This document shows, piece after piece, positions 1-64,000 of a DNA stretch of 64,000 bases. The number at the start of each line of letters is the position of its first letter. Position 1 is the first letter of the stretch. The notes beneath the pieces were generated by a model. It did no database searches, was not told the origin of the DNA, and saw only the letters and a list, made by a program, of their open reading frames with translations. Source of the DNA: Tetramitus jugosus (taxonomy: Eukaryota > Heterolobosea > Eutetramitea > Acrasida > Vahlkampfiidae); contig OW569344.1 of NCBI GenBank assembly GCA_937625935.1, positions 620,001 to 684,000 of the forward strand. Reading direction: 5' to 3'. Position numbers and translations under genes: made by a program.

Positions 1-496
1 CTTCTTCTTCTTGTGGTTGTTGTGGTTGTTGTGGTTGCTCAACAACAACAGTATTGGATTCGGTTAAAGGAGCAGTTTCAGTCGTAGTAGTAGTAGCAGG
101 TGCAACGGGAGTAGTAGCTTTCGATGCATCTCCCTTTATTGCAGTAAAGTGCTTCATGACACTGTTCAAGAACATGATCAACACTTTTTCATCAAAATCG
201 TCACCTGCACTAAAATCCTCCACGTCCAACAATCTTTCAATTCCCGATTGTTCAGCAGTGTCCAACGCCCACTTGATTCTCTCTTCTCTGTTCATTGTGT
301 TGACAATATCAGATGATGACCAATCATTTGTTGATGTTGCTGATAATGTAGTTTGACTGTGAATCAGTGCAGCAATGGCCAATCCGTCACTCGTGAAACT
401 TGCGTTGAAATTTTCGACTGAAATGTTGTATGGTTCAGCGGATGTGATTGATTTGATCCATTTGGCAATGGCTTGTTTTTGTCTCTTTGTTGCCAT
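1..496 (-). CDS. Calponin-homology (CH) domain protein, 3-prime end outside window
   Basis: The frame is open on the minus strand from an ATG at 494-496 to the window edge (165 codons visible). Residues about 8-125 read as a type CH actin-binding domain: W13 in AKWIK, the core SFTSDGLAIAALIH, the block IKWALDTAEQSGIERLLDVEDF, and a closing helix VLIMFLNSVMKHF. CH domains bind F-actin in spectrin, filamin, cortexillin and fimbrin families. A Thr/Pro/Gln-rich linker (TTTTETAPLT, QPQQPQQPQ, EEE) follows and runs off the edge, so the rest of the protein is unknown. A single N-terminal CH domain followed by a low-complexity linker fits cortexillin- or IQGAP-like cytoskeletal proteins, but the class cannot be settled here. 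Confidence 0.82.
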   Translation of the reverse strand, partial: MATKRQKQAIAKWIKSITSAEPYNISVENFNASFTSDGLAIAALIHSQTTLSATSTNDWSSSDIVNTMNREERIKWALDTAEQSGIERLLDVEDFSAGDDFDEKVLIMFLNSVMKHFTAIKGDASKATTPVAPATTTTTETAPLTESNTVVVEQPQQPQQPQEEE

Positions 497-1022
497 GTTG
501 TTGATATTTTGTTATTGTTGTTTGTTATTGTTTGTTAATATAGATGGATATATTAGAGTCCGGTTGGTTGGTTGATGGAGGAAAGAAATGAATAGGTGGA
601 TATGTGACAGTACAGAGCAGCAATCGTTGTTGTGAATTAAAAAAAACAAAGAGTGTTGTTTTGTGTGGTGTGCTGCTTTGTGTTTTACGGAATTGTTTTT
701 TGTTGCCCTCTCAAACCTGTGACACCATGTTATTTTCTCTATGAGCGGATGTCAAGTGTCAATGCTGAAACTGGTTTTGATGTTTGATGTGAATGACAAC
801 CAGTCGACTACAATGATTCGAACAAGAGTCGGACTACTTTTTTGGCGCCAAAGTGTTCACCCAAGAACTCTTGTTGTATTGTAGCAATGAAATTCTTATC
901 TCAAGTTCTTCAAATGTGATGTGAGTACACTCACATGAAGTCTCAACATTTGATCGGAAAATAGTCCTGGCGCTGAGGGATTCAACTTTGATTTGAACTC
1001 CATTGTTGTTAAGGGAAACAAG
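497..1022. other. Intergenic, upstream of the CH-domain gene
   Basis: A 526-bp gap between the start of the CH-domain gene and the 3-prime end of the next minus-strand gene. The CH gene leader (497-560) is rich in CAA on the coding strand. The one notable element is a perfect 12-bp palindrome at 841-852, listed separately. No coding frame with family resemblance was seen. Confidence 0.6.
841..852. promoter_or_regulatory. Perfect palindrome TTTGGCGCCAAA, E2F-type site
   Basis: The 12-bp palindrome matches the E2F/DP consensus (TTTSSCGC) in both orientations and is GC-rich in an AT-rich gap. It lies about 345 bp upstream of the CH-domain gene start, so it would be a distal site. Function is inferred only from the motif; the NarI core GGCGCC also occurs elsewhere in the window (for example near 54380 and 63544). 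Confidence 0.3.
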
Positions 1023-2606
1023 CTATTGGCCATTGATAAAGTCCATGATGGTTTTAGCTGCTTTTTCACCTCCATTGAATGTTTGGTTGTGATTACTAGG
1101 GGATTCATTGTGATAATTGACTATTTCCTGAGCACTTTGGAACAAGTACTCGCTTGCTTGCAATACATCGCTCGTCATTTGCACGTATTTACAACGATTA
1201 GGACCTAAAGAATCCAGCAAAGCGCTTTCCAGAAGAAAATGCTCACAGAAGCCAGGTCTATCGGTGTACAGAACTCCCTTTAGCATTGATGCAGATGAGT
1301 TTCTCTGGGCAGTCAATGCCAAAATCTCTGATACAATGCCATATCCAGTCTTGCAACAAATTACATCTACAACGGACATGACATCGATCATACTGATGTT
1401 GTTGCTTGTTAGTGCATCATGAGACAGAAATAAAAGTGTGGGATGCTTTCCTTCATACTGTAAATTGATGATCACCTTCCAATTCTTTGGTAAGGATTGA
1501 TGTGACCACCATTGCTCAATATACTTATCGTCGACTAATGTTTGCTGCAGCTCTTTTCCTCCTCCAAAACTAAAGAGCATCAAGTTGCAATCGCGGTCAA
1601 TAATCTCATCAGGAAACATTGCTTGCAATATCTTTTGCTTCTTCCGCTCGAGTAACAGAGCTGATCCATCATTATCATCCACGTGCTTGTTGGCTGACGA
1701 CGCTTGAGAAACATGCACACCTGATAGCCACGAATCCAAATCAACTTGCAACACACCAGGATCACTCAATCCAGGTATTCCTCGGGCACAATACGGCAAA
1801 CGAATAAACATGTTCGTGCTGGCATATGCATCTGTTTGCAATTGTATCACTTGTTGCAAACTGTTCATTTTTTCCGATGAGAGACTCTGTCCTTCGAAAT
1901 ACTCACAATTGGAGTCTCCCGAAATGCAATGCGTCAACCAGTCAGAATACAACCAATTCCATGCAAAATTACTAACGGCAACACTGGGCACACCCATCTC
2001 CCTAGCTACCAACGGTGCCAATGGTGTTATATCATAAATGATACCACTCACACGACGACAACAGCCATCAAACTGCGACCGCAGTTCATTCACCATGTGA
2101 TTCACTCGATTTGTTCTCTCCTTTTCATCCAACCAAAATCTCTCTAGTGCACTCACTGTTTTTTCCATGTCGACCACCAGTTCCTTCTTCTTATTCATCA
2201 TGTGTCCATCATCATCAATAATATTCTTGTCCACTCCTTTACTTACACTGCAAACATCTTGCAAAACTCCGACATCGACCTGAAAAGACACAATACGGAC
2301 TCGGGAATCGAACCAATGACCACCGATTCTCTCTCGTAAAAACCATTGAGGCACAGAAGTCACAACCACAATAAACACATCAGAATACAGTGTCAATAGT
2401 TGATGAATGAGCTCAGAAGAACGTGCAGCATGTCCGAATCCATGATCCGTGATAAAGTAGGCAATGATTCTAGTTGTTGTTGTTGATTGGTTGTTGTTGA
2501 CTATGGGTTGTTGTTGTGTTGTTGTCATAGTCATGAAGATGATTTGATTGCAAATGTGGTCGTTGTTGTTTTTTTGAGTTCTGACGCGCACCAAACAGGT
2601 ATCCAC
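1023..2606 (-). CDS. Glycosyltransferase-like protein, L-arabinokinase N-domain type
   Basis: A single-exon 527-aa frame. After a hydrophilic Thr/Gln-rich start it reads IIAYFITDHGFGHAARSSELI, the motif at the head of the GT-B-like domain in plant L-arabinokinase (ARA1) and in related bacterial UDP-glycosyltransferase-fold proteins. Later blocks fit that fold: SGIIYDITPLAPLVAREMGVPSVAVSNFAWNW and CCKTGYGIVSEIL in the nucleotide-binding C-half. The GHMP kinase half found in ARA1 is absent, so this is a stand-alone GT-B-like domain with unknown substrate. The first ATG is at 2606; Met25 (2534) and Met27 (2528) are equally plausible starts and would remove a basic 24-residue leader. Family placement is moderately sure, biochemical role is not. 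Confidence 0.72.
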   Translation of the reverse strand: MDTCLVRVRTQKNNNDHICNQIIFMTMTTTQQQPIVNNNQSTTTTRIIAYFITDHGFGHAARSSELIHQLLTLYSDVFIVVVTSVPQWFLRERIGGHWFDSRVRIVSFQVDVGVLQDVCSVSKGVDKNIIDDDGHMMNKKKELVVDMEKTVSALERFWLDEKERTNRVNHMVNELRSQFDGCCRRVSGIIYDITPLAPLVAREMGVPSVAVSNFAWNWLYSDWLTHCISGDSNCEYFEGQSLSSEKMNSLQQVIQLQTDAYASTNMFIRLPYCARGIPGLSDPGVLQVDLDSWLSGVHVSQASSANKHVDDNDGSALLLERKKQKILQAMFPDEIIDRDCNLMLFSFGGGKELQQTLVDDKYIEQWWSHQSLPKNWKVIINLQYEGKHPTLLFLSHDALTSNNISMIDVMSVVDVICCKTGYGIVSEILALTAQRNSSASMLKGVLYTDRPGFCEHFLLESALLDSLGPNRCKYVQMTSDVLQASEYLFQSAQEIVNYHNESPSNHNQTFNGGEKAAKTIMDFINGQ

Positions 2607-3001
2607 AGCCTGTGACCGAGCGCTAAATCAGTCTGCTGAGTAATTATGTGGCTTGAGTTTGAACGTCAGTTTTTTTTGAGCTCTGAGGAGAGGAAGAGAT
2701 AATCGTTCAAAGGCATGTCGAGAGAATGTTGGAGCTTCTTTTCAGACAGACACCGTGTGTTGTTTGAGTACCAAAAGAGCGAACAGGTTTTTCGGTTCTC
2801 TTCCAATCAAAAACAATACCTTCCAAAAACTTCTTCGAAGATACGTGTTTTTTCAAGGTTTTTAGGCGGGGGTAAGGAGTTTGCAAACAACTCCTGCTCC
2901 GAGACACGAACTTATCGTTATAAAAGTGCAAGCATCAGCCAATGTCTATATTCCACACACAACAACAACAAGAAAACCAAAACAACTTGTAACATTATAC
3001 T
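2607..3001. other. Divergent intergenic promoter region
   Basis: A 395-bp gap between two divergently transcribed genes. It contains a consensus TATA box for the protease gene (2919-2926) and a CAA-rich leader just before its ATG. No additional gene was recognised; an open frame at 2715-3026 has no family resemblance and crosses the TATA box. Confidence 0.6.
2919..2926 (+). promoter_or_regulatory. TATA box of the cathepsin B-like gene
   Basis: TATAAAAG lies 76 bp upstream of the ATG at 3002 and is followed by a CAA-rich leader. The sequence and spacing fit a TATA-driven highly expressed gene; the transcription start is not known from sequence. Confidence 0.5.
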
Positions 3002-3949
3002 ATGCTTAAACTATCTGCACTCTTAGTCGCCTTGTTCTGCTTGATGGGCGTTGCTTTCTCTGCCTTGTCATTGAATGACCCAGAGTTGATCCGAACTATT
3101 AATTCTCATCCTACTGCTGCTTGGAGAGCTACATCTTATGACAAGTTCGAAGGAAAGACCATTAGTGATGTTGGTCACATGTTTGGTGCTTATTTGACCA
3201 ATTCTATCAGACCATCCATGTACGCTGTTGATCAACCAACAGACAAGAGCACCCTGAGAAATATTCCAGACACCTTTGATGCACGTGACCAATGGCCAAA
3301 GTGTGTTCATCCAATTAGAAACCAACAACAATGTGGTTCCTGCTGGGCATTCTCATCTTCTGAGATGTTGAGCGATCGTTTCTGCATTGCATCCAATGGT
3401 ACCATCAACACTGTTCTCTCTCCTCAATTCATGGTCAGTTGTGATAAGTATGATATGGGATGCAACGGTGGTAACATGGACAGCTTGTGGAAGTTCTTGA
3501 CCACTACTGGAACTGTTGAAGACGATTGCTGGCCATACGTCTCCGGTAAGGGTAACGTTCCAAGCTGCAGAAACACTTGTGTCAATGGTGAAGCAATGAA
3601 GTTCTACAAGGCCAATCCAAAGTCTGTCAAGAACTTCCGTTCTGGTGATGTCAAATCTATTCAACAAGACATTATGACCAATGGTCCAATCATGTCTGGA
3701 TTCATGGTCTACCAAGATTTTATGCAATACTCATCTGGTGTCTACCATCACGTCAGTGGAAGCTTGTTGGGCGGTCATGCCATCAAGGTTGTTGGCTGGG
3801 GAGTCGACTCTCAATCAAAGTTGCCATACTGGATCATTGCTAACTCATGGGGAACAGACTGGGGAATGAATGGTTTCTTCTGGATCAAGAGAGGTTCCAA
3901 TGAGTGCCAACTTGAGCAGTACATGTACACTGCCGAGGCACAAGTGTAA
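3002..3949 (+). CDS. Cathepsin B-like cysteine protease (peptidase C1A), secreted
   Basis: A complete 315-aa preproenzyme. A signal peptide covers about residues 1-20 and the mature domain starts near IPDTFDARDQWPKC (88-101). Papain-family residues are all present: oxyanion Gln108, nucleophile Cys114 in CGSCWAF, His259 in GGHAIKVVGWG and Asn281 in NSWGTDWG. The cathepsin B diagnostic CNGG (154-157) is present. The segment that forms the occluding loop in animal cathepsin B (about 176-193) is short and lacks the paired histidines, so peptidyl-dipeptidase activity is doubtful and an endopeptidase is more likely, as in Giardia and Naegleria homologues. It would act in lysosome-like vacuoles or be secreted. 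Single exon with a TATA box and CAA-rich leader; a family multiplied in Naegleria. Confidence 0.95.
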   Translation: MLKLSALLVALFCLMGVAFSALSLNDPELIRTINSHPTAAWRATSYDKFEGKTISDVGHMFGAYLTNSIRPSMYAVDQPTDKSTLRNIPDTFDARDQWPKCVHPIRNQQQCGSCWAFSSSEMLSDRFCIASNGTINTVLSPQFMVSCDKYDMGCNGGNMDSLWKFLTTTGTVEDDCWPYVSGKGNVPSCRNTCVNGEAMKFYKANPKSVKNFRSGDVKSIQQDIMTNGPIMSGFMVYQDFMQYSSGVYHHVSGSLLGGHAIKVVGWGVDSQSKLPYWIIANSWGTDWGMNGFFWIKRGSNECQLEQYMYTAEAQV

Positions 3950-4158
3950 ATCTATTATTATTAAACCCAAAACATTGTAATTCCTTAATTCCTTAAACTA
4001 GTCAAGATGTTGCTTTGCATAGATCATCTGAGTTTACAACAACCCTGTGTGTGCCAAGCAGGAATCTCAAAGAGTAGTTTATTATCTCTTGGATAGTTCA
4101 TTCTCTGCCAAGCATACAGCTTGAACGGAAAGAACCTTTTGTGAGTTTCAGTATCTCC

Positions 4159-6168
4159 ATGATTTCACCCCAACGTTCAGATTTCCTTCCGAAGCTCAAC
4201 AAAAAACAAAATCAAATATTATTTTGCATCATGCCACATAGCTTTCGACGAAGAGATCAATCAACAACATCACCAACCTCACCACCACCAACAACCACCA
4301 CCACTGACAAAATCAGAAGCGAAAACAATGACAGTGCTATGAATGATGACCACCAATTGACCAACAACAACAACAACAACAGTAGTGCAGATCATCATTC
4401 AATCATTGACAATCATGGTGGTGATGAAACAGATGATAACAATGATATTGATGATGACGATGATGACGATGATGAAGATGAACAATTTTCACTCTTTTCT
4501 TATCCATTGAGTTCACTGTCTGATTCGTTAAATCAAACAAACAGTGCATTCTTGTCTTCCTCTCGTCAATTTCTAAACAATATCACTCGTTTTCAATTTC
4601 CTTCTTCGACGAGTCAATTGTTTTCTTCTTCATCATTGCCTTATCAATCATTGCTCGTCAATCATAGTAATGATGATCATGGTGAGAGTGGTGGTGATAG
4701 TGGTAGTAGTAGTAGTAGTCAGGTGAATATTCGATTACAGCAGAGACAACAATTGGGTACTCAACATGTGTTTTATTGTCCAATTATTACCACTACTACC
4801 ACAACAGAAGAAGAAATGGGTGAAAGAGGTGATGGAATGACAATGAGTAACAATGATGAGAATGATGGTGGTGGTTCAGCAGCAGAACATTTGGTGACGA
4901 TACCTCTGAAGAGTGGTGAACGAGTCTTGTACGCCACTCGTCCTCCCATTCAATTCTCAAAGAACATTTTACTGTTGTTTCTGTGTGCGCTTGTGGTTGT
5001 TAGTTTTGTGTTCTGGGTTCCCATGCATTGGATATCGTACTATAGTCGTGTCAAGTTGGTGCGCTACTTGTGGTTGAATCAGTTTGCTAACATGATACTC
5101 GCACTGTCCTATGTGTTTATTGTTGTGTATGCACTGTGTTTTCGGTTGCTCTATCGAAGGTTATGTACAGTGTACGCGATTACGAACAAGAGAGTGATTG
5201 TGATTGAGGGATCTCATCGATTCGAACAATTGCTGTTGTGGATTCGGAGACAATTGTTGAAGATGAATCCAAAGTTGTCTCGTTCGATTCATCTATTGAG
5301 TCGGTGCTTGTTTGGATTGAGATATGCAAGTAGAAGTAGTGGTAGTGGTGTTGATAGTGGTGTATCAAGAGATGGATACAGCTGTTTGAGTATGAGAGAT
5401 CGATATGGTATCAATGTTTCCTCTGTCGACTCGGACGACGACGACAACACCGATCAAGAAATGGAGATGAATCTGATGAATGAACCGCATCCAATGACGA
5501 GCGCATCATCCGAAGTAATGAGAGAGAGAAGTATGACCGGAAACAACAACCACTCATCGTCAGTGGTTATCGATGTAGATACACAGGAAGAAACGCCGAA
5601 CGAAGAGAAGAATGAAACGAGAGCAAGATCGCTGAGTTCTTTGACTAGATATGGATCAGAGGTCGACATGTCGAATTATGTGACTAGTTGGACATTCTCT
5701 GAGATTGGAGACTTGTATTTCATGCTCTATCATGGATTCAAGCACTCTAATCACATTCAAAACAACAACCCTATTACTGTCAATTCGAATGATTGCATGG
5801 GATCAGTCTATTTTGGATACAAGATTGATGCATACACTCTTCCATTCACTATCGTGACTCACGCGGTAGCTACTGGATTCTTGTTGGTTCCGAATGTGTA
5901 CAAAGTGTTAGATATTTTAATCAAACAGATCCAGATTGAATCGCCCCATGCACCTCCTCAAGCCAGGCTCGTTCGTTCGAAGAACGACTCAGCAGTCCGA
6001 TCTCATATCATATCTCGAACATATGCTTGCTGTGGTTTAGAGATTTGCTTCTGTTGCCCGGAGGATGACGTGAGGGGTAGATCTCAACGAACGAGGAGCA
6101 CAGCCGTTCTAGGAAAGATAACACAAGAAGATTACCGTAATCTAACTGTCAACTATACATTAATGTAA
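4159..6168 (+). CDS. Membrane protein with bacterial-type PH (DUF304-like) domain and large low-complexity insert
   Basis: A single-exon frame of 669 aa from the ATG at 4159 (645 aa from the ATG at 4231, which starts MPHSFRRRDQ and looks equally good). The N-terminal 230 residues are Ser/Asn/Asp-rich with a long acidic run. Then comes GERVLYATRPP, two transmembrane segments (IllLFLCALVVVSFVFWVP and MILALSYVFIVVYALCF) and YAITNKRVIVIEG. This is the layout of bacterial bPH/DUF304 proteins: two membrane helices, then the first PH strands with the TNKRV motif. The PH-like fold appears interrupted by an insert of about 170 residues of Ser/Asp/Glu-rich sequence before it resumes with TSWTFSEIGDLYF, GSVYFGYK and VYKVLDIL. 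Role unknown; membrane or lipid association is inferred. Confidence 0.75.
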   Translation: MISPQRSDFLPKLNKKQNQILFCIMPHSFRRRDQSTTSPTSPPPTTTTTDKIRSENNDSAMNDDHQLTNNNNNNSSADHHSIIDNHGGDETDDNNDIDDDDDDDDEDEQFSLFSYPLSSLSDSLNQTNSAFLSSSRQFLNNITRFQFPSSTSQLFSSSSLPYQSLLVNHSNDDHGESGGDSGSSSSSQVNIRLQQRQQLGTQHVFYCPIITTTTTTEEEMGERGDGMTMSNNDENDGGGSAAEHLVTIPLKSGERVLYATRPPIQFSKNILLLFLCALVVVSFVFWVPMHWISYYSRVKLVRYLWLNQFANMILALSYVFIVVYALCFRLLYRRLCTVYAITNKRVIVIEGSHRFEQLLLWIRRQLLKMNPKLSRSIHLLSRCLFGLRYASRSSGSGVDSGVSRDGYSCLSMRDRYGINVSSVDSDDDDNTDQEMEMNLMNEPHPMTSASSEVMRERSMTGNNNHSSSVVIDVDTQEETPNEEKNETRARSLSSLTRYGSEVDMSNYVTSWTFSEIGDLYFMLYHGFKHSNHIQNNNPITVNSNDCMGSVYFGYKIDAYTLPFTIVTHAVATGFLLVPNVYKVLDILIKQIQIESPHAPPQARLVRSKNDSAVRSHIISRTYACCGLEICFCCPEDDVRGRSQRTRSTAVLGKITQEDYRNLTVNYTLM

Positions 6169-6191
6169 CTGTTTATGTGATGGGATGATCA

Positions 6192-8313
6192 TTAGATGGC
6201 AACATCTGAGTCTGAATCTTGTTCGTCATCTGGTTCTGGGGACTCATCAACGACGGCTGTCAGAATAGGAACTATGCTTGAATCCAATTGTGTCTTGTCT
6301 CTGCACCCTGTAACTCCAAGTAACCCGAATATCATCACGGATATTATTAAGAATAAGCAACATGGAGCAATTACAATAGCTACAACGGTTCCAATTATTA
6401 TATATCTCGCTTGTTGGAAAGTACGAGCAGGACCGCTATCCCACAAGGGTGATATTCCTGTTAACCTATCATACTTATCCCATAGTTGACTAAATTGGAA
6501 TTCAGCATCCTCAGTCTTGTTGATGCAGAGAGTGGATGGGGCGACTGTGGAATTTTTGATAAAGTTAATCATAATGTTAAGTGCACATAACTCATCACCA
6601 ACTCCTTGAGCTGCATGGTAGACCACCCCATGCAAAGCATTGGGCGCCACTACTAAGTAGTTGTTGGTTCTGTTGTAGATCTGATTCCATGAGTCTAAAA
6701 ATGAGAAGGCTGTAGTTGTCTAGTGTTAGTGGCTGGTTCAACCTTTCAAACAGAGTCGATATCAATACATACGTGTGATGGGATCTAGGGAACTCTGGAT
6801 TGTTAGAACTGGTTTCATATGGTCAGTAGGATTCGTTTCAGTCGTATCCACGTATCTCTTTGATGAAAAAGCTATTGATCTCTGTGTAAGCTTTTTGGAC
6901 AGGTTGGCATTAAAGTACGTACTATTGTGGAATTCATTCCAATATTCTGTACTATATTGCACTGGGTATCGTGTTAGTTCGGATACTGTGATTATATTAA
7001 ATATTGGCGATGAGTATGGTGAAGGACCGTTGGCACCAAGCTTAAGATCATAACTATCATCTAATTTGAGCTTGACAACAAACTCGCCGAGATTTGTTAA
7101 CCAGTTTCGATCCCTCTTGGAGCATCTAGCTAAACGATAAAAAGTAGGAAACACTAATCTTCGATAGTACTTGTGGAGAAGGAATCGAGCCATTAATTTA
7201 GATATTGCATCAGGAGTATACACCGTTCCAACACAAGCGGTATTTTTGTCTGCTTGCTTCTTCATGACAGATGCCAAGGCAGAATCAACACTCTTACTCA
7301 TCATCTTCATGAATCTACCGTTACAATCCTCTGAAGCACGACATAGCCGAAGCAACTTCTCACCAGTCTCTAGAAAATCCTTGTCTCTCTCGTTCGAGTC
7401 TGCATCAGGAGGCACGACTGAGTCAAATATCGATATGTTGACAGTATTTGGTGATAACGTTAAAATTCGGTTCTTAATGAGAAGATAAACTTGTGTTAGA
7501 TGGAGATCTGTGACAACCAAATCATCATGAATCACTTACCAGGAGGAAACTTCCATAGGATGCTCCATATACTGCAAAAATGGAATCTGAGCTCGGTTTG
7601 GTAATCGATTGCAGATGTAGTACATCTTTCGCTGCATTCGTTGTTCCCCATTCGCTCAAAGCGCCCGAATATCTCTTCTCAATCTCGTCCCAACATTGCT
7701 CTGCATCTGTTAAATTATTAGTATCAAACGATCCAGTCTCACATTCAAGATAGCTCGATCTGGCAGTTCCTCTCTGATCAGGAAGCATAATGTCATAAGT
7801 GACGAGTTCATCTCGTAGGGTCGTTGCCATAATATCGAATGAATCTCCACCATAACCTGGTCCCCCTTGCAAGAGCCACAACTGCCCTACAGCAGGTCTC
7901 TTCTTGGCAGAGAATTTCTTCACGAACACGCTCACCTTTCTGCCATCTGAATTATTGTTCCAAGAGAATGGCAAGTCTACAAATGTGCACAATGCAGTTG
8001 GAGTAGCACTCGTGGCCATATTTTCCGTGCCACGCTCAATATCTTCATCAAACATTCGCGAATTCTTCATCACATATGAGTTCTCCATGGACTGGATCTC
8101 GGGCAGGTCGGTTATCTTGACTTCCGTGATCTCTGTGGTTGTCGGAGGAGGTGGAGGATTTGTAATTGCCTCACAAGTCTTCCATGTAACTGTTTTTGCA
8201 GGTTCAAATGCATGAACTGAACTACAAACAATAATAGCAAAGAATAATAGCAACAACAATGGAAATGTAGGATTCACGAATTTCACAATCGGCATTCTTT
8301 TCGTGCTCGACAA
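6192..8313 (-). CDS. Secreted/membrane S33-type serine aminopeptidase (tripeptidyl aminopeptidase-like), 3 exons
   Basis: Exons on the minus strand are 8313-7540, 7472-6773 and 6694-6192; introns of 67 nt (7473-7539, phase 0) and 78 nt (6695-6772, phase 1) have GT-AG ends. Joined length is 658 aa. It begins with a signal peptide or anchor (about 17-35), then an alpha/beta-hydrolase with GGPG (150-153, oxyanion loop) and nucleophile Ser252 in GASYGS. The acid lies in SLDPITH at the exon 2/3 boundary and the His in APNALHG in exon 3. The first junction yields SYGSFLLNRILTLSPNTV, the expected continuation in prolyl/tripeptidyl aminopeptidases. A transmembrane helix near the C-terminus (IIIGTVVAIVIAPCCLFLII) and an acidic tail suggest a type I membrane enzyme that removes N-terminal peptides in the lysosome or outside the cell. 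Confidence 0.87.
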
Positions 8314-8770
8314 TGAGGTGAAACGAATAGTACGGTGTTAACTCCTCTGATTTAGAGTTGAGAGATTTTATACTGTTTGAACCTTTTGTCTTGCAAGACG
8401 AACTGAATGATGTTGCTTCGGAAACCGCGATGCAAACGTGAGAAAAAAGGTGAGAAAACAAGAAAACTGTAGAGTTGCGAACTGACATCGGACGAGAAAG
8501 CGGTAACACACTACATTTTTGGGAGTCAAATATTTTTAGCAATTGGTTTTAAATGCATCAGATAGATCTTATCTGTCCGGACTCTCAGGTCTTTGTCTCC
8601 TCCAACAACAACAGAACAAAAATATCAGAGGTATAGATTTATTTTGCTCTCATCTGTGATCATAGACAACAAATCTGTACATTGCTAGCAGCTTTTAATC
8701 ACCACAAAACAACCATTGAAAAACCTAGGGTGAAAAAACAAACAAGCATAACCCACAGTGCACTGACAAC
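8314..8770. other. Divergent intergenic region
   Basis: A 457-bp gap between the S33 peptidase start and the acireductone dioxygenase start. It is AT-rich; no RNA gene or motif beyond promoter-like composition was seen. A minus-strand open frame (8222-8542) overlaps the peptidase 5-prime end and has no family resemblance. Confidence 0.5.
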
Positions 8771-9328
8771 ATGGCAAGAGTACTCACTGGTGTGAAAGCA
8801 TGGTATCTGGATACCATGGAACCTGTATCTATTGAACAATTGGAACTTCTCGGAATTCAAGCATGGCACATTGACCACAACGACTCTGAATCATTGAACA
8901 ACATGTGTAAAAAGTTTCATGTTGACAAGCGGTCTCAAGTCATTATCTCCAAGAAGGAAACACCAGATATGTTCCTAAAACAACTCACTGCTGAACATTT
9001 GCATGAGAATGATGAGTTGAGGTATGTGACGGAAGGTAGTGGTTATTTGGATGTGAGGGACAGTGAGGATCGATGGATACGATACCATATGCAAACAGAG
9101 CACTTTTCGATTGTGCCCACAGGTATTTATCATCGTTTCCTATTGGATGAGAATGTGCATTTCAAGGCACTGCGATTGTTCAATGGTCAGATGAGTCCTA
9201 CGAGGAAAGCATTCCATCGAGACGAGGAATCAACGGATGAACTACCTGCAAGAACCTACTACATTCAGAAATATCTAAATCCACTGAAAAACAAAAAAGT
9301 TAACGGCAAGTTGTCCTCTACAGCCTGA
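8771..9328 (+). CDS. adi1: Acireductone dioxygenase (methionine salvage)
   Basis: A complete 185-aa cupin. The metal ligands of the ARD family are present: His76 and His78 in EHLHENDE, Glu82 and His121 in GIYHRF. Flanking family blocks are GSGYLDVRD (90-97) and RLFNGQMSP (135-143). The enzyme cleaves 1,2-dihydroxy-3-keto-5-methylthiopentene to formate and 2-keto-4-methylthiobutyrate with Fe(II), or off-pathway to methylthiopropionate, CO and formate with Ni(II). Cytosolic, single exon, normal length. No other methionine-salvage gene lies nearby. Confidence 0.97.
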   Translation: MARVLTGVKAWYLDTMEPVSIEQLELLGIQAWHIDHNDSESLNNMCKKFHVDKRSQVIISKKETPDMFLKQLTAEHLHENDELRYVTEGSGYLDVRDSEDRWIRYHMQTEHFSIVPTGIYHRFLLDENVHFKALRLFNGQMSPTRKAFHRDEESTDELPARTYYIQKYLNPLKNKKVNGKLSSTA

Positions 9329-9412
9329 CCCTGTTGTATTCTAACATCGGAAAAATTTCAACTTTTGACCAAAATAAAAAAAGCAACTGTTCAATCAAAT
9401 CACAAACAAAAC

Positions 9413-9847
9413 ATGAAGCAAGAGGATTTGAGAAGTGTAGTAAAGGGTTATGTTGGCTGGGTCATCACACTGCTTCTCGCTCTAATCTACTCTCTGTGGT
9501 GTCTTGTTCCCGACTCGTTTCTCCGGCAGCATTTTGTTCTTTCGCGCCATTTTCTGCCCGACAAGTATTGGTCAATGGCCATACCGGCGTGCATGTGCTG
9601 TTTCTACATGTGTCTCTATTTTGTAAACACATTCTGGGTTCATTATAAGAATCACGAGTTGGATTCGTTGCGTGTGATTCAAGATGGACACACGGTTTAC
9701 CTGCCCAGCGATTGTATTCGAAGCAGAAGACCAACCAATAAGCAAAACAAGGATCATGAAAAGAATGTTGTGTTGCCTGAGATCCCTCTCATCAAAGACA
9801 TTCCTATCCATCAATACAGTCGGATCATGTATCATGTTCGACAATGA
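9413..9847 (+). CDS. PIGP: GPI-GlcNAc transferase subunit PIG-P
   Basis: The ATG at 9413 gives 144 aa. The PIG-P domain is clear: GYVGWVITLLLALIYSLWCLVPD forms the first membrane helix, then PDKYWSMAIPACMCCFYMCLYFVNTFW forms the second, followed by LDSLRVIQDG. A C-terminal tail LPEIPLIKDIPIHQYSRIMY matches the conserved PEI.DIPI...R..Y block. PIG-P (yeast Gpi19) belongs to the ER complex that makes GlcNAc-PI, the first step of GPI anchor synthesis. It lies 84 bp after adi1 on the same strand but is unrelated to it. Two other genes in this window bear on GPI anchors: the Cdc1/PGAP5-like phosphodiesterase and the CHRD surface protein. Confidence 0.9.
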   Translation: MKQEDLRSVVKGYVGWVITLLLALIYSLWCLVPDSFLRQHFVLSRHFLPDKYWSMAIPACMCCFYMCLYFVNTFWVHYKNHELDSLRVIQDGHTVYLPSDCIRSRRPTNKQNKDHEKNVVLPEIPLIKDIPIHQYSRIMYHVRQ

Positions 9848-9913
9848 GATATTTTGTACCATAGTAAAAAGCATAGATTGTAGATTGTTAATACAATGAT
9901 CGTTTAATTAAAC

Positions 9914-11490
9914 TTAGTCTCTCTTGACCTTGTCTCCAGTGAACAGGAATACAACGACAAACACGAGGAATCCAGCCATGCTAGAGAACACACTGATATA
10001 GTATGGGTAAGCAGCAGGGATGAATCTCTCAAATTCGTTGATTCTTGTTGGTCGGATCGTGATGGCATCCTCAAAGATTAAACTGGCATATCCAGTTCTT
10101 CTGTAGTCAACCTTGAACTTGAAGCATCCATACACATCTGGTGCACGGATATCAGCCTCATACTTTCCATTGCCAACATGCTTCAACACTGTTCTGACAT
10201 AAGGATGGAGCATAATCAAATCCACTTGAATATCATCGGCAACAAATGGTACCCACTTGTCTCCTACCCACTCTTCAACAATGACAGTGTAAACAACCTC
10301 GTCACCTACTCTGTATTCGCTTGGTTGAACAGTGTGATCACCTTGCTTGTTATAATGGAACACTTGTCTGTGTCTCAAGACACCTCTCTCTTGGAATGAC
10401 CATTGGATCAACTCTTGAGCAAAGGCAGCGTTACCAGAAGGCTTTGATGCACTGCTGGATGATTGAGTGACAGATGCTTCAAAATACTTGTCACTCAACA
10501 AGTCCTTTGAACCGACAAAGGTAATTCTAGCACCGTTTCTGGCTTGGAGACCACCAACGAGAACAGTTTTGCGTCCTCTGACCAAAGGCTTTGTCTGAAT
10601 GGCTTCACTACCACTGTGAGAGTAAGATGTGCCTGAACCAGTCAAAATTGGCAACAACAATGGATTGCTTCTCTTGAGTGAAATGGCCAATCTACACCAA
10701 TATCAATGATAGAAACAAAAATTTGTCCAACATCTGTTGTTAGCTTTTTGATCTTAGTATAAAAAAATCAGACAAGGAATGATCGTGTTCACACACAACA
10801 CCAACAAAGCAAAGACAAACACACTTACCCATTGTACAAAACTGGATTCTGAGTGAATTGTCTTCTGTTGCTAATGACAGATGGTCTTGGAGAGAATTCA
10901 TATTCTTGGTTCAAAACGAGAACATTGTGCTTTCCATTGTCCAACTTGAGATCGTAAGAGAAGTGATCAATAGCACGAGTGCTATCATCATCAAACTGGA
11001 CACCACTCTCTGCACCAACGTCTCTCAATAGCTTTGACAATGCACCATCAGCAACAATCATGACATTGTTGCCATCATCGACAAACTTGTCGATCGCTTG
11101 AGTGCTGAGTGGTCCTAGAGCTATTTTTCATTGTTGGTAAGATGATGAAGGCGATCACAAAAAAAATGATGAGCACAGTGAAGATCAAATGAGAAGAAAA
11201 AAGTGGAATGACATACATGAAGCTTTTGGTGCCATGATGATCAAGTGATCATAGTTGTACTCTCCAAATTGAGAAAGCTTGATGGCATGTGCTTGAGCAG
11301 CAAGATAATAGTCCAAATGATGTCCCTTGGATTGCAGTTGAGCAAAGAATCTGCTGTGAGAGTTTCTCACATCTTGACTATCAATCACAACGAGGGTTCT
11401 CTTGAGATTAGGAACGCGACATAGTACAGGGCTTGTGCAAATGAAACAGAAAACCGCCAACAGAGCGAAAAGAACGATTTGCTTGATCAT
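9914..11490 (-). CDS. DDOST: Oligosaccharyltransferase 48 kDa subunit (OST48/Wbp1), 3 exons
   Basis: Exons are 11490-11217, 11120-10829 and 10691-9914, with GT-AG introns of 96 nt (11121-11216) and 137 nt (10692-10828). The joined product is 447 aa. The ATG at 11490 gives a signal peptide (about 1-25), then RTLVVIDSQDVRNSHSRFF, the start of the OST48 lumenal domain. Later blocks match the family: YDHLIIMAPKA, FVDDGNNVMIVAD, IDHFSYDL, GLQARNGARITFVGS, DDIQVDLIMLHPYVRT, DVYGCFKFKVDYRRTGY and ERFIPAAYPYYIS. A single C-terminal transmembrane helix and a short KVKRD tail follow. OST48 is a non-catalytic subunit that stabilises STT3 for N-glycosylation in the ER. Splice joins restore frame and family sequence. 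Confidence 0.95.
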
Positions 11491-11729
11491 TTTTGTTGTT
11501 TGGTGATCCAATTCTTTGTAATCTCTGATTTCGTTGAAGGTTCACCCTGAGGCGATGCCGGCGAATCTACAAAAAAGGAAGGTAAAATAGACTTAATCTG
11601 TGGGGGCTGTTGTCAGACATGAAGGACGGATACTGACAGCTCACCCGATGTCCCAATTAAACAATACGAAAAGCCACCCACCTCTATCACTCACTGCAAA
11701 TCATATTTGTTGAGTTCAGAAAGAGAGGC

Positions 11730-12698
11730 ATGGACTTGGGCCTAGACGATGATGGGCAAGAATCAGAAGAGTTGATCGAATTCGGGTATAATAGCATGGA
11801 TAGAGGGATAGAAAGCTACATAATCAATGATAGAGAAGATTTATATCCACAACAACAAAATCCAATGACCACTGAAGATCTCCTCCAATCTAGTTTCTCT
11901 ACTGAGTCGCACAACAATAGAAATGTCTCAAACGAGACATCTGCCATTTCTTCCAATTCGAGCTCTAACTCGATTCAAATCATGGACTATTCAGATGTAC
12001 TGACAAATGAAGACGTTTGTTTATCAGAACATCCATACTACGATCCAGAGACGAATGAAATGAGACAGTATTATGTCGTGACAGAGAGCTTGGACTATCT
12101 GACTCGCATAGGGCTGAAACAAGACGAGTTAAACCTTGCATCAAGAAATCAGCGTATTGATTTTCATCAAATCGATGAGGATTCTTCAACTAATTCTTCC
12201 TCTGATTTGCAATCTCATCGTCCAACCGCAAATCATAGTCATGTAACATCATCATCAAGTCACTCTAACCAACAAGCTACATCCCCTTTACGAGATTCGC
12301 TTCGTCCAGTGTGGTTCGAACGAGATGGTCCTTCTTCATCATCATCGCGACAACCACCAGAACTCGTTTATCATAACACTTTTATGCCTTCTCCCTCTCT
12401 GGCGACAAAAGAATATCGCTGGTATGACAATGATCCGTCTGTCAAGAAGCACGCAGCAAAGAGGCGGTGGATTTATGGACCAAATCGAACTAATGAAGAC
12501 ACCTCAGGAAATTCTTCCAGTTCTGGACAAGCATCTTCTTCGACTCAACCTGCCCAGAACGAAGGTGCTCTGCCGAACGATAAAGAACCTGCACAAGAGT
12601 CGAACAACCAAGAGCAAAACGCAACAAACAACAAAGGAATCAAGAAACGGCCCAGGAAAAAGCTGGACTATACTGTGTTCAGGTGGAGTTTGAAATGA
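11730..12698 (+). CDS. Ser/Asn-rich protein of unknown function
   Basis: A single-exon 322-aa frame with no recognised domain. It is rich in Ser, Asn, Gln and Glu, with an ordered-looking stretch at about 88-130 (YYDPETNEMRQYYVVTESLDYLTRIGL) and a second at about 215-255 (KEYRWYDNDPSVKKHAAKRRWIYG). The tail is basic (GIKKRPRKKLDYTVFRWSLK) and could carry a nuclear localisation signal. It is convergent with the parvulin gene, 90 bp away. Coding status is supported by length, ATG context and codon use like its neighbours; function cannot be named. Confidence 0.65.
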   Translation: MDLGLDDDGQESEELIEFGYNSMDRGIESYIINDREDLYPQQQNPMTTEDLLQSSFSTESHNNRNVSNETSAISSNSSSNSIQIMDYSDVLTNEDVCLSEHPYYDPETNEMRQYYVVTESLDYLTRIGLKQDELNLASRNQRIDFHQIDEDSSTNSSSDLQSHRPTANHSHVTSSSSHSNQQATSPLRDSLRPVWFERDGPSSSSSRQPPELVYHNTFMPSPSLATKEYRWYDNDPSVKKHAAKRRWIYGPNRTNEDTSGNSSSSGQASSSTQPAQNEGALPNDKEPAQESNNQEQNATNNKGIKKRPRKKLDYTVFRWSLK

Positions 12699-12788
12699 AA
12701 CGCGAAAGATCTTCTGATCAAAAAAAATGTAACAAACACAATACAACGAAACAGATTTTGAATTTTAACTATACAACATTGTTGAATT

Positions 12789-13223
12789 TTAATTCCGTCT
12801 TCCTTCGACCAAAATGATATGGTAGCCGTGAGGTGACTTGCATGTCGTAATTTCTCCCACAGGGCACAGGAAAGCTGCGTCTTGGAACGCGCCAACCATT
12901 TTACCGCGCCCAAACCATCCCAAATCTCCGCCCTTCTTACCAGAAGAGCAATCGCTGTATTGTTGCGCCAATTTGGAGAATTCTGCGGCGGGTACCTTAT
13001 TTCCCATATCTAACCAACCTTCTCTGAGCTTGATCATGATTTCATCACTCTTTCCCATCTTCTCACACAAAATGTGTTTTGCCTTAATTTCTTTACAAGT
13101 GCCCATCTTATCACCGCCACCACTGGAGGAACCTCCCTTCTTTTCCTTCTTGGAATCTCCACTACCGCCAGATTTCTTTGCTCCTCCCTTGGATGCGGAT
13201 GCTGCCGCTGGTTTCTTTGCCAT
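12789..13223 (-). CDS. PIN4: Parvulin-type peptidyl-prolyl isomerase (PIN4/Par14)
   Basis: A complete 144-aa protein: a Lys/Gly/Ser-rich basic N-terminal tail (1-38), then a single rotamase domain. Family motifs are KAKHILCEK (48-56), FSKLAQQYSDCSSGKKGGDLGWFGRGKMVGAFQDAAF and the closing SPHGYHIILVEGR. The basic tail without a WW domain is typical of Par14/PIN4 rather than PIN1, and fits binding of pre-ribosomes and DNA in nucleolus or chromatin. Single exon. Head-to-head with EMC1, 156 bp apart. Confidence 0.95.
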   Translation of the reverse strand: MAKKPAAASASKGGAKKSGGSGDSKKEKKGGSSSGGGDKMGTCKEIKAKHILCEKMGKSDEIMIKLREGWLDMGNKVPAAEFSKLAQQYSDCSSGKKGGDLGWFGRGKMVGAFQDAAFLCPVGEITTCKSPHGYHIILVEGRRN

Positions 13224-13379
13224 TTTCTTCTTCTATTGTTGTTTTTTCAATGTTGTTTTTTGTCGCTCTTTTGTCTGATTTGAAACACCGATCACAGCGG
13301 ACAAACGAATGATTATTCTCCGGATCCAAACAAAAAAAATCCAAGCTTGCAGCAATAACCAACAACCACAAAATATCGC

Positions 13380-16300
13380 ATGACGACCAACAACAAAATG
13401 CGATCATCGTCATCACCATCACAAAGATTAAGAATTCACTTCTTACTTGCTGTTCTGTTGTTATGTTGCTTCTTCACTTGTCAATCATTTGCACTGTATG
13501 AAGAAGATGCAGGAAAACAGGACTGGTACAAGGAAAATATGGGAAGAGTCAATCAAATGCTCCTTCCATCTCAACAACAACAACAAAAGTTACTCATTGT
13601 CAAAACGAGAGAAAATGTTTTGGCTGGTGTCAAGCTACGCACTGGAGCTATTGGTATGTGTGAAAATGGAACAATCAAATTTTTTTTTGTTTAGTGTCTA
13701 TGTCGCTTTTGAGTTCATTGTGTTGCAGAACAGTCATTGTTGACAAGTATCTTTTTTTTCTAAAATCTTCACTACTGTTGTTGTTGTTGTTGTTGAATGA
13801 TTGTATGTTGTGAATTTTGTGTGAAATTGTGAATGTAATGCTAGCATGGAGAAGATTGTTTGGAGACAATGATCGATTGGATCAATTGAAGCGTGTGTCT
13901 GATCAACAATTCGTTACATTTTCATCGAATTGTACCAATGTGAGATCATGGGACGAAAATGGATTGCAAATGTGGCAAATGAAGACCACTCTACCATCAT
14001 CATCATCATCATCAGATGCATCTTCCGTGTGTGACGCAATTCCGTTGACCATCAATCAACAATTGCACGTTATTCTCATGAATGCTCATTCTGTTTATAG
14101 TGTCAATGCTGCCACAGGTGCCATTGCTTGGCAATATCAGAGTCCTGCTTCTGTTTTGTTGTCTGCTGCGATCAAAGTCGATAGTGACAACAAATCCATT
14201 AGAGTTCATGGATTCAAATTGAATGACAAGCATGTGATTGAGCAAGTCATTCAAACAATTTTGAATGTGGAGAGCGGAGCTGTTGTGAAGAGTTTGGAAT
14301 CAGCAGAGATCAATGTTCGACCATTGGGTCAATTGAGTGATTCTGTAAGATCATTGCACAATTCTGTTCACATCTTGTCAAACGAAGGATTGTTTTCAAT
14401 TGATGCAGAGAACAATGAAAAGCCAACAAGTCAAATTTTGTTCAAGGTATGCACTACTTTTCATTTTGGAAGATGATGATGTTATTGGGCGAATATTTGG
14501 TTTGAATTTGGGCATTGATTGACTGTTGTTCTTCTTGTGTTGTTTTTTGGTTCTTTTTGATGATATACGTATTAGGATGTCAATATTTCTGGCACTGAGA
14601 ATGTTTCATTCGGTAGTGATGACAGCTCATTTATTCACTTGAATGAACAATCAACTCAAAGATCATATCGATTTGGAATTGATGGATCCAAGAGTGGAGA
14701 GTTGGTCCTTTTGGAGACCTATGAACCAGCAACTCGCTGCTCTGTGTCTGCTTCTCTCGATGGAGTATTGTATATTGCAGAGGTATCAAGCCAGACAGAG
14801 GAAGCCCATGTAGTTGTCAAGAACAAAGATGGTAAGCCAGTGCATGAGTTCTCATTTGCGAGACCACAAGTTCAACACGGCTTCATTGATGTCGTGTATT
14901 TGCAAGCATTTAAGAATGATGATAAGACATTGGGATTCAGAGTTGTAATCGTTTCTGAGGATGACTCTCTGACTGTTGCTAAGAAGGATAAGCAATCATG
15001 GACTAGAGAGGAGGGTTTGGCTGCTATTGAGTCTTCCCAATTCATTAACTTGCCAAGAAAGTTAGGATATAAGCCAAGAACAACTGAGAGCACTTATGTT
15101 TATCGCATTCAATCACAAATCAATCAGTTGATGAATATCGTTCCAACAATTACAGACTTTGTGTCATCTCTTATGAATCCAAAGTCAAATAATGCTACTG
15201 AAGCTGATTTGTTATTTGAGGACCACTTTGGATTCCAGAAGTTGATTTTGACTAGAACTGCCTCTGGAAAACTATTTGCACTGCATTCTGTCACCGGAGA
15301 GATTGTGTGGAGCATTTTACCAAAGAGTTTGATTGGCAACAGAAGATCAATTGCTGCTTCCAGTGTGACAAGAACTTTTGTCATTAGACAGCAAGAATCT
15401 GGCGAAGAGACTAGTGTTGCTCCAGAAATTGTAGCTCTCATTGCAGAGGGATCATCTTCTACAATTGTGAGATTGAACGCATTGCAGGGAACTGTCATTA
15501 GTGCAGAAGAGTTGCCAGCGCCATTCAAGAGTGCTATTGTCTTGCCAATCACCGAAAAGTTGTCCCTCTATCATCCATTGCTCATCTTAGACACCGATAT
15601 GAATGTTCATGTCTACCCAGACAAAACAAGAATGAGATCAACATTGACCATGTTCAACCAACAGATTTACTTTTACACTAGTGATGAGGCTACATCTACC
15701 GTCACTGGCTACTCTTGGTCTCCATCCTCAGCAAGTAGTAAGGCCGTTCCAGTCTGGACATCCAAGTTCGAAGGCAAAATATCCAGTATCAGTCCAAATA
15801 CCTCCCCTCAAAATGAGCACATTTACTCGTCTGTTATCATTTCTGGAAAGAAGGTGCTCCACAAGTATTTGAATCCAAACTTGTTCCTTGTCTCCTCGAT
15901 CGAATCACTCGAGGATTCCAAGACTCTGCACTTGTACATGATTGATAGTGTGACTGGTCGCAGAGTACAACATGCAACATTTGAGGATATTGAAGGTCCT
16001 GTCAGCACTCTCATTGACGACAATGTCGTTCTATGCCAGTACATGAGCGCTAAGCCAAGAAGACCACAATTGACTGTGTTTGAACTGTTTGTCAACAGCC
16101 CAAGCGACCAAGATGCATCTTTCATCCGTTCTGTCATTGACAGATTCTCTACTCAAAAGCAACAGGTGATCGCCTCTCAGGACTTACAAACACCCGTCAT
16201 GCTCCAAGCTACTTACATTCTTCCATACGCTGCCCGAACCATTGTTCCAACCAAGACATCCATTGGTGTGACATCCAAGGAATATCTTTTGGCTCTCACC

Positions 16301-16678
16301 AACGATCAAATCATGCAGTTGAACAAGAAGGCTGTTGATGTGCGAAGACCAAGAGCTGGAATGCCAATCGATGAAGAGTTGGTCCCATATAACCCATATG
16401 TGCCATACTCTACCTTTAACATATTAACTTATAATCGCACAGTCTATCATGTGAATCACATCCATACGGAGCCTAGTCGATTGGAGTCGACCACTCACGT
16501 CTTTGCTCACGGTATTGACAATTTCTACAGAAGAATTGCACCATCCAAGCCATTCGATTCCTTGGAAGAAGGATTCTCTCATACGCTCTTGCTGCTCACC
16601 ATTACTGGTGTCATCTTGTTGACCTTGGCCGCCAAGGTGTACTCTGAAAAGAAGGCTCTCACTCAACTTTGGCAATAA
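13380..16678 (+). CDS. EMC1: ER membrane protein complex subunit 1 (EMC1), 3 exons
   Basis: Exons are 13380-13653, 13845-14446 and 14576-16678; introns are 191 nt (13654-13844, phase 1) and 129 nt (14447-14575, phase 0). The joined product is 992 aa, essentially the length of animal EMC1. A signal peptide is followed by ALYEEDAGKQDWYKENMG, the usual EMC1 start, then two PQQ-like beta-propellers. The first junction gives RTGAIAWRR (family RTG.I.WR) and exon 3 holds TASGKLFALHSVTGEIVWS and the conserved C-terminal domain: LNPNLF, DSVTGRRVQH, YMSAKPRRPQLTVFELF and AHGIDNFYRRIAPSKPFD. One transmembrane helix near the end (LLLLTITGVILLTLAAKV) anchors it. EMC inserts tail-anchored and multipass proteins into the ER. 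ATG 13398 is an alternative start. Confidence 0.95.
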
Positions 16679-16788
16679 AATTGTAGTTCTTTGAACTTGT
16701 GAACTTGTTCCTTGTGGAACGGTTCACTTTTTTTGTAATTTGAAACCAAAAAACGAAATAAGGTCAGAAAAACAGTTCATCATTTATC

Positions 16789-18747
16789 ATGCTTCGATTG
16801 GCTGCCCAGAGAGCGCTGTTTCGCCCTCCAATGCAACAACATCGATTGTTGTTGAATTCCATTCGTGGATCTACTCCCATTTCTTTGTCAAAGCCTTGTT
16901 CTTTCCACAGGAACATCCCGCATACCACCAGTGATGGCAGCAGTTCTGCTGTTGCTGATTCTGCTCTGAAATCTGCTGGCAATGAATTTGTGGCATCAAA
17001 CTTGTTGTCTTCAGCAGCAGCAGGCAAGAGTGAACAAGAGGATCCGCAGACACATGCGTTTGTTTCTGCTATGTTCACAAAGACTCTGGGAACTGAAGTA
17101 CCTCGCACGGAGAATGGTGCCATTACGAATGCAAGCTCCCAGGATGCACTGGTAGATCTCTTTTTTCACATGGTTGAGCCAATTGGATCGGCAAAAATTG
17201 TTGATTTGTTGAATAAGGCATGGGCACAAGATGCTGTTTGCTGTTTGAAGCTCATCTTCCAATTGAAGCACGTCAAGAAGGGCAAAGGAGAGAAAAGATT
17301 GTTCTATCAATGTATGAAATGGTTGTTGTTGAATCATCCAAAAACAGCTCTGGCCAATGTTCACTTGATTCCAGAGGCTGGCTACTGGAAGGACCTGCTG
17401 TACATGTTAGATAAGATCAAGAAAAAGAAGAAGAGAACGATGGAGAGTGCATTTGCAGACATTCCATACTACAGAGAATTGTACGATTGTGTCGTTGACA
17501 TGTTTGTTGAGCAATTGAGAAGCGACAAGGACAAATTAAATAGTGGAGTGAAAGTAATGTCTATGGCAGCAAAGTGGGCCCCAAGGTAAGTATTGAACAA
17601 CAACTAGTGTTATTATAATTAGTTTCATCCAATATGAGTAATGTAATTACTTACACTTACATCTTACGAATGGCTTAGTATCAAGCACTCGTTTGATAAG
17701 AAGCTGGGAATTGGTAGTGCCATTGCAAGAAAGTTGTTCCCGCAGAGTGAAATGTATGATCCCAATGCTACATATGCAAAGTATCTTCATATTGCACATG
17801 TAAAGTATCAGAATGAGTATTTGTCTCCTTTGAGGGCATCATCCGGTGTGATCGAGATACTCATGTCTGCCAAGAAGTGGAGTGAAATCCCTTATGAGAA
17901 TGTTCCATCCGTATGCATGAAAAACAACTCCAAATGGTTCCTTCGCCACGACGAGACAAGGTTCGAGCAGTATTTGAACTCTGTTCGAACAGGAGAATCA
18001 AAGATCAACGCTGGTGCCATCTATCCACATGAAATTGTAGAACAAATGATGTCGATTAAACACGATACAAACAACAACCAAGCTCTAGAGCTTCAGTGGA
18101 AAGAGATTGTGAGACAAGTGAAGAAAGAAGGAGTGTTGACAAATTGTCTTGCTGTGTCTGATGTTTCTGGATCCATGAACGGCACACCAATGAACGTGTC
18201 TATTGCTTTGGGTCTACTTGTTTCTGAAGTTGCCCAACCTCCGTTCAATAGTATCCTTTGCACATTTAGTGAAAAGCCAGAGTTCTTCACTGTGCCTGAT
18301 TTACCACTTGAACAAAAAGTGAAGGCTATAATGGCCATGGATTGGGGATGCAATACAGATTTTCAATCTGTTTTTGATATGATCTTACAGAAAGCAATTG
18401 AAAACAAGCTACAACCGAATGAAATGGTGAAAACCATATTTGTATTCTCTGATATGGAGTTTGATGAAGCGAGTGGGTCTGAAACAGACCTTAGCTTAGT
18501 CAGAAAGAAGTTCAGTGACGCTGGTTATCCAGTCCCTTTATTGGTATTCTGGAATTTGAGAGCATCATTCTCTGTTCCTGCTGTGAACAATGACCCCAAC
18601 GTTGCACTTCTCAGTGGTTTCTCTCACAACCTCCTCAAAATTTTCATGAATGGAGACCTCGATCTGAAGCAGGGCATCACTCCTTCTCTTGTTTTGAATC
18701 TAACATTGGATGATCCTTTCTTTGCTCGAGTGGTTGTTGTGGACTAA
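16789..18747 (+). CDS. DUF2828 (DUF7788-type) protein with vWA domain, 2 exons
   Basis: Exons are 16789-17585 and 17679-18747 with a 93-nt GT-AG intron; joined length is 621 aa. The N-terminus (MLRLAAQRALFRPPMQQHR) resembles a mitochondrial presequence. The TROVE-like helical half includes LLNKAWAQDAVCCLKLIFQLKHVKKGKGEK and GYWKDLLYML, and the intron junction restores AAKWAPSIKHSFDKKLGIGSAIARKLFP, a conserved DUF2828 block. The C-half is a von Willebrand A domain with an intact MIDAS (DVSGSM) and later acidic positions in FSDMEFD. This family occurs in plants, slime moulds, fungi and giant viruses and resembles Ro60/TROVE proteins that bind small RNAs. A role in RNA binding or quality control is inference. 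Confidence 0.88.
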
Positions 18748-18776
18748 TAAAATGGTAATGTCAAAGAGCTTGTTTC

Positions 18777-19151
18777 TTACTTGTTGATTTCATTGTCAGA
18801 CAGCCTGGGCAGGATTTGTGCTTCTGCTGCATGTTCCAACAGATTCCGAACATGCACACGAAGTAATGTCTTCTCAAACTGACTCATCCGTTCTTCTATA
18901 TCTTTCAACTGCAGAAACAGTTCGAAAGTGCAATGGATCGTGGGTAAAGTTGCATCCTGACTGTTCTGCTTCTCAGCCAGGTGAGACAACAATAGCTCGT
19001 GTTGTCTCCGAGAAAGAACAGGTCGAAAGACTGACGAGGCTTTGAGATCAGACTTGTTTCTGACGAGATACTTTTGATACTTGGTGTGAATTCGATCCAA
19101 GCGTTGCACATCTTCATCGTTGAGCTCCACACAATGATCGCTGTTTGGCAT
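18777..19151 (-). CDS. Small charged helical protein, unknown
   Basis: A complete 124-aa frame starting at the ATG 19151. It is almost entirely predicted helix with heptad-like charge pattern (DVQRLDRIHTKYQKYL, ELLLSHLAEKQ, LQLKDIEERMSQFEKTLLRV), so probably a coiled coil. No family is recognised; size and composition resemble small subunits of tethering or BLOC/BORC-like complexes, but that is only impression. It is convergent with the DUF2828 gene, 29 bp away, and about 110 bp from the 3-prime end of the longin/mu-homology gene on the same strand. Coding is supported by gene spacing and codon use. Confidence 0.6.
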   Translation of the reverse strand: MPNSDHCVELNDEDVQRLDRIHTKYQKYLVRNKSDLKASSVFRPVLSRRQHELLLSHLAEKQNSQDATLPTIHCTFELFLQLKDIEERMSQFEKTLLRVHVRNLLEHAAEAQILPRLSDNEINK

Positions 19152-19260
19152 CTTTTCTCTTTGTTTTTTTGTGTTGGCTTAGTTTTGGTGGGCAGTGCGT
19201 AAGTGCATAAATAGTTGTTTTATTCTCTCTCATGTTACATTGTACAGTCGTGTGCTTGTT

Positions 19261-22156
19261 TTACTGTGCCAAGTATTGCTCAGGGGTGAGCACGAGTTGG
19301 AATTCTGTAATCTCCACTCCATACTCACAACCACCAACAAACACTTGATTGGTTACTGCATTTCTCTTGCTGTCACCTCCCTCGACATAAACACCTGAGA
19401 AAACATGAGATTCACTGTTCAATTTGATTAACACGGGACCAGGTGCATACTGAGCATAATCAAGTGGATTACGGTTCATCTTAAATTTGGCAACCAAGGT
19501 CTCTCCCTGCTTCTGCTCAGGATTGAACTTGACATCTTGCAATCTCCACAACAACTTTTGTTGCTGTTGTGTCCATCTACCCTCAGGTTTTGACTGTGCA
19601 GCTAACACATTCAAATCATCGGATTGATGTTCTTTGGTGACTGGTTGGACGAGCACAGACAGATTCTTGAGCGGTGTATCGGGATTGACCTTGTACTTGA
19701 TTAGGAGCGTCATGACTGCATCTTGCACTCTAAACTTGGGCTGGAAGACAATTGGCATTGGATACATGTTCTCTTGGATCTTGTATCGCAAGAGTACGAC
19801 GGGACCCTTTGAAATCTCTTGAGCACCCACCGAGCAATTGAAATTATATTCGTCATTGATTTGACGGCAATACTTTGGATTGCATCGAATACTAGCAATC
19901 TTTTCAGTCTTGGACAAGCTGAGTACGAAATCATGTTGAGTCATACCGTGAGTATGATCAGAGGAGAACGGCTTCACCATCACCTCACCAACAAGTTGAT
20001 ACTTTGTCCGATTTGAACCAGTGTACACGACTTCAATCTTCTCCTTCACAGCAGCAGTCAAATAGATGACCTGGGCTCTCTCCTCGAATTTCTTCAGAAT
20101 TTGACTTGGATCAAATCCTTGCATAACCACTGGTGGTTGATTTGTATTGGCTGGCTGTGGTCTCTTTCTTGGCTCCTGTTGCGTCTTTGGCTGAGTTCTT
20201 GGAGGTGCAAAAGTCAAATTAGCGTTGAGTTGTGGTGGTTGAGGTGGTGTGAACGATGGCAGCGTACGGTTGTTATTCTTGTTCAGATCAACGTTAGTCG
20301 ATGTGACTGGAGGAGTTGGTTTTCCTAACAGGTCATCCAAATCGGAAAATACTGGATTTTGTACAGGTTTTGGAGGCAAATTGGATAGTGGAGTGGGTTG
20401 CAGTATACTAGACGAATCTGTAGCAGAAGCATCAAATCCACTCAACAAATCGTCCAATGATATTCCAAATGAATTATTGTTATTGTTTCGACTCGTGTAA
20501 TTTGCAGGTGAATCCATCATGCTGCTCGAAGATAAACTGTTTCTACCATTTGTGCCGCTCGTGTATACACTCGTATTTGTAAACGTGTCACTGCTCTCGC
20601 TATTGTCATGACTATCGGTATCCACTTGCAACAAACTAAAGTTGCTATCCAATTTCTTTCTCTCGTTTTCCTTCTTGATCGCATGGCTCGGTGGTTGATC
20701 AAACATTGACAATCCTCCATTATTCACAATATTCGTATTATTATTCGCATTGTTACTTGCAAGAATGGGTTGGAACGTGGGTGTCACAAGTGTTCCAAAC
20801 GTGTCGTCCAACATTTCCAAATTGTTCTTTGTAAGCGATGAGAGTTGCTTGAGTCGAGCACTCGACAATCCATTGTCTCTCTGATGATCCAATTGTGTTT
20901 GACTTCTCGTGCGATGATAGTGTGGCAATGGTTCATCCGTAGGTGCTCTGTTTTTGTTTGTTCGCAAGCATTTTCCAATTGACACGTACATATACATGGA
21001 TATCGAATAAAAATATAATAAATACATGACACACATAAAAACAACAATACACAATGGTCAATCATCAACTTGTCATCAACAAACAAACCACAAGAACAAC
21101 AACAACAACAATAGTAGTAGCTCTTGAACAATTCAACAAAACAAATAATCACGTACGAAAAATCTTGTCCAAACTGAGACAAAAACAACTCATTGTCACT
21201 GGCACTCGTATCCAACTCACTCGTCTCAAAACAAAACTTTTCCAAAATTTCAAATCTCTTTTGATGAACACTCGCCTGTTTCCTATTCTCACTCCACTCT
21301 GTATTAATGTTTGACATTTCAGTCATGCTCATCATCATTGCATCATTGTGTTTTCGTGCAGATGATGTCATGACTCCACCAATCATACTACCACCACTAG
21401 TGCCCTTTTTTCCCATGGCCATGCTTGCTGTTGTGATGGCGGCAGGTCGATTGGCCATGGAATGCATTGGACCAGTGTCCGACAGTTTACTCTTGGACAC
21501 AATATCCAATTCCTTGGTTGGTTCCTTGAATGTGTTGCTCTCGTGCAACAATTCTTCTAGTGCGAGCATGACTTGACCATATTTTCGATAGACTGCACCA
21601 ACAGATACCTCTACGCCCTTGCACGTCTCAAACAAAATACTATCATCATCACCATTTGAATTATCATTGTCATCATTTGAAACATCATATAGAGATGAAA
21701 AAAAAAAGGAAAAAGGCATAAATGAGAATGAGCATGATGCATAGAGAGAGAGACGAAAAAGAGAGAGAAACAGATAGGATACGGTACCGTTTGGCATGAT
21801 TGATACATCTCAGTGCATCAAACGGATAATCATTGACTGAACAAACAGCAACGACATAAATTTCGTTCAATAGCACAAAAACAGAACGAAACCGGTTCAA
21901 TAGCACAACGTCACCACTGTTGTTTGTTTGTTTTTTTTGACAAAAAATACATGTTAGTAAGCTGCTGTTGATGATGATGATAAAGAGAGAGAGCTAAGAT
22001 GTGTGATTCATACCGAACATCAGTCACTTTTTGAATATATTTTCCAAATTGTTTGGAGATGAGCAATGATTGGTGAAGCAATAGCTCATCACTAGAGTGT
22101 AAAAATAGGTTGAGTCGAGAGCGTTGCTCTTGAACGAATAGACATAGAACGCCCAT
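19261..22156 (-). CDS. Longin + mu-homology domain trafficking subunit, TSET TCUP/muniscin type, 4 exons
   Basis: Minus-strand exons are 22156-22014, 21916-21788, 21639-21157 and 20947-19261; introns are 97, 148 and 209 nt and all junctions keep frame. Joined length is 813 aa. Exons 1-3 form a longin-like domain: MGVLCLFVQEQRSRLNLF, SVFVLLNEIYVVAVCSVNDYPFDALRCI, and YRKYGQVMLALEELL. A Ser/Asn/Pro-rich linker (about 150-530) follows and a muniscin-type mu-homology domain ends the protein, with VVYTGSNRTKYQLVGEVMVKPF, GPVVLLRYKI and the block GRWTQQQQKLLWRLQDV. A medium-type subunit with a longin N-terminus and muniscin-like C-terminus fits TCUP of the TSET complex, from which FCHo-type muniscins are thought to derive. 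Role: cargo/coat assembly at plasma membrane. Subunit identity is inference. Confidence 0.78.
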
Positions 22157-22304
22157 TATTATTGTTGTTGTTGATGTTGATAGTGATGATCAAAAAACTT
22201 TCTTTTTTTTGCAATGGATTATTTTTTTTGGTGTAATGTAACAAATTAAGTTATCAAATCGTGAGCTCTCTTCTATTGAGAATAATCAACAAGTACTTGT
22301 ATCA

Positions 22305-22671
22305 ATGTCTGTGTAGGCTGTTGATTGCTGCGTGGATAATGACAGACTTGTGAGCTTTCGTTCTTGCTGGCAGGAGAAATCACCGGACAAATCAAGAAAT
22401 TCGGAATAATATCGCTTGGAGTGGGAACTGGTGGGTCAATACAATCAAACATTCATGGGTTCACGCACTGCCTGAAACATTGAATGTTCACACAAGCAGG
22501 CTTGGAGTTGATAAATACTCTCTTGAACAAGAGAAAGAGGTCGCTGAGCAGAAGAGAATCGAAGAACGCGAGAGAAAGAAGAACAAGAGAAAAATAAGGA
22601 AGAGGCAATCCAAAATGATATTCAACCACAAGAAGACTTTTGAATTTACTGCAATCTTCTTGTTTTTGTAA
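22305..22671 (+). CDS. Possible small spliced gene, basic protein of about 101 aa
   Basis: A frame open from about 22353 to the stop at 22671 lacks its own ATG. A 61-nt GT-AG intron (22313-22373) would join it in phase to an upstream ATG at 22305: [18 protein letters not shown]. The product would be a 101-aa basic protein, Trp-rich in its first third ([17 protein letters not shown]) and a highly charged helix after residue 50 ([19 protein letters not shown]). That pattern recalls small mitochondrial inner-membrane assembly factors, but no family is recognised. The donor (GTAGGC) is weak. It sits between divergent genes with room for a gene. Speculative. Confidence 0.3.
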
Positions 22672-22937
22672 CCGATGAAAAACCAGAATCAAACTCACTC
22701 GCCATGCCTTCAATCATTGATCGCGCCAACTTTCCTTTGCTGCGGAAAATAATTATTCAATGGTTTTGTGCAGTCGGATCTATTATGCGAACAAGAAATT
22801 CAGCCCCGAAATCGAATTTTCACACATTCAGAGTATTCAACAAGCTCTCCGAGAGCTCACTGTTTCAAACAACAACCAAAAAACAAACAACAAAACAACA
22901 ACATCAACAACAACAACAACAAAACCTACTAACAACA

Positions 22938-24832
22938 ATGGCCAAAAAACCAACGACAAAAAAATTAACAAAGAAACAACAAGAACAACTTGCTAGACAA
23001 CAGCAACTCGAGGAAGAAGAACTCGCAAGACAAGCCGATGAAGAAGCAGAAGAAGAAGAAGAAGAATCTGTTCACATTACTGCGACTGGTAACTTGACCA
23101 GTCATCCACTGTCTATGGATCTCAAATTTGAGCATTTTTCCATTTCCATCACATCTCCACACAGCACTCAATCCGTCGAGTTGATTGATGACACTGATTT
23201 GTGCCTGAACAGAGGTCAGAGATATGGTCTGCTAGGTCTCAACGGTTGCGGAAAGTCTACTCTGCTAAAGTGTCTCGGAAAACGCATGGTTCCCATTCCA
23301 AAACAAATTTCAATCTTTCATTTGAGTTCAGAGGCCAAACCAACAGACAAGACCTCATTGGACTATGTGTTGGAGAGTGTTGACAAGGAGAGAGAGGCAC
23401 TCACAGTCGAATTAAACAGTGCAACAGTCACTGTAGAGAGACAAGAGTTGATTATGGATCGGTTGGACGAGTTGGATCCAGAGTGGGCCAAACCAAGAGC
23501 AGCCAAGATTCTTTTTGGTCTCGGTTTCACAAAGGATATGCAAGCCAAACCAACAAAGGACTTTTCTGGTGGTTGGAGAATGAGAATTGCGTTGGCAGAA
23601 GCACTGTTCAGAGAGCCTGATTTGCTCTTGTTGGACGAGCCAACGAATCATTTGGATATGGAGACTGTTGTCTGGCTGGAAAAGTATTTGAAAGAGTATG
23701 AAAAGTCATTGGTTCTCATTTCTCACTCTCAAGATTTTATGAACAGTGTGTGCACATCCATTATTCACATCAAGGATCAACGATTAACCTACTATGGAGG
23801 TAATTATGACACGTATGAGAAGACGAGAAGAGAATTGGAGACGAATCAAATGAAAAAGTATCAATCTGAACAAGATGAAATTGCAAGAATGAAGGACTAC
23901 ATTAACCGTTTCGGTAGCAGTTCCATCAAGTTGGCAAGACAGGCCAAATCAAAGGAGAAGACCTTGGAAAAGATGGTTCGTGGAGGTCTCACTGAAAAGG
24001 TGACTATGGATCGTGTGTACAAGTTCCGTTTCCCAGAAGTGGCCGATTTGCCACCACCTATTCTCCAGTTTACTGAAGTATCATTCCACTATCCAGTGAC
24101 CGAAGCCAATCCAAATCCAAAGCAATTGTTTACGGATTTGAACTTGGGTGTCGATCTGGATTCAAGAGTCGCTCTCGTTGGTCCAAACGGTGCGGGCAAG
24201 GTATGTTTCATTCAACTCTTTTTTTTTTTGTAATTTCCTTCCACTTTTCACATACTGACACACACGCTTTTATTGTTTACAACAAACAGTCAACTCTGCT
24301 AAAGCTCATGGTCAAGAAGTTGCAACCAACATCTGGACAAACATCGCATCACAGTCATTTGCGTATCGGATGGTACCATCAGCATTTGGCTGAATTGTTG
24401 GACGAGAACATGACTCCATTGGATTGGATGTTTAGAGAGTTCCCTGACATGTGTGAGAACAATTCACAGGGTATTGAAGCCATGAGAAGTCAAATTGGTC
24501 GTTATGGTATCACTGGTAGACATCAAACGAGTCCAATTAAGACCTTGTCCGATGGTTTGAAATCCAGAATTATTTTCGCATGGTTGGCATTCAAGGCTCC
24601 GCATATGCTCTTCTTGGATGAACCTACGAATCATTTGGATATTGAAACCATTGATGCACTGGCAGAGGCCATTAATGAATTCGAGGGAGGTCTCGTTCTC
24701 GTTTCTCACGACTTTAGATTGATCAATCAAGTTGCAAAGGAAATTTGGGAAGTCAAGGACGGAGTTGTGCTCAAGTTCAAGGACGGCATCGATGCTTACA
24801 AGAAGAAGATTGAACAAGATTTGAAAGACTAA
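22938..24832 (+). CDS. ABCF2: ABCF2/Arb1-type ATP-binding protein, 2 exons
   Basis: Exons 22938-24200 and 24290-24832 are separated by an 89-nt intron inside the second Walker A (GPNGAGK/ST). The ATG at 22938 is preferred over one at 22704 because it follows a CAA-rich leader and gives 601 aa, the length of Arb1/ABCF2. A Lys/Gln/Glu-rich coil precedes two ABC domains. NBD1 has GLNGCGKST (about 100-108), signature FSGGWRMR and Walker [16 protein letters not shown]2 has GPNGAGKST, the family-typical LSDGLKSR and [12 protein letters not shown], with switch His in VSHD. There are no transmembrane segments. It works in 40S/60S ribosome biogenesis and ribosome recycling or stress control in cytosol and nucleus. 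Confidence 0.95.
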
Positions 24833-25711
24833 ACGCAATTATGCAAACATTTATTATCCTATTTGTTATTTCACACATGTGCTCGTTGATCCATGCTAGA
24901 TGATTCAGAATCGCCTTTTCGACGTCATTATTTAATGTTTCATGCAACACAAAGCCAGCCACCCTTTCAACACATGCACCACCATCTATTCGCTCAAGCA
25001 CACGACAACCCTTCCAATACAATGGACAGAAAATGGCCAACCATCACAAAAGTGCTTCTCTAACGAACACCATCAAACACCACCACAACAAAAGCAAACA
25101 ACAAATGGAGACTGCTGTGCACGTGCAACGAACCAACTGTATGTAAATGCCTTTGTGAATCCAAGCGAAAAGCTATGCTTCAAAGGATCACCAATTACAT
25201 TTCAATTTACACGTAAATATTTGAGGCAGTGTAATCACGAATGACGAAAAAGCTTTGATTCATTCATGTTCTATGCTGCCTCAATTTTACAACTATACGC
25301 ACATGCACGCACAATCACCTAATTGTAGCTTGCTATTTGCTGTTGCTATGCTCATAATGATCGCATCACAAAGAAGATGTCTTTTGGAGATCAAAGCTTT
25401 TTTCTCTCTGCCAATAAATTGACATGTGCGAACAAACGAGCATGAAAAAAAAGAGTAGCTAACCAACATGTTGTGTGAAACGTCATTATACACACAAAGG
25501 TGTACAATAAGATTATAGAAAATTCAGACCTTTTACTTCATGTCATCATAATCATCCATTCAATGGATCAACGCTCACACACAATCATAAAAAACAACAA
25601 GTTGTCTCTCGATGACAATGTTTGCGCGTTTTGTCTGCAAAGAGAAAAAATTCCTGAACTTTCCAATTTCCACCTCATCAGAGTAAAAGCTCACAACAAG
25701 AAAAAAAAAAG
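24833..25711. other. Intergenic, 879 bp
   Basis: The largest clean gap in the left half. An open frame at 24942-25244 ends with residues NPSEKLCFKG (25158-25187), which recall the first strand of a major sperm protein/VAP domain, and a GTAAAT donor-like site follows at about 25213. No second exon that would complete the fold was found, so it is not called. The last 200 bp are an AT-rich, CAT/CAA-rich leader of the next gene. Confidence 0.45.
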
Positions 25712-28700
25712 ATGGTGTCACCATCATCCACAACACCAATCACATCTTCATTATCCATGCTACGACTCTCCTTCCTCCTCTTTTTTTTATTATTATCAAG
25801 TCACCTCATCACATGTGCAACCACTACAACAACAACAACAACAACAACCAAAAACAACAACAACAACAGTCCTAGTCATAATTTATCATCATTTCATTGG
25901 CCATTGATCAACCATGATTCACTCAACAATAGACAAACAAGTCATGCATTCCCAGAGAACAAACCTATTGCCCTACCTGAAATTTCATCATCATCACCGT
26001 TTTCTCTCTATCATCATGGATGTGTCAAATCAATCACAAGTGTATCCACTACCACACCACCAAAAAGTATCGTTATTGATGAATGGAATCACTTGTACAC
26101 GTTTCAATTGATTGATTCACAGAGTGTTTTCATCATTTCATTGTTTGAAGATGGTAGTGTTCGATGGTTCAAGCGATTGACTCTTCCTAGTGCATGGGTC
26201 AATCATATAGACGATGAAAAGGAGATTGTTTCAATGGAAACTTGTCAATTGTCATTGATTCGAGCGTATGATGAAGCAGGACAAGCAAAGAGTGCGTTAT
26301 TAACGTTTTCTACGGTGGATTCCATTTTGTTTTTGAGTACGAGTGATGGTCAAGTGGTTCAGACGTTGAAATTGGATTATCCGAGCTTTGCATCCGAGTG
26401 TAGGAACAAGACTGGACATTCCATGGTATCAGAGGTCATACAGACAACGATAACAATGATGCCAAATATGATGGTATCAAGTGAGGATATTCTTATGAAG
26501 AATAAGAAGAGGATGGGCAATGGTGGTGATCAAAGTGAAAAAGAAGAAGAAGAGATTGAAGATGATGATGATGATGATGATGCGACAACAAAGATACAAA
26601 CGGCATTGACGATTGAGTGCAGTACGAAATTAGCTCTGTTGCAGCCGTTTTCAAAAACGAATAGTTTTCGATTTCGGTGGCAAAGGTTTGAGACGGATGC
26701 CAGTTTTTATTATTCGCCTCATTTGGCATTGACGAGCAAGTTTTTATATGCAATGGCGTACTATTATCACGAGAGTACCACCAGTAGCACTGATCAACTG
26801 TTGTCTTATTTGATTGCAGTGGATATATCCCATTCAGGAGCAGATCCGGAGGTGATTGCATGGCGGTTCGATGCAAATATTCATAATGAAACTGTGCAGA
26901 TGGACGAATTGTTTTCGAATCCTGTGGTTACGAACGACGAGAAACAAGTGTATGTCGGATTGTTAAAGTCTGGTCAAATTGTATCACTGGATGCTCAGTC
27001 TGGTGATGTGTTGTGGATAACTAGTATAAGCGATCATTTGAAGAAGTGTGATCCACTGTCGAGTGGCGCCATTTTGCATAGAGATCTTGCTTTGTTTACA
27101 AATGCAACAGAGACGAGCACAGACTTGTTCATCTATGTTTCTTCGGTGTGTGGTGATGTAGTTGCCATTGATGGATACTCAGGTAATGTACGCTGGGCTC
27201 AAATTCAAACTCAACAATCGTCTTCTCAACTCTCAGATAGTTCATCTCTTATTGTCTCCAAGCAGGGAAATCTCATATTGCCATACTTTACAACCAAGCA
27301 GGGAATCTCTGAATGGGTTGTGACCAATATGGATGCAACAACAGGAAATACTGTGTGGACAAAGAGTATCAAAACATTGGATTCACTGAAAAAGAATAGT
27401 CGCGCTTTTCTGTCAGATAACATAGGACCTATTTCTGTCTCGTCTCATGGTACCTTGTACTATCAAATCTCATCTAGAGGCAACTCCATACAGCGATTGG
27501 GACAAGTTATGATTAAAACTTTGTCGCCATCGAGCATCTACTTTGCAGAGATTGATAACAGTGATAGGCCAGTGAATATTACCGTTACATTTGAACAGCC
27601 AAACTCTACCCTGTTGAACGTGTACAATGACGGTCACTCAGTCTCTTGCTTTGTAATTGTTCCCTTGTTGTCCCCTATCGATGAGGTTCAATTCCCTGGA
27701 TACATTGTTGATGGAATAGCCCACTGTCTCATCAGCAACCTGACTTCATACTTTAAGTTCGTTACGCCGTTTAAGAGTGCTGCTACAATTGTTGTGATGG
27801 TGCAAGTTGGACAATATCGAACAAACAGTCTCCCAGTGTTGGTATACAACAGTCCCAGACTAGATAGCGCAATGCCAAAGTATGCTCCCGTCCGTTCTGC
27901 ACAACCCATTTGGGTCTATGGCCAGTTTAATGCATCGCTCAAGGATCAGACGATTATCTGCTCGTACACTGATCAAACTTCGCTGGCAGAATATTTGGTG
28001 AACGGTCGAATCATTGATGAAGGGAGGGCTCTTTGTCCTATTGCATGTGACTATCCCCAACGTACGCGGTATTCACTCAAGGTCTGTGTTCCAGTTCCGA
28101 ATCAATCAGCCCCCAAGGGAAGCAAATTAACTCCATGCAGCTACTTCTTTAGAGTGAGCAATTATACATTGCTCATCTATGATCCTCCAGTTTTTGATTC
28201 GGCAAATGGTACTTTGAGTCCTGTGAGTCAATCATCAACGCGCACACTCGTCATGACTGGCCGAGGATTTGAACCAGAGGTCATGAATGATAAGTCAACG
28301 AAAATGTCTTGCCTGTTTGAGACCTGTGTATCTACGGGACCAATCAGAACTGAGGCTGCTTGCTCATCCTTCAACTCGAAACAAATCCAAACAAAGGAAC
28401 AACAGGTCAAATGCATATGTGACTATCCAACGTACTGCACTCTGAACTCGCATGACGTTTACAAAAAGATTCCTATATTATTTAGTGAATCCTACCTAAA
28501 TTTGGGTGTGGGAGACATTGGTGGAGTATTCAATACAACCAACCAAGATGTTATCATTTATAGGGAACCTCGCGTCTCATCCATGGAACCAAAATCAAGC
28601 AACTACTCTGGTGGTCACCTATGTACTGTACATGGTTCTGAATTCTTCCCATCTCCTTCCTTGGCCTGCCGATTTGGCAATGAAATTGTACCTGCCAAGT

Positions 28701-29140
28701 ACATTAACCCTAAGTTGATTACATGTGTCATTCCACCATTGCATGGTGATATCTACCTGCCATTCCCTTTCAGAGATGTAATCACAGTCAGTTTGACAGT
28801 GTCAGAAAATGGCAAAGACTTTGCATTCCCTGGTCTATCATTCCAATACTTTGTCGAGACGGATTGTCCATTGAATTGTGCACCTCATGGATTCTGCAAC
28901 AGAATACTCGGCATCTGCAGTTGCTACAAGGGCTGGACGGGCGATACGTGCAACATTTCTGAACAATACTCGCGCACCAGCCGTATCATTTGGATCGTAG
29001 CAGTGTGCGTCACTCTGTTGAGTGTTGCCGTGTTCGCATTGGTCATGCTGATCAGTGGAATGCACTACAGGCATCAAGGCAAGCAATACCAGCGTCTCGT
29101 TCAAGAACGAATGCACAATGACATTTCCACTGCACTCTAA
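25712..29140 (+). CDS. Large type I membrane protein: PQQ-like propeller, TIG and EGF-like domains
   Basis: A single-exon 1142-aa frame. A signal peptide lies in MLRLSFLLFFLLLSSHLITC (Met16 at 25757 is an alternative start). A Thr/Asn-rich stretch follows, then a propeller-like half with quinoprotein-type repeats ending in W (SGDVLWITSI, SGNVRWAQIQ, TGNTVWTKSI). The C-terminal half has two or more IPT/TIG-like Ig domains (for example SSMEPKSSNYSGGHLCTVHGSEF with LACRFG and ITCVIPP), then one EGF-like module with Cys spacing C-x3-C-x4-GFC-x4-GICSCYKGWTGDTC. One transmembrane helix (IIWIVAVCVTLLSVAVFALVMLI) and a 24-residue cytosolic tail close it. It looks like a cell-surface receptor or adhesin. 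No named orthologue recognised. Confidence 0.88.
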   Translation: MVSPSSTTPITSSLSMLRLSFLLFFLLLSSHLITCATTTTTTTTTTKNNNNNSPSHNLSSFHWPLINHDSLNNRQTSHAFPENKPIALPEISSSSPFSLYHHGCVKSITSVSTTTPPKSIVIDEWNHLYTFQLIDSQSVFIISLFEDGSVRWFKRLTLPSAWVNHIDDEKEIVSMETCQLSLIRAYDEAGQAKSALLTFSTVDSILFLSTSDGQVVQTLKLDYPSFASECRNKTGHSMVSEVIQTTITMMPNMMVSSEDILMKNKKRMGNGGDQSEKEEEEIEDDDDDDDATTKIQTALTIECSTKLALLQPFSKTNSFRFRWQRFETDASFYYSPHLALTSKFLYAMAYYYHESTTSSTDQLLSYLIAVDISHSGADPEVIAWRFDANIHNETVQMDELFSNPVVTNDEKQVYVGLLKSGQIVSLDAQSGDVLWITSISDHLKKCDPLSSGAILHRDLALFTNATETSTDLFIYVSSVCGDVVAIDGYSGNVRWAQIQTQQSSSQLSDSSSLIVSKQGNLILPYFTTKQGISEWVVTNMDATTGNTVWTKSIKTLDSLKKNSRAFLSDNIGPISVSSHGTLYYQISSRGNSIQRLGQVMIKTLSPSSIYFAEIDNSDRPVNITVTFEQPNSTLLNVYNDGHSVSCFVIVPLLSPIDEVQFPGYIVDGIAHCLISNLTSYFKFVTPFKSAATIVVMVQVGQYRTNSLPVLVYNSPRLDSAMPKYAPVRSAQPIWVYGQFNASLKDQTIICSYTDQTSLAEYLVNGRIIDEGRALCPIACDYPQRTRYSLKVCVPVPNQSAPKGSKLTPCSYFFRVSNYTLLIYDPPVFDSANGTLSPVSQSSTRTLVMTGRGFEPEVMNDKSTKMSCLFETCVSTGPIRTEAACSSFNSKQIQTKEQQVKCICDYPTYCTLNSHDVYKKIPILFSESYLNLGVGDIGGVFNTTNQDVIIYREPRVSSMEPKSSNYSGGHLCTVHGSEFFPSPSLACRFGNEIVPAKYINPKLITCVIPPLHGDIYLPFPFRDVITVSLTVSENGKDFAFPGLSFQYFVETDCPLNCAPHGFCNRILGICSCYKGWTGDTCNISEQYSRTSRIIWIVAVCVTLLSVAVFALVMLISGMHYRHQGKQYQRLVQERMHNDISTAL

Positions 29141-29228
29141 TAAAACAACTCATGCACCGATAGATAACGATTGCTACTTTATTAAGGTCTATATTTTGTT
29201 TCGTTGTGTGACACTGAACTGTTCTCTC

Positions 29229-29987
29229 TTATTCGACTGCAACTACACGTTGTTCCACTCCATTCTGTTCATTGACTGACTCACTCAATTCAATGTCATC
29301 AATTCTCACAACAGAAACCAATTGACGATGTCCTCTGGTTCTTCTATAACCCTTCCTTCTCTTCTTCTTGAACACAATGACATGAGCCGCTCTCTTTTGT
29401 TCACACACTGTTCCAGTCACAAATGTTTGTGGAATGATGGGACGACCGACTGCTGTGAAATCAGAGCCTCCGACCAACAAAACCTTTTGGAACTTGACTT
29501 GAGTGTCGACATTGACTGGAATTTTATCAATTGCAATCATGTCACCTGGTGCGACTCTGTATTGCTTTCCACCTGTTTGAATCACTGCAAACAACTGTGG
29601 TCTTTCAAATTGTTTTTGTTGAACCATCATCATTTGTTGTTTTGATCGATTTAATATTGTGGTGGTGTCTTCTGAAGATTCTTCGAATGATGATGATTCT
29701 TCAAATTCTGCTTCAATCAATTCAACAACAGTCTCTTCTGGTGCTTCTGCTTCTTCTTCTAGGTGAGATTCTTCACCACCAATAACAGTAGTATTGTGAT
29801 TGTTGATATTGTTTTTGTATAGTGTGCGATTGATGGATATTGATCGTATGGCCGAAAAGTGATTGTTCAGTTGGAATGGTGTGGTTGATGATGAAAACAC
29901 GTGTGATGGTTGTTGGAGGAATCGCAAATGGGTGTGGTTGTGAGTGCAAGAGGTGCAAGCTCTGGTGATGGCGTTTCTAAACATCAT
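29229..29987 (-). CDS. MRPL21: Mitochondrial large-subunit ribosomal protein bL21m
   Basis: A 252-aa frame from the ATG at 29987. The N-terminal region is Arg/Ser/His-rich with no acidic residues (MFRNAITRACTSCTHNH), as expected for a mitochondrial presequence, followed by a Glu-rich linker. The bL21 domain starts at FAVIQTGGKQYRV and includes GDMIAIDKI, VLLVGGSDFTAVGRP and the C-terminal signature VFKKKRRKGYRRTRGHRQ. bL21 binds 23S-type rRNA in the mitoribosome. The protein is much longer than bacterial L21 (about 103 aa) because of the presequence and acidic linker. Single exon; a second mitoribosomal gene (mL54) lies at 54 kb. Confidence 0.93.
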   Translation of the reverse strand: MMFRNAITRACTSCTHNHTHLRFLQQPSHVFSSSTTPFQLNNHFSAIRSISINRTLYKNNINNHNTTVIGGEESHLEEEAEAPEETVVELIEAEFEESSSFEESSEDTTTILNRSKQQMMMVQQKQFERPQLFAVIQTGGKQYRVAPGDMIAIDKIPVNVDTQVKFQKVLLVGGSDFTAVGRPIIPQTFVTGTVCEQKRAAHVIVFKKKRRKGYRRTRGHRQLVSVVRIDDIELSESVNEQNGVEQRVVAVE

Positions 29988-30140
29988 TTTTTTTCTTTCT
30001 TTGACGATTTGCTGCGAAAAAATGTTTTTTTGTGGTAAGACACTTTGTTTGTGAAAATGGGTGTCGGGAATGAAAACGTTTTTTCCGAACGCGGAGAAAA
30101 TTTGGGTTGAGTTGTGATTTTTGTCCGATGTGAGTTGTAT

Positions 30141-32354
30141 TCAATTGTCTTCATCGTCAGAGAGGAATTGGAACATGCCACCTCTCGACACTGGAATCTC
30201 GTCGCTAATGATGTTGCCAACAAGTTCTGGATGTGCTTTTTCAATTTCTACGAAAATGTCTTCGTTTGCGTGGTCGTAAAGCTTGTTGTACTTGATGACA
30301 CCCTTGGCATAGTCCTTGATATAGATTCCTCCCTGCATTCCACCATAAATTTTGTTTTGTGACAAAATAGGGCATGAATATCCACCAATCTTAACATTGG
30401 AGAACTTGTTTCTGAAAATGTCATTGCTTTCAAGCAAGCCTTTACCAAACTCCTTGATGGCAACTCCACTCTGTGCTCCATCATAAATCTTGTTAAATCG
30501 CATGATTGGGTCAGAGCTGCCAAAAATACAGACATTTGGATGTTCGTTCTCAAAGATTTTGTTGGATTCAATGAGAGGCTTTGCTTGTTGTTTCAACCAA
30601 ATACCACATCGTTTGCTACGATAAATGTGGTTGCTCGTCAATGTTGGTTTAGCTTTATCACCCACTTCGACATTTGACAATGAATGACCATAAATATGAT
30701 TATTGGATAGTTGAGGGCAGGCATTGTCGCGAATATAAACACCTTTTGCTATGGCTGTTGAGTCATCACAATAGATTTGATTTTCGTTAAGAATTGGATT
30801 CGAGTCCTCAGTTATCAGAACATTGTTCTGGTCGTTGTTATAAATAGCGTTATTTAGTAGTTGGGCACAGCATTTTCCTTTGATGTAAACACCACCCAAC
30901 TTGCCACCATAAATCTTATTGCGTCGGACAACGACTTCACTTGTCCCGTACACATACAGATTCGGAAAGTCGTTGTTATAAATGTTGTTTTCATCGATTA
31001 AACCTCCTCCACATTCTCGTACACAAACACCTGTTTGTTTGCTGTTATAAATATTGTTCTTTCGAATTGTTGGTTTCGCATTTCCGCTCACACAAACATT
31101 AGGGAGATGGTTTCCGTAAATTTCATTGTCTTCAACCAAACCTCGTGCATTCTCCTTGATCCACAGACCAGATTCAAGACCAGCAAAGATTTTGTTCTTC
31201 TTCAGAGTAGGAGAACTGTTTCCTCGCAAACATACTCCAGAATATTTATGCCCATAAATTTCACAATCCAACAGTAGTCCCTGGGCCATTTTGCGATAGT
31301 ACACTCCAGATTTACCACAGTCATATATCTTACAATTCTTGATTATAGGTTGAGCACCTCCGCTCACAATGATACCACAATCCAAGCTCTTTGATATATC
31401 ACAGTGTTCGATCGTGGATTGCACACTTCTTGTTCCATACACACCAACAAGAGAGGCTAGTTTGTGACTCGAAGAGGTAGTAGGGCGCTGGCACTTTGAG
31501 GTAATCACCAAATGAGAGACAATGACATGTTGTGCTCGAATGGTAAGCATTTGAGTCGATGGATTGGTTTGATGCAGCTCTACTCGGTCATACTCATCCC
31601 CATTCGAGTACGCTCTCAGAATAATTCCCTCCTTTTCAATCACAATAGGTGCCGTAAAAATTCCTTGATGCACAGTAATGGTATCAAAAGGCTGAGCGGC
31701 ATTCAATGCATCTTCGATCGAACTATAGACATCCTTTTGTGGCATTTGTTCATTCTGTGACGACCGGACAAAGAGTTGCTTCCCTTCGCGAGGCCTGTTC
31801 ACCACGGGTGCACCAGATGGAGAGACAAGAGAAGAATTGACAGGTTTTTCGATTCGTTGCTTCTTTGCCGGTGTTGATAGTGAACACTGGTTGACAAACA
31901 AGTTCCTGGTCAGAGATATCAATGGAGCTCTCTTGGCTGATGAGCTCAAATCGATAGTCTTTGCAGCAACAGAAGAGGTAGAAACTTCAGTAGTGGCAGC
32001 TGGAGGAGGAAACTGCAATGAGGTCCTCATGTTTTCATTTCTATTCTCCATATTGTCATCATGATCCTCATGTTCACCGTCATTCTCCATCATCATCATT
32101 GTAGATAACAAGTTTGTGGCAACAGACTTCCTGGCGACTTGTGGAGAAGCCATTCTCTTTCGTTTCTTGGGACGTTGTGGAGAAGTGGTGGTGGTGGTGG
32201 ACATACTTTTTGCATCATCAAAAAAGCTTTCAAAGAGTGAAGGAGCCCGTAAAGCTTTTGACGATGTCGCTGTTGTTGAAAGATCAACAGCAGATGGGTT
32301 AGTAAGGGCAGATTCAATGTCATTGAATCGATTCAGAAGATTGAACGGCTTCAT
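30141..32354 (-). CDS. Right-handed parallel beta-helix protein with about 15 PbH1 repeats
   Basis: The ATG at 32354 gives 737 aa; a longer frame begins at 32600 but overlaps the divergent promoter. The first 270 residues are Ser/Thr-rich with basic clusters (RPKKRKRMASP) that look like a nuclear localisation signal. From about residue 285 (SIEDALNAAQPFDTITVHQGIF) it is a right-handed beta-helix: alternating 23-residue coils of the type NKIYGG..GGVYIKG.. and NNIYNN..PNLYVYG.. run to the C-terminus. The closest known architectures are FBXO11 and SHCBP1, but no F-box or ubiquitin-ligase zinc finger is present. The repeats are regular enough to imply a complete solenoid. Function unknown; possible nuclear scaffold or substrate adaptor. 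Confidence 0.88.
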   Translation of the reverse strand: MKPFNLLNRFNDIESALTNPSAVDLSTTATSSKALRAPSLFESFFDDAKSMSTTTTTSPQRPKKRKRMASPQVARKSVATNLLSTMMMMENDGEHEDHDDNMENRNENMRTSLQFPPPAATTEVSTSSVAAKTIDLSSSAKRAPLISLTRNLFVNQCSLSTPAKKQRIEKPVNSSLVSPSGAPVVNRPREGKQLFVRSSQNEQMPQKDVYSSIEDALNAAQPFDTITVHQGIFTAPIVIEKEGIILRAYSNGDEYDRVELHQTNPSTQMLTIRAQHVIVSHLVITSKCQRPTTSSSHKLASLVGVYGTRSVQSTIEHCDISKSLDCGIIVSGGAQPIIKNCKIYDCGKSGVYYRKMAQGLLLDCEIYGHKYSGVCLRGNSSPTLKKNKIFAGLESGLWIKENARGLVEDNEIYGNHLPNVCVSGNAKPTIRKNNIYNSKQTGVCVRECGGGLIDENNIYNNDFPNLYVYGTSEVVVRRNKIYGGKLGGVYIKGKCCAQLLNNAIYNNDQNNVLITEDSNPILNENQIYCDDSTAIAKGVYIRDNACPQLSNNHIYGHSLSNVEVGDKAKPTLTSNHIYRSKRCGIWLKQQAKPLIESNKIFENEHPNVCIFGSSDPIMRFNKIYDGAQSGVAIKEFGKGLLESNDIFRNKFSNVKIGGYSCPILSQNKIYGGMQGGIYIKDYAKGVIKYNKLYDHANEDIFVEIEKAHPELVGNIISDEIPVSRGGMFQFLSDDEDN

Positions 32355-32560
32355 CTTATCAATGAGTAGTATGTGTTTGTTTTTCGGTATGTGTTTGCTT
32401 TGATCACCCCTTTTTATTTCGGATGTGTTGTTGAGCTGTCTGATAATTGTGTGTCCGACTTCAAAAAGCGGGGAACAAAGTACACAAGGAAAAACGGTTT
32501 TGTAGAAGGCGCGAAAAAAATGGATCGGAGTCTCAAAACGCTTATCTACAAGGGGAAGTG

Positions 32561-34777
32561 ATGTTATCAGAGGTGTATGAAGGATTGGTAGTGAATGCAC
32601 ATAATTCCTTGGGAATGAGTTCTAATAATGTGGACGATTCCATTACTACGATTGCTTCCACTAGCCATAACAATGGTGCCTTCATGCCTCATGGCAATCG
32701 ACCCAGGTCAGCTGGTGCAGCTATTGGACAAAGAACAGGAGTAGGAGCTCCATCAAGACGGCCATCTTCTCGAATGAAGTTTTCAGAATTAAACTCTGGA
32801 AGTAGATACGCCCATAATCAGTTGTCTGGAATATCGAATGCAGGTCTATCTCAACTGAGGCCCAGCAGTGCCAGTTTAAACATGAAGCATGGCACTTCAA
32901 ATGGTGGGACAACGCTAATGAGTCGAAGATCACCCACATTGCTTTATTACTCAGGAACTGGTGGTGATTCTAACAAAGCTACTCATTCATTGGCCTACGA
33001 CCGGAGACAATCGATAGTACTGGAAGGCGATTATTCGAATGCTCCCAAAGCCAACGTTGGAGCAAAAGTCACAGGAAATTCTCTTTATGATGATTGCAAT
33101 GAAAGGAAAGAAGCGAATACAGATTTCAAATATGTTAAAACGGAAGAAAACGAAAATTCAGAATCGAAGTCTATTGAAACAAAGGGAGGTAATGATGAAG
33201 AAACGAATGAGTTGGAGAGCTTGAAGAGCTCTGACGAGATCGTCATTCATGTTTTTGACGAATCGAATGGAATCAATAAGGATTTTAAATGTCCAAGGGA
33301 ACGCTTGCTGAGAGAAATGAAATACTTTCGAGCTTATTTGGTAGATTCTTGCTCCTCTGAGGATATCGATATCAGTGTCCATTGTGATGTAAACATTTTT
33401 CAATGGTTGATGGACTACATTGCAGATTCCAGTGTTGAACGAAGAATTGACACCCTTTGGGCAATATCTATCCTAATATCGTCCTATTTTTTAGAGATGG
33501 AGAGATTAGTAGAGCTGTGTTTAACTTTTGTACATGACCATATTCAAGATATAATTAAGTTACCTATTGAGTTGGATTGTTTAAACGACGACCTCGTTGA
33601 GAAGATTGCAGAAACGTTCACGATCGAAGAGTTAGAGAGTGTAAAAGACAGAAGAGATAAGATTGTTGGGAGACTGTATTCGAAGAAACTTGAGGAGATT
33701 CTGCGAGTAGAGGACAACTATCTACACAGATGTGTTCATTGTGGAAAGATGTTTACAAAATCTCAACAATATTGGTCACCATGTCATAAAGCCAAAGTTC
33801 ACTTCAATTATTATGGAGAGGCCATATGTTTGCACGAGGTTGACAAAAAGTGGAACATTCACAGCCATCTAATTCATCTCCGACAAACAATGACTTGGAG
33901 AGATATCTTCTGGAAAGTCTGGGGAATGGTACATTCATTCTACTGCGTTTCATGCAAGAGTAATTTCATTGTTTCGGAGCTTGAGCATTGCTCGTATCAC
34001 AAGTCATTTCCAGTGTTTGAGAGTAACGAAAATGTTGGTTATTATCCCTGTTGTAACAGTAAGGCTCTTAAATTTGACACAAGTGGTTCCGTTGTTACGA
34101 GGGGTTGCTGCAGTCGGATGCATATTGTTTCAGATTCTAGTTCTAGTTCGAGCGTATACCAGACTGTTTTGAAGAAGCAAAATGAAATCTTAGTTCCTTT
34201 CCATCGTTTGGCAGAGAACGGAACGAAGGAAAATATTTTATATTCTCATGGAATTGATCAAAATTTATTGGATGAAGTAAGTAACATTCTTCAACTTTGA
34301 GGTACAAACTCACAAACTTAATAATGCTCGTAGATTCTTGATTTAGATGAAGACGAGGATAGTGATGATTCTATACAGCTCGATCTGTTCCCAACGTGCA
34401 AGAAATATGTAAGTATGTTCATCTCAGTACCTGATTTCTGTCAACACTAACACCATATCCACCAGAGTATATTTGATAGTGGTGCAATGTTAAGCACGAA
34501 TCCTTCCTCAAGTCTTTCAGAGCTATCTGAAACGATAAAGAAACAATCTATAGCAAAGAAACGGTACAGCAATATGGATTCTCAGAGGATCGAGGATAGA
34601 AAACAGTTATATGAAATAACAACACTCTTGGCAAAGAAAAGAGTGGATGGAGATCGGCATAAACGTTTTGAGAAGATGAAGAAGGCTCAGAGGAAAAAGA
34701 ACATCGCCAAAACACCTGTAGGTGATCCTACATCGAATAAGAAAACAGTCACGGTAAAGAGAAGATCATTTCGGTGA
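32561..34777 (+). CDS. SANBR (KIAA1841)-like BTB protein, 3 exons
   Basis: Exons are 32561-34276, 34334-34408 and 34466-34777, with two 57-nt introns in phase 0; joined length is 700 aa. The first ATG in the frame is 32561. About 220 Ser/Asn-rich residues precede a BTB-like domain that starts EIVIHVFDES, continues NKDFKCPRERLLREMKYFRAYL and VDISVHCDVNIFQWLMDYI, and ends ISILISSYFLEMERLVELCL. A Cys/His-rich region follows (YLHRCVHCGKMFTKSQQYWSPCHKAKVHFNYYGEAIC). The last exon ends with a basic helix (RIEDRKQLYEITTLLAKKR) that also matches the SANBR C-terminus. Human SANBR represses class-switch recombination; in an amoeba a general chromatin or repressor role is the reasonable inference. The SANT domain of the animal protein is not visible. 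Confidence 0.85.
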
Positions 34778-34831
34778 ACAAAGTGTTGGTTCTGCATTGG
34801 TTTTGTTCATTGTTAACAACTCTCACGAATG

Positions 34832-35560
34832 TTAATCGACAAACGTTTTATACAACTTGGGAACATGTTCGTCATACGCAGCTTGAAAGCTATCCATCGC
34901 AATTGGTACTCCCAAGTTGTACTTTTCAGAAAACTTTTGTACATTGAATTTTGCTCTTCCTTTTGACTGATTGCTATTCAGTCTAAACAACGAACAATTC
35001 ACTCCAGTTGTATGAGGTGTCGATGGTTCGACTTGCAACTTGTGATCATGTGCAAACACACAGAAAATGTATCGATGTAAACCCGTGTCTTTGGGAGGTC
35101 CTGCCCCAACATACCCGACCACTTCATCACCTTTTGATGCATTTCCCTCACCATCTTTGTTAGGAATGTTTATGACGAGCCAGTGGAGCCACTGTGCATT
35201 GATTGGATTGCTTCTGGAGGGTGCATCTGGATCCACCATGCACATGGTAAAATACTTTGCAGTCTTGTTCTGTGTATGAATGAGAAACTTCGGTTTGTGC
35301 TGGACTTGAGTTGGAGTCAGAACCATGTTATTGCTGGCCGTAAGGTATGCAGGATCATTGTATTCAATCGTGAAATTTGTCATGAAGGAGTCACCTCTAT
35401 AATCGGGGAAAAGATCAGTGTAATTGGCAGGTTGATATTTGCCCAAGTGAGTGGAATGTCCAGCAGTGAGGACAAAAGGGAGAGTGAACAACGAACTTTG
35501 GTTGATCAATCTCCTTGTCGTTGGTCGGACGGTACATTGGTTGGCGAGTTGTCTTATCAT
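34832..35560 (-). CDS. Phosphatidylethanolamine-binding protein (PEBP/RKIP family)
   Basis: A 242-aa frame. The PEBP core is clear: FTMCMVDPDAPSRSNP (ligand-pocket DPDxP), QWLHWLVINIPN, VVGYVGAGPPKDTGLHRYIFCVF (GxHRY) and NVQKFSEKYNLGVPIA...Y. The N-terminal 40 residues are basic and hydroxylated (MIRQLANQCTVRPTTRRLINQSS), suggesting mitochondrial import; if so, relation to the mitoribosomal PEBP-fold protein mL38 should be considered. PEBPs bind anionic lipids and modulate kinases. Single exon, convergent with the SANBR-like gene. Confidence 0.92.
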   Translation of the reverse strand: MIRQLANQCTVRPTTRRLINQSSLFTLPFVLTAGHSTHLGKYQPANYTDLFPDYRGDSFMTNFTIEYNDPAYLTASNNMVLTPTQVQHKPKFLIHTQNKTAKYFTMCMVDPDAPSRSNPINAQWLHWLVINIPNKDGEGNASKGDEVVGYVGAGPPKDTGLHRYIFCVFAHDHKLQVEPSTPHTTGVNCSLFRLNSNQSKGRAKFNVQKFSEKYNLGVPIAMDSFQAAYDEHVPKLYKTFVD

Positions 35561-35705
35561 CTTCTCTTGCTCTCAATACACAATGATGGATCAAACTTTG
35601 TTCATGAATGTGGTTTTCTGTTTTTATTGGGGTTGCTTTTGTTCTGTCGTAGAACTAATTTTAGTAGCTACGCATTTGCATACCCACAAGATCTTTTACA
35701 ATGGT

Positions 35706-35975
35706 TTACAACGGGTGGTGTTTTTGATCGTAGAAAATTTTTTTCTCGTTCATACCAATCTCATCTGGATCCACGAGGTTGGTTCCAACGTGTTTCTTCT
35801 TGGCTGCCAAGTCTTGTTGCGTGTAAGTGAATTCTTCTGGATGATTGGGATGAGGAATGTGGGTGTCTTTCTTGTTGAGTGCTCTGTCCGAGTTGTCCTT
35901 GTTCAGTCTGCCTGCCAATCCATAGTCCTTGTCATTTCTGAGCAGTCTTTTGGCATCTTTTCTATCCATATCCAT
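35706..35975 (-). CDS. Small hydrophilic protein of unknown function
   Basis: An 89-aa frame rich in Asp, Lys and Asn (MDMDRKDAKRLLRNDKDYGL, LAAKKKHVGTNLVDPDEIGM). No signal, membrane segment or known domain is seen. It probably is intrinsically disordered with short helices. The longer plus-strand frames over the same region (35183-35984) lack protein-like composition and are its shadow. Second Met at 35969. It lies 146 bp upstream of PEBP on the same strand. Function not recognised. Confidence 0.6.
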   Translation of the reverse strand: MDMDRKDAKRLLRNDKDYGLAGRLNKDNSDRALNKKDTHIPHPNHPEEFTYTQQDLAAKKKHVGTNLVDPDEIGMNEKKIFYDQKHHPL

Positions 35976-36007
35976 CTTGTTTGATTATTTGTCTTGTGGT
36001 GGTTTTT

Positions 36008-36198
36008 ACAGTAGGTGTGGTGTTTTCGTTTTCTAGCAAATACTTTGTATTTTACTACTATCCGATAATTTACTCTGATCAGATTCAAAACTGCAACTGA
36101 TCTCATCTCATTAAAGATAAATAAAGATTATCTGGCAGAATCATAGATTCAATCGCACATGAACGATCACACTGGCAAAAACAGTAGGTGTGGTGTTT
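36008..36198. repeat. Pair of 18-bp direct repeats
   Basis: acagtaggtgtggtgttt occurs at 36008-36025 and again at 36181-36198, 173 bp apart, in the gap between the small hydrophilic gene and the 3-prime end of the kinase gene. The 155 bp between the copies have no recognised gene. This could be the trace of a local duplication or a short insertion. Confidence 0.6.
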
Positions 36199-36201
36199 GC
36201 C

Positions 36202-38880
36202 CTATTGTAAAAGGCCCTCGATTCGATGTACCAGTTGAACGAATGAAGGTCTCTTGGTTGGTGTTTGATTCCAAGAAGTGGTAATTAGCTGTCTCAACTG
36301 CCCGTACAACTCAACCTCCTGTGCCGTGACTAAACTTTGCGAGACCAACTCTTCGGCAACGGGGAATTTAGGCCGCTCTCCTCTACCCACTAAATTGGCA
36401 ATCTGCATAGGATACATGGCATTGGGGAAAACGGGCAACATGGTTACAATCTCATACATGATGATTGCGAAGCTATAAACATCTCCTGCTTCCTCTATTC
36501 GATCTTGTTCACTCTCTGGGAGTTGAGTTTCTTCAGGTGCCCTCATCTTCTCTGGTGGCATATAATTCCAAGTGGAAACATAAGCAGTCTTGCCCATGGT
36601 TTTCGTCTTTATGCGAGACAACCCAAAATCGCTCACGTGCACATTGTAAGATTCATCGACCAATAAATTAGCTGGTTTCAAATCTCGATGGATCACGGCT
36701 GGGGTTCTTGAGTGAAGATATGCCATACCTTTTGCCACACTCAACAAAAGTCTTACTCGTTGAGGAAGGGTAAATATTTGATTAGCAAGCATTGCGTCTA
36801 ATCCACCCAAGCTCATGTACTTGGTAAATATACATAGTCGCTCTCGATCGCAGCAAACACCATATAATGGAAGAATGTTAGGATGATCCAACAATGACAT
36901 AATTCTCACTTCGTTTAAAAAGTCGCGGAACTCGTCTTTTGTCATATCAGATTCCAGCATAACCTTCATAGCAAACTGTTGCTTCTTTTGAGTGATATCA
37001 TCGATGAGTGTAACAAGAAATACTTGCCCAAAACCACCCTGAGCAATCTTTTTCACGATTGTTACATTCTTATAGTCAATCATTCGAACCTTTAGATTGC
37101 GTAATTCTTTCAATCGCTCATTAAAATCGTCATCTCTATTCTCCTCGATATCAATGTTCGTTTCAGTCGAGTACAATAATGACTCAGCAGGCTGAGATAC
37201 ATTAACTGTGTCTGGTAGTGGTCTGGGTGTATGTGATATGCCACGGAGAGCGTTGATCCATTCCGTTTTTGCCTGTTCAGTAGGAGCTGATAACACTAGT
37301 GTCTCATTTTCTGTCACCAGCTTGAAAACAAATCCTTTACTGTTCTTCACAGCAACGTTTGCATTAATGATAAATTGGTCATGGGCAATCTTGGTCTTGT
37401 GCGTGACAGTCAATGGTTCTTCAGTTCCTAAGCAACAGTACAAGTAATTGAAATCGGATAAGAAAAAATATCTCTCTGTCCATTTTGACAACTTTCTTTG
37501 CTTCGACAACCAGCCGTGATGTAGAGCTCTACTTTGATTTAACACTATACCCTCTGCAAATCTACTGTAATTGTCATTCACCTTCATACTTTTGTCCAAA
37601 ACTGTATATTGAGCCTTCTTCTTGGCATATTTCATGCTTTGTTTCGCTATGTTCTTCTCACTCGCAGCAAGTGTCTGCTTTGTGTTCCACGCAAGCAGCT
37701 TGTTCTCTTCCATTTCACGTTCTAGCTGCGTTAATATGAAGTGAACATGAGATGCTCTCGGCCTTCTTGTGGGATCCTCACTTAAGCACCTAATCACCAA
37801 AACGATATGCTTTTCATCACAACCCACATCCTTCATCCTTCTCTCGACTAGTGTTAAATACGATTCTTCGTTACTTGGAAGGAAAATATCATTTAACATG
37901 CTCACACTACTCAGTGTGATTATCATGTAGAATATAACACCTAGAACAAATACATCTCCCTTGTCAGTATTTTTGCACTTGCTCCATTCACACCCTTGAA
38001 TAGAGCGTTTGATTTCTGGAGCAACAAACGCATTGGACAAGTAAGAATCAGCTCTGTCCTGAACATCCTTCTCATTGAATACATTCACCGACTTTCCGAC
38101 ATCCAACACCAGCCGCGAATACATGTCCGTCATGTAGACATGCTGCGGAATCAGTTCACCCAATCCGTGAACATAACCTAAATGATGCAAATGAGAGATC
38201 ACAGAACTCAGTTGACTCATAAAATTCAATAGTATTTCATCTGAGAAACGACTCATTTCCTTCACACATGGACTCGCCTTCTCCTCCTCCATATAATCCA
38301 TCAAATTATCCGTAAATCTCTGCTTCACAATATAAACATCACTCTTCTCTACATAAATCTTTGTCGTACAAACAAGATTCTCATGCGTCTGCATAAATCT
38401 CATAAATCTCCAATGATCACAATAACTCTTATTGGCATCTTCCAACGATTCAAACGAAAGCTTTGTCGCAATAAATCTCTTACTCGTTTCATAGTCCTCC
38501 ACCAACAATAACTGTTCCCCAGTGATCACTCCTCCACTTTGATCACCTCCACTAACTCGTTCATTCGTGCTGCTACTATTCCTCTTGGAAACAGCGTTCA
38601 TTTCCAGCGTAGAAACCACACGAAAGTCCTTCTCAAATCGTTCCAATCCTTCCACAAAAGCTTCTTCCGCAGTTGTCGCTATTGGACTTAATGGCGACGT
38701 ACTTTCACCACTCTTATTGTCTCTCAAAGACAATCGAGTTGTTGCCGTGCTGTCCACATGAAGCACTTCATGTGCATTGACATTGTTACTTCTCGTTCTC
38801 TTGTGAATGATACTCTTGGCCTTTCTTAGAAAAATGGATTCGTCTTCCACACCTGAAGAAAAAAGATTTGTGTGAAGCAT
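36202..38880 (-). CDS. Tandem pseudokinase - PH domain - TKL-type protein kinase
   Basis: A single-exon 892-aa frame. Residues about 130-390 form a degenerate kinase: the catalytic loop reads HGLGELIPQHV (238-248) in place of HRDxKxxN and the DFG is DVGKS (260-264), but APE (288-290) and the DKGDVFVLGVIFY helix are kept. A PH domain occupies about 454-548 (HHGWLSKQRKLSKWTERYFFL to AKTEWINALRGI). The C-terminal kinase (605-892) is intact: glycine loop AQGGFGQV (613-620), Lys639, HRDLKPAN (731-738), DFG (751-753) and APE-region YMPPEK. Sequence is tyrosine-kinase-like (TKL) rather than tyrosine kinase. The order pseudokinase-then-kinase recalls JAKs, with a PH domain suggesting membrane recruitment. 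A splice-acceptor-like TTTCTTCAG follows the ATG, so an upstream exon is possible. Confidence 0.9.
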   Translation of the reverse strand: MLHTNLFSSGVEDESIFLRKAKSIIHKRTRSNNVNAHEVLHVDSTATTRLSLRDNKSGESTSPLSPIATTAEEAFVEGLERFEKDFRVVSTLEMNAVSKRNSSSTNERVSGGDQSGGVITGEQLLLVEDYETSKRFIATKLSFESLEDANKSYCDHWRFMRFMQTHENLVCTTKIYVEKSDVYIVKQRFTDNLMDYMEEEKASPCVKEMSRFSDEILLNFMSQLSSVISHLHHLGYVHGLGELIPQHVYMTDMYSRLVLDVGKSVNVFNEKDVQDRADSYLSNAFVAPEIKRSIQGCEWSKCKNTDKGDVFVLGVIFYMIITLSSVSMLNDIFLPSNEESYLTLVERRMKDVGCDEKHIVLVIRCLSEDPTRRPRASHVHFILTQLEREMEENKLLAWNTKQTLAASEKNIAKQSMKYAKKKAQYTVLDKSMKVNDNYSRFAEGIVLNQSRALHHGWLSKQRKLSKWTERYFFLSDFNYLYCCLGTEEPLTVTHKTKIAHDQFIINANVAVKNSKGFVFKLVTENETLVLSAPTEQAKTEWINALRGISHTPRPLPDTVNVSQPAESLLYSTETNIDIEENRDDDFNERLKELRNLKVRMIDYKNVTIVKKIAQGGFGQVFLVTLIDDITQKKQQFAMKVMLESDMTKDEFRDFLNEVRIMSLLDHPNILPLYGVCCDRERLCIFTKYMSLGGLDAMLANQIFTLPQRVRLLLSVAKGMAYLHSRTPAVIHRDLKPANLLVDESYNVHVSDFGLSRIKTKTMGKTAYVSTWNYMPPEKMRAPEETQLPESEQDRIEEAGDVYSFAIIMYEIVTMLPVFPNAMYPMQIANLVGRGERPKFPVAEELVSQSLVTAQEVELYGQLRQLITTSWNQTPTKRPSFVQLVHRIEGLLQ

Positions 38881-39881
38881 GAGCCCAATAACTATTCTCT
38901 TAGTGTGTGACTTTTTTTTTCAATGTGTTCTGTTGTTGTTGTTTGTGTAGTGAGGGGGTACTCGACGAGTCGGAACAATTTCCCTTTTGTGGCCAGATTA
39001 TCCCGCTTAGTTGTTCTTTATCCAGTGCCTGTGGTATTAATGAGGCAGTCGGAAGCTTCTCGAACTCCTGCCGTTAGAATCCTTGATCAGGCAAACCAAG
39101 CAACGTTGAGTTTCGGACAATCCTTTCAATCTCATTACATATTCAACAAGGAACTTGAACTTAGGAATAACTATTGAATGTCCAGCAATAGTTATTCCTA
39201 AGCTGCATCCTCGAAATGTTCATTAACCAACCCCTTCCACACCTAACTCAACCTGAACTTTTGGTTTATTCGGTCTTGGTTTTCATTAAAACGTTGTCCC
39301 ACATATTTAACTCCTTACATTTACTGGAATCAGACTGAAATCGCCATAACCCAACTCACATCCATACTGAATAAAAATATGTATTGCAAGAACGAAAACA
39401 AAGGATGAACAACATTACCGTCAGAAAAGTACTCGCGAGCTCGTTCAAGGGAATGAGAAATCTTCCTGACCTCTCTCACACCAATTGATGGAGATTCATT
39501 AACTATTAGAAGAACTTCGAGGTGTCTTGTCACTGATATCTTTGACTGAGGGAGATTTGATGAACCATTCAAAGAGATGTTCTTGAATTTCTCAGACATA
39601 ATAGAAAGGAACCTATAACTGTTTGATCTCGGTCCAATGTCTAAACATACGGAACGTCAAATTGAGAGCGATGAACAAGCAGCTAATGATGAATTGCAGG
39701 AACTGGTTGATAATTTCAACGCATCCATTGATAGCTGAAGCACTCACCAATTATCTTCAACCACAAACAACCCAGAAGAAAGAATACTTCGTTGACGGCT
39801 TAGATGGATAAAAAACAATTTATCACACAGATAAAATATCTGGTATCTATCGTAAAGCTCTTGAAACATAGAACTTTTGGT
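38881..39881. other. Gene-poor 1-kb region with duplicated gene end and hairpin
   Basis: No gene could be assigned. The region holds a strong inverted repeat (39160-39202) and a copy of the 3-prime end of the neighbouring phosphodiesterase gene (39255-39284). Two short frames start back to back near 39600-39640. One is a minus-strand frame from 39599 with a plausible 53-nt intron after REYFSDG. The other is a 33-codon plus-strand frame from 39641 (MSKHTERQIESDEQAANDEL). Neither matches a family I know. Confidence 0.5.
39160..39202. repeat. Perfect 17-bp inverted repeat, 9-nt loop
   Basis: CTTAGGAATAACTATTG (39160-39176) is followed by a 9-nt spacer and its exact reverse complement (39186-39202). 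A transcript would fold a 17-bp stem. It lies in a region without a clear gene, about 300 bp from the start of the kinase gene and 700 bp from the 3-prime end of the phosphodiesterase gene. It may be a transposon-end remnant, a recombination product or a structured RNA; sequence alone does not decide. Confidence 0.7.
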
Positions 39882-39900
39882 TTATTCAGTCTTGGTTTTC
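39255..39900. repeat. 30-bp direct repeats (29/30) flanking a 586-bp segment
   Basis: Copies lie at 39255-39284 and 39871-39900. The right copy covers the last codons and stop of the metallophosphatase gene (TKTE-stop on the minus strand). The left copy preserves the same codons with one synonymous change. The 586 bp between them hold only short frames. A tandem duplication that later diverged, or an insertion with a long target duplication, would both give this picture. Confidence 0.65.
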
Positions 39901-41069
39901 TGTTTGTCACTGGTTTTCTTAATGAGGCCACAGAGTCGGAGCATGCCGAACAGAACCTTGCCCGAGCAGTACAATGCAACAATGAGAACCCACAACAAGC
40001 AACAAGCTAACCAGAAGACAATAGTGTTCGACTCTACAAAGGAGCAGGATTTGAATTGATAGGAATAAGCAGCATTTTGACTCGAGTTATCTTTCACAAA
40101 TTCGAACAGTCCAAAATAGCCTCCATGATCACCCATAATCGTTCTCACAGTGTACTCCATCGTTCCGACAGTGTTATTGTGCTTGTACGAGCATCCATGA
40201 TGATCGTGTCCATTAAAGATAAACAGCGGCTTCAACTCATCCAGAATGTACTTTGAAGTCTCAGGTGTCAGCATTGTCTGCTCATGAACATATCCATTCT
40301 CATCTAATCTCTCCAGCATGTACTCATCACCACAATGTGGTTGCTTCTCCTTGTACAGAGGTATATGAGTGAACAGGATAACAGGCAACGGATTTTGCTT
40401 TTCTTTCTGTTCACGAACCAATGTATGCAAGAATCTCCAAGTCTCATTCTCATCATCACCCTCGTAAATGAGTGGCGACTTGTCCAACACTAAAGAGTTC
40501 AAATGGACCAACAAATGCCCATTGCTCTCTTCCTTGTGTTCCTGACTTCCAAAATATCTCTTGAAACGAGCCAATTTGTGAGGAGTGAGCCTAATTTCTG
40601 CTCCGTAGCCAGTGTCATGATTCCCTGCGAGATGAAATTGCTTGGTAATCGTTCGATTGACTCCAAAGTTGGCATGATATCGCCTATGTCGCACATTGTA
40701 CTCTTCTACACTCAGATATTGACTACTGAACAAATCACCCAGCACATACTCGTACTCTGGTTTCAAAAATCGATTGATATTGTGTTGAATCAACCAAAAG
40801 TACCAATCATTGAAATCATTGTTCAATTGACCATAGGTACCCTCTCTCAACACTCTTCCATCACCTTCCATTTGTGGATCTGCAATCAACACGATCCTCG
40901 TCGGAGTAGGAGCAACATTCAACTGACTGTCCGCACCCGCTGTGGTGCCTTGTTCGGGGAATTTCCATTGGCAACTGAGCGGGGAGAAGAGAACGAAATT
41001 GTACAGATAGGTAGGAACGAGAACTGCCAAAAACAGGAATGATATCAGAAGAATGAACCACAATCTCAT
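39882..41069 (-). CDS. Membrane-anchored metallophosphoesterase, Cdc1/PGAP5 (MPPE1) type
   Basis: A 395-aa single-exon frame. An N-terminal anchor (about 4-26) and two-helix C-terminal region (TIVFWLACCLLWVLIVALYC) frame a calcineurin-like phosphoesterase domain. Metal-site motifs are IADPQMEGD, VLGDLFSS, LAGNHDTGYG, FTHIPLYK and FNGHDHHGCSY. The family (yeast Cdc1, human PGAP5) removes ethanolamine phosphate from the second mannose of GPI anchors in ER exit. The usual GDLFDEG reads GDLFSSQ here, a change next to the metal ligand rather than in it. It joins PIG-P and the CHRD surface protein as GPI-related genes in the window. Confidence 0.9.
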   Translation of the reverse strand: MRLWFILLISFLFLAVLVPTYLYNFVLFSPLSCQWKFPEQGTTAGADSQLNVAPTPTRIVLIADPQMEGDGRVLREGTYGQLNNDFNDWYFWLIQHNINRFLKPEYEYVLGDLFSSQYLSVEEYNVRHRRYHANFGVNRTITKQFHLAGNHDTGYGAEIRLTPHKLARFKRYFGSQEHKEESNGHLLVHLNSLVLDKSPLIYEGDDENETWRFLHTLVREQKEKQNPLPVILFTHIPLYKEKQPHCGDEYMLERLDENGYVHEQTMLTPETSKYILDELKPLFIFNGHDHHGCSYKHNNTVGTMEYTVRTIMGDHGGYFGLFEFVKDNSSQNAAYSYQFKSCSFVESNTIVFWLACCLLWVLIVALYCSGKVLFGMLRLCGLIKKTSDKQKTKTE

Positions 41070-41230
41070 TTCTGTGTTGTTGTTGATCTGGCTTACTTGT
41101 GTTTTTTTTTTTGTTTATTGCTTTTCTGTTTGCACTGTGAAGAATCAGATTCTTTGATTTGGCTGTTGTTGTGACGTATGACAGATCTGCCAACTTTCCG
41201 AATTCCGGATGGATTTACGGAATTCCTGGT

Positions 41231-43174
41231 CTAGAGAACAAAGTAGTTGATCATGCCTGGATGAACTTCTACATAGGTTTCGACAAAGGCTCCCTCCTCA
41301 CCATCGATACTCACGACTGTTCCCTCTTCCTCGGGAACCAACTTAAACACCTGAGTTCTTTCAAAGTTGACTGACTCATGATCGGACAGAACCACTTCAC
41401 CCTCGTCTCCTTTCTCCATCTCGAAGAAATGTTTAACAAAACTGAACCGAGTTGTGGACTTGTCACGAGCTAAAACCCACATCAGGTCTAAGAATTCGCT
41501 GTTGGGATAGGCGCTCATCCCAAGAGGAAAGCCAGATGCGATATGAGAAGTATTGACAGCCAAAATTCCAAAAAAGTCATCTTCGATTGTCACAACTCTT
41601 GGGTTTGATTGCCCATACGGTATCAATTTGTCAGATTGGAAGTTTTCATAGAGCACGGATTGACTATCGACTACAGAAACCATGCTGAATAACTCGGGAA
41701 AGAATGCATGAAGTAAAGGACAGTCTGGTCCATCGGTGGAATCAGATTCAAAAGTTGTTCTTTCTCTCAATTCTTTGGAGTTGTAAACATTAGTTCTTTG
41801 GTTCTTGTGTCTATTCAGCATGTACTTCTCATTTGTTGTGTCATAATTCAAATCTCTCTCATTCAAATCCTGTTTCCCCAGGAACTCCATTCTATCCTCC
41901 TCCGGACAAATGAAAGGGACAAACGAGAGTTTAGCTCGATAGGACCTCTTGAGTAACATTTCTTTGAATGCACCAATTTTGTTGCGAAGAGACGTGATAT
42001 GAAGCTTTCTCAAGATATCTGTCTTGTGTGTTACATTAGCGAGGAAACCAAACATGAGGCATAGAAATGAGTATTCTCTCTTTAGCTCATAGAGTCCTGT
42101 TTCCGAGTTTCTAACTTTTTGGAAAGTACTGCAAATGTCCATCTGCCTCGTAAATCCTCTAGCAACACTAAACGCTGCCAAGGCAACATTCTGTGCTCCA
42201 ATAATAGAAACTTCGAAAGCATTGGTTGATCCACCCGGGATGTTACAGATGGGCAACTTGATTGCTCGTTGCCAATCAGGATGTCTCATCAACCCATTTA
42301 TGCATTCGTGCATGATACCATCCCCACCCACGCAACATATCTCATCCCACATTCCCAGGTCCAACTGCTGGCAAATATCTTGTGCGTGTTGCGCTCTCAG
42401 AGTAAGAATAGTAGTCATCACAACTCCTGGACAGTTGTCGAAGATAGGCTTGGCTCGCTCGTTGAAAGTTGTTAGAGCTGACTTCTTCCCTGCAAAAGGA
42501 TTTATGATGCATAGGATTCTCCTGGTAGGTAACTGCAAAATCATATTCGATGGATCGATAGAGTATATTGAATTCGGTTGATTGAAGAGAGCTGGCCGTA
42601 GCTTTTCGGGAAACCATATGGAAGAAGTCAGCATATGGACCCAAAATGCTCTCTCTTGATCTGTGGAACAAACAAATTGGAAGTCAATCATTTCTTCCTT
42701 GTCGATCAACGTGCAGACAGTAAAGCTGAATGAGTCACTGAGAGCTACACTGGTACTTGTCAGTAATGGACCATCAATCTTAACCGAGTAAATCTCATCT
42801 AGGAAAATACAACCACAATGATTCTCATTCACAAGGTACAGTTCATTGTTGTGAGTTAGCAGCAGTAATAAGTTTGGCAAGCTTGAACCTCCATGCTCTG
42901 GTTCTATTTGGTTCATGAAGCGAACTAGGGACCAAAATCGAATTTCTTCATTCGAAAGCATTGGTTGACTCACGCTCGGGGTTTGGGTTTCCGTTGAAAT
43001 TGGGTATCCGATAATCCTCCTGTAAATCTCTGAATAAGGATGAACTGAAGTACTCAACTCAGAAGTGACAAGGTTTTTATCCTCGATACCAGACTTCTGT
43101 TGTCTGTTGGACAACTTGAGTAAGACATCATTGACGCTCACTGGCTTGGATTGGAGTAATTTCTCAAGGAACAT
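41231..43174 (-). CDS. PH domain + DAGK-type lipid kinase (sphingosine/ceramide kinase family)
   Basis: The first ATG is 43174, giving 647 aa; open sequence continues upstream and a CTTGCAG acceptor-like site just before the ATG leaves room for a 5-prime exon. About residues 85-200 look like a PH domain (LLLLTHNNELYLVN to ERAFWVHMLTSSI). The catalytic domain begins RRILCIINPFAGKKSA and contains ICCVGGDGIMHECINGL, the nucleotide-binding GGDG, and IPGGSTNAF, the substrate-proximal GGS-N-A block of sphingosine and ceramide kinases. The C-terminal half includes DFFGILAVNTSHIA and SFVKHFFEMEKGD. The PH-kinase layout is most like ceramide kinase; substrate cannot be fixed from sequence. Confidence 0.88.
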   Translation of the reverse strand: MFLEKLLQSKPVSVNDVLLKLSNRQQKSGIEDKNLVTSELSTSVHPYSEIYRRIIGYPISTETQTPSVSQPMLSNEEIRFWSLVRFMNQIEPEHGGSSLPNLLLLLTHNNELYLVNENHCGCIFLDEIYSVKIDGPLLTSTSVALSDSFSFTVCTLIDKEEMIDFQFVCSTDQERAFWVHMLTSSIWFPEKLRPALFNQPNSIYSIDPSNMILQLPTRRILCIINPFAGKKSALTTFNERAKPIFDNCPGVVMTTILTLRAQHAQDICQQLDLGMWDEICCVGGDGIMHECINGLMRHPDWQRAIKLPICNIPGGSTNAFEVSIIGAQNVALAAFSVARGFTRQMDICSTFQKVRNSETGLYELKREYSFLCLMFGFLANVTHKTDILRKLHITSLRNKIGAFKEMLLKRSYRAKLSFVPFICPEEDRMEFLGKQDLNERDLNYDTTNEKYMLNRHKNQRTNVYNSKELRERTTFESDSTDGPDCPLLHAFFPELFSMVSVVDSQSVLYENFQSDKLIPYGQSNPRVVTIEDDFFGILAVNTSHIASGFPLGMSAYPNSEFLDLMWVLARDKSTTRFSFVKHFFEMEKGDEGEVVLSDHESVNFERTQVFKLVPEEEGTVVSIDGEEGAFVETYVEVHPGMINYFVL

Positions 43175-43524
43175 GTAACTTTGTCTGCAAGGATTTTTTG
43201 AAGCTCTTCTCAACTTTATTCTTGCTCCGCAGGTACTGGTATTCTTTTATTTTTTTATACAAGAGGAAACAGTCAACTGAGCATTCTATTAAAAAAATGT
43301 AGTGCTCAGAGATTGTTTACGGCGACGAGATTATTGACCTACCCGCTGGTTGAACTTGTGGAACTTCTGAATTAGGTATCCTTTTTTTTAAATTGGGTCT
43401 GGTTTGTTTGTGTGATTTCCATTGTTGTGATACTCCGATCCCTGTCCCGTCCTCCCAAACAACTCCTATCTTGTGACACACTGTGTTCCACACGTAGTAA
43501 TCATAAAAACAAACCAAACCCTTG
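43175..43524. other. Divergent intergenic region
   Basis: 350 bp between the lipid kinase and the 7TM-RGS gene, divergently transcribed. AT-rich with several A/T runs. The part next to 43174 may hold an unrecognised first exon of the lipid kinase, as a splice acceptor-like sequence abuts its first ATG. Nothing else was recognised. Confidence 0.45.
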
Positions 43525-45867
43525 ATGAGTCACATGGACAGGAAGCTCTATTCACTGCCCTCACTATTGTTTTTCCTTGTTGTTCTTCTTGTGAACCATC
43601 ATTTTGACTCTTGTTGGTTCACTACTCCTGGCAATAATGAACAACAACAACTAAACACATGGATGGTCGTACGTGCAGAATACAAGCTGGTGTTTAGTCG
43701 ATTTGATACGTACCCTCACTCAAAGAAATGGGATGTTGCATGCCAGAGATCTCCACTCGCATTTGCCCCATTGCCGACGACACATCATGTGACATTGAAC
43801 GGCACAGTGACAAAAAATGAGACTCTGCCCTTGGATATTGACTATCAAATGGTGATTGGCAACACTATATCCATTCAATTTAGCACACCATTGACAAAGA
43901 GTGAGAGAGCACTGGGCAGCTTTTTCTTGAATGAAACATTTTACTTTGCTTATGCAATGCAATATCCTGTCATACTCAATGGTAGCGGTATTCAGCCTCC
44001 GTTCGTTCCTGACCATAACAGTAGTACTCTCTCTTGGAAAAAACTATCGATTAAGACCTTGAAGCATCATCATTTGACTTCGAAATGGTTGACAATACCG
44101 TATTCGCACTCCAATGTGAGTCAAATCGCCTTAAAGGGCTCAAAACTGTTGAATAGTGTTGCGAGCCCTGTCATGCATATTAGATATGTGGAAAATCGAA
44201 CGAGTGAGGGCAAGATTGTCACGCACCATGTCTCCTCTGTTGTTTTCAATGATCTTGGAGCATTCAACCGATCGGAGTGCTTCGATTTAGACAATGTCAA
44301 CTTTTATCATCGGGCATACAAGATGCAAGATTATCGGATCGCTCTGGCTATTCACTCAATTTTCTTTGTACCAATGTTGCTTCTGTTCCTTGTCACATTA
44401 GTGACATGTAGGGGTAGGCTGGCCAAACGAAGAGCACCTGCATCAATCATTGGAGGATTGAGTATCATGTGCGTATTTTTGGTGAGCTTGCCATTCATCA
44501 ATGGTATTCGGTACAGTCAATACAAGGCCAACATTAATTTCAATTCGAAGACAAATGTATGGTACAATTACATACAAGTGATAGGAATTATTCTAGGCCT
44601 AGTAACTGCCGTTACATGCTACACTGCGACAATGGTATGTAGTTATCAATCCCTTCCACATTTGACATGCTGGCTAACACATGATTCCCTTCAGCTCCGA
44701 TTTCTTCACTTCAAATTCATTTACTACTATGCATTCAAGAACATGTCAACACATGGCAAGAGATCTTCAAAGAGTTCAAAAATGTGTGGATTGTTTAATC
44801 ATGTGATGAAACAGTGGAAGATTTTGACCTCGAGATGGTTGTTCTGGCCAATATTTATCCTCTCTGTACTATTGTTGTACATTGCTTTGTCCGTGGTCAC
44901 CACAGCGCTCATTTATGCCAAACGTAAGCCTTCCAAACAAGAATTTGTGACAATGTTCACTGCGCTCGATGTTCTCGATATCAACTACCTAGTTGTTCTC
45001 GGTATTCTCCTGCTCATTTACTTGATCGATACGCTCATGTCTATCAAGGAATTTAGGAAAGGAGTGGTGTACTTTTACTGGGTGAACGATCCATTATTGT
45101 TCCGTCTAGAAGCATTGGTGGCTGTATTCTTGTTTGCTGCTATGGTTGTAGCAATAGTCATCTACTTGAATTACAAGAGTGTTTACACATATGCAAAGGG
45201 ACTATGTTTCGACTTTGCTTACTTCTTCGCAATGATGCTCTTTGGGAACTCTCTCATTTCGTTTATTGAGCTCTACAGGTGGTTCAAAAACTTATTCAAA
45301 AAGAAGAATAATGCAGTGGACAAGGGGGAAAACAATGGTACCGTTACTTTACTGAACTCTTTGAATAATGAAGAGTTCTTTGCATTATTTGAAGACTACT
45401 GCTTGAAGGAATTGTCAAGTGAAAACCTACATGTATTCACAATGCTAGAACAAGCAAAACTCAAGGGCATTCTTGTCCTTGATACCTTTCACGACTTGCA
45501 ACATGATTATATTCGACCTGGATCGAACTTTGAAGTGAACATTACTTCAATAACGCGGTCACAATGTTTGTCTTTGTATGATCAAGCGGCTAAGGACAAA
45601 GTGGATATCGATCCCTCCGCACTGAACGCTCTCTACTACGAAATTTTGAACAATCTCAGTGACACCTTTGCCAGATTCATCGATACGGGCCATTACAAGT
45701 TGTATCAACAAAAGGTGAACCATCTAAAGAAAATGTTTGCAGTCGACTATAATCGAAGCAACAGTATGATATCAGGTGAAAAGCAAAACAGATCAAAATC
45801 CTTCAAGGTACCGAGTCTGCGGAGCGAGCCCGAAACATCAGAGAGAACTGAAAGTACTGGCGAATAA
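43525..45867 (+). CDS. Seven-transmembrane receptor with C-terminal RGS domain
   Basis: The ATG at 43525 gives 780 aa. A signal peptide (SLLFFLVVLLVNHHF) is followed by an ectodomain of about 240 residues with several N-glycosylation sequons. About seven membrane segments follow (first IALAIHSIFFVPMLLLFLVTLV, last near LCFDFAYFFAMMLFGNSLISFI). An RGS domain covers about 620-745: EEFFALFEDYCLKELSSENLHVFTMLEQ, DYIRPGSNFEVNITSITR and ALYYEILNNLSDTFARFIDTGHYKLY. RGS domains accelerate GTP hydrolysis on G-alpha. The receptor-RGS fusion is like plant AtRGS1 and receptors reported in several protists. A Ser/Arg-rich tail ends the protein and could be phosphorylated, as the AtRGS1 tail is. Single exon. 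Confidence 0.92.
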   Translation: MSHMDRKLYSLPSLLFFLVVLLVNHHFDSCWFTTPGNNEQQQLNTWMVVRAEYKLVFSRFDTYPHSKKWDVACQRSPLAFAPLPTTHHVTLNGTVTKNETLPLDIDYQMVIGNTISIQFSTPLTKSERALGSFFLNETFYFAYAMQYPVILNGSGIQPPFVPDHNSSTLSWKKLSIKTLKHHHLTSKWLTIPYSHSNVSQIALKGSKLLNSVASPVMHIRYVENRTSEGKIVTHHVSSVVFNDLGAFNRSECFDLDNVNFYHRAYKMQDYRIALAIHSIFFVPMLLLFLVTLVTCRGRLAKRRAPASIIGGLSIMCVFLVSLPFINGIRYSQYKANINFNSKTNVWYNYIQVIGIILGLVTAVTCYTATMVCSYQSLPHLTCWLTHDSLQLRFLHFKFIYYYAFKNMSTHGKRSSKSSKMCGLFNHVMKQWKILTSRWLFWPIFILSVLLLYIALSVVTTALIYAKRKPSKQEFVTMFTALDVLDINYLVVLGILLLIYLIDTLMSIKEFRKGVVYFYWVNDPLLFRLEALVAVFLFAAMVVAIVIYLNYKSVYTYAKGLCFDFAYFFAMMLFGNSLISFIELYRWFKNLFKKKNNAVDKGENNGTVTLLNSLNNEEFFALFEDYCLKELSSENLHVFTMLEQAKLKGILVLDTFHDLQHDYIRPGSNFEVNITSITRSQCLSLYDQAAKDKVDIDPSALNALYYEILNNLSDTFARFIDTGHYKLYQQKVNHLKKMFAVDYNRSNSMISGEKQNRSKSFKVPSLRSEPETSERTESTGE

Positions 45868-46088
45868 ACAAGCTATCAATGAACAAATACGTTTTTGTAT
45901 CCAGAACAAAAAAGCCTACATTACTGAGGGTTCTCGAGTAGTCTCCTATCTCAATACTAACTCAGTGCTTAACTTCTCTATTCGAAATGGGAAGAGGTGG
46001 TTCCACCATTGTATGAACGTAGACATCAAACATGTTTTTTCACATATTTTGGCCGTTTCGGCAAAAGAGGATGACCAGGAGGATATTG

Positions 46089-46211
46089 CTACGAGCGTCA
46101 TTGGGAATTAATCAGAAGACCAAGAGCCATCGCTCAATGAGCGATGGCTGATGAAAATGTATTGATAATAAAGTGAGCAACCGCAATGGTTGTATTAAAA
46201 AAAAAAAAAAA
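46089..46211 (+). mobile_element. Short poly(A)-tailed insertion with 16-bp target-site duplication
   Basis: The 16-mer gaccaggaggatattg occurs at 46073-46088 and 46212-46227. Between the copies lie 123 bp ending in a run of 15 A residues directly before the second copy. A poly(A) tail plus flanking direct repeats is the signature of target-primed retroposition (SINE-like or a retroposed small RNA/mRNA end). The insert holds an 11-bp hairpin (46126-46148), an AATAAA (46165 region) and a small stem CAACC/GGTTG before the A-run. Removing insert plus one repeat joins two short open frames on the plus strand. The source RNA is unknown. Confidence 0.6.
46126..46148. repeat. 11-bp near-perfect palindrome/hairpin
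   Basis: GCCATCGCTCA is followed after one base by its exact reverse complement. It lies inside the 123-bp poly(A)-tailed insertion, 260 bp after the stop of the 7TM-RGS gene. A transcript would form an 11-bp stem; the real loop would need some pairs to open. Confidence 0.75.
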
Positions 46212-46326
46212 GACCAGGAGGATATTGATGGAGGAACTGGTATGGTAATCCCTCTCGATGATCAGGAGCAAGATCGAGAAGGGAGAGAAAAATTTCTTCT
46301 TGGGTTTATTCCAGAAATTTCACTTT

Positions 46327-47058
46327 TCAAAATTGTTTACATCCAGCTGGTTTAGGTCCCTCGTAAACATAACAAACAAACGGCAACATGTTGAATTCTA
46401 TATTGTTCTTCACCCACTCTGTGGTTTGTCCGTTCAGACCCATCCATGGCAACTGAAAGCTAGGGAAAGTCTTCAAGCTCTTTGTAGCCAAGGCCATTTG
46501 GTGCATCACCTGATTGCCAAGCTCACCATTGACACATGCATCCATCTCTTCAATATCAAGGTCAAAGTGAGGAGCACAGTCATGTGCAGCTGGAAGAGGA
46601 TCCAAAAATCGAATGTACAAGTTATTTGACATACAATTGATGAACGGGAGAGCTCTAGCTGAGTCATTACCCTTCAAAGCAATAGCACAGGCTTGATACA
46701 TGTTTCCCTCACATTCTATTGTTCCGTGATCACACTTGAACTGATATTGGTTGTTCTTTCCAATGGTTTCATTGGCCTTGCCAAATGGAACTAAACGCAG
46801 ATTGATAATCTCAGAGAGTCCCTGTGCTTGCATTGTGGGATACACCTCAGTTGTGATGAACTGCAAGGAGAAAAAGTCTTGTGTTTCATAGTAGACGTCC
46901 AGATTCAACTTTTCAGCATCGCCAGAAGCAGTATCAGCTGAAACCTTGTTGGTTGTGGTCTTGTGGTGGCGGTAGTGAACCTTCCTCTTTGAAGCCAAAA
47001 GTACGTTTAACAAACAAAAGATGAGCACCAAGAAGATGACGAGTTTGGAAGATTGCAT
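46327..47058 (-). CDS. GILT-like lysosomal thiol reductase family protein lacking the CxxC (copy 1)
   Basis: A complete 243-aa frame with a signal peptide (MQSSKLVIFLVLIFCLLNVLLA). The GILT family is recognised by LDVYYET, TTEVYPTMQ, INLRLVPFGKANE, the FKCDHGTIECEGNMYQACAIAL block and HQMALATKSL. In active GILT the first strand is followed by CxxC; here the aligned stretch is QDFFSLQF, with Asp and Ser at the two Cys positions. Disulfide reductase activity is therefore unlikely. Other Cys typical of the fold remain. It is a tandem paralogue of the gene at 47409-48134, nearly identical over long stretches, so duplication is recent. Confidence 0.9.
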   Translation of the reverse strand: MQSSKLVIFLVLIFCLLNVLLASKRKVHYRHHKTTTNKVSADTASGDAEKLNLDVYYETQDFFSLQFITTEVYPTMQAQGLSEIINLRLVPFGKANETIGKNNQYQFKCDHGTIECEGNMYQACAIALKGNDSARALPFINCMSNNLYIRFLDPLPAAHDCAPHFDLDIEEMDACVNGELGNQVMHQMALATKSLKTFPSFQLPWMGLNGQTTEWVKNNIEFNMLPFVCYVYEGPKPAGCKQF

Positions 47059-47408
47059 GCTGTCGTTGTTAAGTTGTGTGAGTTGTTGGTGTGTTTTTTT
47101 CCGTTTCAGAATAAGGTTGTTCTGAAGGGAGGGACTATCGGGTAAGATCTACGGAGGATTTCGATCGGAACTATTTTGATTGTACAAGAAACGGAAGATT
47201 TACTTCCCAAAGCATTTCGTTAATCCTGACTTCCTTACGTGGACAATTGTTTCTGAGATCCATATCTTTAAAAGCCAGCTGCAAGTTATCAAACTCCTCA
47301 TGGTAGTGAAGCGGAGCGATATGAAGCTCAATTTGTGAAGGTCTGCAATGGTGCAGTCTCTAGAGAATAAACACCAAGATTTAACTTTATTGTTCACGAT
47401 GTTTCTAT
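47059..47408. other. Intergenic between tandem GILT-like copies
   Basis: 350 bp comprising the leader of copy 1 and the downstream sequence of copy 2. No gene remnant was recognised. An open frame at 47200-47526 is a shadow of the copy 2 C-terminus. Confidence 0.5.
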
Positions 47409-48134
47409 TCAATACTTGCATCCAGCTGGTTGAGGTCCCTTGTAAAGAGAACAAACATATCGCAACATATTGAATTCCATGTAGTTCTTCACCCACTCTC
47501 CAGTTTGTCCGTTCAAACTGAGCCATGGTAGCAGGAAGTCAGGGGTAGGTTTTAAGCTCTTTGTAGCCAAGGCCATTTGATGCATCACCTGATTGCCAAG
47601 CTCACCATTGACACATGCATCCAACTGTACGGTATCAATATCAAAGCGAGGAGCACAGTCATGTGCAGCTGGAAGAGGATCCAAAAATCGCTCATACAAG
47701 TTGAATGACATGCAATCGATGAACGGGAGAGCTTCAGCAGAGCTGTTACCCTTCAAAGCAATAGCACAAGCCTGATACATGTTTCCCTCACAATCTGGGA
47801 GCCCGTATTCACATTTGAACTGATATTGGTTGTTCTTTCCAATGGTTTCATTGGCCTTGCCAAATGGAACTAAACGCAGATTGATAATCTCAGAGAGTCC
47901 CTGTGCTTGCATTGTGGGATACACCTCAGTTGTGATGAACTGCAAGGAGAAAAAGTCTTGTGTTTCATAGTAGACGTCAATACTAATTTTTTCAGCATCG
48001 TCAGAAGCCACCTTGTTATTCATTGTGGTCCTGTGGTGGTGACGAGAAACTTTTCTCAATCTCTTTGCGGCCAAAAGAACATGGGACAAACATATGACGA
48101 GAACCAAGAAGAGGATCACTTTGGAAGATTGCAT
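47409..48134 (-). CDS. GILT-like lysosomal thiol reductase family protein lacking the CxxC (copy 2)
   Basis: The ATG at 48134 gives 241 aa and a signal peptide (MQSSKVILFLVLVICLSHVLLA). Domain content matches copy 1: VYYETQDFFSLQFITTEVYPT, LRLVPFGKANETIG, CEYGLPDCEGNMYQACAIAL and GNQVMHQMALATKSL. The catalytic CxxC is again absent and the replacement residues are identical, so the loss predates the duplication. Differences concentrate in the Lys/His-rich linker after the signal peptide and in the C-terminal third. Likely secreted or lysosomal; a non-enzymatic binding role is inference. Confidence 0.9.
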   Translation of the reverse strand: MQSSKVILFLVLVICLSHVLLAAKRLRKVSRHHHRTTMNNKVASDDAEKISIDVYYETQDFFSLQFITTEVYPTMQAQGLSEIINLRLVPFGKANETIGKNNQYQFKCEYGLPDCEGNMYQACAIALKGNSSAEALPFIDCMSFNLYERFLDPLPAAHDCAPRFDIDTVQLDACVNGELGNQVMHQMALATKSLKPTPDFLLPWLSLNGQTGEWVKNYMEFNMLRYVCSLYKGPQPAGCKY

Positions 48135-48356
48135 GTTGCTTATTAATGTGTGTGATGATTGTTTGGTAAATGGATTTTGTTGTGTTCGTTCACACAACAA
48201 ACAACCCAATGAGGAGAAACGAGGAAGATTTCCGGAGCATAGATTGTGTGCAGAATCATAATGGATGGTTTTGATGGATGGCAGCAGCGGAAGATTGTGT
48301 GGAACCGTTTCTAAAATGCATTCAACAATGCGAGTTTATGAGACTGGATTAAAACT

Positions 48357-49127
48357 TTAATTCTTTTGACGTGTTGGAGCCATGACCACCTCTCTGATAC
48401 ACACGTGAGGAGGCATCTCGTACACAAACTTGATGGTTTGAGCAACGTCCACAGACTGTAGGACCTCACCTTTCAATTCATTAGCTTTCCACTCCTCATA
48501 TGGATTCATCTGCTTCTCATCATTGTGAGACAAAAGTTCAGTGGAGGTGACACCTGGTGCGACACACATGACTCTCACATTACTGCCAGACACTTCTTCT
48601 CTGAGAGCTTCACTCAATCCATGAACAGCAAACTTTGTGGCACAGTAAGCCACGTGATTTGGGAATGCCTTTCTTCCAGCCACACTGGAAATATTGATAA
48701 TGGTACCTGTTTCTCTCTTGATCATATCCTGGAGCACTGCTTGAATACCGTTCAACACACCCATGATATTCGTCTGAACCATCGTTTCAATGCGATCATG
48801 TGGTTGCTCAGCCAACAGATCCAAGTACATGACACCTGCATTGTTCACCAACAAGTTCACCTGAATGTCGCTGCCAAAGTAGTCCTTGGCTTGCTGGATG
48901 GCTTGAATGACTTGATCTCTGTTGGTCACGTCACATGTGACAGCAAGTGCATTTGACTTGTTCAATGGAGAGTTATCCTCTTGTAACAGAGCTTCCAATC
49001 GATCTGTTCTTCTGGCCAATAGCAACACTCGATACTTGTCATTGCTTTGGACAAATAGTTTGGCAGTGGCTTCTCCAATGCCAGAGCTTGCTCCTGTGAT
49101 CACGATGAGTTCCTTTTGTGTGGACAT
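48357..49127 (-). CDS. Short-chain dehydrogenase/reductase (YdfG/serine-dehydrogenase-like)
   Basis: A complete 256-aa classical SDR. Motifs: TGASSGIG near the N-terminus (dinucleotide binding), an Arg-rich segment LLLARRTDRLEAL after strand beta-2 that favours NADPH, CDVTN, NNAG, ISSVAG (catalytic Ser) and YCATK (catalytic Tyr-Lys). The C-terminal APGVTSTEL and VCIREVVMAPTRQ resemble YdfG-type 3-hydroxy acid dehydrogenases. Substrate unknown. Single exon with no signal peptide, so cytosolic. Confidence 0.93.
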   Translation of the reverse strand: MSTQKELIVITGASSGIGEATAKLFVQSNDKYRVLLLARRTDRLEALLQEDNSPLNKSNALAVTCDVTNRDQVIQAIQQAKDYFGSDIQVNLLVNNAGVMYLDLLAEQPHDRIETMVQTNIMGVLNGIQAVLQDMIKRETGTIINISSVAGRKAFPNHVAYCATKFAVHGLSEALREEVSGSNVRVMCVAPGVTSTELLSHNDEKQMNPYEEWKANELKGEVLQSVDVAQTIKFVYEMPPHVCIREVVMAPTRQKN

Positions 49128-49432
49128 GTTTCTTGTTGTTTGTTTTTGATTGTTTTTGATTGTGGTTCTTTGTTTTGTGTACTCCTGCAGGAGGAATGTC
49201 TTTTAACTGGTTTTGAACTGAACTTGTGTAGTTCAGAAAGTGCGCAACCCCTGAACATATCGGATTCTGCAAGGTTTATTGACCATAAATGCGGATGATC
49301 TGTCTTCCAAGTTGGAATGGTGGAGCAAGCTGCTTCATTGATCAGTTGTATTATAACAGATGCCGAATTTTTGTCACCTTTTTATTGTTTGTCGATAACC
49401 GTTCCCAACTACAACACCTGGAATGCAATTTT

Positions 49433-50413
49433 TTACTTCTCAAATACAAATAAATCGTTTAGTCTACCTTCTTCACAATATCCTCCAAATAAGGCAATCT
49501 GTCTGTCATTGATGCATGTTGCATCTAGCCAGCCTCGCTCACTTGGTCTCTGATCCACATTATGCGAAGACACATCATCCATGCACTTCCATTCAAGTGT
49601 ATTTGTATCAAGCAAATAGGTGTCATTACGGAATTTACCTGCACCTAAATGTCCAACGGATGACGCCTCACGCTCTCCACCAAACACCAATATCTCTGAT
49701 TGGCCCAATGTTTTAACAACATGAACACTTCGAGCACCAGGAACTGATCCTTTCATTTGACTAGTTAAATCATTCCATGCATGACATCTATAGTCAAACA
49801 CGTGCAAATCACCCAGTTCATTGCCATTGAATCCACCAAATACATACAGCAGTGAATCACCAACAGCAGTGAATCCAGGCCCACCTCTAGCTGATGGTGC
49901 CTGTCCACTTCTTGGCTCAATGATAGTAAACTTTTGTGATTGAGCATCAAACTCCAACAACTCATTCAATCTTCCCTTGTCACTGCATCCACCAAACACA
50001 AAAAACTTGCTCTGGTCATGGTTGAATCTTGTGGCAGTGTGATAAGATCTACCAGCAATACCTTCATCTTGATTCACAGCTACAGACTGCCAAGTGTTAT
50101 TCTCAGTATCAAACACATGTAATTCATTCAAATTAACTCCATTGGCATCTCTTCCACCGTACACAAACAACTTTTCATTCAAATCAGTGGTCGTATGGGC
50201 TAATCTTGACTTTGGTGCTCCTTCAGATGGTCTTACCACTGACCAGCTCTTCGAACTCAGATCATAAATGTGAACATCACTGGAAATGGGAGATCTTGGA
50301 TCGTTCTCACCACCGAACACATAGAGTTTATTGTTCAAGTGAGTCACTGAGTGTGAGCTACGCTTCTGAGGCACAAATTGTTCATCTCTATAAACTTCTC
50401 TTGTCCACTTCAT
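49433..50413 (-). CDS. Kelch-repeat beta-propeller protein
   Basis: The ATG at 50413 gives 326 aa; the frame is open further upstream (to 50668) but that part overlaps the divergent EAF7-like gene. Six kelch blades are visible, each with a GG and spaced Tyr/Trp: KLYVFGGENDPR...W, KLFVYGGRDANG...W, KFFVFGGCSDKG, LLYVFGGFNGNE...W, EILVFGGEREAS...W and IALFGGYCEEG. The layout is like the stand-alone kelch proteins of plants (nitrile-specifier type) and Rab9 effector p40. No BTB or F-box is attached. A binding scaffold role is inferred. Confidence 0.9.
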   Translation of the reverse strand: MKWTREVYRDEQFVPQKRSSHSVTHLNNKLYVFGGENDPRSPISSDVHIYDLSSKSWSVVRPSEGAPKSRLAHTTTDLNEKLFVYGGRDANGVNLNELHVFDTENNTWQSVAVNQDEGIAGRSYHTATRFNHDQSKFFVFGGCSDKGRLNELLEFDAQSQKFTIIEPRSGQAPSARGGPGFTAVGDSLLYVFGGFNGNELGDLHVFDYRCHAWNDLTSQMKGSVPGARSVHVVKTLGQSEILVFGGEREASSVGHLGAGKFRNDTYLLDTNTLEWKCMDDVSSHNVDQRPSERGWLDATCINDRQIALFGGYCEEGRLNDLFVFEK

Positions 50414-50495
50414 GGCAAACGACTGTTGGTATTGGTTGTTATTCGCGAATTTAGGCGATGGGGCGGTGTTATTACAGTAAAACCCCAACAACAAA

Positions 50496-51050
50496 ATGCC
50501 GAAGAAAACTTCAACGACTCGACGGAGAACATCAACAGCGGCTGCGAGTAGCACTCCATCATCTCCACCAGTCTCATCAACGACCACCACCACTAGTTCT
50601 CGATCGAGACGAAGAGGAACATCTTCTTCATTGAACAAGGAACAAGCAACAACTCCAACCAAGGTCACCTCTCCTGCTGCAGGATTCTCTCCTTCCTCAA
50701 CAACACCACCACCAAATTCTGGTAGTGGTGAGAATGAAGCTGTTGGTTCGAGTCAATGGGATAAAGACCCATTATTGGATATCTGCTTGCTGGAAACGAT
50801 GGAAAAATTTCCTCCATTGTCCTATCACAGGGAATTTGCGATTGTGAATATTTGTGCTGAGATCAAGCAAATTCTTGGACAGACAATCAGCCCAATAGAT
50901 GTTGGAGATCGACTGGATGAGCTATATGCACTGTCAGATCTGGACAGAGACGGTGTTGACGTCTTAACCATGAAGAGTCAAACAGAATTGGAGGAAGAGG
51001 AACTGGATGATGTTGACTTGGACTTTGCATTGCCAGACTCGATGATCTGA
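50496..51050 (+). CDS. EAF7/MRGBP-like NuA4 complex subunit
   Basis: A 184-aa frame, head to head with the kelch gene (82 bp apart). A Ser/Thr/Pro-rich, Arg-containing N-terminal half leads to an ordered segment: SQWDKDPLLDICLLETMEKFPPLSYHREFAIVNICAEIKQILGQTISPIDVGDRLDELYALSDLD. This follows the EAF7/MRGBP pattern: acidic-flanked W, helix ending in a Met-x-x-x-x-P loop, His-Phe, and a last helix with LxxLYxL. An acidic tail (TELEEEELDDVDLDF) closes it, also as in EAF7. The family is a subunit of the NuA4/TIP60 histone acetyltransferase. Assignment rests on pattern only and is moderate. Confidence 0.6.
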   Translation: MPKKTSTTRRRTSTAAASSTPSSPPVSSTTTTTSSRSRRRGTSSSLNKEQATTPTKVTSPAAGFSPSSTTPPPNSGSGENEAVGSSQWDKDPLLDICLLETMEKFPPLSYHREFAIVNICAEIKQILGQTISPIDVGDRLDELYALSDLDRDGVDVLTMKSQTELEEEELDDVDLDFALPDSMI

Positions 51051-51247
51051 AATGCGGAGAATAATTTGGTCCATTTTTTTGTTGAACCTCAGTCAACCAA
51101 TTGTCGGAAAAACGGACCACGCATTCACACAGAAGGAAAAATCACACAAGACATCATTTTTTCATTCTCTCCAAAAAAAGTTGCTCCGTTGCATCAAACT
51201 GAATTTATTAGCATTCTTCAAATCTTCTTTATATTTTTTTTGAGACA

Positions 51248-53893
51248 ATGTTGAATGCACATAAACATAGACTCTTGGCCCAACATAGACATGCAATCAG
51301 AGCCTTGATGAATAATTCTTCTTGTGAACATCGATCATTCTCATCACAGCAGAATGGTGATGGTAATAATGACTCTTCAAAGAATGCAAATGGGCAACAA
51401 CAGCGAACAAACAGACCTCAAAGAGGTGGATTTGCGAACAGAGGAGGCGCTCCTAGAGAACCATACAGACAGACCTCTGGAGAAAGACCAGCCTCTCGTC
51501 CAAGTGGAGAAAATGCTCCATCCAGAGGTGGTTTCCAATCGAACAGAGGCAGACCATACCCTCCTTCTGGTCAAAGATCGAGCCCTCAACAACCACAGCA
51601 ACAACCACAACAGCAAAATAGATCACAATCATCTCCACAAAGAGGAGGATTTTTCGCACGAGGTGGACACAGAGGAGCACACAGAGGAGGAATTTCTCGT
51701 GGCGCACCAAGACAATTCGAATCTGATGCTGATGACGTTGAAAACAAAATGACAATGAAGGTTGAAGGTATCGCTGATACTGTTGATGAAGTCATTGCTG
51801 ATTCGCTCTTGGATGAATCTGGACCAACAAAGAAGATTGATGCGAAGGTTTTGAAGAAGAAGGATTCTTTGAAGAAGGAACAACTTTATTTGCAAAGATC
51901 AAGTAATCAACCGCCAAGGGCAGTGAAGACATCCACCCCGGCTCCCTCTAAGAGAAGAGTTGTTGCTGACACAAAGGAGCAACAAACTACATCTGAAGAG
52001 GATGACGATGGTGAAGGTGGTCAAGAGGAAGTCGAGCCAGAAATTCAAATGCTTGAAAAATTCTCTGGATTCCTTCAGTCGAATGTCGCTCCAACAACTC
52101 ATTCATTGAACAATCTGTTCAAATTGAATAAGATTTTGGAAGACTCCCACGATGAACATTATGTCTCCACCATGAGTAATGCTATTTCTCAACATGTCGC
52201 AAGTCATAATATTCTTCACCCATTGGATTTTGGCTCCATCCTGACAAACAATGCAACTGAGAAGGTGTTGATTAGTGCAAAGGATTTGGTTAACAATCTC
52301 AGCCGAACAATTCAGGAAGCAAAGAGAGATGGTTTACTAGCACCTGAAATTGAGCAACTTTTCAGCGAATATGCCCCTGGTTTAATGTCTCCAGTTACTG
52401 AGAGTATCAAGACAAATGTCACTCTTGAAGAAGATGAGTCTGCTCCTCGCCCTGCTAAACAATCTGAGATGTCCATGATGAACAATCAATCAATTTCACA
52501 AAATTTGGCTGCTCTATCCAATTTTGTTGATGGTGGCATTAGTCCAGTGTTCTTTGAGAAGTTTAAGGAGTTGAGATTGAAGCAATTGAAGGAAGAAGGA
52601 AAGTTAACTACAGAAATCATTGATGCATACGGTCAGCTTTTACCATTGAGAGATTTGTTGAATATCGTGAAGCAGGATATTAAATATAGGCTTGGAAAGG
52701 ATAGTAATATTGAAAACTTGATTCGAACTGTTGTCAATGAGCACTCCGTGCGAGGATTGGCTGCTGAGAACATGAAGAAACAACTGCTGAGTGAATCAAC
52801 CGGTGAAGAAGACAAACAAGGAAAAAATAGCTTCACTGTGAACAGCCCAGTTGTGAGCACAGCAAATACTGAAGTTTTGAGAAGAATGATTCCTGAGGTT
52901 CAACAAATGATCTCGGAACAAATTGTTAACGAAGAGTATGCAGTCCAATTGAATCATTTCATTACTGCAAGAAACAAGAAATCACAAAAGGCTACAGATA
53001 TCTATCGTGCAACCCATGATATTATTGAAGCCAAGAGAAAAGCTGCAAGAACTATTGGTGATGTCAAAGACGAAGGTGTAAGTCTATTTGAACTGCCTAC
53101 GATGGTACGAGAGTTGGTTGACAAGGAAGATGCTGAACAAGAGCGATTGAAGTGGCTGAACCAAGGTGTTCCTGCTGACGGTATTGACCGTGAGATTTTC
53201 TTGGCACAGGATACTTTTGATTCTCATGAAAAGCTTGAGGAGAACTTGTCCCTCCTTAATAACGCTACTACAAATCTCGTCACAAAGAATCTACAATCAA
53301 AGGCACACCAAATCAGAGAAGAGGACAATGAATTGTCCTTCTTGAGTCATTCAGAAGGATTGGAGGAATTCGGAGGAAGTCTTCTTGATTCGCATGTTGT
53401 TGTTAGAAAGGAAAGATTCAGAAAGCGCTTGGAGGAGTACGAGGAGTATGTCGCCGGTCGTGAAGTTCAAATGCCATTCATAAAGGATGTTGAGTCCGTG
53501 TCAACTGTTGGTAAGGCAGGTAAATTCAGAATTGTTGCCCCAATAGAACGATACATGGATGAATACATTGACAGTGTACCACCAAGTTTGGCTAGAGAAA
53601 GATTGATCAACAACATCAGAGCTATTTCGACAAATCCTACCTTGACCATTAAGGAGAAGCAAGCTGTCATCCGTGGTCTGAGGGATACCTACATTAGCAA
53701 CGGATTGCACTTGCAACAACTGACGCCTGAGAACATGCCAACCAAGATTTATGGTGGTAAGAGAACTCACATGCATCCTAACAGAGTCAACCCAAGAGAT
53801 GCCGCCGCTCATCGTTATATGATGAACAAGGAAGCTCTTTTGGCAAAGTACAAGGATTTGACACAAAAGAAGCGACCTGAACAACAAGAATAA
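51248..53893 (+). CDS. Large RGG-rich protein with probable mitochondrial presequence, unknown
   Basis: An 881-aa single-exon frame. The start (MLNAHKHRLLAQHRHAIRALM) has an amphipathic, Arg/His-rich, acid-free pattern of a mitochondrial presequence. Residues about 50-155 are Gln/Pro/Arg/Gly-rich with many RGG/RGR motifs, typical of RNA binding. The remaining 700 residues are mostly helical and Glu/Lys/Asn-rich with no recognised domain; conserved-looking parts are the C-terminal stretch RERLINNIRAISTNPTLTIKEKQAVIRGL and YGGKRTHMHPNRVNPRDAAAHRYM. A lineage-specific mitochondrial RNA or ribosome factor is a reasonable inference, no more. Confidence 0.72.
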   Translation: MLNAHKHRLLAQHRHAIRALMNNSSCEHRSFSSQQNGDGNNDSSKNANGQQQRTNRPQRGGFANRGGAPREPYRQTSGERPASRPSGENAPSRGGFQSNRGRPYPPSGQRSSPQQPQQQPQQQNRSQSSPQRGGFFARGGHRGAHRGGISRGAPRQFESDADDVENKMTMKVEGIADTVDEVIADSLLDESGPTKKIDAKVLKKKDSLKKEQLYLQRSSNQPPRAVKTSTPAPSKRRVVADTKEQQTTSEEDDDGEGGQEEVEPEIQMLEKFSGFLQSNVAPTTHSLNNLFKLNKILEDSHDEHYVSTMSNAISQHVASHNILHPLDFGSILTNNATEKVLISAKDLVNNLSRTIQEAKRDGLLAPEIEQLFSEYAPGLMSPVTESIKTNVTLEEDESAPRPAKQSEMSMMNNQSISQNLAALSNFVDGGISPVFFEKFKELRLKQLKEEGKLTTEIIDAYGQLLPLRDLLNIVKQDIKYRLGKDSNIENLIRTVVNEHSVRGLAAENMKKQLLSESTGEEDKQGKNSFTVNSPVVSTANTEVLRRMIPEVQQMISEQIVNEEYAVQLNHFITARNKKSQKATDIYRATHDIIEAKRKAARTIGDVKDEGVSLFELPTMVRELVDKEDAEQERLKWLNQGVPADGIDREIFLAQDTFDSHEKLEENLSLLNNATTNLVTKNLQSKAHQIREEDNELSFLSHSEGLEEFGGSLLDSHVVVRKERFRKRLEEYEEYVAGREVQMPFIKDVESVSTVGKAGKFRIVAPIERYMDEYIDSVPPSLARERLINNIRAISTNPTLTIKEKQAVIRGLRDTYISNGLHLQQLTPENMPTKIYGGKRTHMHPNRVNPRDAAAHRYMMNKEALLAKYKDLTQKKRPEQQE

Positions 53894-54017
53894 GGGCCAA
53901 TAAAAGCTTGTTGTCAAAATTTTTCTTCCGACAAGAGAAACTCCGCCATTATTTTTTCCGATCAAACAAAACATTTTTCACCTGCACAACACACATCATA
54001 TTGGAGAGAGACTCAAA

Positions 54018-54664
54018 ATGTTGCGAGCACCCCGAACTGCATCATCCATTATTGCATTGAGAACAGCAATTACTCAAGTGCATCAACCACTGATAATAAC
54101 TCAAGCATCTTCCTTTCACAGAGTGACTGATTTTACACATGAACAGTTGACCAAGATTTTTGAAAAAAAGATGCATCCAGCATTCAAACAACGTGAGTAT
54201 CATATTTTATTTATTATTTTCCGCCCTATTGTTCGTCACACATTGCAGCATTGTCGATATCATACTTGAAATCCATTTGAGATGATATATGATCATATCA
54301 GGATTTGTTTGTTGTGTCCATGAGAGCTGCGTTTGTGCCCACAAAAAGAATATCATGAGAGCTTTGTGTTGACACTTGGCGCCAATTTTTTTCTTGTTGA
54401 TCAATAGCGGGAAAAGTTTTACCAATCAACATCAAGAAGGGTCTCCAGCATCCAACCATCATTCCAGACTCTGAGTTGCCAGAATGGGTGTTTGAGGCAA
54501 GTAAGCCTGAGAGATCACTAGAGGATTTGGAAACTCAATTGGCCAAGAAGGGACTCAAGAGCTTAACTGCTTACGAACAAAAGAGAATCAGAAAGCTAAG
54601 GAGAAGAAACAGGATTAAGAACAATAATTATGAGAGAGAAATTGGACTCGTTTTGTCAAAGTAA
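54018..54664 (+). CDS. MRPL54: Mitochondrial large-subunit ribosomal protein mL54, 2 exons
   Basis: Exons 54018-54192 and 54408-54664 flank a 215-nt GT-AG intron (phase 1); joined length is 143 aa. The N-terminus (MLRAPRTASSIIALRTAI) is a typical mitochondrial presequence. Exon 2 contains the mL54 core: LPINIKKGLQHPTIIPDSELPEWVFE, then a helix ending in KRIRKLRRRNRIKNNN. The core matches the family pattern of a short strand, PDxExPEWL and a terminal basic helix. Part of the mitochondrial ribosome. The long intron contains a GGCGCC palindrome near 54380. Confidence 0.85.
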
Positions 54665-54978
54665 ATTTGTGTGTTGGTCTTTGTCATTTGCTCACAATTG
54701 TATTAATTTTACTGAAGTCGGTCAGATTATACCCTTGAGTAAAGGAATAGAAAGTGAAATGTCAGCTCGCATACTGCATATGGTTCAGTTGCTTCAAGAG
54801 GTTCTAGGTATTCGACTCAATTGGCAATGTTCCTGAACGTTTTCGGATCATCAGGACGATCGGCGAAGATTCAAACTCCGAGTATTTGATCTTGAAATAC
54901 AATCGCGGGTCACACAAAACAATCAAAGAATTCTCTGTGTGAGTTGTTGAACCATATCTCTTCTCTTTCTAATATCAC
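54665..54978 (+). other. Unresolved 5-prime region of the cyclase gene
   Basis: A consensus intron (donor GTGAGT at 54939, acceptor CAAGCAG ending 55009, 71 nt) precedes the cyclase frame, so an upstream exon is expected. Sequence just before the donor is protein-like in one frame (ERFRIIRTIGEDSNSEYLIL, then KYNRGSHKTIKEF), but that frame does not match the phase of the cyclase exon. An in-phase alternative is an ATG at 54759 spliced from 54808 to 55010. None is convincing. Confidence 0.4.
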
Positions 54979-57294
54979 ATGTGTTTTTTCTTTGCACACA
55001 AACAAGCAGATATTGGAGCTGATGTTCCCACTATTGCTCTACCGATTGAAACGTGGGCTGAATCACCAAAGTGGGAGAAACGAAACAAGAAGAAACATTC
55101 AACTCGGACGAGTCGTTGTTTGCGGTTTTCCTGGAGCTTTGGCACTGCATTTCTTTTCACAATCTTAGCTGCTCTGATAGCAGTCGGTGTGTCAGTGTGG
55201 CTCTTCAACTACGCACTGTATCGTCATAATGTGAATTCTATGGCCAAAGAAGCGAGAAGACTTCTCTTGTCGAGGATCGAGTTCCATGTCAACAATTTTG
55301 TCTCTAGAGGTACTTCAATTATCGAAGTGCTGAATTCCGAGTTTCAATGGACAGATGGCATAGGCAAGAGTAATCTGAGCACAGAAAAACTCAACGAAAA
55401 TCTCCCTTTCATCCTCATGTTTAGTCATCGAACGAATGACGAGTTTGGAGGTGTATGGTTCGGGACGGAGCAAGATGTTCTCAGGGGATGGGTTCTGAAC
55501 GACACTGTTGTTCCTCCTACAAAATTTCAACTAGTGTCATCAAACGGTGAAGGATTGTTGAAGTGTTACTTGTTCAATGACAAACTCGATAGAGCTCCAA
55601 GAGCGGCGTTCGAGCTCGAGAATTACTATCCAACAAGGAGGATTTGGTACTTGCGTCCCAAGACTGGTTTTCGGAGGCGATGGACACCTGTTTTTGCAGT
55701 ACTATCAGATCCCCACTTCCTATCAGTGTCTATCACTATGCCTTACTATAATGTGACAACAAACGAGTTTGTTGGCGTACTGGCCGTTCCGTTTGACCTA
55801 AGAACAATATCAAACTTCTTGAAGTCATTACAAACCGTGAAAGGGAGCCGGATTTTCATTGTTGAGAAGGGATTTGGTTTAGTGGCCGCGAGTCAAGGCC
55901 CGACCTCAAACACTACGATTCCTTCTTCGCCATCAACTTTAAGTGCTCTAAATAGCTCTGACCTACTAATCAGTGAAACAGCCAAGAAAATAACAGAAAC
56001 ATGGAGCGAAGAAGTAATATTCAATACAACCTACAAAGAGCTAAGATTTCGAGACTCCATGGGAGTGGCTCAAATCGCAACTGTGATTGGTATTCACGAT
56101 GAAAATGATTTAAATTGGGCAATAGGTTTGGTTGTGTCGGAAAAGGTTATTATGAGAGCGGTCATTACTTCCAATAGAGTTTCAGCTATTGTGAGCGGAA
56201 GTTGTATTGCAGTTGCATTGATTGTTGCCTTACTATTGAGCACCATAATATCTTTGCCTCTAATCGAGATTTACAAAGAGTTGAATATTATTTCAAAGAT
56301 GAAGTTTAAGGCTACTAGGACTTATCACTCCTTTAAGTTTAATGAGGTCGAGATCATGATTAATTCGATAGAGCAGTTAAAGAGGGGATTACAGTGTTTT
56401 GACGCATTCGTTCCTTCAGATGTTGTGAGAGTACTATTTCAGAATAATACGAGCGCTCGCTTAGGAGTTGTGAGAAAGAGAATCACAATTATGTTTGTTG
56501 ATATCACCTTTGAACAGACCAAGGAACTGTCGCCGACTTCATTTGTCGAGATTTTACAACAATTATCAATCTCACTGTCCCAGGTTGCTTCAGATCTTGG
56601 TGGAGTAGTCGACAAATACTTCAACGAATGTATAATGTTCCTATTCAATGCCCCATCTGATTTATTGTTCCACGAGTTACGGGCCGTTCAATCCTCGATG
56701 CAAATGATGAAGAAAATAGAAGAGTTAAACTCCCATTGGAAGTCATCAGAACTGCCCATTGTGTCTATTAGAGTAGGTATCAATACTGACAATTGTTTGG
56801 TGGGGAATATAGGAAGTACGACACGTGTCAGCTACACTGCTTTGGGAGATGCAGTAAATGTTGCAAGCAGGCTTGTCTCTCTAAACACCCGATATGACAC
56901 CCATACGATCATTGGGCCTAGTACGAAGGAAGCAACTGAAGAGATTTATGTTTGCAAGTGGCTGTCATGTTTATGTGTCAAGGGGAAGTGTGAACCCTGT
57001 ATGTATCCCTTTTCTTTTCTTGTTACATTGAGTTTGCAATTTCTAATCCATCTGAGAGTAGTGAATGTATACGAGCTAGTTGCAGAAAGAACAAGAGCTA
57101 CGGAGGATCAAAAGGATACAGAGGCTTTGTGTGAGAAAATTAAGAGATACATTGATGCTGAGGATTATCAAGCTGCTTTAACTCATGTACAGGAAATACT
57201 CGAGAAAAATCCGGAAGACAAGGCTGCTCTTGAGCTTCAACAGAGACTGACCAGTTCCAATTTCTGTCCCTTTCTCCAAATTCGAGACAAATAA
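54979..57294 (+). CDS. Membrane class III nucleotide cyclase with Cache ectodomain and TPR-like tail, one silent intron
   Basis: The frame has an ATG at 54979, but true coding probably enters at 55010 from an upstream exon. A 60-nt GT-AG intron (56999-57058) is in frame and free of stops; removing it restores KCEPLVNVYELV, the family sequence, and gives about 751 aa. Layout: transmembrane helix (FGTAFLFTILAALIAVGVSVWLF), Cache-like ectodomain with ENYYPTRRIWYLRPK and FVGVLAVPFDL, second helix (ASAIV region: GSCIAVALIVALLLSTII), then a cyclase domain. Catalytic-domain blocks are ITIMFVDIT (first metal Asp), GGVVDKYFNECIMFLF (second metal Asp replaced), GDAVNVASRL (transition-state/base region) and a TPR-like end. 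Ligand-gated cAMP or cGMP synthesis is expected for the family; activity here is doubtful. Confidence 0.85.
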   Translation: MCFFFAHKQADIGADVPTIALPIETWAESPKWEKRNKKKHSTRTSRCLRFSWSFGTAFLFTILAALIAVGVSVWLFNYALYRHNVNSMAKEARRLLLSRIEFHVNNFVSRGTSIIEVLNSEFQWTDGIGKSNLSTEKLNENLPFILMFSHRTNDEFGGVWFGTEQDVLRGWVLNDTVVPPTKFQLVSSNGEGLLKCYLFNDKLDRAPRAAFELENYYPTRRIWYLRPKTGFRRRWTPVFAVLSDPHFLSVSITMPYYNVTTNEFVGVLAVPFDLRTISNFLKSLQTVKGSRIFIVEKGFGLVAASQGPTSNTTIPSSPSTLSALNSSDLLISETAKKITETWSEEVIFNTTYKELRFRDSMGVAQIATVIGIHDENDLNWAIGLVVSEKVIMRAVITSNRVSAIVSGSCIAVALIVALLLSTIISLPLIEIYKELNIISKMKFKATRTYHSFKFNEVEIMINSIEQLKRGLQCFDAFVPSDVVRVLFQNNTSARLGVVRKRITIMFVDITFEQTKELSPTSFVEILQQLSISLSQVASDLGGVVDKYFNECIMFLFNAPSDLLFHELRAVQSSMQMMKKIEELNSHWKSSELPIVSIRVGINTDNCLVGNIGSTTRVSYTALGDAVNVASRLVSLNTRYDTHTIIGPSTKEATEEIYVCKWLSCLCVKGKCEPCMYPFSFLVTLSLQFLIHLRVVNVYELVAERTRATEDQKDTEALCEKIKRYIDAEDYQAALTHVQEILEKNPEDKAALELQQRLTSSNFCPFLQIRDK

Positions 57295-57392
57295 CTCTGA
57301 TTGTTTTCCTGATATTCTGCTATCATGTACATCATACGAAACAAATAAGCTACACTTACGGTGTGGTGATAGTTAATTGTACATTCGTTTAT

Positions 57393-58466
57393 TTAGTTGT
57401 CGATACTATAACCTTTTCCTAAGAAATACAAGTACTGATTGGTCTGAGTGCTTGTCCCAATGAAATTATGAGGGAAGATTACATTTGGAGTGCTTTTGCT
57501 GACTTCATTCAATCTGTTGACCTGATCTGAAGTTAACTTGACATCAACCGCCCGCATCAGATCAGCAATTTGATCTGAATTTCTTGGTCCAACAATAGCA
57601 GATGGAACACCAGATACTTGAAGCATCCATGCTACAGCTACTTGTGCGGGAGAAACTCCCAACTCATCGGCCACTTTCAACACCTCGTCCTGAATGACAT
57701 AATCCTCCTCAGTCATTGAGACTTGTCTCTTTGAATCTGCAGAAACTTCGTTCCTCCTTTTACTTCCTGTTAGCTTACCTTGACCGAGTACGCCCCATGG
57801 AACAACACCGAGATTCAACTTGCGTGACATTGGTAATATATCTTGTTCTAATGAACGGTCATTCAGAGCATATCTTGCCTGGAAGGCAACAAATGGAGAC
57901 CATCCCTTCTCATCCGCAAAAGTGTTTGCGATGGAAACTTGCCATGCAGGAACGTCACTAATCGCCAAATGCAAGACCTTTCCACTGTTGACTAGAATCT
58001 GTAAGTCTCTAATCAGATCTTTGATATCTAGAGTGAAATCCCAGAAATGAACATAGTACAGATCAATATAATCCAGTTGCAATCTCTTCAAAGAAGCATC
58101 CAAAGCAGCAACAAAGTTCTTCTTGTGGTTGCCGGCTTGATTTGGATCAGTGCTCATTGGTCCAGTGTATTTCGTGGCAATCACCAACTTTTCTCTTGGG
58201 ATGTTATGCTTCTTGATCACACGACCGATAATCTCCTCAGATTGACCCAAGTGATAAAAGTTGGCCGTGTCAATAAAATTTCCTCCATGTTCAATGTACT
58301 TGAGAATGATCTTTTCGGATTCCTCTTCAGTGGCAGAGACGCCCATCTTTTCAGCAAATTCTGCTGTGCCAAAGTGCATGGCACCGAGACAGATTGGATG
58401 TACACGGAGTCCAGATCTTCCTAAGATTCTGTAGGTTGGTATTCTTGATGATTGTTCAGATGACAT
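57393..58466 (-). CDS. Aldo/keto reductase
   Basis: The ATG at 58466 gives 357 aa; the open frame extends to 58751 but would overlap the 3-prime end of the CHRD gene on the same strand. The fold starts YRILGRSGLRVHPICLGAMHFG. The tetrad is present: Asp and Tyr in FIDTANFYHLGQSEEIIG, Lys in VIATKYTG and His in IDLYYVHFWD. The cofactor-side C-terminal motif SAIVGPRNSDQIADLMRA binds NADPH. The sequence is closest to the bacterial YajO/YghZ-like group that acts on aldehydes. Cytosolic, single exon. A bacterial origin in the past is possible but not tested. Confidence 0.93.
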   Translation of the reverse strand: MSSEQSSRIPTYRILGRSGLRVHPICLGAMHFGTAEFAEKMGVSATEEESEKIILKYIEHGGNFIDTANFYHLGQSEEIIGRVIKKHNIPREKLVIATKYTGPMSTDPNQAGNHKKNFVAALDASLKRLQLDYIDLYYVHFWDFTLDIKDLIRDLQILVNSGKVLHLAISDVPAWQVSIANTFADEKGWSPFVAFQARYALNDRSLEQDILPMSRKLNLGVVPWGVLGQGKLTGSKRRNEVSADSKRQVSMTEEDYVIQDEVLKVADELGVSPAQVAVAWMLQVSGVPSAIVGPRNSDQIADLMRAVDVKLTSDQVNRLNEVSKSTPNVIFPHNFIGTSTQTNQYLYFLGKGYSIDN

Positions 58467-58702
58467 GGTGGTGTGCTTGTTTCTTGGTTGTTTTAGCTCA
58501 AGTAACTTCCTTTTTGAAGCGATCGCCAAGTCGTAGATCTTCTGCGCACAAAGTGCGGTGTAATAAGCCGGAATGGCGATCTGCCGTTGGGTCCAGGGAG
58601 TTTTAATCACCAATCTACAGAGTTGTTGAATACACTTTAGTTTGAGCAAATAGTTGATATCAGTTTGACTCTTTATTCCTTTGCCATCACTAGATGATGC
58701 AT

Positions 58703-60441
58703 CTATACAGCTGTTAACAAGAGCGACATAACCACTAGAGTAACCAACCAAACTGCAGAACCAATTGGTGACAACCCAGAAGTTCCAGATGTATGGACAG
58801 GGGAAGTAGTTGGATTATGAGAAGTTACCGGATCATGAGAGGTGACTGGATCAGGAGAAGCAACTGGATCAGCAACACAAGAGGGCTTGAACTTTGTTAG
58901 AATGCTGGATGAAGGAGGGGTCGTGAAAGGATCGTTGTACTTCTTAGAATCAATGAATCTGATTGAGTCAATGTACAATGTCCTCATCTTAGATTGATCA
59001 ATCAGTAAGATGGAGAATCCACTGATTGATTGAATGCCAGAGAAATTCATATCGGTCAATGGAACACGAACTCTGGACCAAGCTGTTGAATCGATCTTGT
59101 AGTTTGAAATATATTTCTGAGTGACGTCAATACTGCAGATTCGAGTGTAATTCATATCGACCCACTGGAAGTTGATCTTTGCTTCTCCATCAGCACTCTT
59201 GACAAAGAATTCAAAGTAATCATACTTTGAAGTATCAATCTCAGGACTTCCTCTGTAGTTTGGATCAGTAGGGTTGAGCTTTGCATGATTGATCGTGACT
59301 GCTCCTTTTTGGATTTCAAGTTTAAGAGAATGGGCTCCACACAATGGTTGCTCAATGCTCGAAAAATTGGCCACAGGTTTCACTTCTCCCGCTGGCCACA
59401 CAGTAGTATAAAATCCCCATGTTGGCCAACCAGGCAGATCAGATCTCTCGTTATAAATTTTGAAATAATCCGATTGATTGATTGCACAGGCTGTTTGAAG
59501 AGTTGGGATGATAGGTGGCAGATCACACGATGAACCTGAACACATGATGTGGCCCATTAACTCTCCATTCGGATTCTTCTTTGTTGAAACCTTCACATAC
59601 AACTCGCCTTTGACCAGAGCTGTCCATTCACTATGTGATAGCTGTACAGAGGCACGAATAGGGCTATAGTAACTATTTTTCAATTCAATAGTACGTTGTT
59701 GTACTTTTGGATCCCCTTGTAATAGCGTCACACCAGTTGCAATTTCAGATAGGTCATGGTGAATGTTGAACTGCAATTCTCTTCGATTGGGAAGAAGATA
59801 GAAGAAACCAACACCACTACCACTACTTTCAACTCTACCAGGCATTTGACATGCTTGAAGCATAGCTTGATAGGCATTTTCATTGGTCTGTATCTGAGCA
59901 GGGATTGCGACCTTGTCAGAGCTGAGAGTGCAGTTGGTACATGATGCCTTGACAGTTAAACTGATACCATTGTAGGTGTAATCTACAAAACCCCAGCGCT
60001 CTGAGTAAAAAGCTTCGGTACTACGGAGATAGTTCTCAAACTTCAAATAGAGGTGCTCTCCAATCGTATCATAGTAGTAGGTAGCGTATTCCAAATCGCT
60101 AAGCTTGAACACTTGTTTCAATGAGGAAGGAGGTCCTTGCCATTTGGATGAGGTAACATTAAATGGAAGGGCACTTTGAGGGTATGGAATAGCGAGAACA
60201 ATCCAATCTCCGAGAGCTGTACTATCCATTTTGATCACTAAATTCTGAGGAGTTGGTGTATTACCTCTGTACCTAACTGTGTAACCTGTTCTAGCTCTGA
60301 TGTTACCCATTAATTGGAATTCGTCTGAGCCATGGTATCGTCCAAAGAGATCCGTTTTCTCATTCTGGGATCCTAGCTTAAGGATGTAGTTCGGTGAAAT
60401 AAAACCCATAATAAAAAAATTATGATTTCCCGAGAAGACAC
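58703..60441 (-). CDS. CEMIP/TMEM2-like surface protein with CHRD domain, C-terminal part, GPI-anchor signal
   Basis: The open part spans 60441-58703; an in-frame ATG at 60409 would give 568 aa but no signal peptide, so this is not a natural N-terminus. N-terminal residues (TGYTVRYRGNTPTPQNLVIKM then GDWIVLAIPYPQS) resemble the domain after the beta-helix in CEMIP/TMEM2-like proteins. A CHRD domain follows (ELQFNIHHDLSEI to VKVSTKKNPNGELMGHIMC). The C-terminus is Pro/Ser/Thr-rich and ends in a hydrophobic segment (VWLVTLVVMSLLLTAV) with no cytosolic tail, a GPI attachment signal. An acceptor-like TTAAG at 60442 and phase match an exon ending at 63797, so the gene probably continues upstream across the Fanzor. 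Function: secreted carbohydrate- or matrix-binding protein, inferred. Confidence 0.75.
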
Positions 60442-60466
60442 CTTAACGCTCCTACATAATCTGGAC

Positions 60467-62353
60467 TTACATAGCAGCTTGATGGAGTGAGCCTTGGAGG
60501 TGTTCCACCATTTTGATTAATTCTTTTGCGACCTTTTTCTTCCTCTTGAAGGCATCGGGACGTGACTGTCCATCCATTTCTGTTCTCAGTAGATGGAGCA
60601 TGTTCTTGGCCGCATTGATGTCTCTGTTGTGAGTCACTAAACATTTAGTGGTTGCACACTGTTTAACTCCTCGGACGACAGAGACATTCAACGTTCCATT
60701 CTTGTCTATTCTCTTATGCTTGACTGGCTTGAGTTGACAATGACAGCCATTGCAAATCTGAGAAGTCTTACACTCATCCACCATATGGACTTGGAAATGC
60801 TCAGTCATTCTCTTCAACAATTTGACTTTAGGACTAACCATGTTACCCTTTTAACTATTCTTGAATCCACCATTGCCCATCCCAATCAACATACTTCTTC
60901 CTTTCGACTTCTTTTTCAAATCATTCTTCACACCAGAAAGAGTCTTGTCTCTCATCATGTAACTGTCCCAATTCAGTTTCTTCACCTTTGAAGAACAATA
61001 AAAGTCCAACAAATCTTCCTCGACTTCCAAAACCGAATCAATATGTTCTAGGTACAAGTCATTAGACGAGACATTAGAAGTCTTGATCGAGTTGTGGAGT
61101 TGATCAACATTCTTCCCACTCTTCTCATTCCACTGCTTTTGGAATTTCAATAATCGTTTCTTGTTCTTGGAATGGTGAGAGAGGTGATGGTAGGTCTTGT
61201 TACTCAACTCCCATTTGTTACCATCATTATCAACACAAGACAATAAGGTAACAATACCGGGATCAATGCCCACCAAGTATTCGGATTGAGGGATTGGAGG
61301 TTTTGGATCAACCTTTTTCTTCTTGGGTGCCTTTTCCTCTGACTTCTTCTTTTTCACCTTGTGGTTCACATGGTTATCAATCAATTGATGTCTAACAACC
61401 ACAGAGGCCTGTATACCATCTGTTCTCACAGAGTCAATCTGCAACTTTCTTGAACCGACATTCAAACAATCAAGGTTGTATGAAAACACTGGGCCTTTTT
61501 GGATCTTGTCTAACAATTTTTGAAATTCTTTGGTTCCAATTTCGATACATCTACACCTAAAATGACACTGTGGCAACAAAGTAAATGATTTCCTGTCTTT
61601 AGAGATCAAATATTTTTGAATGTGCCAGTAAAGTTTGAGAATTTGATTAGGATTCTTTTCGATGTAATCTTCACTCATTGGTTCTTTTGTGCCAACAACG
61701 TCATTCACTTCTTTGATCAATTGAGGGATTAAATAAATCAATTCTTGAGGAGGCAGTTTTTGAAAGTCATACACCTCAGCCGTAAAGATTAATTTTCTAA
61801 TGATGTAATCAATCACTCTTCTTTGTTCACTTTTTGGAATCTTCAAAGATGGATCAATCAATTCTTCCATTCTCAGTCTCAAATAGCGCTTCAATCTTTG
61901 CTCCAAAGTGAATTGAAACATATTGGAGATATTAGTGGCCAATGATTTGGCAACATAATTGAATGAATCTGAATAGCCATTGTATATTTTTCGCAACTTT
62001 TCGATTTCATCATTCATGTTGATGGTGGCATTGATTCTTTCAACATTCTTGGTTCTATCAACAGAGTTTCTTCCAAAAAGGACAGAACAAATTCTTTGAA
62101 TGAAGCCTTGATTCACCTCAGGAATATTCACTCGTGATTCCAAGCACTTCAAAACAAAGGAATTGAGGAGCCTAGAGATTCTAATAGCTGCTCTAGTAAT
62201 TCCTTTTGCTCTTTCTTCAATCACTGGAACTAAAGAAGGATGATTCTTCAATAGAGATTTCAAACCAACCTTGATGACATAATGAGAAGAATAGTTTTCC
62301 TTATTGACTCTTGTTCTCTTCCTCTTCCCACTCATGGGTACTCCTCGAGGCAT
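60467..62353 (-). mobile_element. Fanzor (eukaryotic TnpB-like RNA-guided nuclease) gene with one in-frame stop
   Basis: One minus-strand frame runs from the ATG at 62353 to the stop at 60467, 627 codons plus a single internal TAA at 60851-60853. The N-terminal part is helical with a basic start (SGKRKRTRVNK). A bipartite-like nuclear signal (KKKKSEEKAPKKKKVDPKP, about 333-351) precedes RuvC-I YLVGIDPGIVTLL (Asp364). RuvC-II reads MLIGMGNGGFKNS, with Met492 where TnpB has Glu. After the stop come KGNMVSPKVKLLKR, HMVDECKTSQICNGC, the zinc finger (C-x2-C and C-x4-C) and RuvC-III HNRDINAAKN. Family context around the stop (SxKGxxxxPxK) is continuous, so nothing else is missing. Fanzors cut DNA guided by a small RNA encoded at the 3-prime end. 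Either recently inactivated, read through, or a base error. Confidence 0.88.
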
Positions 62354-62732
62354 ACTAATGGTTGTTTGGTTTGATAAAAATGAGATATGATTGTTATTGT
62401 ATTTGTTGTATGGTGTATTTGTTGTGTGTTGTATTTGTTGTGTGAGTTGAATCAAACAGCGAAAAAGACAGCGCTTTTTAAACCGAGGTAGATGGCCGTT
62501 GCCGTTGTAAAGACAGTCTCAACGGAAATTGTTACAACTGCACCAATTCCGCAGCTTAGAGAAAACATTTATTGTATTTTTTTATAATATATCCACCTAC
62601 CTATCCAATCTTGAACCAACGAAAAACTTTCTCTCTGACACGACAACAACAACGAAAAACACAAGTCGCACAACGAACATCAACAACAACAACCAAATCA
62701 ATCAAAAAAGATGGAGAGTCGACAAGAGGTGT
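62354..62732. other. Fanzor upstream region
   Basis: 379 bp between the Fanzor start and the VPS35 fragment on the same strand. The Fanzor leader (62354-62455) is a run of CAA/ATA-type repeats. The next 80 bp contain GC-richer sequence (about 62460-62530). No inverted terminal repeat with the sequence downstream of 60467 could be seen by eye. Confidence 0.5.
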
Positions 62733-63394
62733 CTATTTGCAGTGTGCATTGTAGATTCTCTGAGCAAGTTTCAAGTAGGAGAATACAAGCGGTACCAATG
62801 TGTATTGAATTCTCTTGACACCACCCTGACCAAAGTGCTTTCTGGCTGCGGCCAAAACTTTAAACAATTGATCAGTATCGCTATTGTCAAACAAATGAAC
62901 CAATCTGGCAATCAAGTTCTGTTCTTCTTCGAAATCTTCGAGCAATGTTGCAGCTATTGGTGAGTCGTCAGAAGGTGAGAATGTTGTCTGGTCTTCCTCA
63001 TCCTTCAACAGTGGACGAATCAAATCAAACAGTTTGTTTACTTGTTCAAATGTTGAAATCTTGTGTCCATTGTCAAGTGCGCATCTCACAATGCTCAGTG
63101 CAATAAACTTTCTCTGTTCATATCCAAGAGAATGAATAATATCACCATACTTCTCCAACTTCAAAACTGTTAGCACATTGTTGTATGACTCGAGTGGCAC
63201 CAACAACAATCGCTTCAACATGTCTACAATTTCATCTGAAGCAAGTGCAGTGATATTCAATTGACTAGCAATGTTATTAATAATCTTGTTGACATAGTCA
63301 GTGTTATCAGGATATGTTTGAAGAGCAAGTGTCATCAATGAGATCTGAATACTCAAGTTATCGGACAATTCAACATCTCTCTAATGGTATCAAT
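62733..63394 (-). pseudogene. VPS35: Internal fragment of retromer subunit VPS35
   Basis: An open stretch starting after an acceptor-like ATTAG at about 63391: RDVELSDNLSIQISLMTLALQTYPDNTDYVNKI, LLLVPLESYNNVLTVLKLEKYGDIIHSL, RPLLKDEEDQ, DFEEEQNLIARLVHLF and AARKHFGQGGVKRIQYTLVPLVFSYLKLA. This matches the middle of VPS35 (roughly residues 345-555 of about 790). The match stops at KLAQRIYNAHCK with a stop codon at 62733, and the last 230 residues of VPS35 are absent because the Fanzor leader follows. No N-terminal half was found upstream either. No internal stop breaks the 220 codons, so capture is recent or the fragment is expressed. Retromer VPS35 scaffolds endosomal recycling; this piece alone should not. 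Confidence 0.75.
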
Positions 63395-63504
63395 AGTAGG
63401 ACAGAATTTGACAAACATCAGAAAACTCACACTCATCATCAGGTCACTCGCTCTCACGATGTCCTTCAGAGTGTTTGTTTTCTGTTTTTTGCAAGTTTTT
63501 TTTG

Positions 63505-63740
63505 ATGAAAAAAATCAATGAACAAATGGGAAAACAAGGAAAAGGCGCCAAAAGAAGACATAACCAACACCAACAATTGGTAAAGTTTGGAGTCAAAAGA
63601 AAAGTAAGAATAACCGATATACATATTGATTTATTTGTGTATCTAGTTGGTTCGTTCCTTGGTGTAGAAGATGTGTTGAATTTGGTATTGACGTGTCGGG
63701 ATTTTCGATCTTCGATAGTCAATAATCTATCAACAATAAG
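63505..63740 (+). pseudogene. F-box-like fragment
   Basis: A plus-strand frame from the ATG at 63505. After a basic segment (GKQGKGAKRRHNQHQQLVKFG) it reads DLFVYLVGSFLGVEDVLNLVLTCRDFRSSIVNN, the pattern of an F-box (LP-x-L-x-I-x-x-L-x-x-D-L-x-x-x-x-VCRxF). The frame stays open to 63846, but from about 63748 it lies opposite a coding-like minus-strand exon and loses protein character. No domain follows, so it is either a fragment or the first exon of a gene whose other exons are not visible. Confidence 0.45.
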
Positions 63741-63796
63741 GTCTTATATGGACAATTTGTACTCACACTGTTTGGCCGTTTGCAAGTCAGGCTTAC

Positions 63797-64000
63797 CGTG
63801 CAAATTGCAAAGGAAATTTTTTGTGCCTGTTTTGATTGCTTGTTGAATCAACAAGTACTTGACCGCAGTTCCGTTTAGTCCGGTGTGCTCTGTCAAATCG
63901 GCTTTTGGATCTTGAATAACCAATTGAACAAAACCTTCACCAAAGTATGGACAGGAATATCCGTTCCATTCTGGTTTAGCAGTACATGTCTTGGATGTCA
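63797..64000 (-). CDS. Upstream exon of the CEMIP-like surface protein gene, 5-prime end outside window
   Basis: The minus strand is open from the window edge to a consensus donor (CACG/GTAAGC, exon end 63797). Residues CTAKPEWNGYSCPYFGEGFVQLVIQDPKADLTEHTG follow the CEMIP/TMEM2 pattern C-x-x-x-x-W-N-x-Y-x-C-P with a following strand and acidic turn. The exon leaves one base (phase 1), which pairs with the two-base start at 60441 to give HGVFSGNHNF, then the CHRD-gene frame. The frame is also open to a stop at about 63745, so a short read-through product is possible. If joined, the intervening intron is 3355 nt. Confidence 0.55.

Follow-up and report, generated by a model that had tools for sequence, protein, structure and literature searches.

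Results

A Fanzor gene with one internal stop

The window, by which we mean the whole stretch of 64,000 nucleotides analysed, carries a Fanzor1-type frame of 628 codons on its minus strand (60467–62353). The assignment is based on the reading of open frames, on Pfam, and on a match to SpuFz1 together with a fold match. The frame extends from an ATG at 62351–62353 to its natural stop TAA at 60467–60469 and is interrupted by an in-frame TAA at codon 501 (60851–60853). A preliminary description, made from the sequence alone, had proposed a single-frame Fanzor gene with this lone TAA, and it was right in this and, apart from the place of RuvC-II, in its landmarks: an aspartate at position 364, a cysteine finger, an RD motif and two stretches rich in lysine and arginine all occur in the sequence.

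The only catalytic residue ahead of the stop is the RuvC-I aspartate D364 (61262–61264, counted from the ATG). Downstream of the stop follow the RuvC-II glutamate E527 (60773–60775), the C4 zinc finger C534–C571 (60641–60754, by Pfam and alignment of the copies) and the RuvC-III aspartate D578 (60620–60622, by alignment of the copies), all on the minus strand. E527 was placed by the spacing of a quoted TnpB regular expression and the SpuFz1 alignment, in which it pairs with the Glu of LDEYKTS; it lies 26 residues past the stop. The stop is therefore not situated between RuvC-II and the zinc finger, as had been supposed. The expectation that a product ending at the stop would keep RuvC-I and lose the finger and RuvC-III holds, with E527 lost in addition. 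With Pfam, the half ahead of the stop scores as OrfB_IS605 (E 3.7e-5), short of the curated threshold, and the half past the stop scores as Cas12f1-like_TNB (E 1.1e-8), above the threshold. The window copy does not combine the three catalytic residues in one product, as codon 501 precedes both E527 and D578; its product would lack two of the three and would probably be dead as a nuclease.

The Fanzor1 signature given in the available part of PMC3627910, D-X(125,275)-[TS][TS]-XX-C4 finger-X(5,50)-RD, is found in 20 of the 22 full-length copies of the gene (D364, T530–S531, C534–C571, R577–D578). In the window copy, everything except D364 falls past the stop. According to the accessible literature, the RuvC-II glutamate of Fanzor stands directly ahead of the zinc finger; such a rearranged glutamate, six residues ahead of the finger, is present as E527 in all 22 copies. 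The finger spacing of the TnpB regular expression was not found in the copies of the window family.

The Fanzor family in the genome

A DNA search of the assembly (26.35 Mb, 56 contigs) with the window gene gave at least 46 matches in at least 37 places; 40 of 48 candidates were scored. The Fanzor frame is full length in one frame in 22 of the 37 places and partial or broken in 15. This search for paralogues, which the preliminary description had suggested, showed a sense codon at position 501 and no internal stop in 21 of the 22 full-length copies, the window copy alone being stopped. None of the 22 keeps the two halves as separate genes. D364 and E527 occur in all of them and D578 in 20 (it is missing in L025 and L037), so that 19 of the 21 open full-length copies have all three catalytic residues. 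Between lineages, dN/dS is 0.14–0.19; replacing changes are thus held down. We also noticed one locus, L032, with about 200 bp of unrelated DNA inserted within the Fanzor frame (2867–3061).

The family assignment was examined with L010, an open paralogue. It matches SpuFz1 with an E value of 3e-16. Its structure model, computed from alignment A2, has a mean pLDDT of 68.6 and a pTM of 0.64, and at E ≤ 0.001 it matches seven PDB structures, every one of them a Fanzor, the best being SpuFz (2e-17), with PpFz and GtFz also represented. A first model from alignment A1 was too poor (pLDDT 32.7) and was set aside. An environmental sequence, P0017, is 96% identical to L021 over 360 residues and has a sense codon at the stop position. 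Among viral contigs, 65 pattern hits were obtained, none of which was confirmed as a relative of the window Fanzor family.

The nearest paralogues of the window copy, L010 and L011, are 99% identical to it at the DNA level; both are open and carry a sense codon at position 501. At silent sites the window copy diverges from L010 by 0.013. This agrees with the very recent loss that had been named as one of several options. The description of the gene as otherwise undamaged was too strong: comparison with L010 and L011 shows three more missense changes that are private to the window copy, one of them adjoining E527, and the element that carries it has lost its left end. Private changes (replacing to silent) number 4:1 in the window copy, stop included, 3:4 in L010 and 2:5 in L011. 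Replacing changes are thus in excess in the window copy, which is suggestive of lost constraint but not significant (4:1 versus 5:9 in L010 and L011 together; one-sided Fisher test, about 0.12, calculated by hand).

Two further explanations of the stop could be discarded. An intron spanning it was rejected, as the frame stays open up to the stop and again beyond it, and the 21 other full-length copies align through the site without a gap. A changed genetic code was rejected as well: TAA is not reassigned, because the open copies themselves terminate at TAA. Since the stop occurs in the window copy alone, with a sense codon in 21 of 22, it reflects a private recent loss rather than designed read-through, an intron or recoding. 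We conclude, with a probability of roughly 0.8, that the window gene belongs to a multicopy Fanzor1 family residing in TTAA-ended inverted-repeat elements and was inactivated recently. A single dead copy is nothing unusual in a mobile family with many members.

If the stop were an error in base calling or assembly, or an allele, the organism or some of its strains would have an intact copy. Such an origin would account for the fact that a single substitution separates the window copy from the open ones. We regard this as improbable, because the three additional missense changes, one beside the catalytic glutamate, are what a decaying copy would show, and the missing left end of the element fits such a copy too. 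That the stop is read through, or that it marks a functional short form, is very improbable indeed. The frame past the stop remains open, but given a silent divergence of only 0.013 from L010 this is expected from recency alone; this position is a sense codon in the 21 remaining full-length copies, and the short product would be without E527, the finger and D578. Read-through, which the preliminary description had considered, would if it were by design also be at odds with the use of TAA as the terminal stop of the open copies.

The element and its ends

The right end of the window element is of type B and consists of TTAA (60378–60381) followed by the inverted repeat GGATGTAGTTCG (together 60378–60393, plus strand), as recognized by comparison of paired ends. 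Comparison of copies further delimits, on the minus strand, a block upstream of Fanzor that is common to copies with and without a VPS35 piece (62414–62566), and the rest of the left arm (63421–63867), where homology to other copies stops at 63867. By comparison with L018, where the left end is seen, about 211 bp are missing from the window element, which without this end would presumably no longer move as a two-ended unit.

A BLAST query with the right end, from which TTAA had been excluded, matched in 33 places of the sequence examined. In 32 of these the sequence continues into TTAA and then into unrelated flanks, while L037 continues into TTGG. There are two kinds of ends, type A (GGTGGCGGTCTAC) and type B (as in the window). 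Paired ends in opposite orientation, with at most one mismatch, enclose 14 Fanzor elements, eight of type A and six of type B. Small type-A elements (2.55–2.77 kb, n = 7) are without the VPS35 piece. We also noted a 2.2-kb pair of type-B ends without a Fanzor match (C32:2808–4989), which could be a ghost or the carrier of something else.

Both hallmarks of piggyBac-type elements, duplication of a TTAA target and terminal inverted repeats, are found in the family; in the window copy they are seen at the right end only. The genome contains 12 matches to the piggyBac transposase family PF13843. None of them was found inside elements with these ends; on a shared contig, the smallest distance to such an end (at most one mismatch) is about 238 kb. 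As no PF13843 transposase accompanies these ends, we do not file the elements as piggyBac. Sola3 is another TTAA superfamily, and the elements may belong to a superfamily of this kind. The left arm contains an open frame on the opposite strand (window 63475–63846, plus strand; L029 409–1173, minus strand) with only weak F-box-like or CCCH-finger scores; by eye, the longer form ends in a chromodomain-like stretch.

Host sequences at the locus

The element lies within a host gene. On one side is the 3′ half with a CHRD domain (58706–60377, minus strand), identified by Pfam and by its paralogue on C28; on the other is the 5′ half (63868–64000, minus strand), which has a CEMIP beta-helix, continues beyond the end of the window and was identified by its domain and C28 match. 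The contiguous paralogue matches at 81% over C28:170341–171969 and at 74% over C28:168682–170286, both within a single open frame of 1302 residues. Because the flanking frames match this one contiguous paralogue, we conclude that the element splits a CEMIP–CHRD gene. A distance of 54 bp separates the two C28 matches, so up to about 54 bp of the host gene may have been lost together with the left end. The CHRD frame as a whole extends over 58706–60409, and its first ATG (60407–60409) lies inside the right end of the element. The 3′ half of the host gene may have gained a new start from the element.

Between the left arm and Fanzor, the window element carries a captured piece of the host VPS35 gene (62743–63420, minus strand; Pfam and sequence comparison) which is 98.2% identical to the gene on C22 (L046). 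The piece starts ahead of the open frame of the host exon, in an apparent intron, so capture probably took place at the DNA level. Many element copies carry VPS35, shortened in no fewer than three ways; a family search of the genome gave 30 VPS35 matches, with pieces of one copy counted apart. L018 and L022 have early and late parts of VPS35 joined in one frame of 234 residues, and the copy in L025 extends to the C-terminal part. An environmental protein, P0001, ends like the truncated VPS35 of the element (NAHCK), so the cassette exists outside the present assembly.

We considered VPS35 as selected cargo and rejected this. Comparison of 20 element copies with the host gene, excluding changes unique to L018 and L022 (where the alignment runs across a deletion), gave 12 distinct replacing and 11 distinct silent changes (12 to 6 when five silent ones common to 11–20 copies are left out), and the reading frame is altered in L020, L028 and L032. 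The piece reads as a passenger and may be under weak constraint.

Direct repeats at left-truncated copies

For all 32 TTAA-ended right ends in the sequence examined, we searched upstream for the longest sequence identical to the start of the right flank. Repeats of 13–16 nt were found at four of them: 16 nt at L028, 15 at L033, and 13 each at L026 and L015. Repeats in the controls did not exceed 10 nt, a length reached once among 992 swapped flanks and once among 200 other TTAA sites. At L026, L028 and L033, the direct repeat at the left junction consists of TTAA plus 9–12 nt of the right flank. L033 is a solo right end of 381 bp, and the 15 nt that follow it (TTAA + 11) are repeated at the end of the host DNA on its left. 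In L033 and L026, homology to the element begins within the last 3 nt of the repeat (microhomology), while in L028 a filler of 6 nt separates the two.

L015 was not accepted as a fourth case, because its 13-nt repeat falls in sequence common to another element copy. L015 (1–400) and L048 (496–1100) share left-arm sequence, and the 13 nt starting TTAAGGACATATC recur at the right flank of L015.

A left junction can be seen in ten of the left-truncated copies (L009, L010, L011, L019, L025, L026, L028, L033, L038 and L041). Three of the ten have the repeat and seven, the window copy included, do not; L019 shows TTAAA only, which is too short to count. Outside this count are L029–L032, where the sequence examined stops before a left end, L022 and L040, whose left ends fall just beyond it, the ambiguous L015, and L035, L036 and L039, which were unplaced. 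In the 12 elements for which the sequence examined includes both ends, no repeat is longer than 9 nt.

Discussion

Guided cleavage as a possible source of the repeats

The repeats fit guided cleavage of an empty site followed by one-sided copying of the element, three cases being few. In the sequence of events that we propose, some transposase would insert the elements at TTAA, and Fanzor would use TTAA as its target motif. Its cut in an empty site would fall about twelve bases inside the right flank, within the protospacer. The right-hand DNA end would then copy the element inward from its right end during repair. If copying aborted and the new strand were joined to the left-hand end, TTAA plus 9–12 nt would come to stand before a left-truncated element; a guided cut followed by slight trimming would leave just this length. 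We give even odds to the reading that the left-truncated copies are scars of RNA-guided homing with the motif TTAA in a living eukaryote.

A parallel for the cut is GtFz1 of Guillardia theta. In the accessible reports, its measured motif is TTAAN, which corresponds to the insertion site of the window family, and it cuts after bases 14–17; guides of SpuFz1 are given there as 14–15 nt. A break 9–12 nt inside the flank fits a Fanzor cut in view of this motif and cut position and of this guide length. GtFz1 matches the L010 model in fold (E 6e-11), but its sequence match is weak (E 0.0047) and, unlike the window family with its paired ends, its locus reportedly, in the part of the source available, lacks inverted repeats or a clear link to a transposase.

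The main rival is template switching. The repeats would then have arisen by template switching after excision by a transposase, or by reverse transcription from RNA as in LINEs, and not from a Fanzor cut, which we consider a serious possibility, if one somewhat short of even. Microhomology of 3 nt at two junctions and the 6-nt filler at the third are as in error-prone repair. LINE insertions show left truncation, a constant right end and direct repeats, and the truncated copies with their repeats of 13–16 nt resemble them. Excision by piggyBac transposase, however, leaves its break at TTAA, and an excision-based origin would place the break there rather than 9–12 nt inside the flank. The truncated copies also end exactly at the inverted repeat, without an A-rich tail, which speaks against a LINE-like process, and the absence of repeats above 9 nt from all 12 two-ended elements counts against the rival as well. 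A guided cut repaired by copying from RNA would be expected to leave the same scars as homing through DNA and could account for them.

Relation to other Fanzor elements

SpuFz1 (Spu-1) of Spizellomyces punctatus is the best match to the window family in both sequence and fold. Spu-1 resembles the family, according to the available part of PMC10432273, in being multicopy, in having inverted repeats and in carrying Fanzor without a transposase. The two differ in motif, CATA being given for SpuFz1 in the accessible text as against the TTAA ends of the window family, and in the host-gene pieces carried by the latter; identity in fold alignments is 18–19%.

Truncation with repeats has a precedent in the Helitron-type Fanzor1 elements CRe-1, 2 and 3 of Chlamydomonas. 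As described in the part of PMC3627910 available, their left-truncated copies have direct repeats and complete copies do not; the repeats measure about 7–19 bp and lie downstream of the target tetranucleotide, the count for Fanzor-free Helitrons being 1 in 200. Bao and Jurka, in the same text, left undecided whether Fanzor caused this pattern. The CRe elements differ from those studied here, as far as described there, in transposon type, target (TTTT), an intron-bearing Fanzor and the occurrence of much longer repeats too. Mucor MCi-2 is reported in that source to have a common 3′ region, differing 5′ regions and 11–12-bp repeats ATAATTNNNN(N); unlike the window family, it is described there as having no inverted repeats. 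Fanzor1 elements of insect viruses, again from the accessible part of PMC3627910, have TTAN repeats and 13-bp inverted repeats and are not assigned to a superfamily. If the repeat as a rule consists of the target motif and the first bases of the protospacer, this would account as well for the variable repeats reported for Fanzor1 elements of other transposon types in Chlamydomonas and Mucor.

A literature search, with subscription papers mostly outside its reach, found no paper linking truncated Fanzor copies to guided cutting. In the available part of PMC10432273, published in 2023, guided cutting followed by copying is offered as a merely possible role of Fanzor. With many copies, a motif that equals the insertion site and junctions readable to the base, the present family would make the natural role of Fanzor testable by counting, and the cut site could be read off. 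The broken window gene shows that a copy dead for the protein can retain a near-identical right end; otherwise its importance is minor.

The right-end module

The right-end region of the window element (60404–60560, minus strand), shared at 81–99% with other copies, is a candidate site for a guide-RNA scaffold. If this end makes a guide RNA, the predicted guide would be the first 20 bases of the host flank past TTAA (60358–60377, minus strand), by analogy with loci in the available part of PMC10432273. All published Fanzor loci studied there make RNA at the right end, and its Spu-1 ‘ghost’ loci have kept the RNA while the protein is absent. By the same analogy, the window locus with its near-identical right end could provide a guide for Fanzor made elsewhere, and so be a ‘ghost’ source. 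Folding gave no sign of anything special in the right-end region, which folds no better than its shuffled versions (z −0.91), and was dropped as a demonstration of a guide RNA.

The Fanzor genes are mosaic, and exchange between copies is frequent. When L010 and L021 are compared 30 codons at a time, no stretch up to alignment column 570 has fewer than half of its silent sites different, and in the next two stretches silent differences are 0 and 5%. Near-identity alternates with silent saturation between L021 and L029. Identity to the host gene is 96% for the VPS35 piece of L010 and 98.5% for that of L021. Identity of the right ends might thus be due to recent exchange between copies alone and not to the coding of a guide RNA. 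The sharp fall of L010/L021 silent divergence, which approaches zero towards the end of the frame, the patches of identity elsewhere in L021 and L029 and the ordinary folding of the region would all agree with exchange. Against it stand the RNA made at the same place by the published loci in the accessible part of PMC10432273 and the fact that solo right ends are also kept, and we therefore hold exchange as the only cause to be rather doubtful. The module may have been spread by exchange, held by a guide RNA, or both.

Five right-end remnants of 169–540 bp (L033, L036, L038, L039 and L041) are without a Fanzor gene and are possible guide sources. One of them, L038, adjoins what by eye appears to be a tRNA gene.
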